A stretch of 46,532 bases of DNA from positions 1-46,532 of IMG/VR virus record IMGVR_UViG_3300017786_000017; one strand, 5' to 3'. A model generated the notes under the pieces. It was not told the origin of the DNA, searched no databases, and was given only the letters and a program-made list of their open reading frames with translations. Shown here in pieces: positions 1 through 46,532 of the stretch (positions are counted from its first letter, which is position 1; each line of letters begins with the position of its first letter). Source of the DNA: a virus. Both the position numbers and the translations under genes were made by a program.

Positions 1-194
1 ATATCAGCAATATAACCACCCATACTAGAGCCTATAATTAAATCAGGCATACATAAAGTATAAATGAATTCATCTAAATCTAATGTTTCATAATCCATAG
101 CAGGAGCATAAACCATACCTTTTTCAGCAAGGAAAGACACTTTTGTACCCCCTGATTCACTTTCTAAACCGTGTAAATATACTATTTTTTTCAT
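1..194 (-). CDS. YqiA-like alpha/beta-hydrolase esterase, N-terminal part (runs off the window)
   Basis: The first ~64 residues are present; the rest lies beyond base 1. The start MKKIVYLHGLES gives the strand and HG oxyanion-type motif seen at the start of small esterases of the YqiA/UPF0227 family. A nucleophile elbow follows (GSSMGGY, GxSxG type) preceded by PDLIIG, as in that family. Such enzymes hydrolyse short ester or thioester bonds. A role in the phage is unknown; deacylating host surface glycans or lipids is one possibility. The start ATG at 194 is 3 bases downstream of the stop of the preceding small gene, so the two are probably co-transcribed. The catalytic Asp and His would lie outside the window, so activity cannot be judged. 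Confidence 0.72.
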   Translation of the reverse strand, partial: MKKIVYLHGLESESGGTKVSFLAEKGMVYAPAMDYETLDLDEFIYTLCMPDLIIGSSMGGYIAD

Positions 195-197
195 TGC

Positions 198-458
198 TTA
201 TATCTCTATTTTGTTAACTGGGATTTTATATGTTGATCTAACATTAAATAAGTTATAGTCATATAATGAAATATACTTTTTGGTAATTTTTTCAACATTC
301 ATACCTGCACCTAAAAAACTACTTGCATCACGAACTGAATAATGTTTTTTTTCATCTGAGTAAGAATAACAACAAAATTCAAATTTTTTATCCTTATAGT
401 TAAATTTGAAACTTTCTCCGTCATTTAAATTTTTGATTTTTTTACTTAAAATTGACAT
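198..458 (-). CDS. Small hypothetical protein (86 aa)
   Basis: I do not recognise this protein. It is rich in Lys, Tyr, Ser and Phe, has no obvious membrane segment or signal peptide, and its middle (about residues 15-45) alternates charged and aromatic residues as in a short beta-sheet domain. A VRDASSFLGAG stretch could be a turn or ligand loop, but I cannot assign it. It sits between a PD-(D/E)XK nuclease gene and the esterase gene, on the same strand, with a 3-base gap to the latter. The coding call rests on the open frame, tight spacing and strand agreement. Confidence 0.6.
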   Translation of the reverse strand: MSILSKKIKNLNDGESFKFNYKDKKFEFCCYSYSDEKKHYSVRDASSFLGAGMNVEKITKKYISLYDYNLFNVRSTYKIPVNKIEI

Positions 459-522
459 AACCTTTATTTTTAATCATTAATACGTGGTAAATATACGAAC
501 GGTCTCCTGGGTAGCCAAATTT

Positions 523-1302
523 TTACACGGTTCTCTTTACTACAGTTTCAAATTTTTGTGTTGCAGGTTTATGTTTAGGGTTTTCTAGATCAAATAATTT
601 TTTAACAGATCTAAATATATCTAAGTTTTCTTCTTGGGTACGAGGTGATTCATATATCTCCCAATTTTTGCCTTTTAAACGTTTACCAGCTTTATCCGCT
701 CCTCTAGATTTAGATTTTAACCATAATACACCTACTCTATCTACTTTCATGCCATAACATTCCTCATAGCACTGAGCATATACTGCTCCTTGTAAATCAT
801 AAGTGGTTTGGAGATGATTACTAGTTTTGAAATCAATTACCCAACGTTCCATCTTACCATCTATTTCGATTTCACATACTAAATCACAAGTACCTGCTAC
901 TTGTAGTACATCTGAAAATAGTGATACTTCTGTTTCAACTAATGTTGGTTTATATGTTTCCCAAAAATCAACAAAACGTAAGAACATTTGCCAAACATGA
1001 GGTGCCATTCTAGGATGACCACTATCATTTAAATATTTTAATTCTTTACCTTCAAAATATTCTTCAATCATTTCATGGACTTGTGTTCCTTCTTCTGCTG
1101 CTTTTTTAACAATCCATTCAGCACTATATCCTACTTTTTTAAGCCAATCTTCAAAATATTTACCTTTAGGATAAGCATTTAAAACATATGTAATAGAAGG
1201 ATAAAATTCTCCATTACGTCTATAATAACGTGAATCTGGGAGGGTGATTTGTTTGTGATCATCTGAGATCTCTAGTATTCTATTGTATGATTTTTTAATC
1301 AT
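523..1302 (-). CDS. PD-(D/E)XK nuclease, RecB/Cas4-like exonuclease family
   Basis: A 259-aa protein with the ordered motifs of the PD-(D/E)XK superfamily: a helical start with GTQVHEMIEEY (His76), ETEV (Glu124), GTCDLV (Asp140), the catalytic VIDFKTS (Asp157 and Lys159), and a following Q-x3-YAQCYEE helix. These match the arrangement in RecB-type exonucleases, where the acidic residues bind metal and the Lys activates water. In T4-like and related phages such single-domain nucleases act in recombination or host DNA breakdown. The start overlaps the end of the primase gene by 4 bases (ATGA), which points to translational coupling and a replication or recombination role. The C-terminal 50 residues are basic and may contact DNA. 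Confidence 0.8.
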   Translation of the reverse strand: MIKKSYNRILEISDDHKQITLPDSRYYRRNGEFYPSITYVLNAYPKGKYFEDWLKKVGYSAEWIVKKAAEEGTQVHEMIEEYFEGKELKYLNDSGHPRMAPHVWQMFLRFVDFWETYKPTLVETEVSLFSDVLQVAGTCDLVCEIEIDGKMERWVIDFKTSNHLQTTYDLQGAVYAQCYEECYGMKVDRVGVLWLKSKSRGADKAGKRLKGKNWEIYESPRTQEENLDIFRSVKKLFDLENPKHKPATQKFETVVKRTV

Positions 1303-2228
1303 AAAGCTAGTTTTCTTTCCATTAAATCATAGTAGGTCAATGGAAATGTATTTTGTATTAATTTGGTGAAATTCTTAAAACCCATTTCACTTGGATCCTT
1401 ATCTTGTAAATCAACAAGATAGACTTCTTTACCTTCTGCCATTAAATTTTCGCAAAAACGTAAAGCTTGTTTCATAGCATCCCTATCTAATGCTATGTAA
1501 ATTTTATCTACTAATGAAGTAACTATTTTTTTCATTAAGCTACTTTGAATGTTTTTTCCTAATAATGGTATTGCATTCCGTTTAATAGCAATAGCATCAA
1601 ATAATCCTTCACATATTACAATTGGTATATTCCAATTAATTAAATGTTCATTTGGAATTATATCTCTACTTGCTGAAGGGTTGCGATATTTTACATAGGG
1701 TTCTTTTTCAAAAGATCGAGCTGTAAAGTAATTTAGTCTGCCATCTTTATCATAAGTGGGGATAATAATCATATTAGCGTATAGTCCTTTATCACAATAT
1801 CCTATATTATATTTTACAATATCATGTGAATTAACGTTTCTACGCTTTAAATACGCTAAAGCATGTCGTGCTTTTATATCTGAAGTTTTGTTATCAATTA
1901 GACTAATATATTCATTTGGTAGTGATACACTGTTAATAACTTGTGTCTCCTTTATAGATTTAGATGTTTTAACTAGAGATTTAAGCTCAGTAAACTTTCC
2001 TGCTTCTACTTTAAGTTGTTTGAATAGATTGTAAATAGTAGTACCTCGCATATTGCAAGCCCAACAGTGCCAAGGATTTTTTCCTTCACGGTTTTCTGTC
2101 AGGTTAACTTCAAGTTTAGGTTTATGGTGATGACAAAATGGACAATGGTATGCATAGTTGTTCCTAGCAGTTGCCTTGCCTGATCCTAATACAGAATTAA
2201 CTAATGTAACTAATAACTGGTTTACCAT
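1299..2228 (-). CDS. DNA primase, zinc-ribbon plus Toprim (T4 gp61-like)
   Basis: A 309-aa protein. Its N-terminal zinc ribbon has CPFC at 29-32 and CWAC at 55-58, as in bacterial and phage primases that recognise the priming site. A linker leads to the catalytic core: an RRNVNSHDIVKYNIGYC segment typical of DnaG-like proteins, then a Toprim domain with VICEGLFDA (Glu207) and ALDRDA (Asp248 and Asp250), the metal-binding residues. It would make RNA primers for lagging-strand synthesis with the phage helicase, which is not in this window. Length is close to that of T4 gp61 (about 340 aa). It is coupled to the nuclease downstream by a 4-base overlap. The Shine-Dalgarno site is weak or absent, as elsewhere in the window. 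Confidence 0.87.
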   Translation of the reverse strand: MVNQLLVTLVNSVLGSGKATARNNYAYHCPFCHHHKPKLEVNLTENREGKNPWHCWACNMRGTTIYNLFKQLKVEAGKFTELKSLVKTSKSIKETQVINSVSLPNEYISLIDNKTSDIKARHALAYLKRRNVNSHDIVKYNIGYCDKGLYANMIIIPTYDKDGRLNYFTARSFEKEPYVKYRNPSASRDIIPNEHLINWNIPIVICEGLFDAIAIKRNAIPLLGKNIQSSLMKKIVTSLVDKIYIALDRDAMKQALRFCENLMAEGKEVYLVDLQDKDPSEMGFKNFTKLIQNTFPLTYYDLMERKLAL

Positions 2229-2246
2229 AAATGGTAATGTACAAAA

Positions 2247-2729
2247 TTATATTGTATCCGACACGAAATCTTCAAATTCAATGTCTTTTAAGTCTCTTGT
2301 AAAAAATTTACCTAAAATATTATCGTTAAAGAATTTATCTGGTTTTTCTAATACCTGATATATCATTTGGTATTTTATTTCAAAGTAAGTTAATGATTTT
2401 TTATCAGGGCACATTTTCAAAATAGTGCGCTCAAATTCATCTTTTTTACCTTCTAAAAGTAGTTGTTTGATATCTGATTGGGAACCATAATATGTTTTCC
2501 AATCTGATTCTTTAACTACTAATTTATATGTGGGGCGACGGCCAACTACACCTTGTAGTTTTTCCAATTCTCGCTTTCCAATTTTTTGTTTTTTGTTATG
2601 AAATAAGACTTTTTTCCCAATGTAAGATTTTCCAGTGGGTTTATGTGTAACTATGTAAACAAAACCGAATGTTTTTTCTGGAAATTGAGTGATGTCGCCT
2701 ATTTTATGTGTTTGATAGGTCCAACTCAT
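2247..2729 (-). CDS. GIY-YIG-type endonuclease-like protein
   Basis: A 160-aa protein starting with a GIY-YIG half-motif pair: FGFVYIV at about residues 22-28 and KSYIGKK at 34-40. The spacing is that of GIY-YIG nucleases. It is followed by a conserved-looking ESDWKTYYGSQSDIKQLL segment and a C-terminal YFEIKYQMIYQVLE helix that may supply the catalytic Glu. Similar stand-alone proteins occur in many T4-like phages, where some are homing (Seg-type) endonucleases and others may process DNA branches. I see no intron or flanking duplication, so homing is not shown. A late-promoter-like element lies 19 bases upstream of the start, and the primase gene follows 18 bases downstream, so they may share a transcript. 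Confidence 0.68.
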   Translation of the reverse strand: MSWTYQTHKIGDITQFPEKTFGFVYIVTHKPTGKSYIGKKVLFHNKKQKIGKRELEKLQGVVGRRPTYKLVVKESDWKTYYGSQSDIKQLLLEGKKDEFERTILKMCPDKKSLTYFEIKYQMIYQVLEKPDKFFNDNILGKFFTRDLKDIEFEDFVSDTI

Positions 2730-2748
2730 ATGTAATTTTTAAAGTTGT

Positions 2749-2758
2749 TTATAAATAT
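2749..2758 (-). promoter_or_regulatory. Late-promoter-like element upstream of the GIY-YIG gene
   Basis: The coding strand reads ATATTTATAA, ending 19 bases before the start at 2729. It is one of nine exact copies found before genes in this window. It would separate the nuclease/primase group from the sulfation cassette upstream. The promoter role is inferred from position and recurrence. Confidence 0.5.
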
Positions 2759-2761
2759 GGG

Positions 2762-2968
2762 TTATTTTTTTAAACCATATTTAGTAAATTTATACCAAGC
2801 CCTTTCGTGTAGAAAATAAAGCACCATTTTGGAGATAACTTCTACCCCCCCTATAGCTAACCCTGCTCCCCAAGAACCCGTTATAAGTCCTGAAATAATT
2901 ACTGTATCTATTGTTCCTATTATTCTCCATGAAATTGTTTTTGCAATATGTCGTTTATAACTTACCAT
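2762..2968 (-). CDS. DUF2061-family small membrane protein
   Basis: A 68-aa protein matching the compact DUF2061 pattern: KTISWRIIGTIDT at the start, a hydrophobic segment with Gly-rich turns (about residues 17-45), IEV/VEV-type centre (GGVEVISKM) and YFLHERAWYKF at the end. Two short membrane helices are likely. The family function is unknown; from memory, members often sit near sulfate-assimilation genes in bacteria, which would fit this location. It is the last gene of the sulfation cassette, and its start overlaps the end of the HxGH nucleotidyltransferase gene by 14 bases. A role in membrane docking or transport for the cassette is possible but not shown. Confidence 0.72.
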   Translation of the reverse strand: MVSYKRHIAKTISWRIIGTIDTVIISGLITGSWGAGLAIGGVEVISKMVLYFLHERAWYKFTKYGLKK

Positions 2969-3305
2969 CTTTTCTCATTTCAGTTCTGATTTTAGTTGCT
3001 GATATATCTTTTATATCTTTTGGGGGTATGTGTTCTATAACATCATATCCTACACCCCTTCCATAATTTATTGATTCAATATCAGGTATTTTAATAATTT
3101 TAATTTTACCTTCATTAAGTAAATCTTTTAATTCTTTAGATAAATTTAACATTACTTCATCAGCAGTCCAAGGTTGTTTTTCATTTGGTTCTACATCTCT
3201 AATACAAACTAATATGTTTTTGCCTTCATTTAAACGCTGGTCTATTAACCAACGGTGGCCTGGGTGCCAGGGTTGCCAGCGTCCAATAAACATGCTATAT
3301 TTCAT
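2955..3305 (-). CDS. HxGH nucleotidyltransferase (NMN/cytidylyl-transferase-like)
   Basis: A short 116-aa protein of the HxGH nucleotidylyltransferase superfamily. GRWQPWHPGH (residues 8-17) is the nucleotide-binding loop, and ISATKIRTEMR (101-111) is the second signature seen in NMN and pantetheine-phosphate adenylyltransferases. It lacks the QxRN-type motif expected of a true ATP sulfurylase, so an APS-forming role is not supported by motifs even though it is next to an APS kinase gene. The substrate is unknown: a sugar phosphate, polyol phosphate or nicotinamide mononucleotide would all fit. Overlaps of 11 bases with the APS kinase gene and 14 with the DUF2061 gene show tight coupling, so its product may feed the same glycan chemistry. 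Confidence 0.75.
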   Translation of the reverse strand: MKYSMFIGRWQPWHPGHRWLIDQRLNEGKNILVCIRDVEPNEKQPWTADEVMLNLSKELKDLLNEGKIKIIKIPDIESINYGRGVGYDVIEHIPPKDIKDISATKIRTEMRKDGKL

Positions 3306-3759
3306 CTAATATCCTTTTTAATGATTCTTCAGGTGTATCGTTTGTAGTATCAATATTAATAAAATTTTCTTGAGGACCAATATATGCAATTGCTTTCCAA
3401 TGATCACGTTCTCTTGCCTCTGATGTATGGACATAAATTTCTTTTATATTGCTACCTAACAGTGTTTTAAAATCTTCTCTTTGATCTAAATAAGGTGCTA
3501 CTAAAGATACTATAACATCTTCTCCTTGGTTATGTAGATAATGAGCAATACGTTGTGCTGTTCCTACATTTTCAACTCTACCTTTAATAGAGTAATCTTT
3601 ATTTGAGAATAATTCTCTCATATCATCCCCATCTATGCGATAAACTTTATATCTTTTATTTGGGTCCTTTTCATTAACCTTAGATTCTAAATAATCTTTT
3701 AATAAATTAGCTAAAATTGTTTTTCCAGCTGCAGGTTGACCCGTAAACCAATATATCAT
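3295..3759 (-). CDS. cysC: Adenylylsulfate (APS) kinase-like enzyme
   Basis: A 154-aa P-loop kinase. Walker A is GQPAAGKT (residues 7-14). The APS-kinase signature RIDGDDMREL follows near residue 42, then a GRVENVGTAQRIAHYL helix equivalent to the substrate-binding R-x-EN-x-R region, and SLVAPYLDQRE, matching the SPY-type loop of CysC. APS kinase phosphorylates adenosine 5'-phosphosulfate with ATP to make PAPS, the sulfate donor for sulfotransferases, two of which are encoded just upstream. It is shorter than bacterial CysC (about 200 aa), mainly at the C-terminus. APS would have to come from the host. A related small P-loop kinase of other specificity is the main alternative. It overlaps both neighbours (4 and 11 bases). 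Confidence 0.8.
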   Translation of the reverse strand: MIYWFTGQPAAGKTILANLLKDYLESKVNEKDPNKRYKVYRIDGDDMRELFSNKDYSIKGRVENVGTAQRIAHYLHNQGEDVIVSLVAPYLDQREDFKTLLGSNIKEIYVHTSEARERDHWKAIAYIGPQENFINIDTTNDTPEESLKRILDEI

Positions 3760-4514
3760 ACTTTTAAATTTTTAATACCATCCCAATTAGTTTTTTCGGG
3801 AGATAAATGTATGCAATAAGAATCTAAACTTATTATTTGATAAAATATTTTAGAAAATATCCAATCATCATGTCCTGCGTTTTTAGACATAGAAGGATAA
3901 ACATGGTGTAAATCGGGGTATGCTTTATAAAGTGATGGAAGATGAAACAATTGAAAATAACCATATCCTTTAAACTTTTGAATTATGTTTTTAGTTTGGT
4001 TAAAATACTGTTGTGGTACAAAATATTCAAAATCTTCTTCTTCATCTACATTTACTCTACCCATTGTGTATAGATTTAAAGCTTCAAATTCTTGGTCAAC
4101 AAATTCTTCATAGTACCTATAATACCCTGTTCTTTCCATATGATCGGTATCTATACATTTTAATTTTCTTAAACCTATAACTTTTACTCTTTTTGTTTCT
4201 TCATCTATAGGGAAAGTATCCCCAAAATTATCAGGAAGTAAAACATCAGCATCTATATGACAGTACCATTCTTTATCATATCCTATATAATCAAAAGCTT
4301 CATTGATAGCTTCTCCTTTTGAAAATTCTCGATTGTAAAGATTTTTAGATATAATATACTCTAAATTATTTTCTTTGCAAAGTTGGATAGTATCAGTATC
4401 TTCTTCAGTAGTTATAATAATCCACCTTTTAAAAAATCTTTTATTAGGAATACAATATTTAAATAAATGTGCATAATTTACACATACAGTAATAGCATTT
4501 ATATCTATATTCAT
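3756..4514 (-). CDS. GT-A-type glycosyltransferase
   Basis: A 252-aa soluble protein with the GT-A pattern: an N-terminal Rossmann-like start (AITVCVNYAHLF), an IIITTEEDTDT strand and loop, then WYCHIDADVLLP (about residues 83-94) with the DxD metal/nucleotide-sugar motif (Asp88 and Asp90). A late NAGHDDWIF motif near 213-221 supplies acidic residues, as in many galactosyl- or GalNAc-type transferases. It would transfer a sugar from a nucleotide-sugar donor; donor and acceptor are unknown. Its stop overlaps the start of the APS kinase gene by 4 bases, and a sulfotransferase gene ends 13 bases upstream. The context suggests it builds the glycan that the sulfotransferases modify. Confidence 0.72.
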   Translation of the reverse strand: MNIDINAITVCVNYAHLFKYCIPNKRFFKRWIIITTEEDTDTIQLCKENNLEYIISKNLYNREFSKGEAINEAFDYIGYDKEWYCHIDADVLLPDNFGDTFPIDEETKRVKVIGLRKLKCIDTDHMERTGYYRYYEEFVDQEFEALNLYTMGRVNVDEEEDFEYFVPQQYFNQTKNIIQKFKGYGYFQLFHLPSLYKAYPDLHHVYPSMSKNAGHDDWIFSKIFYQIISLDSYCIHLSPEKTNWDGIKNLKV

Positions 4515-4527
4515 AGTTATATTTATT

Positions 4528-5337
4528 TTAATATGTGTTCCATATTGAATAATCTAAATTTGGATATAGTTCTTTTAAATTATCAACATCAGATTTAAAA
4601 TATTCTTTTAACCAAGCTACTGTATTATCATTTATAGAATCTGAATAGGTAGATACAAAGCTTTTTTTAAATCCGGGATCTTTTTCAAGATTATCCGCAC
4701 CTAAAAATGTAAATATTTTATTATATTCCTCCAAAGGATTATTTGCAATTTGTTCTTGTAATCCTACGTAAACATTACTTTTACCAAAAGTATTAATATA
4801 ATTTTTTAAGGTACCAGAGTACAGGCTTCTTTTTAATAAAGTATTTAATGTAGGGGAATTTTTAGTAGAATTTTTAAAATCTAAACCATAAAATCTAGTT
4901 CCCCAACTTGGGTTTTGTTTTTGTATCATATTCCAATGACTAAAAGCTCTAGTAATAGGATCTCTTAATAAAACAATAATTTTTAAATTAGGAAAACATT
5001 CATACATTCTTTTAGTACCAACTAAAGGATTGTCATGAAAATAATTAGGTGATGATTCTCCTCTATATTGTTTACCTATCGGAAAGTACTTAGTATAAAA
5101 GTCTAATCCTTTTTCATAATTTTTATCTATGTTAAAAAAATCAAGTTCTTTGCTACTTTCTTCTCCTAATCCACCTTCTAATTGAGTAATATCTATACTG
5201 TGGAATGCATTTATTTTTCGTTTCCAATATCCTGTTACACAATAAACATTATCATGTTTATTCAAATTTAATGCAGCAGCAGAAGTGCTTCCCTTCATAA
5301 CTCCTACTATTAAAAATGTTGGAAAATTTGATCTCAT
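4528..5337 (-). CDS. PAPS-dependent sulfotransferase (Sulfotransfer_1-like)
   Basis: A 269-aa protein. The 5'-phosphosulfate-binding loop is FLIVGVMKGSTS near residues 8-19, with Lys15 as the expected catalytic or sulfate-binding residue. ESSPNYFHDN (about 94-103) follows. The 3'-phosphate-binding motif is VLLRDPITRAFSHWNM (about 122-137), with Arg125, Arg130 and Ser133. This is the layout of carbohydrate sulfotransferases such as the heparan-sulfate type. It would move sulfate from PAPS to a hydroxyl or amine, probably on a sugar. Length is normal for the family. It overlaps the second sulfotransferase gene by 4 bases (ATGA) and lies in the same unit as the APS kinase that would make its donor. 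Confidence 0.85.
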   Translation of the reverse strand: MRSNFPTFLIVGVMKGSTSAAALNLNKHDNVYCVTGYWKRKINAFHSIDITQLEGGLGEESSKELDFFNIDKNYEKGLDFYTKYFPIGKQYRGESSPNYFHDNPLVGTKRMYECFPNLKIIVLLRDPITRAFSHWNMIQKQNPSWGTRFYGLDFKNSTKNSPTLNTLLKRSLYSGTLKNYINTFGKSNVYVGLQEQIANNPLEEYNKIFTFLGADNLEKDPGFKKSFVSTYSDSINDNTVAWLKEYFKSDVDNLKELYPNLDYSIWNTY

Positions 5338-6152
5338 AGACTGTAGTTAAAGTATTCATAAAACCATGGATAAGTGTTAACTATGTTCTGTGATAGTTGT
5401 TGACCTAAATATTCATTGTATGATTCGGGAACAGGTTTGACTTCTTTACGAATTGTATGATCGCCAAATATACCATGTACTGTATCATCTTCTTGGGTTA
5501 ACTGTTCTACATTATTAAAATCGTGTTGATATCTTTCAATTCCAAAAAAATCGTATACTTTATCTAATTCTATTTGAGGATTAGAAGTTAGATCTTCAAA
5601 TTTGATAAATAAAATATTTTTATCTATACCTTCATCTATTATCTGTTTTAATCTTTCAACAGCTATACCAATTGGAGGAGTTTGTGCCCAATGGTCAACT
5701 CTTTTAGCAGTTGTAGTAGCTTTCATTTCTGCCCAGTTAACTATTCCTGCATCTTTATCTTGATTCTTTCTAAAGTTTTTCTCCATAGATGCATAGACAG
5801 ATCTTAGATCTCTAACCATACAAACTATTTTTGGGTCCGGATAGAAAGAATTTAAAAAGTTATAATGTATACCCCATCCTCTAGATTTATCTATTACGTA
5901 TTTCTTATCTGTAATACCATTAAAAAACCCTTCTACTCCTTGACGGCAAAAATTAAGCCATCCTTTTTTCATTAGTTCAGGATCTTGAGCTTGAAAAGCG
6001 TTATCAGAAGTATAGTTTTTACGAGCAGCAAATAATAATTCTAAAACACCAGAAGTAGGTGTTACATAAAAATCAGGATTTTGTCCTAATATATTTTGAA
6101 GCAGTGTACTACCTGCTCGAGGTAGTGAAGATTGAAAGAATATTTTTTCCAT
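5334..6152 (-). CDS. Second PAPS-dependent sulfotransferase
   Basis: A 272-aa sulfotransferase distinct from its neighbour. The 5'-phosphosulfate loop is SLPRAGSTLLQNIL (about 9-22), of the LPRSGSTLL type, and the 3'-phosphate motif is VCMVRDLRSVYASMEK (about 110-125). A later FIKFEDLTSNPQIELDKVYDFFG segment matches the C-terminal part of Sulfotransfer_1/3 proteins. The different loop sequence (PRAGS rather than MKGS) suggests a different acceptor from the first enzyme, not a recent duplicate. It overlaps the downstream sulfotransferase by 4 bases and the upstream GT9-like gene by 1 base, so all three are probably co-translated. Confidence 0.85.
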   Translation of the reverse strand: MEKIFFQSSLPRAGSTLLQNILGQNPDFYVTPTSGVLELLFAARKNYTSDNAFQAQDPELMKKGWLNFCRQGVEGFFNGITDKKYVIDKSRGWGIHYNFLNSFYPDPKIVCMVRDLRSVYASMEKNFRKNQDKDAGIVNWAEMKATTTAKRVDHWAQTPPIGIAVERLKQIIDEGIDKNILFIKFEDLTSNPQIELDKVYDFFGIERYQHDFNNVEQLTQEDDTVHGIFGDHTIRKEVKPVPESYNEYLGQQLSQNIVNTYPWFYEYFNYSL

Positions 6153-7027
6153 TACTGTTTATTTATCGACTCTACAATTTTATTTACATCAAATACTTCT
6201 CTTAAATCATTATAAGGGATAGAAGAAATATCTTGTGCTAAATTAAAGGGTTGGTAAACAGAACGTTCAAGTTGGGGATCTTTTGTAAAAGGATTAGCTT
6301 GAATATTATTATGTAATTTATAACCAAACATTTTAGGTTTTGTTGTTACCCAACATACAGTTGATTTTACACCCATAGCTGCTGCTAAATGTTGACCAAA
6401 TGAATCTATTAACAAACTTTTTTTAGATAATTGTAATAATATAGCTATACTTCTAAAACCATCTAAGGCATGTAATGTATCTGGGTATTTATATTGGTCT
6501 TCTCTTTTAATGTGGACTATGGTATAATCTTCCTTGTAATGTTGGATTATCTCGTTAACTGCGGGTTCTGGGATGTCTCGTGTCCACGAATAATTAAAAC
6601 CTTGACCCATTGGTCCTCCGTTTGGTTGGATCGCCATAATAGGTTTTTCAGTTTGGTAAAAGGGTTTAAAATATTCTATTTCAGGTTGGGTAAGATAAAG
6701 TTCTGGTTGTTCATTGTTATAATTTAAACCATATATTTTACACCAAGTTCTAAATAAATGTTCTTTTTCGGTTAAAAAAGAAGTGTGGCGATAAGGATCT
6801 TCTATAAAAATTTTGCAATCTTGATCTTTAACATATTTTAAATATGCTCCTCCCATTTCCTCAACCCTAAAACATTCGTTGATGTGGGGATTATTTAAAA
6901 ATACATCAGGATAAGCTGTAACAACTATGATGTGAGAGTTTTTATAACGTTTTCTTAAAACTTTAGTCATGGCAGTTGCCATGATAGATTTTCCTAGACC
7001 TCCGTCTATTTGAAAGATTATATTCAT
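6152..7027 (-). CDS. GT9-like (heptosyltransferase-fold) glycosyltransferase
   Basis: A 291-aa GT-B-like protein. The N-terminus (MNIIFQIDGGLGKSIMATA) has the Gly-rich start of ADP-heptose:LPS heptosyltransferases (GT9). The second half has MAIQPNGGP (about 135-143), the family's phosphate-binding region, a YTIVHIKRED strand, and LLIDSFGQHLAAAMGVKSTVCW (about 205-226), close to the GT9 C-terminal DSGpxHLAaAlG pattern with Phe replacing the usual Gly/Pro. It would transfer a sugar, perhaps to a lipopolysaccharide or virion glycan. It is the first gene of the sulfation/glycosylation block. The 46-base gap upstream holds no recognisable promoter, so it is probably read from the element at 7406-7415. 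Confidence 0.72.
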   Translation of the reverse strand: MNIIFQIDGGLGKSIMATAMTKVLRKRYKNSHIIVVTAYPDVFLNNPHINECFRVEEMGGAYLKYVKDQDCKIFIEDPYRHTSFLTEKEHLFRTWCKIYGLNYNNEQPELYLTQPEIEYFKPFYQTEKPIMAIQPNGGPMGQGFNYSWTRDIPEPAVNEIIQHYKEDYTIVHIKREDQYKYPDTLHALDGFRSIAILLQLSKKSLLIDSFGQHLAAAMGVKSTVCWVTTKPKMFGYKLHNNIQANPFTKDPQLERSVYQPFNLAQDISSIPYNDLREVFDVNKIVESINKQ

Positions 7028-7073
7028 AACTTTATTTAATTAAAACCAATATACAAAAATAGGTTAACTATTC

Positions 7074-7388
7074 CTAGTTATCCCAAGGTCTACCATTTGC
7101 TTCTGTAATAGCAGCTTTTGCCGTAAGTGAAGCAGCAATAGAAGAAGAATTTTCAACTTCAATTGGAGTAGTATCAATCGATCCTGTTACCCATGATAAT
7201 ACAATTCCTTCAGTAAGATCAGCGTATTCTACAAAACTAGGATCACTAGGTGATCCAGTAATAGATAAGTCACCAATTTTTCTAGTGCTAGACCCAGATA
7301 ATTCTGATTCACAAGCATAAGTAATTTCTGTTACTACCCCATCAGCGATAGTTCTTTTAAGATCGTAAATTTTCCAAATATGATTCAT
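7074..7388 (-). CDS. Small phage protein, possible structural or accessory (104 aa)
   Basis: A 104-aa protein starting MNHIWKIYDLKRT. A longer frame begins at 7442, but I chose the ATG at 7388: the longer start would overlap the next gene and would place the conserved ATATTTATAA element inside the coding region instead of 17 bases upstream. The sequence has an N-terminal beta-rich part (YDLKRTIADGVVTEITYACE), a Ser/Gly-rich centre (GDLSITGSPSD) and a C-terminal AAKAAITEANGRPWDN-like tail. Similar small proteins are common in marine phages (I recall a DUF7936-type family, uncertain), with no known function. It probably leads the transcript that continues into the glycosylation/sulfation cassette. 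Confidence 0.65.
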   Translation of the reverse strand: MNHIWKIYDLKRTIADGVVTEITYACESELSGSSTRKIGDLSITGSPSDPSFVEYADLTEGIVLSWVTGSIDTTPIEVENSSSIAASLTAKAAITEANGRPWDN

Positions 7389-7405
7389 TGTATAAATTTT
7401 GTTTA

Positions 7406-7415
7406 TTATAAATAT
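7406..7415 (-). promoter_or_regulatory. Late-promoter-like element before the glycan/sulfation unit
   Basis: An exact ATATTTATAA on the coding strand, 17 bases upstream of the start at 7388. It overlaps the stop codon of the upstream gene. No other copy lies between here and 2758, so it may drive the whole block from 7388 to 2762. Confidence 0.55.
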
Positions 7416-8311
7416 ATATTTTTTAAGTGAGGATACAACCAACTTAAGTATTCTTTATCTAAAAAAGAGTAAAAATTGTCCTGTCTTATATTTACATTTT
7501 TTTCTCTTAATTGGTTTGCAGTATTTTTAGCCCATTTTCTTTTTTCTAATACACTTAATTCAGATAAAGTAAAGTTATAGGGATTTATTTCTTGATCTAG
7601 TTCTAATACCCCATGTTTTGCGGAAATTACATATATATGGTCAAAATTATTTTTTTTAAGTTTTTTTAAAATATTTTTAAAATTAATAGAAACAGAATAT
7701 AAATCTTTTACTTTAGCTTTATAGGACAATTTATCTTTAGTACAAGATAAAAGTGCTATTTTTTTATGCCCTATAAAAATATCTTTAAAATTTTTTTCTA
7801 CTCCAGTATATATATTTTCTTTTTGCTTTTCTATCCATTTATTATATCCTGGGGGTTGGGTAAATATTAATTCTTTTAATCCTTCGGGTAGTAAGTTAGT
7901 TTTATCTCCACTCCATGTAAATTCCTCTACAATGTTATCTTTTTTCTTGTAAAAATTTATAGAATATCGTATTTGTTTAAGGGGTTCATTTTTTAATTGA
8001 GAAAATAACTTATTATTATGAGTCATGTCTATCATCATGTAATGTCTCCAACCTATTAAAATACTTTGTTTTAAAAGATTTTTTAAGACTTTATAATTTT
8101 TTATATCTCCAATTAATACTAAATCAACATCCCAAGTGATGGTATCTGAATTACCATATATTTTTTCTGCAAGATTGCCTACAAGATATAAGTCAAAGTC
8201 TTGGGCTCCTTCTAATTGGATCCATTCTTTATACCAGTTTTCTAAACGTTGTTTTGTGGGAGAATACCAAGCTACCGAAGTAGATATATCACCTATTTTA
8301 CAATAAAACAT
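7406..8311 (-). CDS. Nucleotidyltransferase fused to a DUF6884-like domain
   Basis: A 301-aa two-domain protein. Residues about 38-95 look like a minimal Pol-beta-type nucleotidyltransferase: LYLVGNLAEKIYGN followed by TWDVDLVLIGD, where GN-LA replaces the usual GS and Asp61/Asp63 form the metal-binding pair. Residues about 183-300 resemble the DUF6884/YaaA-like domain: KIALLSCTKDKL (with Cys190), VKDLYSVSINF, YVISAKHGVLELD (about 227-239) and YNFTLSEL. The two families are known separately in phages; their fusion is notable. The substrate is unknown. The domains may cooperate in modifying a nucleotide, RNA or protein. The gene lies between fibre genes and the glycan cassette, 6 bases after a small unknown gene. 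Confidence 0.62.
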   Translation of the reverse strand: MFYCKIGDISTSVAWYSPTKQRLENWYKEWIQLEGAQDFDLYLVGNLAEKIYGNSDTITWDVDLVLIGDIKNYKVLKNLLKQSILIGWRHYMMIDMTHNNKLFSQLKNEPLKQIRYSINFYKKKDNIVEEFTWSGDKTNLLPEGLKELIFTQPPGYNKWIEKQKENIYTGVEKNFKDIFIGHKKIALLSCTKDKLSYKAKVKDLYSVSINFKNILKKLKKNNFDHIYVISAKHGVLELDQEINPYNFTLSELSVLEKRKWAKNTANQLREKNVNIRQDNFYSFLDKEYLSWLYPHLKNIYL

Positions 8312-8317
8312 TTTTTT

Positions 8318-8647
8318 TTAATTAGAACCAGAACTATGTGTTTCTATAAATTCTTTAGAAGAAGATATAGCGGTTTGAAGTTCTAAAATTTTAGAAGGTA
8401 AAACACTAGAAGTAGTGGCACTATTAGTGTACCAATCCTTATTTAAACAACTTTCTAAAATTAAATAATTTTTTTCTAAAGTGTATAAAACCTCTTCTTC
8501 AGTATCCCACCCAGATACATAATTGGGGCTCATTACATTTTCAGACCCTGAGAGTAGAGTACTCATAGGATTTGCTAACATAGTATTTACTACTTTTAAA
8601 CTATCAAATGATGATGATATTATACTTAATGATTCTTGTTGTGTCAT
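8318..8647 (-). CDS. Hypothetical helical protein (109 aa)
   Basis: I do not recognise this protein. It is acidic and Ser-rich, with two probable helices (about residues 5-28 and 50-72) and a third near 84-102, and no membrane segment. A central PNYVSGWDTEEEV stretch could be a turn between helices. It follows the Cys-rich fibre gene by 3 bases and precedes the nucleotidyltransferase fusion by 6 bases, so it is probably a late gene. A fibre assembly chaperone or cap would fit its size and position, but nothing in the sequence proves this. Confidence 0.6.
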   Translation of the reverse strand: MTQQESLSIISSSFDSLKVVNTMLANPMSTLLSGSENVMSPNYVSGWDTEEEVLYTLEKNYLILESCLNKDWYTNSATTSSVLPSKILELQTAISSSKEFIETHSSGSN

Positions 8648-8650
8648 AAA

Positions 8651-10597
8651 TTATTTTTCTTTCAATCTTTCTGTTCCTTTCCAAGCATTTACTGCTGCTT
8701 CGTCTTTACGCGTACCGATTAGTAGTACATTATATTTACCATCTGTATCTGCAAATAATGTTAATGTGGTTTGTTCTTGATCTACTACACCATATGCCCT
8801 ACCAAAATGATCTTTAGCATTAACCCATATTTGATCATTTTCATTTAGGTACTTATAATAATCAGGTAGATCTATAGTAGCAGTACCATTTTCTACTTCT
8901 ACTTCAAACCTATATAAGTTATCACCTGCTGTTGGGGATTCCACGAAACTGTGAAATAGTTCACACTCTTGAGTTTTACTTGGATTAGGGTGGGGTATTG
9001 CAAAAGTACCTGTAGTTTTAGAAAAACTTCCGTTTACACATAATGTTCTTCCACTTGAAGCTAAACACCCACACATTAAATGATTTCCTAACCCACTACC
9101 AAGATAAAATGTACAAGATATTGCTGTACAAGTATTAGGGCCTGATTCAAATCCTATAAAAATATTTGCAGCTGATGCTCCTTTTACACATTTTCCAGCA
9201 TATGTTCCTATAGCAGTATTACATCCCCCATTGATGGCACAAGCAGCAGTGTTATTATATCCAGTATACATAGCACCATATCCTATTGCTAAATTAAGAT
9301 AACCACCACATATGCTTCTTAGTGCATCTGAACCAATAGCAACATGTCCACCTTGAGTAGATTGTCCTCTCCACATTGCATTAGGTCCAATAACAATAGT
9401 ATCATTTTGTTCACATTGGCAATATCCAGCACAATCTCCTATAAAAATACTTCTAGTTCCAGCTGTAACGCATCGTGCTGCTGATTTTCCAATACCTATT
9501 ATACAACTCGCTGTTGTGTTACCAAACAAAGAAGCACAACCTATTGCAATATTATGATCTCCTGTTGTTACACAAGGTAGTGCGAAAGCTCCTATTCCTA
9601 TATTAATATCAGAAGAAATATTTAACGAGCCACCGTTCACTGAACAAACTCCTATTCCAATATTATAGTAAGAGTTATATTGACATCTTTGGGAAGAAAA
9701 TCCTATTGCAACATTACAACATCTTACGATCCCTGCACATTGGGAAGAATAACCACTACACCCCTCTAAAGCATTAGGCCCTATTGCTATATTGTTTACA
9801 CTACACCATGCATTCTTCATAGCATTACATCCTATAGCCACATTCTGAGACATCAAAACTCCAACGGAGGAGCAGGCGCTAGTGACATTTCTATAAGATA
9901 TAGATCGTCCCAAGAATACATTATCACTAACACAAGCATAGTAAGCACAGCTAACCTTAGGATGTCTAAGAATATCTCTCCCTAAAGTAATATTATTTGA
10001 TACTATTTGTACCCCCCCATTTGGAAATTGGCACACTGGTCCTAAATAACAAGTCTGATTAGATCCACTTAAAAACATAAGATCATTTCCTAGACTTATG
10101 TTATTGTTGGCGAATTGTACATGTTCCCCAATATTATTACCTATACCTATATTACAAGAAGAATGATTAAAAGAAGATACACATGCGGTAGCCCCAGTAC
10201 CACACCCCCCCAAAATACACACACAAATACATTCACTACAACCACTATACCTATTCCCATATCTATACATTTGAGTAGAGATAATCCCAGAATTAGTAAA
10301 GCTTATTACACATCCATATGCATTTTTTCCATTATCATCTCCCTGTGGTAAAAATATAATACAAGGACGGGGACACGATGAAGGGGTTCCCCATCCACTT
10401 CCTGCACATGTAAATGTAATACCACTAATACCATGTGAAGCATCTGGGTATATACATTCTCCAATGGATATATGACATTCTGGGGCATCATTACAAGCAT
10501 ATATGCTGCTACATTCCCCAATAAGGTTATTTTTACATCCCTTATTGTCATGAAAAGACATACTACCTGTAACCCCTAATGCTTGTACCTGTGCCAT
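8651..10597 (-). CDS. Cys-rich tail-fibre/adhesin with YadA-like head repeats
   Basis: A 648-aa fibre. Residues about 130-520 consist of repeats of the form N-I/V-A-I-G-x-x-A, such as NIAIGPNAL, CNVAIGFSS and NIGIGVCS, which build the trimeric left-handed beta-roll of YadA-type heads. The last ~125 residues form a different domain with LFHSFVESP and TIDLPDYYKYLNEND, resembling the conserved C-terminal domain of many phage fibres and surface proteins. By my count there are about 46 cysteines (roughly 7%), extremely high for a phage structural protein. It is likely a receptor-binding fibre or tip on the virion. A near-copy of the late element sits at 10616-10625 inside the end of the upstream gene, so it may have its own promoter. 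Confidence 0.78.
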   Translation of the reverse strand: MAQVQALGVTGSMSFHDNKGCKNNLIGECSSIYACNDAPECHISIGECIYPDASHGISGITFTCAGSGWGTPSSCPRPCIIFLPQGDDNGKNAYGCVISFTNSGIISTQMYRYGNRYSGCSECICVCILGGCGTGATACVSSFNHSSCNIGIGNNIGEHVQFANNNISLGNDLMFLSGSNQTCYLGPVCQFPNGGVQIVSNNITLGRDILRHPKVSCAYYACVSDNVFLGRSISYRNVTSACSSVGVLMSQNVAIGCNAMKNAWCSVNNIAIGPNALEGCSGYSSQCAGIVRCCNVAIGFSSQRCQYNSYYNIGIGVCSVNGGSLNISSDINIGIGAFALPCVTTGDHNIAIGCASLFGNTTASCIIGIGKSAARCVTAGTRSIFIGDCAGYCQCEQNDTIVIGPNAMWRGQSTQGGHVAIGSDALRSICGGYLNLAIGYGAMYTGYNNTAACAINGGCNTAIGTYAGKCVKGASAANIFIGFESGPNTCTAISCTFYLGSGLGNHLMCGCLASSGRTLCVNGSFSKTTGTFAIPHPNPSKTQECELFHSFVESPTAGDNLYRFEVEVENGTATIDLPDYYKYLNENDQIWVNAKDHFGRAYGVVDQEQTTLTLFADTDGKYNVLLIGTRKDEAAVNAWKGTERLKEK

Positions 10598-10598
10598 A

Positions 10599-13500
10599 TT
10601 ATTCTTGTTGTTTTAGTATAAATATTTCTTTTTTTAATTCTTCTATTTGTTCTTGTTGTTGTTGAAGAGCTTTTACAAGAACTGTGGTTAGTTTAGAATA
10701 CTGTACACCATGTATTTCTCCATCTTCTTCATATGATACTAAGTTAGGAAATACTTTTTTAACTTCTTCAGCGATAAACCCAATATCTTTTGTTTTATCT
10801 TGTTTCCATTGAAATTCTACTGGTTCAAGTTTTTTAATATTTTCAATTTGATCCTGTAGAGGTAAAATACATTCTTTGTGTTTTCTAGCTGATGTTTCTA
10901 CAAGTGTTGTAGTACGTGTTGTACCAGCAACACAAGCATTATTCATAAAGGTATAATTAGCAGCTGTTGAGGTTAGGTTAGAACCTACTATAAATGAACA
11001 AGTATGAGAAGCTGTGTTCGAGCAACCTCCTAAAATACCACTACCTTGTCCCAGAGTAGTATTACATTTACCACCTACTATTGAACTAGCATGTCCTGAA
11101 GCACAGTTTAACTGTCCACCACCCACAAAATTCCTTCCACCTGATGCACAGTTCCTAAATCCACCTGCAATGGTACTAACACAATCACCGTTAATATAGT
11201 TACAAACCCCACCACCAATGCTACTGTGAAATGAATGATTGCATATTATATTTGTCTGACCTCCTGATACGGTATTCGCATACCCGCATGTACTGTTTTG
11301 ACGACCACCTCCTATAGTGTTATATTGACCGAATACTGATGTGTTAACATAACCACCTCCTATAGAACCAAAACCAGCTCCGTAACATACTTTATTATAA
11401 CAACCCCCTCCTATAAAACTACATCCTCCACTAATATTATTATAACAACCACCTCCAATACCTGATCCTACATTATTAATTAGATTACCTCTTCCCGCTC
11501 CTATGGAACCGTCTAAAGAGCATACACAATTACATCTTCCACCTCCTATAAAAGAAAAAGAAGAAGCTTTATTACAACACCCACTAACAATTCCAGCAAT
11601 ATTAGCACCGTTAATTATATAATTACAAATACCTGCTCCTATAAAACTATGAGCTCCTGAGCCTGTGTTAAAACAACCTCCTCCAATAAATGTATTATAA
11701 TGAGTAATTATATTACAATGTCCCGAAATTATTGCAGAGGCACCAGCACAAGCTGAAACTGAGCCACTTATTATATTACAACATCCTCCTCCAATAAAGC
11801 CATGGGCAGAACAAGTTTTAATTTCATTATATTCTCCTCCTACAATAGAAGAACCACTATCACCTGTAGTAATACAGTTTAAATGGCCCCCTCCTATAAA
11901 ACTTTTAGGAGCACAAATTGTGTTTGTATCACCTCCTACTACAACACTCTTACACCCAGAAACTGTGTTATTACATCCACCACCTATAAAAGTAAATGCA
12001 TTTGAGCCTGTGTTTAAGTGACCTCCTACAATAGCACTACAACCAATACAAGTTGTTCCACCTGTTACGCATCTTAGTGAATTAGATCTTCCTCCTACTA
12101 TTATGTTATAGCCTTGATGACCACCATTATAACTACTGTAAGTTGAAATAGTATTTTTACATCCTCCTCCTATGAATGATGAATATTCAGCATTACCTCC
12201 CCCATAACTATTAGATATACTGTTGCACTTTCCACCAACAATACCACTACTAGCTCCACCATCGGTTTGGATGCAATTGCAAAGCCCTCCAACTATAGCA
12301 TCAAAGCTAGAGTAAGGACCACTAGTATCAATGCAGTTTCTACCTCCTCCTACTATAGTATTACCACCCCCATGACCAATAGTGTGTAGACAACCACCTC
12401 CTATAAAGTTAAGATTATAGTAACCAGAAATACTACTACCTTTACCTCCTACTATAACATTACACCCATAATACGTGCTTACCGTGTTGCCACAGCCACC
12501 TCCTATAAAATCATGACATCTACCAGATTGACCACCACAGAGTTTATTTAATTGACCACCTCCTATAAAACTAAAATTAGTTGTAACACAGTTTGCACAT
12601 CCATTAACTACTGCTGAACAGCAACTTGCTACACAGTTAAGTCTACCAGCTCCGATAAATCCGTAACAACCTGATACAGTGTTTGTATCACCTCCTACGA
12701 TAACACCTTGATATGCAGATACAGTGTGGTTAGTACCACCTGCTATAACTGATCCTCCATGAGTAATACAGTTATTATATCCACCTCCAATAGCAGAAAC
12801 TGAAGCATTGGGTTGGTTAGCATCTGGTACTACTATTTCATTATTAGAGCCTCCTGCTATAACATGATTACATGATGTAGCTGAACCACTAATTACGTTA
12901 GTACATCCACCTCCTATAAATGCCCCTATTGTATTACAAATATCGTTATCAATACCTGCTCCAACAAAACTTTGAATACCTGAAACAAAGTTTGAATTTC
13001 CACCTCCTATAAAACCACATGCTCCTGAGCCTGTGTTTAGAGTACCACCTGCTATAACTGATGCATCTCCTGTTATGTAGTTTTTACATCCGGAACCTAT
13101 AAAAGATTCTAAACCTCCATTAATACAGTTTAAAGTACCTGCACCTATAAAAGAGCTATCTGCTGCATTACTACTACTTCCTGTGATAGTGTTACTTTCA
13201 CCGCCTCCTATAACAGAACACCTACCTGAACCAAATATAGTGTTAGATCTACCAGCGACTATACCAGTATCATTATCAGCTGTATTATCTCTACCTGCTC
13301 CTATAAAAGCAAAAGAACAATTGGTTGTATTGTTATTACCTGCTCCTATAAAAGAAGACCTGCCAGTAATTGTATTAGTATCACCTCCTGCTATAGTGCT
13401 ACAATCATCTGAAATTGAGTTAAGAGTACCACCAGCAATAGAAGATAAAGTACCTGTGTTTGTATGTCCTGAACCTATTTGTAGAGTTGTACTACCTGAT

Positions 13501-15347
13501 ACACCACCGGTTACTGTTAATCCTATACCTGGTGTGGTCATTGAATTAAACGAAGGTGGTAGAACATACAAACCGTGTGGGGAGAAGTTTGCAGTATCTA
13601 TAAATACGTTATTACATTCTTGTTTAAATGAAATATTACCTTTAGTTTGTCCTGAAGTAGCACAAGCTATTCTACCGTAAATAGCAGCATATAGTTTATT
13701 TGCAGCTGTACTTTTGCCCCAAAATTGAGCTGTTCCTAAAGTATCATTATCCGCTGGGGAAGCTGAATTTCTACAGAAAGTTAAATCTGGGGCTGATGAT
13801 GCACCTGCATCTGTAGAAGTTAATCTTAACAGATCGCCTGTACCTGTATATGTTAAATCTAGGGTAGTACCATCATATCTAAAATTAGAAGATGCTCCTA
13901 AGACTCCATTATCGTTATACTGTACTTCAGTATTTGAACCTGCTGCACCTACAGAACCTGCAGAAATGTTAGTTAAACCACTACCATCTCCTACGAAAGA
14001 ACCGCTAAATACAGAGGCAGAAACTGTGCCTTCTACATCTAGATTGTTTACAAATGTATAGTTTTCTTTACCAGCAGTTAAGTTTGAACCAATAATGTGT
14101 GTGTTACAGTAGTTAGTTGTATTATTAAATCCACCTATTATACTACTTGAAATGGCGTTAATATTAATACAGTTTTCTGCTCCTCCTCCTATAAATGCTA
14201 AATGAGCATTAACTGAGTTTTTACACCCATTTACTATACTTGAAAAACAATATGAACCTGTGTTTTGGCGACCTGCTCCTATAAAAGTACTATAAGCAGT
14301 ATTTGAATTCCCACCTCGTATAAGGTTTTCTTGACCAGCAACAATAGCATTTAAACCCCCTGCCCCATATGCAGATCGAGTTACTTCATTACATACACCT
14401 GCTCCTATAAAACTCCAAGGAACACAACAAATACTTTGTTGACATCCTGCTAATATAGCACTACAACTTGCATTACGTATAGTATTATTTTCACCATTTA
14501 TAATAGAAGAATAGCTTCCAGATATACAGTTAATTCTTCCCCCAACTACATTATTATAAAGACTTCCACCTACTATTCTATTGCTTTGACCTGCGGTTAT
14601 GGTATTACAATCAGAATTAAGTATACAGTTACTACTCCCCCCTATAATAGAAGAACGATTAGAATTAGTTAAAGTGTGATTACCACCTATTGTTATACTA
14701 GAGCTGGGTTCAAGTAAATCTACAAAAGAAGAAGTAACAGTGTAGTCTGGGGTTCCAACCCATATTTTATCTACTGGTAAGTTTGGTACATCATTTGATC
14801 TACCCGAACCAAATATTTCTCCTGAGCCATTTGAGGCATTAACTTTTTTTACAATACCTAAATTTTGTATGAGATTATCTGAACCTTGGGGTTTTATATT
14901 CGTATAACTACCTGTAGCAGCAACATAAATAGTATCTCCTGATGAGAAAGCTGAAGTATCAACCCCATTAATAAGACCTGTTATAGTAGCAAAGCCATCT
15001 GAACCCGCGGTAAGATTTTGAGATAAAATACCATGAGCAGGCATTTTGGAAGCAACTGATGCTGAAGCTGCTATTACAATAGCTGTTCCATTAGTTGTTG
15101 AAGTTACATGTACTGGGGTTCCTTTAAGGAGAGAAAATGATTCACCATTTTGAACAGCAAATGTTAATTTTTCTGCTTCAACCTCAGTAAAAGATAAATT
15201 ACCAGAGCCATCTGTTACAATGGTTTGACCTACATCCCCATCTGATGTGGGGTAATTTAAACCACTAGCTGTGAATTCAGAAGTGACATTTAAAGAATTT
15301 AAAGCGGCATCTGATCCGCTAACAATGACTTTTTTCCAGTTTGGCAT
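10599..15347 (-). CDS. Giant Cys-rich beta-solenoid tail fibre with S74 chaperone tail
   Basis: A 1582-aa fibre. Residues 1-215 resemble phage fibre N-termini (MPNWKKVIVSGSDA start, probably virion-attached). Residues about 218-430 and 630-1455 are dozens of GGG/N repeats such as SFIGGGCNNTVSG and SSIVGGKCN, predicted to wind a long beta-solenoid. Between them (about 430-630) is a non-repetitive module shared with the 17926-21657 fibre. The end (about 1486-1582) is a Peptidase_S74 intramolecular chaperone: SARKHKEC at the predicted self-cleavage Ser, then FQWKQDKTKDIGFIAEEV, VQYSKLTTVLVKAL and a coiled coil. S74 domains trimerise the fibre and usually cut themselves off. About 75 cysteines are present by my count, nearly all in repeats. 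Most likely a host-recognition fibre. Confidence 0.85.
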   Translation of the reverse strand: MPNWKKVIVSGSDAALNSLNVTSEFTASGLNYPTSDGDVGQTIVTDGSGNLSFTEVEAEKLTFAVQNGESFSLLKGTPVHVTSTTNGTAIVIAASASVASKMPAHGILSQNLTAGSDGFATITGLINGVDTSAFSSGDTIYVAATGSYTNIKPQGSDNLIQNLGIVKKVNASNGSGEIFGSGRSNDVPNLPVDKIWVGTPDYTVTSSFVDLLEPSSSITIGGNHTLTNSNRSSIIGGSSNCILNSDCNTITAGQSNRIVGGSLYNNVVGGRINCISGSYSSIINGENNTIRNASCSAILAGCQQSICCVPWSFIGAGVCNEVTRSAYGAGGLNAIVAGQENLIRGGNSNTAYSTFIGAGRQNTGSYCFSSIVNGCKNSVNAHLAFIGGGAENCININAISSSIIGGFNNTTNYCNTHIIGSNLTAGKENYTFVNNLDVEGTVSASVFSGSFVGDGSGLTNISAGSVGAAGSNTEVQYNDNGVLGASSNFRYDGTTLDLTYTGTGDLLRLTSTDAGASSAPDLTFCRNSASPADNDTLGTAQFWGKSTAANKLYAAIYGRIACATSGQTKGNISFKQECNNVFIDTANFSPHGLYVLPPSFNSMTTPGIGLTVTGGVSGSTTLQIGSGHTNTGTLSSIAGGTLNSISDDCSTIAGGDTNTITGRSSFIGAGNNNTTNCSFAFIGAGRDNTADNDTGIVAGRSNTIFGSGRCSVIGGGESNTITGSSSNAADSSFIGAGTLNCINGGLESFIGSGCKNYITGDASVIAGGTLNTGSGACGFIGGGNSNFVSGIQSFVGAGIDNDICNTIGAFIGGGCTNVISGSATSCNHVIAGGSNNEIVVPDANQPNASVSAIGGGYNNCITHGGSVIAGGTNHTVSAYQGVIVGGDTNTVSGCYGFIGAGRLNCVASCCSAVVNGCANCVTTNFSFIGGGQLNKLCGGQSGRCHDFIGGGCGNTVSTYYGCNVIVGGKGSSISGYYNLNFIGGGCLHTIGHGGGNTIVGGGRNCIDTSGPYSSFDAIVGGLCNCIQTDGGASSGIVGGKCNSISNSYGGGNAEYSSFIGGGCKNTISTYSSYNGGHQGYNIIVGGRSNSLRCVTGGTTCIGCSAIVGGHLNTGSNAFTFIGGGCNNTVSGCKSVVVGGDTNTICAPKSFIGGGHLNCITTGDSGSSIVGGEYNEIKTCSAHGFIGGGCCNIISGSVSACAGASAIISGHCNIITHYNTFIGGGCFNTGSGAHSFIGAGICNYIINGANIAGIVSGCCNKASSFSFIGGGRCNCVCSLDGSIGAGRGNLINNVGSGIGGGCYNNISGGCSFIGGGCYNKVCYGAGFGSIGGGYVNTSVFGQYNTIGGGRQNSTCGYANTVSGGQTNIICNHSFHSSIGGGVCNYINGDCVSTIAGGFRNCASGGRNFVGGGQLNCASGHASSIVGGKCNTTLGQGSGILGGCSNTASHTCSFIVGSNLTSTAANYTFMNNACVAGTTRTTTLVETSARKHKECILPLQDQIENIKKLEPVEFQWKQDKTKDIGFIAEEVKKVFPNLVSYEEDGEIHGVQYSKLTTVLVKALQQQQEQIEELKKEIFILKQQE
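10616..10625 (-). promoter_or_regulatory. Late-promoter-like element inside the end of the upstream fibre gene
   Basis: The coding strand reads ATATTTATAC, one mismatch from the intergenic element, and ends 18 bases before the start at 10597. It lies inside the last codons of the 1582-aa fibre gene. The spacing matches the other copies, which argues against chance. Confidence 0.4.
10990..13450 (-). repeat. Long tandem array encoding GGG/N beta-solenoid repeats
   Basis: The DNA repeats a degenerate unit of about 36-60 bases whose complement contains the often-repeated [19 protein letters not shown] stretch encoding FIGGG. Units differ enough that this is protein-level periodicity, not a recent DNA amplification. 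A second block of the same type covers roughly 14060-14700. Confidence 0.75.
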
Positions 15348-15412
15348 ATTTACTTTATTAGGTTGGTTACTAGAGTATGTCTAGCCCACTTCCCCGAAGG
15401 GCCGTAATATAG
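15348..15412 (-). promoter_or_regulatory. Structured 5' leader of the giant fibre gene
   Basis: Only here does the late element lie far (65 bases) from the start codon. The leader between contains an unusually GC-rich patch. On the RNA strand it reads CCC-UUCG-GGG (15392-15401), a short stem with a UUCG tetraloop, or alternatively CTTC/GAAG. An inverted repeat CTAGA-5 nt-TCTAG follows (15370-15384). It could control translation or stability of the long fibre mRNA. No poly-U follows, so a terminator is less likely. Confidence 0.35.
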
Positions 15413-15422
15413 TTATAAATAT
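15413..15422 (-). promoter_or_regulatory. Late-promoter-like element before the giant fibre gene
   Basis: An exact ATATTTATAA on the coding strand in the 85-base gap between 15348 and 15432, 65 bases upstream of the start at 15347 and just after the end of the 67-aa gene. Confidence 0.5.
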
Positions 15423-15432
15423 TAGAGAGAAA

Positions 15433-15636
15433 CTATTTATTTCGATCTAATAAACAGTTTTGTAATTTAAGAACCAAGTTATAAAGTAATTCAACTTGTG
15501 ATCCTTGAAATGTGGAGTTTTTAAGAGCTAATAACATAGTTTCTAGCTCTTTTTTATCTAAATGTATATTAGGGGAAACCCTAGATTGTTTTTCTTGGGG
15601 TTCTCCTACTTGAACATTTCCTGCTTTGAAACTCAT
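15433..15636 (-). CDS. Small hypothetical protein (67 aa)
   Basis: An unrecognised 67-aa protein with a charged N-terminal tail (QVGEPQEKQSRVS) and one long amphipathic helix region from about residue 24 (HLDKKELETMLLALKN) to the end (VELLYNLVLKLQNCLL). It has no transmembrane segment. It lies between two fibre genes on the same strand, with a 30-base gap upstream. The position suggests a small virion or fibre-assembly factor; similar short helical proteins beside fibres are common in T4-like phages. The function is not determined. Confidence 0.58.
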   Translation of the reverse strand: MSFKAGNVQVGEPQEKQSRVSPNIHLDKKELETMLLALKNSTFQGSQVELLYNLVLKLQNCLLDRNK

Positions 15637-15666
15637 AAAACCATTTTACGTTAAATATAATGGATT

Positions 15667-16914
15667 TTATGAATAAATCCAAATATCTTCGCTATTACTT
15701 GCTACATATAAGTTACCCTTTTTCTGGTATCTAGAATCAGGAGCATTTGCACCATTTGGATCATTACCTGCTGTATTTATGATAGCTGCCATAAATGCGT
15801 CTGGGGTAAATGCTGTAGCGCTTGCGTCAAATGATCCGGTTAAACCAAAACGTGTGGTTTCTGAATCGAATCCGAATACTTCACCAACATTTTGAGTACC
15901 TTGTTGTATTACAATACCACCATCTCCAGGTGTTTCTGAACCAGAAGCCATTAAGATAAATCTATCAGCTACTTGTAATTCTGTAGTATTTTGGAAAGAT
16001 GCTGTACCTTGTACTGTTAAATCTCCTGTTATAAGTTGATCACCTGTTACAGTTAATAAGTTAGTAGCATCATTAAAAGTAAATTGTGCATAACCATCAA
16101 TAGTATTACTTGAATTAAATACCGCAACTTGATTATCAGCAGCATCACCAGAAATAATACTTCCACCTGTTCCAGTTAAACCTGAGCCATCTCCTTCAAA
16201 TGAACCACTAAATGCTGTTATTTCTCCACCTAATGCTACAGAAGTATCACCTATTGTAATACTATTATTATCTAATTTCGCATTGGTAATACTATCATCA
16301 GCAATAGTTGCTGTAATAGTTTGTGCTGAAGCTGATAGTTGTAAACCATCTTGTCCTGTAAAAGTTAAGGTTTGAGAATCAAGATCTACTGCAGTTGTGG
16401 TAGAACCATCACCTACTAAATCAAGATCAGCAGCTGTTGCTACGGCATCAACATAAGCGGTTGTAGCTACTTTTGTTGAATTATCACCTGTTGTTTGAGT
16501 AGTAGCTGTTACACCATCTGCTAAAGTAGAGGTTGATGTTAAATTACCTGTAAAATCTGTGGAAGTTACGCTAGTTAATCCAGCCAATGTTGTGCTACTA
16601 TTACCTAAATCAATTTCAGTTGTACCAACTGTAATGCTATCATTTACTAAAGCGGCATTGGGCACAGTACCAGTACCTAAACTAAAGTCTAGCGTATCAG
16701 TTCCAGATGTTGCTGTTATTAAAAGACCAGCTTCACCACCTGAACCTGAGGTGAAATTTAAAGTTCCATTAGAACCATCTGCTAATAAATTTGTTCCATT
16801 AAAGGAAGCAGTTGTAAAAGCACGCTGTGCTGTTACTGAAGTTAAATATCCTGAATCATTGCTAAATTGGGATATGTTAGATCCGGATACCGATATTTTT
16901 TTCCAAGTTGCCAT
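15667..16914 (-). CDS. Tail-fibre-like structural protein (415 aa)
   Basis: A 415-aa protein starting MATWKKISVSGSNISQFSND, the same kind of start as the 1582-aa fibre and as fibres of cyanophage-like and marine T4-like phages. It is low in Cys, rich in Thr, Ser, Gly and Asn, with repeated beta-strand patterns (LLITATSGTDTLDFSLGTG, TTEIDLGNSSTTLAGL). It contains the GSFEGDGSGLTG motif shared with the other two fibres, and a C-terminal domain beginning near DLTVQGTASFQNTTELQVADRFIL. It has no S74 domain and is probably a short or accessory fibre, or a connector. An exact late element lies 15 bases upstream of the start. Confidence 0.7.
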   Translation of the reverse strand: MATWKKISVSGSNISQFSNDSGYLTSVTAQRAFTTASFNGTNLLADGSNGTLNFTSGSGGEAGLLITATSGTDTLDFSLGTGTVPNAALVNDSITVGTTEIDLGNSSTTLAGLTSVTSTDFTGNLTSTSTLADGVTATTQTTGDNSTKVATTAYVDAVATAADLDLVGDGSTTTAVDLDSQTLTFTGQDGLQLSASAQTITATIADDSITNAKLDNNSITIGDTSVALGGEITAFSGSFEGDGSGLTGTGGSIISGDAADNQVAVFNSSNTIDGYAQFTFNDATNLLTVTGDQLITGDLTVQGTASFQNTTELQVADRFILMASGSETPGDGGIVIQQGTQNVGEVFGFDSETTRFGLTGSFDASATAFTPDAFMAAIINTAGNDPNGANAPDSRYQKKGNLYVASNSEDIWIYS

Positions 16915-16929
16915 TTAGTTTATGTTTTA

Positions 16930-16939
16930 TTATAAATAT
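16930..16939 (-). promoter_or_regulatory. Late-promoter-like element before the 415-aa fibre gene
   Basis: An exact ATATTTATAA on the coding strand, 15 bases upstream of the start at 16914. It lies in the 32-base gap between two fibre genes. Confidence 0.5.
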
Positions 16940-16946
16940 GTATTTT

Positions 16947-17924
16947 TTATGTCCCTATATAGAATGCGGAAGAAGAATAATATATTCCTCCTTCTATTGC
17001 TGTGGGTTCAGAAGATCCACTCCATCTTAATTGGAATATACCTTCTGAATTTGCTCTTATTGTTCCATTATCCGCAGTATTACCTTTAATTAAAAATATG
17101 TCTTGAGTATTTCCTGCATCTGTTAAAAATGTTGCACTGCCTGTTACTCCTAAACTTCCAGAAATAATTGCTGATCCTGTGTAAGGAAAACTATCTCCTC
17201 CTATACTAGAAGTAATAAATTTATCTATAACTGTATTTAATGCTATTTGATATCCTGCTACATCAGCTCCTGGGGTAGATATCATATCAGTCAAATCTGT
17301 ACTATAGATAGGAGCCATACTATTTGTAACTGAGAGGCTTACAATAGGTAAATCTTGTCCTGCAGTTTGTAGTAATTTATCTCCAGAAGAAGCTTCTGTA
17401 TTATCTTCCCCCCATTCAACAAAAGCAGAAAGTTCTGGTGGGGTTTCACCTCTATAAACAACTTCAGTAACAGTATATAAATGAAATCTACCTACTATGG
17501 CATTTCCTACATTATTTGCTGCTTGTCCTATTAAATTATAAACAGTATCTCCTGTATTAAATTCTGAATCTTGGCTTCCTGTAATATTTTCTACAGTTTT
17601 TATGTTTTGGGGGTCAATAAAAGAAGCAGATTCAAATAAATATGTACCTGAAGGGGTATTTAAACCTATAGTTTGACCACTAGAAGCATTAGCATTTGCT
17701 GTTTGATCAACTGTAATAGTAGATCCTACTACATTTGTAATAGTAACAGTTCCTGTGAATTGGGAATCAACATAAGTAATTGTTTGGCCTTCTCTTGCAA
17801 AGAATGAATCAGCAATTGTAAATTGATCAGACCCATTAGTAAAATCCCCTGTTGTAACAACTATATTTTCGTTGACTGGGGATAAGGATGATAATCTACC
17901 ATAGAAAGCTTGCTCATGTGCCAT
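16947..17924 (-). CDS. Structural/fibre-associated protein (325 aa)
   Basis: A 325-aa beta-rich protein. It begins MAHEQAFYGRLSSLSPVNENIVV, followed by a SGQTIGLNTPSGTYLFES-type part with Val/Thr-rich strands. Its C-terminal third (GSAIISGSLGVTGSATFLTD and then IEGGIYYSSSAFYIGT) resembles the variable ends of phage fibres in this region. It ends with a short IGT tail and has no signal peptide. The start codon lies 1 base from the stop of the 1243-aa fibre gene, so the two are coupled and may form one fibre complex. The exact role (connector, tip or accessory fibre) cannot be told from sequence. Confidence 0.62.
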   Translation of the reverse strand: MAHEQAFYGRLSSLSPVNENIVVTTGDFTNGSDQFTIADSFFAREGQTITYVDSQFTGTVTITNVVGSTITVDQTANANASSGQTIGLNTPSGTYLFESASFIDPQNIKTVENITGSQDSEFNTGDTVYNLIGQAANNVGNAIVGRFHLYTVTEVVYRGETPPELSAFVEWGEDNTEASSGDKLLQTAGQDLPIVSLSVTNSMAPIYSTDLTDMISTPGADVAGYQIALNTVIDKFITSSIGGDSFPYTGSAIISGSLGVTGSATFLTDAGNTQDIFLIKGNTADNGTIRANSEGIFQLRWSGSSEPTAIEGGIYYSSSAFYIGT

Positions 17925-17925
17925 A

Positions 17926-20900
17926 TTAGAATGTAAATCTAATTAAGTTATTCTTTAAGTTTATTAAGTTGCTAACATTAAACACGTTAAAATTACTTGC
18001 AGTATTTAAAATCATGGTAGCACTTGCATTAAACCCTCCTGTATCTAATCTATAAGCAGATAATAAAGGAGGGTTCATATTAGTTAAACTACTATTTGCT
18101 CCTGCTCCATTATCTATGCTAGAAGGCATTGTTAAAGCAAATGCTGTAGTGGATTTAACACCTGTAATTACTTTAATGGATTGGATTTGGATATTACCCA
18201 CTGTTGGGGAAACTACTGTAGCTCCTGTATCTGCTACAGAAGTTACTCTTGCAGCGGGGATATAGGCACCTAATGAACCTTCTATTGCTCCATCATCATC
18301 TACAGTTACATCAAATGCGTCTGTTGTAGCATTTGAAACTGCTAAGTAAGAATAATCTTCGCTCATATTTCTAATAACAACATAATCTCCATTAACTAAT
18401 CCATGTGAAGGAGAATTAATTGTTAATGTAGTAGAAGAACGAGTCCAATCTAAACCACTATAAATTGTTCCTGTTGATAATATTTCAATAACTTGGGTTG
18501 AATTATAAGCTTCATACCTAATATTATCGTTAAAAGTAGTAATATTGCTTGTAATGTTTAAGTTGGTTAAACCACTACCATCACCTACATAAGAACCACT
18601 AAATATAGAACCGGAAACTGTTCCTTCTACATCTAGGTTATTCATAAACGTATAACAAGCTTTATCTGTAGTTAAATCTGAACCTATAATATGGGTATTA
18701 TTATGGATGGCACAGTTATTAAATCCACTTACTATAGAAGAACTATAAACATTATCAATTTTGTTACTACGCCCACCTCCAATAGTATTATATTGGCCAT
18801 TAGTACCTATTATACGATTAAACTGACCTCCTAAAATTGAAGAATATGAAGATACTTCTCCCGTTATGTCTATACAGCTATACCCAGCCCCTATTATAGT
18901 ACTATCATTATTATTGCAAACATCACTATTATTTGCAATTATAATAGAATTATGTGCTGATGAGGCTGTATTGAGTTGCCCCATTACTGTAGAAAAGTTT
19001 CCTTCATTTCGGTTTTTATACCCTGAGGTAAGGCTGCAACGACCAGAAGCATAGTTTCCTTCACCTGCTATAATAGCAGAATTTGATCCTTCTGCACAGT
19101 TATTATCTCCACTTCCTATAAAACTGCATGCACCCCCTGAGGAAATTATATTTGAAGTACCCCCAGCAATTGTAGATAAAACACCCCTAGTACAATTTAA
19201 ATGTCCTCCTAATACTGCTGAACAATTTTGAATAGCTGTATTTTGTGAGCCTAACGCTATAGAATTATTTCCTGAAGCTGTTACTTGACAACCTATAGCT
19301 GTATTACCTCTATGGCTATCAGGGTTTTGTCCTGCAATACCTGCATATGCTTTATAACCTATAGCTTGAACACCCTGTCCTGCTGCTACATTATAATGTC
19401 CCATTGCAAAGGCATCAGAACCTGAAGCACAGGTTCCAAAACCAAAGGCTACTGAATATGAACCTACAGCAGAAGTAGTACCTAAAGTTCCAGCAGGATT
19501 TGTTTCTGGTCCACCAAAAGCAAAAGAATAATCTCCTGATGCAATTGAACCACTACCTCCTGCTGCTGCATAATTACCTGTAATACAGTTGGTTCTTCCT
19601 CCTATAATTGAAGAATAAGATCCACTGTTTATATTTGCGTATCCTCCTAAAATTGAAGAACAATCTCCAGTAGAACTTATTTCATTCAAGCACCCTCCGG
19701 CAATATTTGAATTACTACCAGAGTTAATACTATTCCCTAAAACTGGGATAATTGAAGTACTTTCACTACCTGTTGAATATGGACTAGCTCCTACACCACC
19801 AACACCTACTGATATGTTAAATGTTGTACCATCACCTTTTGTAAAGGTAATATTTGAACCATCTGCTGAAGCTGTAATTACGTTTTTGGTAGCATATGAA
19901 GATGATAAAGCATATGAAGAGGAAACAATGCTATTTGAACCATAAGGCCCGTAAACATTTGAACCTGTAATAAATGAAGCAGTTAATGAGAATGAAGCAG
20001 ACTCAACACTATTCATTCCTAATGGACCATCTACATTTGAAGATGAAACATAAGATGCTGTATCTACACTTCCAACACCAAATGATAAACAACCATTTCC
20101 ATCTGTTACTAGTACTTGGTTTGCAGTACCATCAGTGGTTGGATAACATATGCCAGAAGCTGTTAAAGCTCCATCAATATTAAGTTTTCTATCAGAAAAA
20201 TCACCACAAATTAAGGGAGATCCCTGAGTGTTATGTATAAATAATTTGTTTGATAAGGTTTGGCAAATTGTAGGACCGGCACATTTTCCTAAAAATACGT
20301 TTCCTGTTGATGAATTAGCAGCTAAAGCTCCTGCATTCCAACCTATAGCTGTATTGTGAGCTCCAGTACCTATAGTTTTTAAAGCTTCATGTCCTATAAC
20401 AACGTTACCTAAACCATTAGTTACTTGATTTAATGCTTGGAAACCTATACCAATGTTTTGTACTCCTTCATTAGCATTAACAAGAGCTCTAGCTCCAATA
20501 CCAATATTACATCTACCTGTGGTATTAGTATATAAAGCACAGTTACCAATAGCTACGTTATCTTGCCCACATAAACTACTATATAATGCTTGAGCACCTA
20601 CTGCTACGTTATTTGATGAAATAGCTCTATTTAAAGCTTGGTGGCCAATAGCTACGTTTCTTTCTGCTGAATCATTATCCTGTAATGCTTGAAAACCAAC
20701 GGCTACATTTAATAAAGCTGAATCTGCACACTGCATAGCACCTTCACCTATTGCCACGTTGTTTACACCTGATGATAAGATTGGTAGGGCATTTCTACCT
20801 AATGCTACACTACAATTTAATCCTGTTTGAGCAATTTGTCCCCCTACTTCTAATGGAAATTCTGAATAGGAACTTGTAGCTATAGAAACATACCCTGTAC

Positions 20901-21657
20901 TTTGACTATATACAAAATTAGGTGCTCCTGTTAAAGTACCTTCATCATTATATTGAATTTCAGAATTTAAACCTTCTACTTTTATATTAGCAGATTGGAT
21001 ATAAGAAGCTGTTTTTGCTATTCTTACATAAGAAGCTGTTTGGGCTGTGTTAGTTTCACTTGAAAATTCTGCATAAGATGAAGTTAATGAATATGAAGAA
21101 CTTATAGCATATGATGAAGAAATAGCACTAAATGAACTTGTTGCAAACGAAGCAGATAAAATACTATTTGACCCATAAGGCCCGTAAACATTTGAACCTG
21201 TTACAAAAGATGAGGTTGCAGAAGTTCCTAATATATAGGAAGCGGTATGAGCAAAAGATGACGTTTGAGCATATGAAGCTGAGGTTGTACCTTCTGCTGT
21301 TAAAGCAAAATTTGCTACTAAAGAAGAACTAGCTGCTTGTGCAAAATGTGAATATGATGAGGTTAAAGCATATGAAGAGGAAACAACACTGTTAGCCCCA
21401 TAAGGACCATCTACCCCTGAAGCTGTAATATATGAGGAAGTTATTCCTGTTAAACGTGAACCATCTCCACGGAATGAACCAGAAAAATCTGTTCCTTCTA
21501 CTGCTTGAAAGCTAGAGGTTCCTATTACATTAAATGAACCTGAAACGGTTATATCGTATGCTTCTAATCCAGTAAAAGCAAGTATCGATTGGGATACGTG
21601 TTGTGCTTCTACTGTTTGACCTGTAAGGATGCCGTTAAGTGATAATATTTTGGCCAT
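17926..21657 (-). CDS. Large modular tail fibre with YadA-like and GGG solenoid repeats
   Basis: A 1243-aa fibre. The N-terminal part (about 1-60) may be the anchor. Residues about 60-240 are SSYA/TASYA repeats broken by copies of GSNVYGPYGSNSI, a form frequent in Bacteroidota phages. A YadA-type head follows (NVAIGEGAMQ, NVAVGFQAL, NVAIGHQAL; about 280-445), then more SSYA, then GGG/N solenoid repeats (about 635-985). Near 990-1035 it has the NLDVEGTVSGSIFSGSYVGDGSG module also found in the 1582-aa fibre. A unique C-terminal ~200-aa beta domain ends the protein; there is no S74 tail. It should be a receptor-binding or side fibre. An exact late element lies 17 bases upstream of its start. Confidence 0.8.
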   Translation of the reverse strand: MAKILSLNGILTGQTVEAQHVSQSILAFTGLEAYDITVSGSFNVIGTSSFQAVEGTDFSGSFRGDGSRLTGITSSYITASGVDGPYGANSVVSSSYALTSSYSHFAQAASSSLVANFALTAEGTTSASYAQTSSFAHTASYILGTSATSSFVTGSNVYGPYGSNSILSASFATSSFSAISSSYAISSSYSLTSSYAEFSSETNTAQTASYVRIAKTASYIQSANIKVEGLNSEIQYNDEGTLTGAPNFVYSQSTGYVSIATSSYSEFPLEVGGQIAQTGLNCSVALGRNALPILSSGVNNVAIGEGAMQCADSALLNVAVGFQALQDNDSAERNVAIGHQALNRAISSNNVAVGAQALYSSLCGQDNVAIGNCALYTNTTGRCNIGIGARALVNANEGVQNIGIGFQALNQVTNGLGNVVIGHEALKTIGTGAHNTAIGWNAGALAANSSTGNVFLGKCAGPTICQTLSNKLFIHNTQGSPLICGDFSDRKLNIDGALTASGICYPTTDGTANQVLVTDGNGCLSFGVGSVDTASYVSSSNVDGPLGMNSVESASFSLTASFITGSNVYGPYGSNSIVSSSYALSSSYATKNVITASADGSNITFTKGDGTTFNISVGVGGVGASPYSTGSESTSIIPVLGNSINSGSNSNIAGGCLNEISSTGDCSSILGGYANINSGSYSSIIGGRTNCITGNYAAAGGSGSIASGDYSFAFGGPETNPAGTLGTTSAVGSYSVAFGFGTCASGSDAFAMGHYNVAAGQGVQAIGYKAYAGIAGQNPDSHRGNTAIGCQVTASGNNSIALGSQNTAIQNCSAVLGGHLNCTRGVLSTIAGGTSNIISSGGACSFIGSGDNNCAEGSNSAIIAGEGNYASGRCSLTSGYKNRNEGNFSTVMGQLNTASSAHNSIIIANNSDVCNNNDSTIIGAGYSCIDITGEVSSYSSILGGQFNRIIGTNGQYNTIGGGRSNKIDNVYSSSIVSGFNNCAIHNNTHIIGSDLTTDKACYTFMNNLDVEGTVSGSIFSGSYVGDGSGLTNLNITSNITTFNDNIRYEAYNSTQVIEILSTGTIYSGLDWTRSSTTLTINSPSHGLVNGDYVVIRNMSEDYSYLAVSNATTDAFDVTVDDDGAIEGSLGAYIPAARVTSVADTGATVVSPTVGNIQIQSIKVITGVKSTTAFALTMPSSIDNGAGANSSLTNMNPPLLSAYRLDTGGFNASATMILNTASNFNVFNVSNLINLKNNLIRFTF
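19931..19968. repeat. Direct repeat, copy 1 (38 bases)
   Basis: This matches 21164-21201 at 37 of 38 positions. It encodes the GSNVYGPYGSNSI element that occurs twice in the 1243-aa fibre. The near identity in an otherwise diverged protein suggests a recent duplication or gene conversion. Confidence 0.75.
21164..21201. repeat. Direct repeat, copy 2 (38 bases)
   Basis: Partner of 19931-19968 with one mismatch. The two copies are about 1.2 kb apart in the same reading frame, so recombination between them would delete the YadA-like head in frame if the spacing is a multiple of three (the offset of 1233 bases is). Confidence 0.75.
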
Positions 21658-21674
21658 GAACTATAGTTTGTCTG

Positions 21675-21684
21675 TTATAAATAT
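21675..21684 (-). promoter_or_regulatory. Late-promoter-like element before the 1243-aa fibre gene
   Basis: An exact ATATTTATAA on the coding strand, 17 bases upstream of the start at 21657, in the 36-base gap after the next gene. Confidence 0.5.
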
Positions 21685-21693
21685 ATGTTTTTA

Positions 21694-22608
21694 CTATTGT
21701 GTATCGAAATTTATTAAAACTGTTGTATCTGTTGTTCTTGAAGTAGGTAAAGGTTTTGCTAACTTACCTATTGCAAGTAGTTCAAAATTATCATTATATA
21801 ATCCTACTGTTGTAACATAAGGGGCAAAATAAGAACTTGTAGCGAATCCTAACATAGACCCATCGCTTCCTGTTACAATTGAAGGATTTTGTGAATAATT
21901 ATATTCATCTGCTCCAATTGTTACTTTGTATTGTGTTTCATATAAGGTATATGAGCTTGAAAATGAAGCTGTTATAGTACTTCCTATAGCATATGTTTCA
22001 ACAAAATTAGTTGTAAATTCAAGGCTACCTCCATATTCAGCATCTCCATATATAGCTGTACCATAAAGATCATCTTGAGAAATTATCTGCACATCATCAT
22101 TTGTAATAGCAATTATGCCATGCGGGTATATAACATTACCAACATATTGTTTTTCCCCTGTTAACATTGTATATAATCTGCCTTCACCATCATCTAAAAT
22201 GGATCCACTAATTTCACTTTCTATAACCACAGAACCAGGTTTAATTTTATCCCCATACAATTTTGAAGGAATAGAATATACAGCTACTGGTACTATAGGT
22301 TTGTCTTGGCTTGCTGTGGGAAATGATTTTTGTGGGTTTAGATCTGTTTGTTCATAGTTGAAATAATTAGGAGTATAATCGGATCCAATTGTGGTTCCAT
22401 CAGGTAAAAAACTTGCAGTATTAGATGTAGATATTTCTCCTCCACTTCCAGAAATATAATTTGAATAATATAAACTTTTTACAGAATCGTATACTAAAAC
22501 TTCAGATACTCTAGTATTTTGACCAGTCAATGTACGATTCGTTAGATAGTTTCCATTTCTACCTAAGTATCTTTCTATTTGTACATTTGGGTCTGTAAAT
22601 TTTGCCAT
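21694..22608 (-). CDS. Virion structural protein, paralogous C-terminus with the 350-aa protein
   Basis: A 304-aa protein starting MAKFTDPNVQIERYLGRNG. Its last ~80 residues (EYNYSQNPSIVTGSDG, then YVTTVGLYNDNFELLAIGKLAKPL and VLINFD) match the end of the 27496-28548 protein (EFNYTENPSFLAG, YITTVGMYNDQNELLGVAKLSKPL, VRVKLD). This C-terminal domain recurs in structural proteins of T4-like marine phages and is probably a virion attachment or assembly module. The N-terminal part is different and beta-rich. The late element lies only 4 bases upstream, implying an almost leaderless mRNA if that element is the promoter. Function: tail or baseplate decoration, or fibre base. Confidence 0.68.
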   Translation of the reverse strand: MAKFTDPNVQIERYLGRNGNYLTNRTLTGQNTRVSEVLVYDSVKSLYYSNYISGSGGEISTSNTASFLPDGTTIGSDYTPNYFNYEQTDLNPQKSFPTASQDKPIVPVAVYSIPSKLYGDKIKPGSVVIESEISGSILDDGEGRLYTMLTGEKQYVGNVIYPHGIIAITNDDVQIISQDDLYGTAIYGDAEYGGSLEFTTNFVETYAIGSTITASFSSSYTLYETQYKVTIGADEYNYSQNPSIVTGSDGSMLGFATSSYFAPYVTTVGLYNDNFELLAIGKLAKPLPTSRTTDTTVLINFDTQ

Positions 22609-22612
22609 TTTA

Positions 22613-22622
22613 TTATAAATAT
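22613..22622 (-). promoter_or_regulatory. Late-promoter-like element before the 304-aa structural gene
   Basis: An exact ATATTTATAA on the coding strand, ending only 4 bases before the start at 22608, the shortest spacing in the window. Confidence 0.45.
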
Positions 22623-22626
22623 TTTT

Positions 22627-24585
22627 TTACCTTCTTATCTCATCTAATGATATAACAGATAATGCTGGTCTTATATAAAAATTATAATTAAGATTAGATT
22701 GATAAGGAGTATTAATAAATCTTATTATGTATATATAAGCAGCACTAAATTCAAAACCAGAATCATCAAGTTTACTAGCATCTAATACTCTACTATCCCC
22801 CCAAGCTCTTTGACCAAAACTTACACTATCTAATACAACTGTATCTTGAGTGTCTGTGTTAAATATACTAATTTTATAGTTACCTGTTAATTCAGTTAAT
22901 GATTTCCTACGAATTTGGGAGATTTCAAAATTCCACCTTGATGTTCCTTTTGTAACTCTAGTTAATCCAAAATCCGCTGAATTATATAATAAACCTACAT
23001 TTGAACTATTATATGGTAAATGGGTCCAATTAGGAGATCTATATATTGTTCTACCTAAAGAATATTCCCCCATATTCCAATATCTACCCGGGTTTCTTGT
23101 AGTGGGGCTAGCCAAAGATGTATAATTTTGTGTTTGAGTGTTATAACTATAACTAATTCCCATATTCTCGAAGTCGTCTATAACATACCCCCATTCCCAA
23201 TGAGTGGGATCTGTAACTGGTAAAGGTGTTGAAGTAGGGGTTGGTGTTGGAGTAGGTGTTGGAGTAGGTGTTGGTGTTGGGCCAGGAGAACATACTTGAT
23301 CTAAAATATCTTCTGCTATACTACCCAATGCTTCGAATGTTGAATTAAAATATTCATCTTCTGAACTGGCTATATTTCTTAATCCATTATCACTTGCACT
23401 CCCGGCTACTATATTTAATCCAACTACTACTAATCTATTTTCATACCCATTATCTAATTCTTTATAGTTTGTTGCAGCTGCCGCTGTAGCAGTGGTTGCT
23501 CCTGCATCTGTTAAGAGAATCATTTTGGTATCTGAACCTCGTTGTTTAAAATTAGTGTTTGTTACAGTTGATGAACCTACATTAATCCCTAGATCAGTAC
23601 GGGTGGTACCACTCCTTCTAGTTGCTAATAAATTATCAATGGTTGTTGAAATAGTAGAATAATTACCATTTTGATCTAAAATAACTCTTGTTGTATTTGT
23701 GTAGCTTACAAATCCTATTTGGAAGCCTTGAGGTACTCCTATTCTAGATTGTAAACGATCTACAATGTATCTAATTAGGTCTACCATAAATTCATATTCT
23801 GGGGGGTTATTAGGGCCATTTGTAACACTACCAGATTCATCTATTACAAATACAATATCAAAGAAACCATCTTGACACTCTGGGCTAAGTGTTGGTGTAG
23901 GAGTTGGTGTAGGGGAAGGGTTTGGTGTGTTTGTTGGTGTTGGGGTTGGGGTACTAGTTGGAGTGGGAGTTGGCGTACTAGTTGGTGTATTTGTTGGAGT
24001 TGGTGTAGGAGTACTAGTAGGAGCATTAGTAGGTGTTGGCGTAGGAGTACTAGTGGGTGTTGGCGTAATGGTAGGGGTTGGAGTTGGAGTACTAGTAGGA
24101 GTTGGGGTAATTGTTGGAGTAGGAGTTGGCGTACTGGTTGTTGTAGGTGTAATGGTTGGTGTACTTGTTGGGGTTGGTGTAACCGTTGGGGTACTAGTTG
24201 GAGTAGGAGTTAATGTAGGGGTAGAGGTAGGAGTACTAGTAGGTGTTGGAGTAGGAGTACTAGTAGGTGTTGGAGTAGGGGTAGGTGTACTAGTAGGAGT
24301 TGGGGTTGGGGTTGGAGTGGGTAATTGAATTACAGTTGTATTGTCTTCACAATTAAATTTTATAATTTCATTTTCATTATACACAATAATTTGAGAAGCA
24401 CTCTCGGGTACAACTACAGCTACTCCCTCTCCTGCTGTTAACTGGGATAAGGTTAAATTATCTGCTTTGGTTGTAGTACCAAATAAAAGAGCATGGGTAG
24501 TTTCACTTACTACATCATAATAGATATCGTAGGGTCCTTCATTTTCTCCTGTTGTAATTTTTACTAAAAATGATTTTAACGCCAT
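22627..24585 (-). CDS. Stalked virion protein with a von Willebrand factor A domain
   Basis: A 652-aa protein. Residues 1-90 form an N-terminal domain with [20 protein letters not shown] and IIVYN, closely matching the start of the 24598-26226 protein. Residues 90-234 are a Thr-Pro stalk. Residues about 241-432 are a von Willebrand A domain with an intact metal-ion adhesion site: DESGS (Asp249, Ser251 and Ser253), TDLGI (Thr330) and LLTDAG (Asp360). A second short PT linker (434-455) leads to a ~200-aa C-terminal beta domain. vWA domains bind proteins or glycans through the bound metal. Without a signal peptide and set among virion genes, it is best read as a displayed adhesin. Confidence 0.82.
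23884..24318 (-). repeat. Thr-Pro stalk repeat, low-complexity tandem DNA
   Basis: About 145 codons of [10 protein letters not shown]-type repeats, with recurring 12-18 base units including many actagt hexamers. The units are multiples of three, so slippage would change stalk length in frame. A shorter stretch of the same kind lies at 23227-23286. Confidence 0.85.
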
Positions 24586-24597
24586 CTTATAATTTTA

Positions 24598-26226
24598 TTA
24601 TGTAATTAAATTTAAATACCAATCTTGTATTTCAACTCCTGAACTATTTAATTTGACTATACCTTTTCTATCTCTATATTCCCATCTCCCACTAAAACTC
24701 TTACTATCTGCCACAGAATCAAAGTTACCACCAACATATATGTTATCCAAGGAATCTGTTTTAATTGCATAAACTGTACCCCTAGAATTATACACATATA
24801 GGTTGGTAAACTTGGTTATAAAATCTGTATCCCAAACTCCTGTTGAAGATAATTTAACTATATCATTTTGATAATCTACACCTCCAAAATCTGTAGTCCA
24901 TCCTCCGACTATAATAGAATCATCAGATAATACATCAACTGCTCTAAAATAAGTTGGATTACCCCCAACTCTATTCCCTTCTCCTACATTATCTGTAAAA
25001 GTTGTATCATATGTTCCATCACTAGCTAGTTTAACTATATTTCCTACTGATTCATTATTCCATGAACTGAAATTTCCAACTGCTATAATAGAATCATCAC
25101 TTTGGATTGCTATGCTTAAAACAGCTGTTCTTGGGGAATAGACATATCCTTTATTTGATTCAAAGTCTGAATCTAATGTGCCATCGCTTTTCAATTTAAA
25201 TAATAATGATCTACGTAGACCATTAAATCTATTAAATCTTCCCCCAACTAAAATACCACCATCACTAGTTATAGCACAAGTATTTAAAATACCTTCATTT
25301 GTTTGAGGTTCAAACCATGCAGTACCTATTCCTTGATTATGTAAAAAGTCTACATCTACATTACCATCATAATCAGTTTTAATTACATAATAACGGGAAT
25401 CAAATGGTTTTACCCAAACATTGGATACTATATACACATTAGTACCATCTACTTTAATATCCTCTACTCGTAGATTATATATAGTACCAACTGAGGTGTC
25501 TGGGTTTCCAGGAGTTCTATTTCCTGGGTATGTTGCTTCTAAATTAGTATTAAAACTTTCATCTATTACTCCATTACTATCTAGTTTTACTATACCCCTT
25601 TGGCCTAAAGCTGGATATGAATTTAATCTTTTAAATTTTGAAAAGTGACCACCTATAAACTTAATACCTGTAGATTGATCTATAGCTATTGCCCTTACCG
25701 ATGCATCAAATCCTGGGTTTATTTCATCCCAAAAATCTGTATCTTCATTTCCATTTGAGTTTGCTTCTACAAAACAATTTCTGGTTAATTCATTTAGTTT
25801 TGTAAAACCCCCACCAATTGAAACCTTAGAAGTACCAAATACATCAATTTCAAGTACTTCTCCTGCTATCCCAATATTTGGTGGTAATGGAGTTGGTGTA
25901 GTGGTTGGTGTTGGTGTTACCGTAGGTGCAGATGTTGGTGTTGGTGTTGGTGTAGGTGTTGTAGCTAAAGATAATATTACAGTACTTTCTCCACACCCCG
26001 ATATAATATCAGCATCGGTATTATACAAAATAACACTGATTGAATCTTCTGGGATATATACTGTTATTCCTTCAGCTGAGGTTAAATCTGCTCTAGAAAT
26101 ATTTTCTGCGGGGGCATCACCTGGAAAGATTGAAGCAATATTACCTGCATCTACAGAATCATAGTATATGGTAAATGGACCATTACTATGTACTTCTGTT
26201 ATTTGTATGTTAAAATATCTAGCCAT
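24598..26226 (-). CDS. Stalked protein with delta-60/beta-propeller repeats
   Basis: A 542-aa protein. Residues 1-88 are an N-terminal domain paralogous to that of the vWA protein (GPFTIYYDSV, AEGITVYIPE, SVILYNTDAD). A short PT stalk follows (about 89-115). The rest is about six delta-60-type repeats, such as IVKLDSNGVIDESF, LFKLKSDGTLDSDF and IVKLASDGTYDTTF, with IAIQSDDSIIAVGNF or similar between. These repeats form a beta-propeller, usually carbohydrate- or protein-binding in bacterial surface proteins. It is probably a virion-displayed adhesin. It starts 6 bases after the end of the next gene upstream. AAAAGGAT before the start is one of the few plausible Shine-Dalgarno sites here. Confidence 0.78.
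   Translation of the reverse strand: MARYFNIQITEVHSNGPFTIYYDSVDAGNIASIFPGDAPAENISRADLTSAEGITVYIPEDSISVILYNTDADIISGCGESTVILSLATTPTPTPTPTSAPTVTPTPTTTPTPLPPNIGIAGEVLEIDVFGTSKVSIGGGFTKLNELTRNCFVEANSNGNEDTDFWDEINPGFDASVRAIAIDQSTGIKFIGGHFSKFKRLNSYPALGQRGIVKLDSNGVIDESFNTNLEATYPGNRTPGNPDTSVGTIYNLRVEDIKVDGTNVYIVSNVWVKPFDSRYYVIKTDYDGNVDVDFLHNQGIGTAWFEPQTNEGILNTCAITSDGGILVGGRFNRFNGLRRSLLFKLKSDGTLDSDFESNKGYVYSPRTAVLSIAIQSDDSIIAVGNFSSWNNESVGNIVKLASDGTYDTTFTDNVGEGNRVGGNPTYFRAVDVLSDDSIIVGGWTTDFGGVDYQNDIVKLSSTGVWDTDFITKFTNLYVYNSRGTVYAIKTDSLDNIYVGGNFDSVADSKSFSGRWEYRDRKGIVKLNSSGVEIQDWYLNLIT
25882..25962 (-). repeat. Short Thr-Pro stalk repeat
   Basis: About 27 codons of PT/ST repeat joining the N-terminal domain to the propeller. 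It is much shorter than the other two stalks in this gene group. Confidence 0.75.
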
Positions 26227-26232
26227 ATCCTT

Positions 26233-27489
26233 TTATATTCCTGGTGTTGTTGTATCGTTATTATCCAATACACCTGCTCCTGTTGTTAAATTATATTTAA
26301 ATGTAGCAACTCTTTCTGGGTCATTATATCTCTTTGTAACTTGTTTTCCAACTGATTCTACTACTAGAGCTTCTGTTGCAGTTGGATTATTCCAATAATA
26401 TCTATCTGTACCTGAAGTGGATATTTTAACAGGGGTGCCACCTTTCCATAATGTAGCTTCTACATTAACGTCATTCGTACCAGTAGTTCTAAACCAATGT
26501 GCTCTAAGATCTACAACCATTTCAGTTTCATCTGGATATGCTGCTTTAAATTCATCAATATCAATTAATATGGATTCAAATCCTAAACCTGTATTATCCC
26601 CACCAAATATTAAATATGGATTTGTTTCGTTTGGCCAATAAGTTACATAGCTTGCAGCTTGTGTTCCCCCTGCTGTTGTATTCCATAGTGCAGCTCCAGT
26701 CCCTCTTTCTCCTCCTGTGCCACCAAATCCTAAATAATTGGGTGCTGTAGTTTGTCCTACATTTGGAACTCTTACTGCTGATCTAGTATCTAAATCCTCA
26801 CCATCAGTAAACTGATATGTTATCATTACATAATCAGCAGCATAATTAAATGAAGTTTGACCTAAAGTAAATTCAGATGTTGCCCTACAACCATTAGAAT
26901 CTGTTAGTACTACAACATAACTTGTATTTTCGGATAATCCTGTAAGATTAATTGGGGAGGTTGCTGTACCTTTATTAACACCATTTAATGTATATGTTAC
27001 TGTACCTGCACCACCACTAAATATTATAGTTGCAGTACCATTATTACCTGTTTCGTTTGTTGGATCCGTAGTATTAGTACTATCTACTGTTAAATTACAT
27101 GGAATTGGGGTTTCTGTAGGTGTTGGAGTAGGCGTACTAGTAGGTGTTGGAGTTGGCGTACTAGTAGGTGTTGGAGTTAGGGTAGGTGTACTAGTAGGTG
27201 TTGGGGTAGGTGTAAAAGTAGGAGCTGCTGTTGGTGTGGGGGTTGGTGTGTTTGTTGGAGTTGGAGAAATTGTTGGTGTTGGAGTAGGGGTAAGTGTAGG
27301 TGTAGGTGTAGGTGTTGGGGTTGGAGCTGGTACTTCAACTATATTAGCTTCAAATGTACAATCAACATAAAGAACTGCTTGACCTTCTAGTAGACAATCT
27401 ACATCTAAGGAAAAAAATGTAAAAGCCTTATTTACCTCTAGTGGAGATATTATTATATCGGATGAATTGAATTGTTTGAAGGCACCCAT
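26233..27489 (-). CDS. Stalked protein with a SprB-like immunoglobulin-fold module
   Basis: A 418-aa protein. Residues 1-53 start [19 protein letters not shown], akin to the start of the next structural protein. Residues 54-130 are a long PT stalk. Residues about 131-209 resemble a SprB repeat: [49 protein letters not shown]. SprB repeats are found almost only in Bacteroidota adhesins and gliding-motility proteins. The remaining ~210 residues form another beta-rich domain with [11 protein letters not shown] and a [22 protein letters not shown] segment. It is probably a virion adhesin. The SprB-like module is a clue to the host and may be acquired from it. It is spaced 6 bases from each neighbouring gene. 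Confidence 0.72.
27100..27330 (-). repeat. Thr-Pro stalk repeat, low-complexity DNA
   Basis: About 77 codons of PT/ST repeat with the same DNA units as at 23884-24318, including repeated actagt. The two arrays could recombine because they share unit sequence. Confidence 0.8.
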
Positions 27490-27495
27490 TCATTC

Positions 27496-28548
27496 TTAGA
27501 AATCTAATTTAACTCTTACTAAAGCTTCTTTAGTAAAATCTTTTAACAAAGGTTTTGATAATTTCGCAACACCTAATAACTCGTTTTGATCATTATACAT
27601 CCCCACAGTTGTAATATAAACTTGTGGGTTATTAATTGATGAATTATGATATACTTCACCTGTTGTTCCTGCTAAAAATGAAGGATTTTCAGTATAGTTA
27701 AATTCACTATTTCTTACTCTAACAAAAACAAAATCTGAAGATAGTGTTTCTTCACAATTTAATCTAAATGAAGCTCCATCTTTAATTACTTCAAATAATT
27801 TTGAAGGGTTTAAAGCATCTGTATATGTTGATTTATTAGTATTTAAGCTAATTCCAATATTTGAAGTAGTTGATGAAGGTGTTCCTCCAGCTAAATCTAA
27901 AGCATCTCCATTTAAAATAATTAAACCTGTATCTGGTAAGAATAACCCATAAGATCCTCTATTACCTGTTTCTCCATTATTAAAATTATCAGGGGTTCCA
28001 GGTGATGTTCCCTGTCTAACAACTTGGAAAGCTCTTTGAGTTCCATAATAAGTAGGGATAGTAGTAATACTTGAATTATCAGTTAGGGTTAAAGTATTAT
28101 TTCCATTTCTTAATAATAGGCTTAAAGATCCGGGTAATATTTTTTCTTTATATCTAGCTCTTTCAAGGGAAAGTACATAAATTGAATCAGATACATAAGG
28201 ACTAGAAGTTCCAAAACTAAAAGAAGAATTTTCATCTTCTAAAACTAAAGTTCTAAATTGCCCATATACCGTTTTAGTAGGAGAATTATTAGAAACATTA
28301 TTATTGTATTTTCTAGAACCATAACCACTTAAATTTCCATAAGAAATATCAAATTGAGGTTCAGCTGAAACAGATGTTGATCCTGTTTGATATACAGCTA
28401 AATAATATTCTCCTGATACTGATGCTTGTTCTTGGGTAGATGAAGTAAAAAAAGTTGAAAGGGTTAATACTCTATCAGTCCAAACTGTTTGTGATACAGA
28501 ATCTGAGCTAACTAAAAAATCTTCGGCTTCTAATCTTTTAAATCCCAT
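27496..28548 (-). CDS. Virion structural protein (350 aa)
   Basis: A 350-aa protein starting MGFKRLEAEDFLVSSDSVSQTVWTD, a start I associate with structural proteins of cyanophage-like T4 relatives. It has an N-terminal beta domain (YYLAVYQTGS, FDISYGNLSGYG), a central loop-rich part, and a C-terminal domain shared with the 304-aa protein (EFNYTENPSFLAG, then YITTVGMYNDQNELLGVAKLSKPL). No enzyme motif is visible. The start MGFKRLEAEDF and the stalked-protein start [12 protein letters not shown] suggest a common N-terminal virion-docking element. Likely tail- or baseplate-associated. Confidence 0.68.
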   Translation of the reverse strand: MGFKRLEAEDFLVSSDSVSQTVWTDRVLTLSTFFTSSTQEQASVSGEYYLAVYQTGSTSVSAEPQFDISYGNLSGYGSRKYNNNVSNNSPTKTVYGQFRTLVLEDENSSFSFGTSSPYVSDSIYVLSLERARYKEKILPGSLSLLLRNGNNTLTLTDNSSITTIPTYYGTQRAFQVVRQGTSPGTPDNFNNGETGNRGSYGLFLPDTGLIILNGDALDLAGGTPSSTTSNIGISLNTNKSTYTDALNPSKLFEVIKDGASFRLNCEETLSSDFVFVRVRNSEFNYTENPSFLAGTTGEVYHNSSINNPQVYITTVGMYNDQNELLGVAKLSKPLLKDFTKEALVRVKLDF

Positions 28549-28554
28549 AGCTTA

Positions 28555-29211
28555 TTATATTGTTTTATTAATGGTTACAGGTATTGTAATTCTAGCACCA
28601 CTATCTAGCCCAATTACTGTTAAGGTTGTTCTTAGTGTTGTATTATTCCCAAATAGAGTGTTAACTGTTGTTGCAGTTAAGTTAATTTGAGTGCCAATTA
28701 CTGTTTTAGAAACACTGGTTCCTAGTGTTGTTGTTGCATTAGCATTACTAGCAGCTTCAGTATTAATTCCCGCTCCAGTAAAAGTATTCATTAATCTAAT
28801 ATCTGCTATCGTTGCTGAGTATCCACTGGTTTCAAATGTTTGATTACTACCTTGGTAATTTAAGGTTTGAGGAGTAATAGCTAGTTGAGCTCCTTGTTTT
28901 AATGTAATAGCATTATAACCCAAATTTAAAGCAGGTAATTTAGCTGTACCTCTTGGTAATGTAACTAATTTATATTTCATAATTTGACTTTCATCTGGAA
29001 ATGCCTCTAATAAAGGCATATTATCTATAGCTTCTCCGTAATAAGAAGAACCAGATGGGTGGTTTGGATTATATAGAGTATAATCTATTTCATCATCTGA
29101 TAAAGCAAATTGTGTTATTCTAAAAGAACCGTCATTTCTAGCTAATGCCTCTCTACCTTTTTTGGTTAAGATAGCATCTACGGTTACTACTGAGTTATTT
29201 AAATATCCCAT
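28555..29211 (-). CDS. T4-like structural protein (218 aa)
   Basis: A 218-aa protein starting MGYLNNSVVTVDAILTKKGREALARNDGSFRITQFALSD-type (about residues 1-39), a block conserved in structural proteins of cyanophage-like and marine T4-like phages, followed by DDEIDYTLYNPNHP. The C-terminal half (about 130-218) is Thr/Asn-rich and beta-like. No catalytic residues are evident. It lies between two structural genes, with an exact late element 18 bases upstream of its start at 29230-29239, so it may lead the transcript covering the adhesin genes downstream. Confidence 0.72.
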   Translation of the reverse strand: MGYLNNSVVTVDAILTKKGREALARNDGSFRITQFALSDDEIDYTLYNPNHPSGSSYYGEAIDNMPLLEAFPDESQIMKYKLVTLPRGTAKLPALNLGYNAITLKQGAQLAITPQTLNYQGSNQTFETSGYSATIADIRLMNTFTGAGINTEAASNANATTTLGTSVSKTVIGTQINLTATTVNTLFGNNTTLRTTLTVIGLDSGARITIPVTINKTI

Positions 29212-29229
29212 TGATTATATAGTTATATG

Positions 29230-29239
29230 TTATAAATAT
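29230..29239 (-). promoter_or_regulatory. Late-promoter-like element before the 218-aa structural gene
   Basis: An exact ATATTTATAA on the coding strand, 18 bases upstream of the start at 29211. It lies in the 30-base gap after the 1032-aa gene. Confidence 0.5.
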
Positions 29240-29241
29240 GT

Positions 29242-32200
29242 TTATATTAAGTTTCTTTCAATAAGGTTAGTAATTACCTTATCTGGATTATTTTCTAATT
29301 CCTGATTTTGATATTGGGTTTGTAAAATTCCAGGAGCACTTGATTCAGCTAAAGGAACCCCATAAGGTTTTTGTTGATTTAATATTACAAAGTTATTTGC
29401 AGATTTAAATCTTCTTATTAAAAAGAAATCTAAATTTACTCCTTCAGTTACATTTCTATCAAGAATTAATATTAGTCTTTCACCCGATGAAGTATCGATT
29501 TGTCTAATGGAAATAATGTTATAACTTTGTGTTTCAGAATTTTCAAATCTAATTTGATCACCAACTTCTACTTCCCAAGGATCCGATGGGGTAGGCATAT
29601 TGATGAAATTTGGTTCAAACCCAAAAGGGAAAAATGTACTAGGACCTGGTATGTATTCGGGAGGGATTTGGAAATAATTAAACCCATATAGGTTATTTAG
29701 CAAATTACTTACTAAAATAATTTGATTTCTTGAATTTCCATAAAAATCCCAATAAGGAACAGATGCTACACCTTCATCTCCTTTTGCAGGTGTTTTTAAC
29801 CCTCTTAAATCTATTTTTTCACGCGTTACATTTGCACCTTCAATTTCAGGTGGATTAAACTGTCGTGTTCTACCTTTATTGTCAAAAGTAACATCATTAA
29901 AGTTTAATCTATAATTAGTATCATCACTATTAACAATATTTGAAGTATGTGTAGCTCCTATTTTTGCCGGGGCATAAGGATTTATTGCTACTTTAATTTC
30001 AATTTTCCATTCTAAATAACTTCCTTTTTTGTAATCAACATATACGGGAGGTTCACTATAGCTATATCCTCCATTAGAATATGCATTCCAAACATCCAAA
30101 GTTGAGTCTTGATACAAATATGAAGGTACGCCCCCAAAAGTTTGGTTAAATTTATTATAAATTTGAACACTATCAAAATTAATTTTTACCGCATTTTCAT
30201 TATTTCGACTGGTGGTTAGAATATCTACAAGTGGGTCTCTATTAGTACTTTGGCCTTGGCTAACAATTTGTCTATCAATTTGATTACCTTGAATAATTAC
30301 TTGTTGGGATTGACCCTCTCCAATATCCATAGGTACCTCATTATTATTGTACCAACGAGTTATAGTTAATTTTACATTATCTGGATCAATTGGAAACTCG
30401 TTAAATGTATCATCGTCCTCAATTTTAAACTTAATAAAACCAAACTCTGATAAAGATTTTTGCCCCCCATCATCAAATACAACTGTTGGAGGAAAATGTG
30501 TAGTGTAAAAATTAAAGTTTAAAGTATAAGTATAATCATCTGTTAAAGTAGATGGGATATCTGCGTACCCATTATTATAAATTTTTTCATTAGGGGTGGC
30601 AATGTATTGTATATCAGTAATAGGTTTTAAACGTCTAATTTTTGAGCCACCACTTCCAAAAGTAAGAAGTTCAGGGTTTGTTTCGCGATCATAAGTTTTA
30701 GTTTCAGTTGCAACAAAGGCTAAATTTTTATAATTTTCATTATCAATATCAAATTCAATTAAATATTCTCCTGAAGATCCTGAAAGGGATATTTCTTTAG
30801 CATAAGCATTACTGGATGTTTGGGAAAATAGAATAGGAGTTGGATACACAGCTGTTTTATATACAGTAGAAAAATTTTCTAAATCTTTTAACTCTCTAGC
30901 TTCATCAATATTTTGAACTGAGGCTTTAACTGAAGTGGGTAAATTATTTACATCATTTAGTTTAAATGTATTTTTTAAATTATTTAAACCTTGGGTTGTT
31001 ATTGAAGGATCTAATACATCTTTATTTTCATCAACTAAATATTTTACAAAATAAGCTGTTTTGCTATTTAATACTGGGTATGGGTCTAGAACTTTTTCAA
31101 AGTATCCTATATAAGAATTTCTAGATTCAACATTAGGAAAAGACCCTAAATTATCTGTTGACATGTAAAAAGGAGAAAACCTTAAACCATCATTATTAGA
31201 GGGATTTACTAAAGTATTATTAAAAGAAATTGCTTCAGATTTATTTACTCCTGTTCTATTTGTTTTACTTCCATAATACTTTGGTATTATACTTGAATAT
31301 TGTGTATAATTGGAATCAGGAACTGTTGCTTTAGTTGCTCTATTACTTAATATTAAAGATAAATTTTGAGGAATTAAACTACCTGATCCTTCAGAAGAGA
31401 TAGAATAATCTACATCTTGCACAAATTCAGATTGTCTTGAAACTATAATATTATTAAATGTGGGTTGACAATCAAAATCTCTTTCTAATCCTATATTATC
31501 ATTAAATCCTAAAAAAGTATTAGGAACAACTACATCAGAATCTGTAGAAATTGACATGGTATAAGAAGTAACTAAAAGTGCATCATTGTGGGGGATAGGG
31601 GAATTTGCAACTGATACAGACATTTTTAGTTGATCATTTTTACTAATAGCATCTTGTGGGTAATCAACTAAAAGGGTCATCCTTTCAGGTAAAGTAACAG
31701 TAGTTAAATCTAATTCTTCATTAGCTATTGGTGAATTATTATAGTAAAGGGAAAGATTAGCTGTTTCCCAAACATTACCTGTTGATTTTTGATCTAATAC
31801 TACAGAAGCTGTTATACCTATATCTTCGGGTGGTATAGTAGAAAAAGTATATACTCCACTTTTATCATCTTCTTCATCATCCTTATATATAGTAAAGGTT
31901 TGTCTAACTTTAAAATTAAATATTTCATCACCTGTTGTAGTAGTTTCAGTATCACTATAATTAACTACTAAGTATATTCTATAATTTTTATGCCAATTTT
32001 GATCATAAAACCAACTATCAAGATTATTATTAAAATCTTTATCTAAGGATAAATCTCCAGTATAGTTGTGGGAAACATAAAGTTCTTCATTTTCTCTTAA
32101 AGTAATTACCTCACCATCAACCGTTGTGTATTCTTGCCCATTTGGATTATCTTCACGTTTTACTAAACGGGTAGTTCGGCTTAACTGTTCATTATTTAAA

Positions 32201-32340
32201 TTTAATTCTTTAGAAATAAATAAGTTTTCTTGGCCTTCTACAAATATGCTTCCATTACGATAATAATATATTAAATCATTATTACCATCAAATGTTTCTA
32301 TATTTGTAAATTTTAATAATATGTTGTCTGATTCTACCAT
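29242..32340 (-). CDS. Large tail/baseplate structural protein (1032 aa)
   Basis: A 1032-aa protein with no enzyme motif. It is beta-rich throughout, high in Asn, Thr, Asp and Tyr, low in Cys, and without a signal peptide or membrane segment. Segments such as YRNGSIFVEGQENLFIS near the start, PDNVKLTITRWYNNNEVP in the second half and the LLNNLYGFNYFQIPPEYIPG part look like stacked beta domains. Its place after the gp6-like and 1894-aa genes and before the fibre cluster fits a large baseplate or tail-peripheral protein. Its length equals that of T4 gp7 (1032 aa), which is likely coincidence; homology is not claimed. It starts 6 bases after the 1894-aa gene ends. Confidence 0.68.
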   Translation of the reverse strand: MVESDNILLKFTNIETFDGNNDLIYYYRNGSIFVEGQENLFISKELNLNNEQLSRTTRLVKREDNPNGQEYTTVDGEVITLRENEELYVSHNYTGDLSLDKDFNNNLDSWFYDQNWHKNYRIYLVVNYSDTETTTTGDEIFNFKVRQTFTIYKDDEEDDKSGVYTFSTIPPEDIGITASVVLDQKSTGNVWETANLSLYYNNSPIANEELDLTTVTLPERMTLLVDYPQDAISKNDQLKMSVSVANSPIPHNDALLVTSYTMSISTDSDVVVPNTFLGFNDNIGLERDFDCQPTFNNIIVSRQSEFVQDVDYSISSEGSGSLIPQNLSLILSNRATKATVPDSNYTQYSSIIPKYYGSKTNRTGVNKSEAISFNNTLVNPSNNDGLRFSPFYMSTDNLGSFPNVESRNSYIGYFEKVLDPYPVLNSKTAYFVKYLVDENKDVLDPSITTQGLNNLKNTFKLNDVNNLPTSVKASVQNIDEARELKDLENFSTVYKTAVYPTPILFSQTSSNAYAKEISLSGSSGEYLIEFDIDNENYKNLAFVATETKTYDRETNPELLTFGSGGSKIRRLKPITDIQYIATPNEKIYNNGYADIPSTLTDDYTYTLNFNFYTTHFPPTVVFDDGGQKSLSEFGFIKFKIEDDDTFNEFPIDPDNVKLTITRWYNNNEVPMDIGEGQSQQVIIQGNQIDRQIVSQGQSTNRDPLVDILTTSRNNENAVKINFDSVQIYNKFNQTFGGVPSYLYQDSTLDVWNAYSNGGYSYSEPPVYVDYKKGSYLEWKIEIKVAINPYAPAKIGATHTSNIVNSDDTNYRLNFNDVTFDNKGRTRQFNPPEIEGANVTREKIDLRGLKTPAKGDEGVASVPYWDFYGNSRNQIILVSNLLNNLYGFNYFQIPPEYIPGPSTFFPFGFEPNFINMPTPSDPWEVEVGDQIRFENSETQSYNIISIRQIDTSSGERLILILDRNVTEGVNLDFFLIRRFKSANNFVILNQQKPYGVPLAESSAPGILQTQYQNQELENNPDKVITNLIERNLI

Positions 32341-32346
32341 AAGATT

Positions 32347-35300
32347 TTATTGAGCTGGGGTAAATCCTAAAATTTCTATTTTAAATCTATCACTATCTAC
32401 AAAGCCACTACCACCTAATAAATTTGTTAATTGTTCTGAGGATAATAAATTACTTCGTAATTCAATTTCTGAAATAACTTGTTTTGTTGGGGAGTCTGCA
32501 TACTGTGGGGGTACTGGGTTACCATCCCGATTTAATGAGAGAATTTTAGATTTCAAAGTTTGGAAGACAAACTCTGATGAAATTTCTGTTGGCAACCTCT
32601 CCCATGATCGTTGGTAAGTAAGATCAATTGCACCCGCATCATCAGAGGAATATTGATGGGGAACATCTTGATCTACTCTAAGCTCACCTCCAAAACCAGT
32701 AGTTCCCTCAAATGTATGGGTATCATCATACATTACTGTAGCTTCTCCTTGTGCATTATAATAAGTGATTTTGATTTGATAATCTCCTTTTAAGAGAGGT
32801 TGTTGACCCCCACCTACCATATATAAATCAAATCCTAGCGTATTTGCCTCATCTTGTACACCTGTAAATATATAAGGGATGAATTGTACTAAATACAATT
32901 CCATGTTATATTGGAAATTACTATTTCTAAAGACCTCTCCTTGAACTGGAAGAATACCATAACGCGAGGGGGCAGATTGCTCTACTACTACTATATCTTC
33001 AGTCGCGTCATCTGAACCACCATCTTCAAAAGTTTGTTGGGTTTGTTTTATTTGATAAGGATAACCCGGAATATTAACCAAATTATACGATGATTGGTTA
33101 GGTAGTTCTTGGGTGTTCCATCCATAATTACCTAATGCCCTATATCTGCTAATTATTTCGCCATATCTATAAAATATGTAATAAGCTTGATAACTCGCAT
33201 CCCTCATCTCTTCTGCAACCCATCTATAGAATTTTATAAATCCTGCTCCTCCACCACTATTACTCCCACCAGATGCTTTAAATTGAGGTATTCCTTCTGA
33301 TTTAGCTGGGCCAATAATTACTCTTTTCATTTGTGCATTTTTAAGATTTTCATCAGAGAATTCGTTGTATTCGCTACCTTCAACAGTATATCTATCCCAA
33401 TCATCATCTGCAATTTCAATATACCATGTAGCAAATTCTTCCCCAGCAGCCTCTTCTCCAGGACACCATCTAATAGAATCAATAAAACCATTTTCTCCAG
33501 AAGATTGAAGAATAGCTTTATCCCCATTTACGATTGAATTTATATTAATTGCATAATCTCCAGCTGGGAGTTGGGTTGACATTGTACCCTGTTTAAATAA
33601 AGACCCATCAGCCCAAAAATGAGAAACATTGTTAGGAAAAGGATATAATTTAGTCCTTCCTACTAGTATATCAGTTCGGGGTTCTGCATATTGATCTGGA
33701 TGGGATGGGCCTTCTTTTAAACGAAGTTCACCTCCATCAATAACAAATGTTCCTTCATTTTCATTATATAATAAAGCAATAGTTTTACTTTGAGTATCAG
33801 TTGTGGTATTATCTAAATTTTCACAACTAGTATCATAATCATTATTTGCCCTTATAGGTCTAATTTGTATAGCTGCTAATTTAATTTGTCTTGGATCTGG
33901 GTCATCTAAATCAATAAAATTTGTTTGTCTTTTTATACCAGCAATTGCTTTCATAAACCAAGGATGTTGGGATATACCTGGAGTTGTACCTCCATTAGAT
34001 ATAATTGCAGTAGAGTTTTCAATAAATCCCTTATTAAACCCAACAGCATTTGTTGGAATAGTAGTACCTGTAGTATTTATATATTCATTGTATTCGTAAT
34101 AATATTTAGCATCTGCCCATCCTCTAAAAAATTGAGTGGTGGGATAATTACTATTTATAGGTGGGAAGTACCCTTGTGCATAAGAAGCAGTGAATTGATT
34201 TGCAATTACAGGACTAGCAGTAGTGCCAGAAGCTGAAGCGTGCCAAATCATATCTCCTGTTGCTTCAAATGTTACATTTCTTTGGGTATTATTATTAGCA
34301 TCTACAATATTTTCAGGACGATACCCTATTACTCTATATGATGTAAAATTAGGTTTTTGAACCGCATTTTCTAAAACCCAAGTATATACCCCATCAGAAG
34401 CGATTTCACCATTTGCTTTTATAGGATTTATAAGATTTAAATTTAATTCAGTTAAATTTTCTAAGAAAGAAGTTATGCCAAAACCATTAAGACTTATATT
34501 TGATATTTTTACATATTGAATCCCAGTACCATCACTCCACAACCAAACTACTCCCTGTTCTGGAGATGTAGTATCTTTTACAAACTCTTCTTCAGTAAAT
34601 TCAAATTGATCTAAAAATACAGGAACAACTATATATAAGTTAGAAAATTTGGGGTTAGAAAATGGGGAACAATCTACACCATCTACATCTACTAATACAC
34701 TTGAAAGGTTAGTACCAAATTGGTTTGAAAATTCTCCTGTATAAAATTCACGTTGGTCATTAATAACTTTATTAATGGGGCCCTTTAAAGTTTGAACAAC
34801 TTCAGACCAACTTTGAGTTAGTTGGAATTGAGAACCACTTGTTTGTAATCTTTCAAAAGAACCTCCTGTACCACCTCTAAAACTTTCTACCGCACCCGTT
34901 GAACCACTATATGTTACATTTTCTGTAGTGGGAACAATACGTTTTCTTCTATTTCTTTCTAAAATATGTTGTTTTACTACAACTCCAGAAGATAAAGTAG
35001 CATTAGAAGGAACAAAATCCTTAATCATTTTAAATAATGAATTATCGTAAAACTTAACTAATCTAACAAAATCAACTAAATTATAAGATTTTATATATTT
35101 TTCAAAATATGAATTTCTTAACCTATCTAAAGCTGGGTAGTTTGTCCCATCTTTATCCATTTCTCTTACATCCCCTATATATTCTCCAATATTAAAATAT
35201 CCGATTTGGGATATAATATCTTTATTAATTTGATCTTGAGGAGACATAGCTATTTCAACATACCTTACATCAGGGTCTTTAGGAACTAAATGTTGGGTTT

Positions 35301-38031
35301 GTTGAACACTTCTATAGGGGGATAATGTGCTTCCCGCCGCTATTTGGGAAGAAACAACTTGTATTTTATCAACAGTATTGGTTTTAATACCTGCTGCGAC
35401 TTGGTTTTTAGATATGGTTTCAACGTTGTTAACGTAAGTACCATTATAAACATCATACCCACTTCCATTTTCAAATGAAGAGGTTGTAGCCCAAGATCCT
35501 GATACTTTAGGGTGTATTGAGTACGAGGCTGTAAATAATTCTCCACCTAATGATGCTCTAAAAGCTAATTCTTCGGGTGATGAATTAGTACTATTACCTT
35601 CAGTTGAGTTAGGGTTTAAAACATAATCATTAAATATACTTTCTGATATTTTAGTATTATAATATCTTATTTCTTGCAATGACCCAGAAAAGTATTCACG
35701 TGTGCCTACTTCACTCCCAAAATAAGCAGTAGACGACCCACTCCAATAGTTATATTCTGATTCTATACTACTATTTGAAGAAAATTTTATTTGTTGAGTT
35801 AATTGATCATCAGATGATTTATTAGCAGCATACAGATTAAATGAATCATATTTTGTTGTATCATATTGGACCATTACTGACCACCACCCCCCATCAAAAA
35901 ATGGTAAACTGATTGAAGTACTTACACCATCACTACCTGATGGGTAAAATTTTAAATCACCATATTGATATTCTGGGTCTACAATTGACCCACTATATGA
36001 GCCTGAGGTGCCTGCGGTTCCTGTATATTCTAAGGATAAGAGAGTACCTGTATCTGTTCTAAATAAAGATTGTGAAGGGACAACAGGAATATGAGTAGAG
36101 GGTACTTCTTGAGCTTTAAACCTTAAAAACATACTAGTTGGAACATCATTTCGAGAACCCCAATTGCTATTTAATTGCCAATCTGTTTCTACATAAGTAC
36201 TTGATCCATCTAATTTTAAAGTATAATTAAATTTTTCTTCGGGTCTATCATATACACCATCTTGTTTTTTTCTTCCTCCAAATTCTTTAGGTTCCAATAT
36301 AGTAGAAGGAACACCAAAAGTAGAAATTAAAGTTTTTAAACCTTTCATTGTGCCCTTTGATTTTAAAAGGAATGGAAGGTTATGATAAATCTTTTTATAT
36401 AATTTTTTATTTACATCATTTAAAGGTATAACTTCGTCTGATCCACTTATATATGTTGTAACTATTTCCTGTCCTTCTTGTGGGGATGAACCTGTTATAT
36501 TAGATATAGGAAATAAAGAACCACTAGGGGTGATTCCTAAAAACGCAGCATATAAATCTTCAGTACTATAATTGTTTTGATATAATTTAACACCAAATTC
36601 TTTAATAGCATCTGCTACTAAATCTTTAGATATACCATATTCTAAACGGTTATCTGCATTAAATCTATTTGTTATATCTTTAGTATATAACCAAATGTTA
36701 TCAAAATGTTGAGCTATCATATCAATGAATAACTCATAATTTTGGTTTTGAGAGTCTTCTACTAAATATTCTGGTATAGTGTTGTATAATCTATCAAGAT
36801 TATTTTGGTCATAATTTGAAGCTGAAAGGGCTACACCACCATAAGTAGATAATGATTCGTTTGCACTTCCTAACCAATTTATAACTTCATCACTTCCTGT
36901 AGAGTATAAAGTGTAAGGTGGGGTGGTATTGGATTTAGGCCAACTAAAATTAGAACCACTATTAAAATATAAAAAATATTCATATCCATCAAACCCTTCA
37001 ATAGTAGAATCTATTGTTGTTTCTAATGAAGCTCTAGATGAAGAATATGATACTGAAGATGTAGTGGGCCCTGATATAGAATATACATAAGTGTTTAGAT
37101 CATTTTGGGCATTTTCAATTACCTTGGCTTTATAGTAAAAATTTTCTAGTCTTGTTAATGCAGAAGAAAACTTAACAAATTCATTAAAGCTCCCATAATC
37201 AACATTAATATTAATGCCTTTTTCTTCAAGTAATGATTTTAATTGTTGTACTGAAGAAGTTTGAGGGGAGGAAAGTAATGATGCAAATGATACTGTTTCT
37301 GTAGCTTCTCCTACTTGTTGAACTACATCAATATTATAATTTGGACCATTAATAAATTCAAAATCATTGACTTGAATTATTTCTTCAGGGAACTCAATCC
37401 TATATGCTTGGGGGTCACTTAATTCCTCTACTATCCATAATTGAGATTTTAAATCAAATTCTGATGGAAGTGGATCATATAGCTTAACTAATATAGTAGA
37501 ATCTTCATCTTCATTCTCTAATTCAATATTATTAGCAATAATAGTTTTATTAGAACCAAAATTTAAAAGAAAATCTACAAAATATGGTTGTGTTTCACGA
37601 TATGAAACAAAATTATTTATTGAACCACTTACACTTGAAATTTCAAATTCAGAAGAGTCTAATCTAAGTTCTGTTCTATCTGATGATATCTCTGATATGA
37701 AGAATTTATTTTGGAAATTAGACCCACATCTTTCTCTATAGAAAGAATATTGTGAAAAATATACCCCTTGATCTAAATCTATTTGTTGAAGACTAGCAAT
37801 GGGATCAAATAAAATATCACCTTCTTTTACATTATAGTTAATAAAGTTTGAGGGGGGTACTGTAGGGTATATTAGATTTTTATTAGCATCATAAACATGA
37901 TATTCAATATAATCTGTGGAAGCTGTAAAAGCCGTATCCAAATCACTTAAAGAGATTAGACCAATATCAGAAGATTGATACTCCTGGTATTCAAATGTGT
38001 TTGGGTTTACAAATATTACTTGTGCTTCCAT
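32347..38031 (-). CDS. Giant baseplate-region protein with embedded ConA/LamG-like lectin domain
   Basis: An 1894-aa protein, the longest in the window. Residues about 415-580 (NTIPEYLVEDSQNQNYELFI, DNIWLYTKDITNRF, then HNLPFLLKSKGTMKGLKTL and TFGVPSTILEP) resemble phage tail-protein-I and baseplate wedge proteins. Residues about 603-805 are a concanavalin A/LamG-like domain: TLKLDGSSTYVETDW, GGWWSVMVQYDT, FSGSLQEIRYYNTKISESIFNDYVLN. The C-terminal ~1000 residues are beta-rich with no assigned fold; they include a QFFRGWADAKYYYEY-type segment and a late Gly-rich stretch. Its place after gp25 and gp6 resembles that of T4 gp7, suggesting a baseplate wedge or peripheral protein that may contact glycans. 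Confidence 0.72.
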   Translation of the reverse strand: MEAQVIFVNPNTFEYQEYQSSDIGLISLSDLDTAFTASTDYIEYHVYDANKNLIYPTVPPSNFINYNVKEGDILFDPIASLQQIDLDQGVYFSQYSFYRERCGSNFQNKFFISEISSDRTELRLDSSEFEISSVSGSINNFVSYRETQPYFVDFLLNFGSNKTIIANNIELENEDEDSTILVKLYDPLPSEFDLKSQLWIVEELSDPQAYRIEFPEEIIQVNDFEFINGPNYNIDVVQQVGEATETVSFASLLSSPQTSSVQQLKSLLEEKGININVDYGSFNEFVKFSSALTRLENFYYKAKVIENAQNDLNTYVYSISGPTTSSVSYSSSRASLETTIDSTIEGFDGYEYFLYFNSGSNFSWPKSNTTPPYTLYSTGSDEVINWLGSANESLSTYGGVALSASNYDQNNLDRLYNTIPEYLVEDSQNQNYELFIDMIAQHFDNIWLYTKDITNRFNADNRLEYGISKDLVADAIKEFGVKLYQNNYSTEDLYAAFLGITPSGSLFPISNITGSSPQEGQEIVTTYISGSDEVIPLNDVNKKLYKKIYHNLPFLLKSKGTMKGLKTLISTFGVPSTILEPKEFGGRKKQDGVYDRPEEKFNYTLKLDGSSTYVETDWQLNSNWGSRNDVPTSMFLRFKAQEVPSTHIPVVPSQSLFRTDTGTLLSLEYTGTAGTSGSYSGSIVDPEYQYGDLKFYPSGSDGVSTSISLPFFDGGWWSVMVQYDTTKYDSFNLYAANKSSDDQLTQQIKFSSNSSIESEYNYWSGSSTAYFGSEVGTREYFSGSLQEIRYYNTKISESIFNDYVLNPNSTEGNSTNSSPEELAFRASLGGELFTASYSIHPKVSGSWATTSSFENGSGYDVYNGTYVNNVETISKNQVAAGIKTNTVDKIQVVSSQIAAGSTLSPYRSVQQTQHLVPKDPDVRYVEIAMSPQDQINKDIISQIGYFNIGEYIGDVREMDKDGTNYPALDRLRNSYFEKYIKSYNLVDFVRLVKFYDNSLFKMIKDFVPSNATLSSGVVVKQHILERNRRKRIVPTTENVTYSGSTGAVESFRGGTGGSFERLQTSGSQFQLTQSWSEVVQTLKGPINKVINDQREFYTGEFSNQFGTNLSSVLVDVDGVDCSPFSNPKFSNLYIVVPVFLDQFEFTEEEFVKDTTSPEQGVVWLWSDGTGIQYVKISNISLNGFGITSFLENLTELNLNLINPIKANGEIASDGVYTWVLENAVQKPNFTSYRVIGYRPENIVDANNNTQRNVTFEATGDMIWHASASGTTASPVIANQFTASYAQGYFPPINSNYPTTQFFRGWADAKYYYEYNEYINTTGTTIPTNAVGFNKGFIENSTAIISNGGTTPGISQHPWFMKAIAGIKRQTNFIDLDDPDPRQIKLAAIQIRPIRANNDYDTSCENLDNTTTDTQSKTIALLYNENEGTFVIDGGELRLKEGPSHPDQYAEPRTDILVGRTKLYPFPNNVSHFWADGSLFKQGTMSTQLPAGDYAININSIVNGDKAILQSSGENGFIDSIRWCPGEEAAGEEFATWYIEIADDDWDRYTVEGSEYNEFSDENLKNAQMKRVIIGPAKSEGIPQFKASGGSNSGGGAGFIKFYRWVAEEMRDASYQAYYIFYRYGEIISRYRALGNYGWNTQELPNQSSYNLVNIPGYPYQIKQTQQTFEDGGSDDATEDIVVVEQSAPSRYGILPVQGEVFRNSNFQYNMELYLVQFIPYIFTGVQDEANTLGFDLYMVGGGQQPLLKGDYQIKITYYNAQGEATVMYDDTHTFEGTTGFGGELRVDQDVPHQYSSDDAGAIDLTYQRSWERLPTEISSEFVFQTLKSKILSLNRDGNPVPPQYADSPTKQVISEIELRSNLLSSEQLTNLLGGSGFVDSDRFKIEILGFTPAQ

Positions 38032-38034
38032 TTA

Positions 38035-38532
38035 TTAATATCCTCCTCCAGTTGAACCACCTGTGGAACCGCCTATAATTGAGGGATTACTTGTATTTGT
38101 GTTATTACTAATTAAATTTTGAGAAGAAATTTCAGTATCAGTAGTTTGGGATTCAGCTTCTTTTACTAAAGCACCTACATCTATTTCTTCACCAGTTTGG
38201 AATCTAGTAATTTCAACTTGCAATTCCAAATTTTCTTCTCTTAAACCTGTAATTTCTTGTCTTAATGCTTCAATTTCTTCTTGAATTTGGTCATAATTAA
38301 TATATTCACCACTAGTTTTAACTAAAAATTCATGTGAATTAGTTTCACCATTGGATGGTATTTCGTAAAATAAATCATTGTATACTTGAAAAAATTGATT
38401 AACATCAATTTGAGAAGCTAAATCTTCTTGTAAAGTAGTAACACCCAATTCACTAAATTGAGTATCAATAGTTTTAGTATACTGACTTTTGGAAAATACC
38501 TTTTTTTTAAGATCTATTTTTGTTTCTGCCAT
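38035..38532 (-). CDS. Coiled-coil structural protein (165 aa)
   Basis: A 165-aa protein. Residues about 78-112 (IQEEIEALRQEITGLREENL and on) form a clear heptad coiled coil, so it probably oligomerises. The N-terminal part is mixed (MAETKIDLKKKVFSKSQYTK); the C-terminus is Ser/Thr/Asn-rich and ends in a flexible Gly/Ser tail (GGSTGGSTGGGY). It sits between two structural genes with 2-3 base gaps. It could be a small tail, neck or baseplate connector, like other short coiled-coil proteins of T4-like phages. The function is inferred from position only. The Gly-rich end also supplies GGAGG-like bases just before the next start, which may be a chance Shine-Dalgarno site. Confidence 0.62.
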   Translation of the reverse strand: MAETKIDLKKKVFSKSQYTKTIDTQFSELGVTTLQEDLASQIDVNQFFQVYNDLFYEIPSNGETNSHEFLVKTSGEYINYDQIQEEIEALRQEITGLREENLELQVEITRFQTGEEIDVGALVKEAESQTTDTEISSQNLISNNTNTSNPSIIGGSTGGSTGGGY

Positions 38533-38534
38533 AA

Positions 38535-39710
38535 CTATCCATTTACCACTTTAAAGTATAATTCATCTTTATATACTAAAACAGAATTATTAATTTCAGT
38601 TTTTATTAAAACTTGATAATTTCTTTCGGGTTCTAAACCATTCATATAAATTGTAAAATAATTAGAAACATCATCAGCTGAAATTTTAGTATAATTTACA
38701 TCAAAATCTATTACATACTCATTTGTATCTAAATCTTTTACAGCATAATATGAAGCAGTAGGAAGTAAGAAATTTTGGGTATATAAACTCCCAGTTTGAT
38801 ATGTTCTTTCTGGGTATTTAGGTCTTACATTTAATCTAAATCTATTGATTGAATCCTCATAAAATACTCCTGGGTTTTCATCTAATGAAATAAATATATC
38901 TTCTGTTTGGATCTCACTTAGAGAAGAACTATAAATTGTATCATCCCACCTAAATTCAAGTTGTGGGGGGTAAATAGTGTGGGTATCTGTTGAATAAAAC
39001 TTCATATCAGGAGTATAGGTGTGAGAATTGTTAAATTCAATAGAATCTTCCCATTTAACTATAAACCCATAATTATTTAAATCAAATTCTTCAAAATAAG
39101 AACTACTTACATATCCGGGTAAAACATATCTATTTAAACCTTTAGATGTTAGATACCATTGTTTTACTATTTCAGTTACATTAGCATTTAAATCTTTCTC
39201 TGTTCTTACATTAAAAGATTGAGTGACAGGTAAAATTAAACTAGTATCTGTAAATGAACCCCACCATATTCCCCCTCCTGGGGTTGAAGTGGTAAAAGAA
39301 GCAGTAACATATTTTCCAAAGGAAGAAGTGGACCATTTACTATCATTATCTTTATAAGCCCAACTTACCCCGTCTGTTGTTTGAGGTGAGTTTAAATAAT
39401 ATCCTGTTCCATTTGTCCAAGAAGAAGCTAAGGGAAATATTTCAATTTTTGATTCTTGGTTTATACTTTCTGCTGTCGCAACAAAATTTCTTAAATTTAT
39501 TTGATAATTATTTTCTCCTATTAACTCATCAAAAATATAATCTATTTCATTTTGATCATATTGGGATACATACCTTGATACTGAATGGTTGTTTGAAAGG
39601 GAAGTTTCAATGTTTCTAATTTCAGTCATTTCATCTAACCCAGTATTCATTAAAGGATACTCTGAGTATAATGTGGCGTCTTTTGTAGGAAATATTTTGT
39701 ATATTGCCAT
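38535..39710 (-). CDS. DNRLRE-like virion structural protein (391 aa)
   Basis: A 391-aa protein starting MAIYKIFPTKDATLYSEYPLMNTGLDEM. The opening (KIFPTKDATLYS followed by NTGLDEMTEI) recalls the DNRLRE/disaggregatase-related fold in surface and phage proteins, where the first strands pack a jelly roll. Further segments include SSWTNGTGYYLNSP, VTEIVKQWYL and NNYGFIVKWEDS, all common in that fold. The last ~110 residues form a second beta domain (FRLNVRPKYPERTYQTGS and NGLEPERNYQVLIKTE). It is next to the gp6-like gene and probably part of the baseplate or an attached fibre base. No catalytic residues are seen. Confidence 0.66.
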   Translation of the reverse strand: MAIYKIFPTKDATLYSEYPLMNTGLDEMTEIRNIETSLSNNHSVSRYVSQYDQNEIDYIFDELIGENNYQINLRNFVATAESINQESKIEIFPLASSWTNGTGYYLNSPQTTDGVSWAYKDNDSKWSTSSFGKYVTASFTTSTPGGGIWWGSFTDTSLILPVTQSFNVRTEKDLNANVTEIVKQWYLTSKGLNRYVLPGYVSSSYFEEFDLNNYGFIVKWEDSIEFNNSHTYTPDMKFYSTDTHTIYPPQLEFRWDDTIYSSSLSEIQTEDIFISLDENPGVFYEDSINRFRLNVRPKYPERTYQTGSLYTQNFLLPTASYYAVKDLDTNEYVIDFDVNYTKISADDVSNYFTIYMNGLEPERNYQVLIKTEINNSVLVYKDELYFKVVNG

Positions 39711-39721
39711 TGTTTACTTAA

Positions 39722-41575
39722 TTAGAATTTAACTACTCTTCCGGTAATATCTTGATTAGGATATTTTACTTCAAATACCATAGGGTCAATTGAAGGGTAT
39801 ATTACATTATCTAATGTTGCTCCTTCTATACTATAAGCATATTGTGAATATCCTAATGTTGTACCAGTTTTATTGGTTATTGTTACTTTTTTAACTGTTT
39901 GAACTCCATCTATTTCATCTAATAATACATTTATATTTCGTAAAATAATGGGTTCATTTATTTGCCATTCATCTATATTAAAATAATTGATTAAGGCAAC
40001 TAAACATTTTCTTAATACTTCATTATTATTGTAATTAGGTAAAGTAATTATTTCAAAATCTACACCAATATTAATAACAAAAGCATCTTTAATTGTTAAA
40101 GAATCACCTATCATTTTATATTCATTAAGATAGGTTTTTAAATTTTCTTTTAAAGCATTTGATGGGGGTCTAAGTTTTTTGCTTAAATCATAAGATAACA
40201 CATAAATGTCTAATGTACTATTAGAATTATCTTCAATACCTGGTTTTTGTACGTGTGCTTTTGCAATTGCCCCATATCTTGAAGGTAAAGATAAAGTACG
40301 TACTAGATAGTCATCTGCAGTTACATTTCGTAGCTGGGTTGATATATTTGAAATGGTGTTTTGTCTTAATTCTTCTATTGAATCTCCATCTTGACCTCCA
40401 GTTGCGGCTTCGGGGTTTTGGATTTCTACAGAATCAAAAATATATTGAGCTGTTGTAGCATCTAAATTATTATTTTGAAATTGTATATTAGATAAAGGAG
40501 TAATTTGTGTTAAACTATTAGCATCGATGTTTGAATTAACTCCTCCTCCTGTTAAATATCTTATAGTTAATGTAGTATTACTAGGAGCAATACCATAAGT
40601 ATTTGTAAAAATAAAGTTAGTTGGAGAATAAGCTGTTTTTAGTTTATTTATTTCAAATGGTAATCCTAGACCTACATTAGTAGGGTTTGGGACTATTGTT
40701 TCATCCGTATCATTTACATTACCATTTCCAAATTGGAGTTGTAATGTTGTATCATCTAAAAACCTTGTAGCAAATCTACGTTGTACTTTTTTTAGTTGTA
40801 AAATATAGGGTGTATCGCTACTATCAGAAGCATTATTAGGATCGTTTATGTTAGTGTTTTTAATATTATCATAAACTGATTCTTCTCCTAAATAATCTAC
40901 TTCATACCAAGTATTACCGTCAGAATCTGTTATATCTAAAATATAAGCTATATTTTCTCCTGTTATTTCAATAGTAGGAAATTCTTCATAATCACTAAAA
41001 CTAAATGTTGTAGTTTGGATTTCCCCTGAAATTGCTTTTCTAGTTTTCTTTAAAAGGTAATATGTTGGAACATTATTTGAAATTTGAGCTACACTTACAT
41101 TAGTTGGGTCTAATGAAGAGGATACTTTAAAATCAACTAAATCTTCTACAATAAATTTAAAAGGGGTTCTAGCAATTGAAGATAATTGGGTATTTTCTAA
41201 TACTTGAACGGCATAATCATAATCGGGAACTGTTTGGGTCCCATTAAATTTAGCAGGCAATAGTTGGAAAAAATCTACATCTACAGTTGATAAACCTGTT
41301 GTTTTAGGTTTATACCCAAACATATATGCTAAATCAAATAAATTATTAGTTTGACGTGCATATTGTAAAAATGTTTCTTGGATTTGATTATCTAAATAAA
41401 AAGATAAAACATCACCTACATAGGAAGCTTGTTCCATAAACATCATACCTGGGGAAGCAGATGAAAAATCAGTGTAGGTATTCGGAAAATATGTTTTAGA
41501 GAAATTTATTAATTGATCTCTAAAGTCACCAAAATCCTTCCCTAAATAATTTATATTTCTTTTAACTTGAGCCAT
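39722..41575 (-). CDS. Baseplate wedge protein (T4 gp6 / phage J-like)
   Basis: A 617-aa protein matching T4 gp6 and Mu gp47/P2 J-type wedge proteins. It opens MAQVKRNINYLGKDFGDFRDQLI, with FPNTYTDFSSASPGMMFMEQASYVGDVLSFYLDNQ (about residues 31-65), the characteristic N-terminal block. The core has ADDYLVRTLSLPSRYGAIAKAHV (about 430-452) and IYVLSYDLSKKL, and the C-terminus contains an INEPIILRNINVLLDEIDGVQTV segment. gp6 forms the inner ring of the baseplate wedge and contacts gp25 and gp7. Its start overlaps the stop of the gp25-like gene by 1 base (TAATG), as expected for partners made in fixed ratio. Confidence 0.86.
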   Translation of the reverse strand: MAQVKRNINYLGKDFGDFRDQLINFSKTYFPNTYTDFSSASPGMMFMEQASYVGDVLSFYLDNQIQETFLQYARQTNNLFDLAYMFGYKPKTTGLSTVDVDFFQLLPAKFNGTQTVPDYDYAVQVLENTQLSSIARTPFKFIVEDLVDFKVSSSLDPTNVSVAQISNNVPTYYLLKKTRKAISGEIQTTTFSFSDYEEFPTIEITGENIAYILDITDSDGNTWYEVDYLGEESVYDNIKNTNINDPNNASDSSDTPYILQLKKVQRRFATRFLDDTTLQLQFGNGNVNDTDETIVPNPTNVGLGLPFEINKLKTAYSPTNFIFTNTYGIAPSNTTLTIRYLTGGGVNSNIDANSLTQITPLSNIQFQNNNLDATTAQYIFDSVEIQNPEAATGGQDGDSIEELRQNTISNISTQLRNVTADDYLVRTLSLPSRYGAIAKAHVQKPGIEDNSNSTLDIYVLSYDLSKKLRPPSNALKENLKTYLNEYKMIGDSLTIKDAFVINIGVDFEIITLPNYNNNEVLRKCLVALINYFNIDEWQINEPIILRNINVLLDEIDGVQTVKKVTITNKTGTTLGYSQYAYSIEGATLDNVIYPSIDPMVFEVKYPNQDITGRVVKF

Positions 41576-41982
41576 TATGAAAAGGTTACTTCAATTTTAT
41601 CCTCTATATTAGTACTTGGTAAAGCATAAGATAAAGATATGTTTACTTGATTTTGATCAGGATTACCCGTAATATCTAAAGATACTATGTTTATATCTGG
41701 GATATAGTCTTGTATCTGTAATTGGATATTTTCTTGTAAACCTGATAGGTTTTCATTTGAGATTTGTTCAAAAATAAAATCTCTTAATCCTAACCCAAAC
41801 CCAGGATTTGCTATACGTTCTCCTCTATTAGTTAAAAATATATTTAATAAATTAGCTTTTATAGCATCCTTTGTTTGATAATTAGATCTAAACACACCAG
41901 GAGCATTAAATGGTATATCCACACCAATTGCTACTCTTGGTTTTAAATCATTAGGAAATATTTGTCTAGACCCAAATGCCAT
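41575..41982 (-). CDS. Baseplate wedge protein, GPW/gp25 family
   Basis: A 135-aa protein of the GPW/gp25 family: NYQTKDAIKANLLNIFLTNRGERIANPGFGLGLRDFIFEQ (about 34-73) is the typical core, with the TNRGER-type segment followed by the PGFG turn. Later parts (QLQIQDYIPDINIVSLDI) match the C-terminal strands. gp25 is a small wedge protein that helps trigger sheath contraction and binds gp6. Length is normal. It overlaps the gp6-like gene by 1 base and follows a small unknown gene by 2 bases. This pair is the firmest T4-type marker in the window. Confidence 0.88.
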   Translation of the reverse strand: MAFGSRQIFPNDLKPRVAIGVDIPFNAPGVFRSNYQTKDAIKANLLNIFLTNRGERIANPGFGLGLRDFIFEQISNENLSGLQENIQLQIQDYIPDINIVSLDITGNPDQNQVNISLSYALPSTNIEDKIEVTFS

Positions 41983-41984
41983 AA

Positions 41985-42344
41985 TTAATTATTCATTAAA
42001 CCCATTATTTGATTCATTGATACTTCTCCTTGTGGTAAACTACCATTAGGACTAGTAGTATCAGTATTTGTTACTTGTAAAGGCATACTATTAGTATTAG
42101 CACTTATGGTACCATTTGCTCCAGGCATCATCCCGCCTAATACATTTTGTATATTTTCTCTCATAGCCATTCTATTATCTTCAGATATAGGTTTTGCTAC
42201 ATCCGTTGTAGGAGTACCCATTCTATTTTCATAGATGGTTTGTTTAGGGGAGCGTACAGCTTCCAAAAGAATATCTTTCATTTCTTCTTGGATTGCCTCT
42301 TTTACTGCTTCTTTAACTATTGTTTTTAATTGACTTAATTTCAT
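41985..42344 (-). CDS. Small hypothetical late protein (119 aa)
   Basis: A 119-aa protein with a strongly amphipathic N-terminal helix (MKLSQLKTIVKEAVKEAIQE and on to about residue 30), a helical middle (ENRMAMRENIQNVLGGMM) and a low-complexity Ser/Thr/Asn-rich end. It has no membrane segment. Proteins with a similar KLSQLK-IVKE start occur in T4-like phages, with unknown function; a tail or baseplate assembly chaperone would fit. It lies 2 bases upstream of the gp25-like gene and 15-25 bases after the next gene. An exact late element lies 14 bases upstream of its start. Confidence 0.6.
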   Translation of the reverse strand: MKLSQLKTIVKEAVKEAIQEEMKDILLEAVRSPKQTIYENRMGTPTTDVAKPISEDNRMAMRENIQNVLGGMMPGANGTISANTNSMPLQVTNTDTTSPNGSLPQGEVSMNQIMGLMNN

Positions 42345-42358
42345 ACATGTATGATTTA

Positions 42359-42368
42359 TTATAAATAT
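42359..42368 (-). promoter_or_regulatory. Late-promoter-like element before the gp25/gp6 unit
   Basis: An exact ATATTTATAA on the coding strand, 14 bases upstream of the start at 42344. No further exact copy appears downstream until 29230, so one transcript could span 42344 to 29242. Confidence 0.5.
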
Positions 42369-42372
42369 TGGT

Positions 42373-43668
42373 TTAATCAGCTTTTAAATTATTTACTTGT
42401 ATATAAAAAGATAATTCGTTTAATAAAATTTGATCTGAGGAACTAAATGAGGGGTCTCCTTTTAATAAAGTAACTCCATCTCTATTTTTAGCTATAGCTT
42501 GTCTACGTTGTAAACTTCCTACACTAGCATTAGGTACTGTAATTACATCTAAAATAAAACCATTTATTTCGGTGATTGACGATTCTCCATCATCCTCAGC
42601 TTCTTGAGTAGCAGCTAATAAATCAGCAGAAAGTTGGACTCCACCCGTTCTATCACCTATGCCTATGCCATCCCTAGTATCACCTCTCCCAGCACATTGG
42701 GCTATTACACTATCTAATCCACCTAAAAGTTGAATACATAAAGCTAATATAGATTGTAGCATAGCTAAAGCAGCTAAGACTGGTAGAGAAAAACCTGAGA
42801 ATTTAGCTAATAAACGATCAAATTTTTTAATTGCTTCTTGTATTCTATTAATGGTAGAAGCAGGTATAGAAAATATAACACCCCCTGCAGGTCCTGGTGG
42901 GATACCAATAGTTGTTGGGATTGGAATATTAACTAATACTCTAGCTAAAATTCTAAAAATAGAAATTATTCTTACAGTAGCATTAACTGCTTTTGTAGCC
43001 GAATCTATTGTTTTATATATATTATTTAATTGTCTTACAATTTTATTTTTTTTATTAACAGATTCATTAATTTTATTTTGAGGTGGACAATCAACCTCAC
43101 TACGGTCCCCATTTAAAAAATCTCTTAATCTAGAAATACCATAAGTAGCTAGTAAAGCTAATATTATGGGAATTAAACTATCTTTAATCCTTTTATATTG
43201 AGCTATAATAATATTTTTTAAAGCTTGTCCTGGGTCTTTAGGGATTAAATTTTTAACTCTTTGGACATTTTCTTGTATATTTGCTTGAAGTTGGGATTTT
43301 TCTTCTTCTAACCTAGATTTTTTTATTTTTAATCCCACATTATTTAATGTAGTTAAAACTGTACCATCAGCAGCAATAATAGGTTGTCTTTCAAGTGCAT
43401 ATCCTTTCTTTTGATATCTTAAATTATAATCTATATGATAGGATTGACCCGTTTCTTCGTCTATTTGTAGTTGGATTTCAAATTTAAATTTACCTTGATT
43501 ATCAGTACGAGTTGATCTTAAACCTAAAGATGCTTCTCCTAACCCCACAGATATTTTAGTTTTTTCTAAAAATTCACCAGTTTCAATATCATAAGCCCTC
43601 CCAGCTACTGTAAATTTTTTAAATACAGGGGCTACAGATTGATTAATATTTGGATTAACTATAGCCAT
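42373..43668 (-). CDS. Baseplate-region protein with carboxypeptidase-regulatory-like domain and hydrophobic helices
   Basis: A 431-aa protein. Residues about 18-112 resemble a CarboxypepD_reg/beta-sandwich domain (FKKFTVAGRAYDIETGEFLE, TDNQGKFKFEIQL, YHIDYNLRYQKKGY). A linker helix follows (LEEEKSQLQANIQENVQRVKNL), then a hydrophobic segment near 165-185 (LIPIILALLATYGISRL), a Lys/Asn-rich part, a helical region with IISIFRILARVLVNIPIPT, and a second hydrophobic stretch near 295-318 (LPVLAALAMLQSILALCIQLL). A membrane-active virion protein, such as one involved in DNA delivery or tape-measure-like function, is possible. The TAATG overlap with the hub-like gene upstream couples their translation. 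Confidence 0.6.
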   Translation of the reverse strand: MAIVNPNINQSVAPVFKKFTVAGRAYDIETGEFLEKTKISVGLGEASLGLRSTRTDNQGKFKFEIQLQIDEETGQSYHIDYNLRYQKKGYALERQPIIAADGTVLTTLNNVGLKIKKSRLEEEKSQLQANIQENVQRVKNLIPKDPGQALKNIIIAQYKRIKDSLIPIILALLATYGISRLRDFLNGDRSEVDCPPQNKINESVNKKNKIVRQLNNIYKTIDSATKAVNATVRIISIFRILARVLVNIPIPTTIGIPPGPAGGVIFSIPASTINRIQEAIKKFDRLLAKFSGFSLPVLAALAMLQSILALCIQLLGGLDSVIAQCAGRGDTRDGIGIGDRTGGVQLSADLLAATQEAEDDGESSITEINGFILDVITVPNASVGSLQRRQAIAKNRDGVTLLKGDPSFSSSDQILLNELSFYIQVNNLKAD

Positions 43669-44966
43669 TATATTGTTTTACTTACTTGTGATAGTAAAGA
43701 TGGAAGTTCATTTTTAATATCTTTTAAATTATCTCTAACAATAGGAGCTATTACTGAGATTGTAGGGTGGGGCCCTATTTCCATTTGGCCTGTTATTCCT
43801 ATTTTTGCAAAAGTTGCTTGATCTAAAGTATCACATAGTGATATAAGATTTGAAAGTAAAACATCAAAACGTGCCATAAAAGCATCCCCTTTTACTAAAG
43901 ATTGATTAGCAGAACTGTTTCCTAATCTTACAAAATTACCCACTAAAGAAACATCTTTAATTGCTGTTAAACCTATATTCATTTGAGAAGATAAAGATAT
44001 ATCTTTTTGACTACTCATTAATACACTGTCAGTAGAGGCATTAAACACTAATCTCCCACTGCTTAAGAGGATTTGGTTTGATGTATACAATCTTGGTCTT
44101 AGTGGGGGGGTCCTAAAAGCAGAATAATTTTCTGAAGATGTAACTATAGGTATTTTTTGGTTTGAAGTAAGATAAATAGAAGATTTATCATTATTTATAT
44201 TTTCTGTTGTGGGTAACCATCCTTCTTCGTCTGTATTATCTGGTTGGCCATTTTTTATTATAGTAATAGGATTACCATTTTCTCCTACATCACTCCAATT
44301 ATTTTTATATGTTGAAGTGGTTTTTGAAGTATTACCTAATCTAATAGAATTTCCAAATCTTCCCTCTACAATTACATCACCTGCAAATGGTAAAATTGAT
44401 TTTATATTGGTTTGTTCTACAAATGTACCTCCACTTTCTCCGTTTAAACTAATATCTGTATCCCCATCAGTTACTCGTCTTACTAAACCCCCTTCTATTT
44501 GTTGATAATCATGGTTTTCTGAAGGTTTTTGATCACCTTGATTTGGATTTGGGTAAGCATTATGATGAGGATGATTCCAAAGAGCAACAGTATTTACATA
44601 ATATAAACGTTCAGCATTATCATTTTCACCTATTCTAGTACTAGGTAGGTCTATAATGTATACTATTTCATTTTCTAAAGGATATTGTTTTTGGTTTGAG
44701 AGTAAAGGATAAGCAATTTTAAAACTTTGTTTTTGTCTATTAACGGCTGTTTCAATATATTCAAACTTTACAGCCCCTAAAGAATTCCATCCTTGCAAAT
44801 TTTGAAACAGTTCTGAGGTTTCATCTAGTACTATATCTAAAACTCTAGCGGGTTTTAAACTTTTTGTATAAGAGCGTATTAGGTTTAAAACCTGTTCTTC
44901 GGTTAAACCTTGATTAGCAGCAATGTTTACTGCACTATCCCATCCATATTGATTATCATATGGCAT
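43668..44966 (-). CDS. Baseplate hub/spike-like protein (gp5-like, without a visible lysozyme domain)
   Basis: A 432-aa protein. The N-terminal half resembles the OB-fold of gp5-type hub proteins in T4-like phages (FEYIETAVNRQKQSFKIAYPLL, ENEIVYIIDLPST), and GDVIVEGRFGNSIRLG (about 196-211) is a strand pair conserved in such proteins. After it comes a Ser/Asn-rich beta part (ISLSSQMNIGLTAIKDVSLVG), which could be part of a needle. Unlike T4 gp5, no lysozyme-type catalytic segment (E-x8-D-x5-T) is visible, so cell-wall digestion may be done elsewhere. It is coupled by a TAATG overlap to the gene on each side. The assignment is by motif and place in the operon. Confidence 0.6.
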   Translation of the reverse strand: MPYDNQYGWDSAVNIAANQGLTEEQVLNLIRSYTKSLKPARVLDIVLDETSELFQNLQGWNSLGAVKFEYIETAVNRQKQSFKIAYPLLSNQKQYPLENEIVYIIDLPSTRIGENDNAERLYYVNTVALWNHPHHNAYPNPNQGDQKPSENHDYQQIEGGLVRRVTDGDTDISLNGESGGTFVEQTNIKSILPFAGDVIVEGRFGNSIRLGNTSKTTSTYKNNWSDVGENGNPITIIKNGQPDNTDEEGWLPTTENINNDKSSIYLTSNQKIPIVTSSENYSAFRTPPLRPRLYTSNQILLSSGRLVFNASTDSVLMSSQKDISLSSQMNIGLTAIKDVSLVGNFVRLGNSSANQSLVKGDAFMARFDVLLSNLISLCDTLDQATFAKIGITGQMEIGPHPTISVIAPIVRDNLKDIKNELPSLLSQVSKTI

Positions 44967-45313
44967 TACTCTTTATCTTCTTTGGGGGGTGTTAGTTTTT
45001 CTAATTCTTCTAATAATTGTTCTTTTTCTTCATCTGTAAGCATTACACTATCATCTGAAGTTGATGAATTTAAAGCACGTTGAGCTATAGTAGCCATTTT
45101 TACTAATACCTCATCATTTTTTACCCCAATTTCTAAATAATCTTTTATTAAAGGGACAATTAAAGTGGCATCCCCTATATCTGCAATTAAGGGTTTTAAT
45201 TCTGCAATTAAACCTGAGATTTGGGTTTCTTTTTTCTTCTGATTATCGTATATTTCTTTTAAAATATCAGAAAACTTTTTCTTTCCAAATATATTTGAAT
45301 CTAAAGTACTCAT
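44966..45313 (-). CDS. Small acidic helical protein (115 aa)
   Basis: A 115-aa acidic protein made mostly of helices: KKKFSDILKEIYDNQKKKETQ (about 11-31), LIAELKPLIADIGDATLIVPL and a C-terminal TDEEKEQLLEELEKLTPP stretch. No known domain is recognised. It overlaps the hub-like gene by 1 base (TAATG), and an exact late element lies 13 bases upstream of its start, making it the first gene of the tail/baseplate transcript. A scaffolding, chaperone or regulatory role would fit a leader gene in a structural operon, but nothing in the sequence settles this. Confidence 0.6.
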   Translation of the reverse strand: MSTLDSNIFGKKKFSDILKEIYDNQKKKETQISGLIAELKPLIADIGDATLIVPLIKDYLEIGVKNDEVLVKMATIAQRALNSSTSDDSVMLTDEEKEQLLEELEKLTPPKEDKE

Positions 45314-45326
45314 AATATAATTTTGA

Positions 45327-45336
45327 TTATAAATAT
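45327..45336 (-). promoter_or_regulatory. Late-promoter-like element at the head of the baseplate operon
   Basis: An exact ATATTTATAA on the coding strand, 13 bases upstream of the start at 45313. It lies just after the end of the gp55-like sigma gene, separating the regulator from the structural genes it probably controls. Confidence 0.5.
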
Positions 45337-45342
45337 AAAGAT

Positions 45343-46050
45343 TTAGAATTTTACATATCCGGTTTCTAAATAATGTATATAGTTAGATTTAAATATTTTA
45401 TGTAATTGATCAGCTATCTTAGTAATTTTTGGTGTTTTTACATCTATCATTTCACGAATATAAATGTAAAGGGCTTTTTTATTAAATATATCTAGACTTT
45501 CTCTTTTTCTAAATAATTCAAGTATGGCATCGGCCACAGCTGCATCGTTACCTTTGGGAAACAACTCAAATAAATTTTCAGATACATGATCCACAAATAC
45601 ATCCATGTATTTATCTAAATCACTTTTAACGTTTTCTTCACCCATACTATAGGTGTGAGTTGAATTGTCACCATTTAAAACATCAACCTCAACTTTTTTG
45701 ATTTTTTTATTATAGTTTTTGGTATTATATAAGATTAACCAACGTTTAACTATAGTTCCAAAATACGAATATGCCTTTGCTCCTCTAGTTGGGTCAAATA
45801 AATGCATTTTAGATAATAAAAATGTAATTATTTCATGTTGCAAATGTTCTAAATTTGTAACTTCTGTATGGTAAAATTTAAATGTGTGGATTATATTTTG
45901 AGTAAGTTTAAAGAAAGGGTAATGTATTTCTTCTTGATATATCTTACTTCTAACTTCAGAATCAGGTTCATTGTTATATCTAACAATAGCTAATTCTGTA
46001 TCATGGGTAAAGTAGTTTTTACTCTTTTTTCTTCGTTTTCTTGGGGCCAT
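45343..46050 (-). CDS. Late-transcription sigma factor (T4 gp55-like)
   Basis: A 235-aa protein with a sigma-region-2 core: FFKLTQNIIHTFKFYHTEVT, then LQHEIITFLLSKMHLFDPTRGAKAYSYFGTIVKRWLI (about 71-106), where FDP-x-RG-x-KAYSYF is the gp55/sigma signature that binds core polymerase and opens the -10 region. A basic N-terminal tail (APRKRRKKSKNY) and a C-terminal helical part (KALYIYIREMIDVKTPKITKIADQL) follow. T4 gp55 (185 aa) recognises TATAAATA-type late promoters with the sliding clamp and co-activator gp33. This one is longer. Its recognition site here is probably the recurrent ATATTTATAA element. It is 2 bases from the membrane protein gene upstream. Confidence 0.8.
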   Translation of the reverse strand: MAPRKRRKKSKNYFTHDTELAIVRYNNEPDSEVRSKIYQEEIHYPFFKLTQNIIHTFKFYHTEVTNLEHLQHEIITFLLSKMHLFDPTRGAKAYSYFGTIVKRWLILYNTKNYNKKIKKVEVDVLNGDNSTHTYSMGEENVKSDLDKYMDVFVDHVSENLFELFPKGNDAAVADAILELFRKRESLDIFNKKALYIYIREMIDVKTPKITKIADQLHKIFKSNYIHYLETGYVKF

Positions 46051-46052
46051 TA

Positions 46053-46331
46053 TTATTGGTCGATTTTAAACCGTGAAAGATCATTTTGTATTATTTTTAC
46101 TTCGTTAAAAAACCAACCTATTTCATCATCACCTTGAAATGTTCCTTTTTCGTCTATTTCTTCTAAACGTTTTTGGGATTTGTCTATCTGTGAAGATATG
46201 TTTTTGATAAAATTATTTTGTGAAACAATGATATCCTCTGCTTTCTCATTCTTTCTTAAAAGGTTAAAAGTCGTATATCCTAAGATAACGACTAACACCC
46301 CCAATATTCCTATTATAATTTCTAGTATCAT
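46053..46331 (-). CDS. Small membrane-anchored coiled-coil protein (92 aa)
   Basis: A 92-aa protein with an N-terminal hydrophobic segment (ILEIIIGILGVLVVILGYTT, residues 2-21), then a basic stop-transfer (NLLRKNEK) and a long helical part (IIVSQNNFIKNISSQIDKSQKRLEEID) that looks like a coiled coil. The end is acidic then aromatic (DDEIGWFFNEVKII). It resembles small phage or host inner-membrane proteins; a role in lysis control or membrane anchoring is possible but not shown. It overlaps the stop of the preceding partial gene by 4 bases and lies 2 bases from the sigma gene, so all three are probably co-transcribed. Confidence 0.65.
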   Translation of the reverse strand: MILEIIIGILGVLVVILGYTTFNLLRKNEKAEDIIVSQNNFIKNISSQIDKSQKRLEEIDEKGTFQGDDEIGWFFNEVKIIQNDLSRFKIDQ

Positions 46332-46532
46332 AAACTATCTAACATATTCTTTAATCCTGGGCTTGCTATAGTATTAAGTGCCTTTGATTTTGAACTAGTT
46401 TTCTTGTTCAATGTATAATTTTTCTTTTGGGGCTCCACGCTATCTTCCCCTTTTAGTTTAGGTAACCATTCTCTTTCAAATTCTATACGAGCAGACATTA
46501 AATCTGCCTGATGTAAAATAAATGGAAGGCAG
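46328..46532 (-). CDS. C-terminal end of a partial gene, possible HD-domain hydrolase
   Basis: The last 68 residues of a gene that continues beyond the right edge. The visible part starts CLPFILHQADLMSARIEFERE, which resembles the C-terminal helix of phage HD-domain phosphohydrolases (where a -LLHxADxx-A motif supplies a metal-binding Asp). The rest is a basic, low-complexity tail (KKNYTLNKKTSSKSK) ending NMLDSL. The stop overlaps the start of the small membrane protein gene by 4 bases (ATGA), which supports this frame. The identity is tentative because the catalytic HD pair would be outside the window. Confidence 0.5.
   Translation of the reverse strand, partial: CLPFILHQADLMSARIEFEREWLPKLKGEDSVEPQKKNYTLNKKTSSKSKALNTIASPGLKNMLDSL

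Follow-up and report, generated by a model that had tools for sequence, protein, structure and literature searches.

A compact HxGH nucleotidyltransferase as a candidate ATP sulfurylase in a proposed phage-borne cassette for sulfate activation and glycan sulfation

A 46,532-nt stretch of viral DNA (hereafter the window) carries on its minus strand, at positions 2762-7027, a cassette that we consider quite likely to specify sulfate activation and glycan sulfation, with a small HxGH nucleotidyltransferase serving as an unrecognised compact ATP sulfurylase. An earlier note on this DNA, in large part correct, had given the protein no role; from its sequence and genomic contexts it emerges as a probable ATP sulfurylase and is likely the key enzyme of the cassette. 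Its gene adjoins those of APS-consuming kinases or APS-making reductases and is present where the known sulfurylases are absent, and is therefore best read as coding for an enzyme that either forms or splits APS. The counterpoint is that the likeness of the protein, in both profile and predicted fold, is to NMN and phosphopantetheine adenylyltransferases and not to ATP sulfurylases.

Gene organization and predicted products

The cassette comprises seven tightly packed ORFs which, from 7027 downwards, encode a GT9-like protein, the sulfotransferases ST_A and ST_B, a GT-A-like protein, an APS-kinase-like protein, the small nucleotidyltransferase and a DUF2061 protein (Table 1). Adjacent ORFs overlap by 1-14 bases or are separated by a gap of 13 bases, in agreement with the earlier note, which had described seven genes overlapping or lying within 13 bases of each other. 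Five of the seven products exceed Pfam cut-offs (the kinase, both sulfotransferases, DUF2061 and the nucleotidyltransferase, the last as CTP_transf_like), and all seven genes are genuine. The note had further proposed that these seven genes are read from a late-type element at 7406-7415. An element is present at about these positions, reading ATATTTATAA (TATTTATA) on the coding strand, but it is not the TATAAATA of T4; TATTTATA is found ahead of nine genes of the window, at 6-21 bp from their starts, whereas the 30-bp stretches before gene starts make up 2.4% of the window. Moreover, it precedes a small extra gene, probably the first of the transcription unit, which intervenes before the cassette, so that the unit likely consists of eight genes rather than seven. 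The closest cultured relatives by primase and baseplate proteins are Flavobacterium immutoviruses (47-49% identity), and this kinship suggests that the host is probably a member of the marine Bacteroidota.

Table 1. Features of the cassette and its upstream region in the window
Positions	Strand	Feature	Evidence
2762..2968	-	DUF2061 small membrane protein	PF09834 3.7e-22
2955..3305	-	Compact 116-aa HxGH nucleotidyltransferase, candidate ATP sulfurylase	CTP_transf_like 1.3e-6, motifs, model, genome context
3295..3759	-	APS-kinase-family enzyme (predicted PAPS synthesis)	PF01583 4.2e-17; PDB APS kinases 6.6e-7
3756..4514	-	GT-A-like glycosyltransferase (GT_A), HIDADV DxD motif	Low-confidence model; pairs with ST_B
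4528..5337	-	Sulfotransferase ST_B, heparan-sulfate 3-O-sulfotransferase-like	PF13469 5.1e-7; PDB 3bd9 1.3e-13
5334..6152	-	Sulfotransferase ST_A	PF13469 (Sulfotransfer_3) 1.4e-19; cyanophage relatives annotated sulfotransferase
6152..7027	-	GT9/GT-B-like glycosyltransferase	phrog_8954 6.2e-7 (function unknown); often pairs with ST_A
7074..7394	-	Small conserved phage protein, phrog_7802	Recurs just upstream of GT9
7407..7414	-	TATTTATA promoter-like element	13 bp before 7394

The kinase scores 63 bits against PF01583 (curated cut-off 21.1) and 59.2 bits against the NCBIfam apsK equivalog model TIGR00455, short of its cut-off of 138.7. In an alignment of its relatives G7, G12, K13, D45, R48 and R61 are invariant and Y56 is nearly so. 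By the residue roles in APS contact known from the structure of M. tuberculosis CysC (PMC4373884), it keeps D45, R48, Y56, R61 and a lid aromatic within NFIDID; the P-loop, the DGDxxR motif, both APS-contacting arginines and the aromatic clamps are thus retained, and with them most of the residues that contact APS. The lid motif RDPKGLY and the catalytic Lys562 are missing, with RERDHF found instead and the lid being shorter. The earlier placement of this protein in the APS kinase family is accordingly sound, and function as an APS kinase is likely, but the equivalog cut-off is missed and the lid has been rebuilt. The two PAPS sulfotransferases that the note had recognized are likewise borne out: motifs of the 5'-PSB and 3'-PB type are visible in both (LPRAGSTLL / VRDLRSVYAS and GVMKGSTSAA / LLRDPITRAFS), by which both are predicted to be PAPS-type enzymes, and ST_A has no match among PDB sequences. 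The DUF2061 protein, also named in the note, is well above the PF09834 cut-off (79 versus 23.1 bits). The claim of two glycosyltransferases fares less well, retaining conserved motifs and a GT-A-like model for one of them, while neither protein matches Pfam or PDB sequences. The GT_A model has a mean pLDDT of 62.8 and its matches mix GT2 enzymes (SpsA and SunS being among the GT-A matches) with nucleotidyltransferases. The GT9 call stems from motif resemblance, GGLGK and DS..QH being invariant in 18 homologues. Both glycosyltransferase calls are therefore the weaker ones.

The small nucleotidyltransferase

The nucleotidyltransferase displays, in order, the motifs GRWQPWHPGH, NYGRGVGY and ISATKIR. 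Across 34 viral homologues R9, H14, H17, R83 and R107 are invariant, as are GR.QP.HxGH, the YGRGVGY region and ISATKIR, and cellular homologues show the same elements with small variations. The structure model (pLDDT 80, with low confidence in the C-terminal third) finds its best structural matches in PPAT and NMNAT; the N-terminal fold resembles that of NMN and phosphopantetheine adenylyltransferases, and the acceptor half is much reduced. Residues R11, H19 and R136, which act in adenylyl transfer in M. thermautotrophicus NMNAT, appear to correspond to the invariant R9, H17 and R107. No ATP sulfurylase occurs among the fifty structural matches listed for the model, a result still compatible with a relation in fold. 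CTP_transf_like is the sole Pfam match, with no PF01747 (Sat) domain, and the NCBIfam CysD model gives no match up to an E-value of 0.01. At 35-40 bits the protein also falls below the equivalog and subfamily cut-offs for NMN adenylyltransferases (127-181 bits).

Recombining modules in viral relatives

With the kinase as query, 368 relatives were recovered from viral contigs, the best 80 of which were used for locus counts. Downstream of the kinase and on its strand, 78 of these loci carry the nucleotidyltransferase and 70 carry DUF2061; conversely, when the nucleotidyltransferase was the query, the kinase was present in 78 of 80 loci. The other families are patchy, with ST_A in 18 of the best 80 kinase loci, ST_B in nine, GT9 in 25 and GT_A in six. 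Of 50 phage records with the kinase, only 18 encode a sulfotransferase that Pfam recognizes; when divergent candidates are included, one is present in 24 of 50 kinase loci having at least 4 kb of upstream sequence. In a further set of 78 primase relatives a single one carries the core, and the same slot can hold a GT9-ST_A or ST_B-GT_A module with no kinase; such modules must draw on host PAPS. All seven families come together in only a few loci (L008, L036), in a different gene order. Thus, three recombining modules, namely GT9-ST_A, ST_B-GT_A and APS kinase-nucleotidyltransferase-DUF2061, occupy a variable cargo slot between fibre genes and GIY-YIG/primase genes. As the pairing of kinase and nucleotidyltransferase is nearly universal and the sulfotransferases are patchy, that pair is the core, to which sulfotransferase-glycosyltransferase pairs are added interchangeably.

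The separation of these modules rules out one conserved seven-gene operon and leaves the earlier reading of the block as a single dedicated system unsupported; of the block conservation in related phages that the note had proposed as a check, it is the kinase-nucleotidyltransferase pair that is kept, and not the whole. What survives of that reading is the APS-kinase family enzyme, the two PAPS-type sulfotransferases and the likely glycan targets, whereas the single system and the nucleotidyltransferase without a role do not.

A gene for a small HAD phosphatase joins the pair in 45 of the 80 loci, mostly between the two. We considered this protein as a PAP phosphatase and set the idea aside, its basis being only a weak match to Pnkp1; the window's own cassette has no HAD gene. 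In Stenotrophomonas phages a fused relative is found close to DNA genes.

Cellular relatives and their genomic associations

A genome scan with the nucleotidyltransferase yielded 467 cellular relatives, of which 80 were fetched. A co-directional APS kinase gene lies within 3 kb in 38 of 79 cellular loci, in most cases overlapping or within 20 bp, and in Marinimicrobia, Bacteroidota and Marine Group III archaea the nucleotidyltransferase gene directly follows it. Two proteins (L100 and L111) combine the Pfam domains of APS kinase and nucleotidyltransferase in one polypeptide, and in a third (L142) the nucleotidyltransferase is fused to a divergent kinase. Likewise, two Chitinophagaceae of the Bacteroidota (L118, L133) encode a single protein made of DUF2061 and APS kinase, followed by the nucleotidyltransferase gene. 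The partner kinases include canonical APS kinases scoring at least 230 bits, and one locus (L115) presents a run of APS kinase (8.5e-70), nucleotidyltransferase, an aldolase-like gene, a CysQ-like gene, a flippase and sulfotransferases. In SAR11 a version of 126-130 aa is encoded directly ahead of the genes for a membrane protein, AprB and AprA, AprB being confirmed as adjoining. In a tree built on few informative columns, viral and Marinimicrobia proteins are intermixed, which suggests exchange of the gene between viruses and cells.

The distribution of the gene is complementary to that of the known sulfurylases. Of 50 genomes that carry it, 42 have an APS kinase, six Sat and two CysD. A sample of 196 Flavobacteriales genomes contained 84 with an APS kinase at the cut-off applied; CysD is found in 77 of the 78 that lack the nucleotidyltransferase and in none of the six that have it (Fisher p=1.7e-8). 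In the SAR11 family (147 genomes) the gene is present in 58 of 67 AprA-positive genomes as against 20 of 80 others (p=2e-14), and canonical Sat in three of the 67; the genomes are incomplete and mutually related, so both p-values overstate independence and are indicative only. The gene and AprA lie close together on the same strand in 31 pairs in this family, and apart in 27 of the 58 genomes having both. Candidatus Pelagibacter ubique has AprBA and lacks sat and cysDN (PMC5069961), and ATP sulfurylase is missing from most SAR11 (PMC10356861). Two sets of genes fit poorly with a simple sulfurylase replacement. SAR11 copies away from aprBA, in the loci that were read, adjoin a divergent P-loop kinase, with Rieske-type and enoyl-CoA hydratase genes close by, and Nitrospira genomes with the nucleotidyltransferase also carry a Sat-APS kinase fusion.

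Proposed pathway and its alternatives

The genes, their motifs, the conserved pairing, the fusions and the complementary genome distribution are all directly observed; from them we infer each catalytic step, what is sulfated and how the phage would gain. The nucleotidyltransferase, belonging to neither the CysD nor the Sat family, would convert ATP and sulfate to APS and pyrophosphate, and the adjacent kinase would use a second ATP to turn APS into PAPS. The GT9-like and GT-A-like enzymes would add the sugars, to which ST_A and ST_B would then transfer sulfuryl groups from PAPS. The acceptor could be virion proteins or the host surface, and since the unit comes after fibre genes the former is slightly favoured. 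DUF2061 may be a membrane partner of sulfate activation, possibly in sulfate entry. It is conceivable, and in our estimate reasonably probable, that the small protein represents a third kind of ATP sulfurylase, which would replace CysDN in some marine Bacteroidota, serve Marinimicrobia and Marine Group III archaea, which have an APS kinase and no known sulfurylase, partner AprBA in SAR11, and give hundreds of phages a route from sulfate to PAPS.

A more conventional cassette, in which the kinase turns host APS into PAPS and the nucleotidyltransferase supplies the glycosyltransferases with some unrelated activated sugar or alcohol, would accord with the presence of CysD in many Flavobacteriales and with the sulfotransferase modules that occupy the same slot without kinase or nucleotidyltransferase. 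We regard it as unlikely, because the nucleotidyltransferase tracks the kinase and not the glycosyltransferases in 78 of 80 loci, stands in place of CysD beside true APS kinases, and adjoins aprBA in SAR11. Slightly less probable still is that the kinase, the nucleotidyltransferase and the HAD phosphatase of the relatives form a pathway for a nucleotide-activated group other than sulfate, for which heptose activation and the phosphoramidate pathway of Campylobacter offer models. The divergent kinase lid, the frequent HAD gene, the SAR11 kinase pairs in a non-sulfur neighbourhood and the fused relative of the Stenotrophomonas phages all speak for such a pathway; retention of the APS-contact residues by the kinase, and the pairing of homologues with canonical APS kinases, CysQ-like genes, sulfotransferases and APS reductase, argue against it. 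The cassette might also be a passenger that travels between phages and marine cells and serves this phage in no sulfation. Such a status would suit the hypervariable slot, the rarity of the core among the primase relatives and the intermixed tree, but is very improbable given the intact, overlapping ORFs, the conserved catalytic motifs and the occurrence of the core in hundreds of viral contigs.

Relation to known systems

Under the favoured reading, with the nucleotidyltransferase as ATP sulfurylase, the core would perform the same reactions as bacterial CysD/CysN (or Sat) with CysC, with which it shares the pairing with APS kinase and, in the one Flavobacteriales sample, a complementary presence. 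It differs in that an NMNAT-like protein of 116 aa, rather than CysD or a PF01747 Sat, would act as sulfurylase, with no CysN GTPase. With NadM and phosphopantetheine adenylyltransferase the phage protein has in common the HxGH and ISxTxxR adenylyl-transfer motifs and the N-terminal fold; unlike them it is devoid of most of the acceptor-binding half and has its own family-specific YGRGVGY motif. A literature search, with subscription papers and preprints outside its scope, found no paper on a new or missing ATP sulfurylase.

Sulfate activation is likewise combined with sulfotransferases and glycosyltransferases in sulfated capsule loci and in rhizobial Nod-factor sulfation (NodPQ, NodH, NoeE), and ST_A has a weak match to NoeE; the window cassette is distinguished from these by being phage-borne and modular and by its different sulfurylase candidate. 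ST_B aligns with heparan sulfate 3-O-sulfotransferases (E=1.3e-13), but is encoded by a phage. The nucleotidyltransferase would give phages an apparently autonomous supply of PAPS for glycan sulfation, a surface chemistry that has been little explored in phage biology.

Few cell groups in the sea are as abundant as SAR11. As it has an APS reductase and no recognized ATP sulfurylase, it has been a puzzle how it could complete the oxidation of sulfite to sulfate with a gain of ATP. The specific 126-130-aa gene beside aprBA makes this sulfurylase gap directly testable.

Single sulfotransferases, homologous to ST_A at about 30% identity, are encoded by the Synechococcus phages S-SKS1, S-SRM01 and S-SCSM1; no annotated APS kinase was found in the S-SKS1 sulfotransferase neighbourhood that was inspected, and the phage collection contains few relatives of the kinase, all of them distant and encoded by phages other than these three. 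The cultured phages bearing ST_A have cyanobacterial hosts, whereas the primase and baseplate proteins of the window point to the Flavobacterium immutoviruses.

Gene neighborhoods of the kinase-nucleotidyltransferase core

The core of kinase, small HAD phosphatase and nucleotidyltransferase recurs in the large viral contigs L048, L051, L052, L061 and L062, in a different conserved gene neighborhood that lacks the DUF2061 gene and in which no sulfotransferase adjoins the core. Another phage group (loci L294, L269, L325 and many relatives) has a DNA methyltransferase and structural genes after the kinase-nucleotidyltransferase pair; near the pair lie a divergent sulfotransferase-like gene in L294 and a GT11-like gene in L269. 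A divergent version of the pair is fused in Stenotrophomonas phage DLP_6, where it carries a YGRDVGY motif. Several loci of Bacteroidota and Marine Group III have genes resembling S-adenosylmethionine synthetase and adenosylhomocysteinase next to the nucleotidyltransferase.

Promoter-like element and genes flanking the cassette

On the coding strand, TATTTATA is found 6-21 bp ahead of nine minus-strand gene starts in the window, whereas TATAAATA precedes none of the window's minus-strand gene starts at that distance on the same strand. We regard TATTTATA as a promoter-like element whose orientation is not that of the T4 late promoter. The DUF6884-domain protein encoded just upstream of the cassette has no homologue among the 80 kinase loci (the best 80 of 368 viral relatives). 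Long, repetitive fibre-like proteins of the window are composed of FIGGGxxN/IAGGxxN-type repeats and are cysteine-rich in places. In other phages (L179, L207-L209) the cassette slot is occupied by NodU-like carbamoyltransferase genes.

Coordinates of features in the window and in related loci
Feature	Location	Remark
Fused divergent kinase-nucleotidyltransferase, DLP_6	L331, 3590-4318	annotated hypothetical
Nucleotidyltransferase with S-adenosylmethionine synthetase-like and adenosylhomocysteinase-like neighbors	L101, L102, L117, L119, L123, L124	
Protein with C-terminal DUF6884 domain	window, 7406-8311	
Fibre-like proteins	window, 10599-15347 and 8651-10597	
TATTTATA sites	window, 2750, 7407, 10617, 16931, 21676, 22614, 29231, 42360, 45328	coding strand of minus-strand genes
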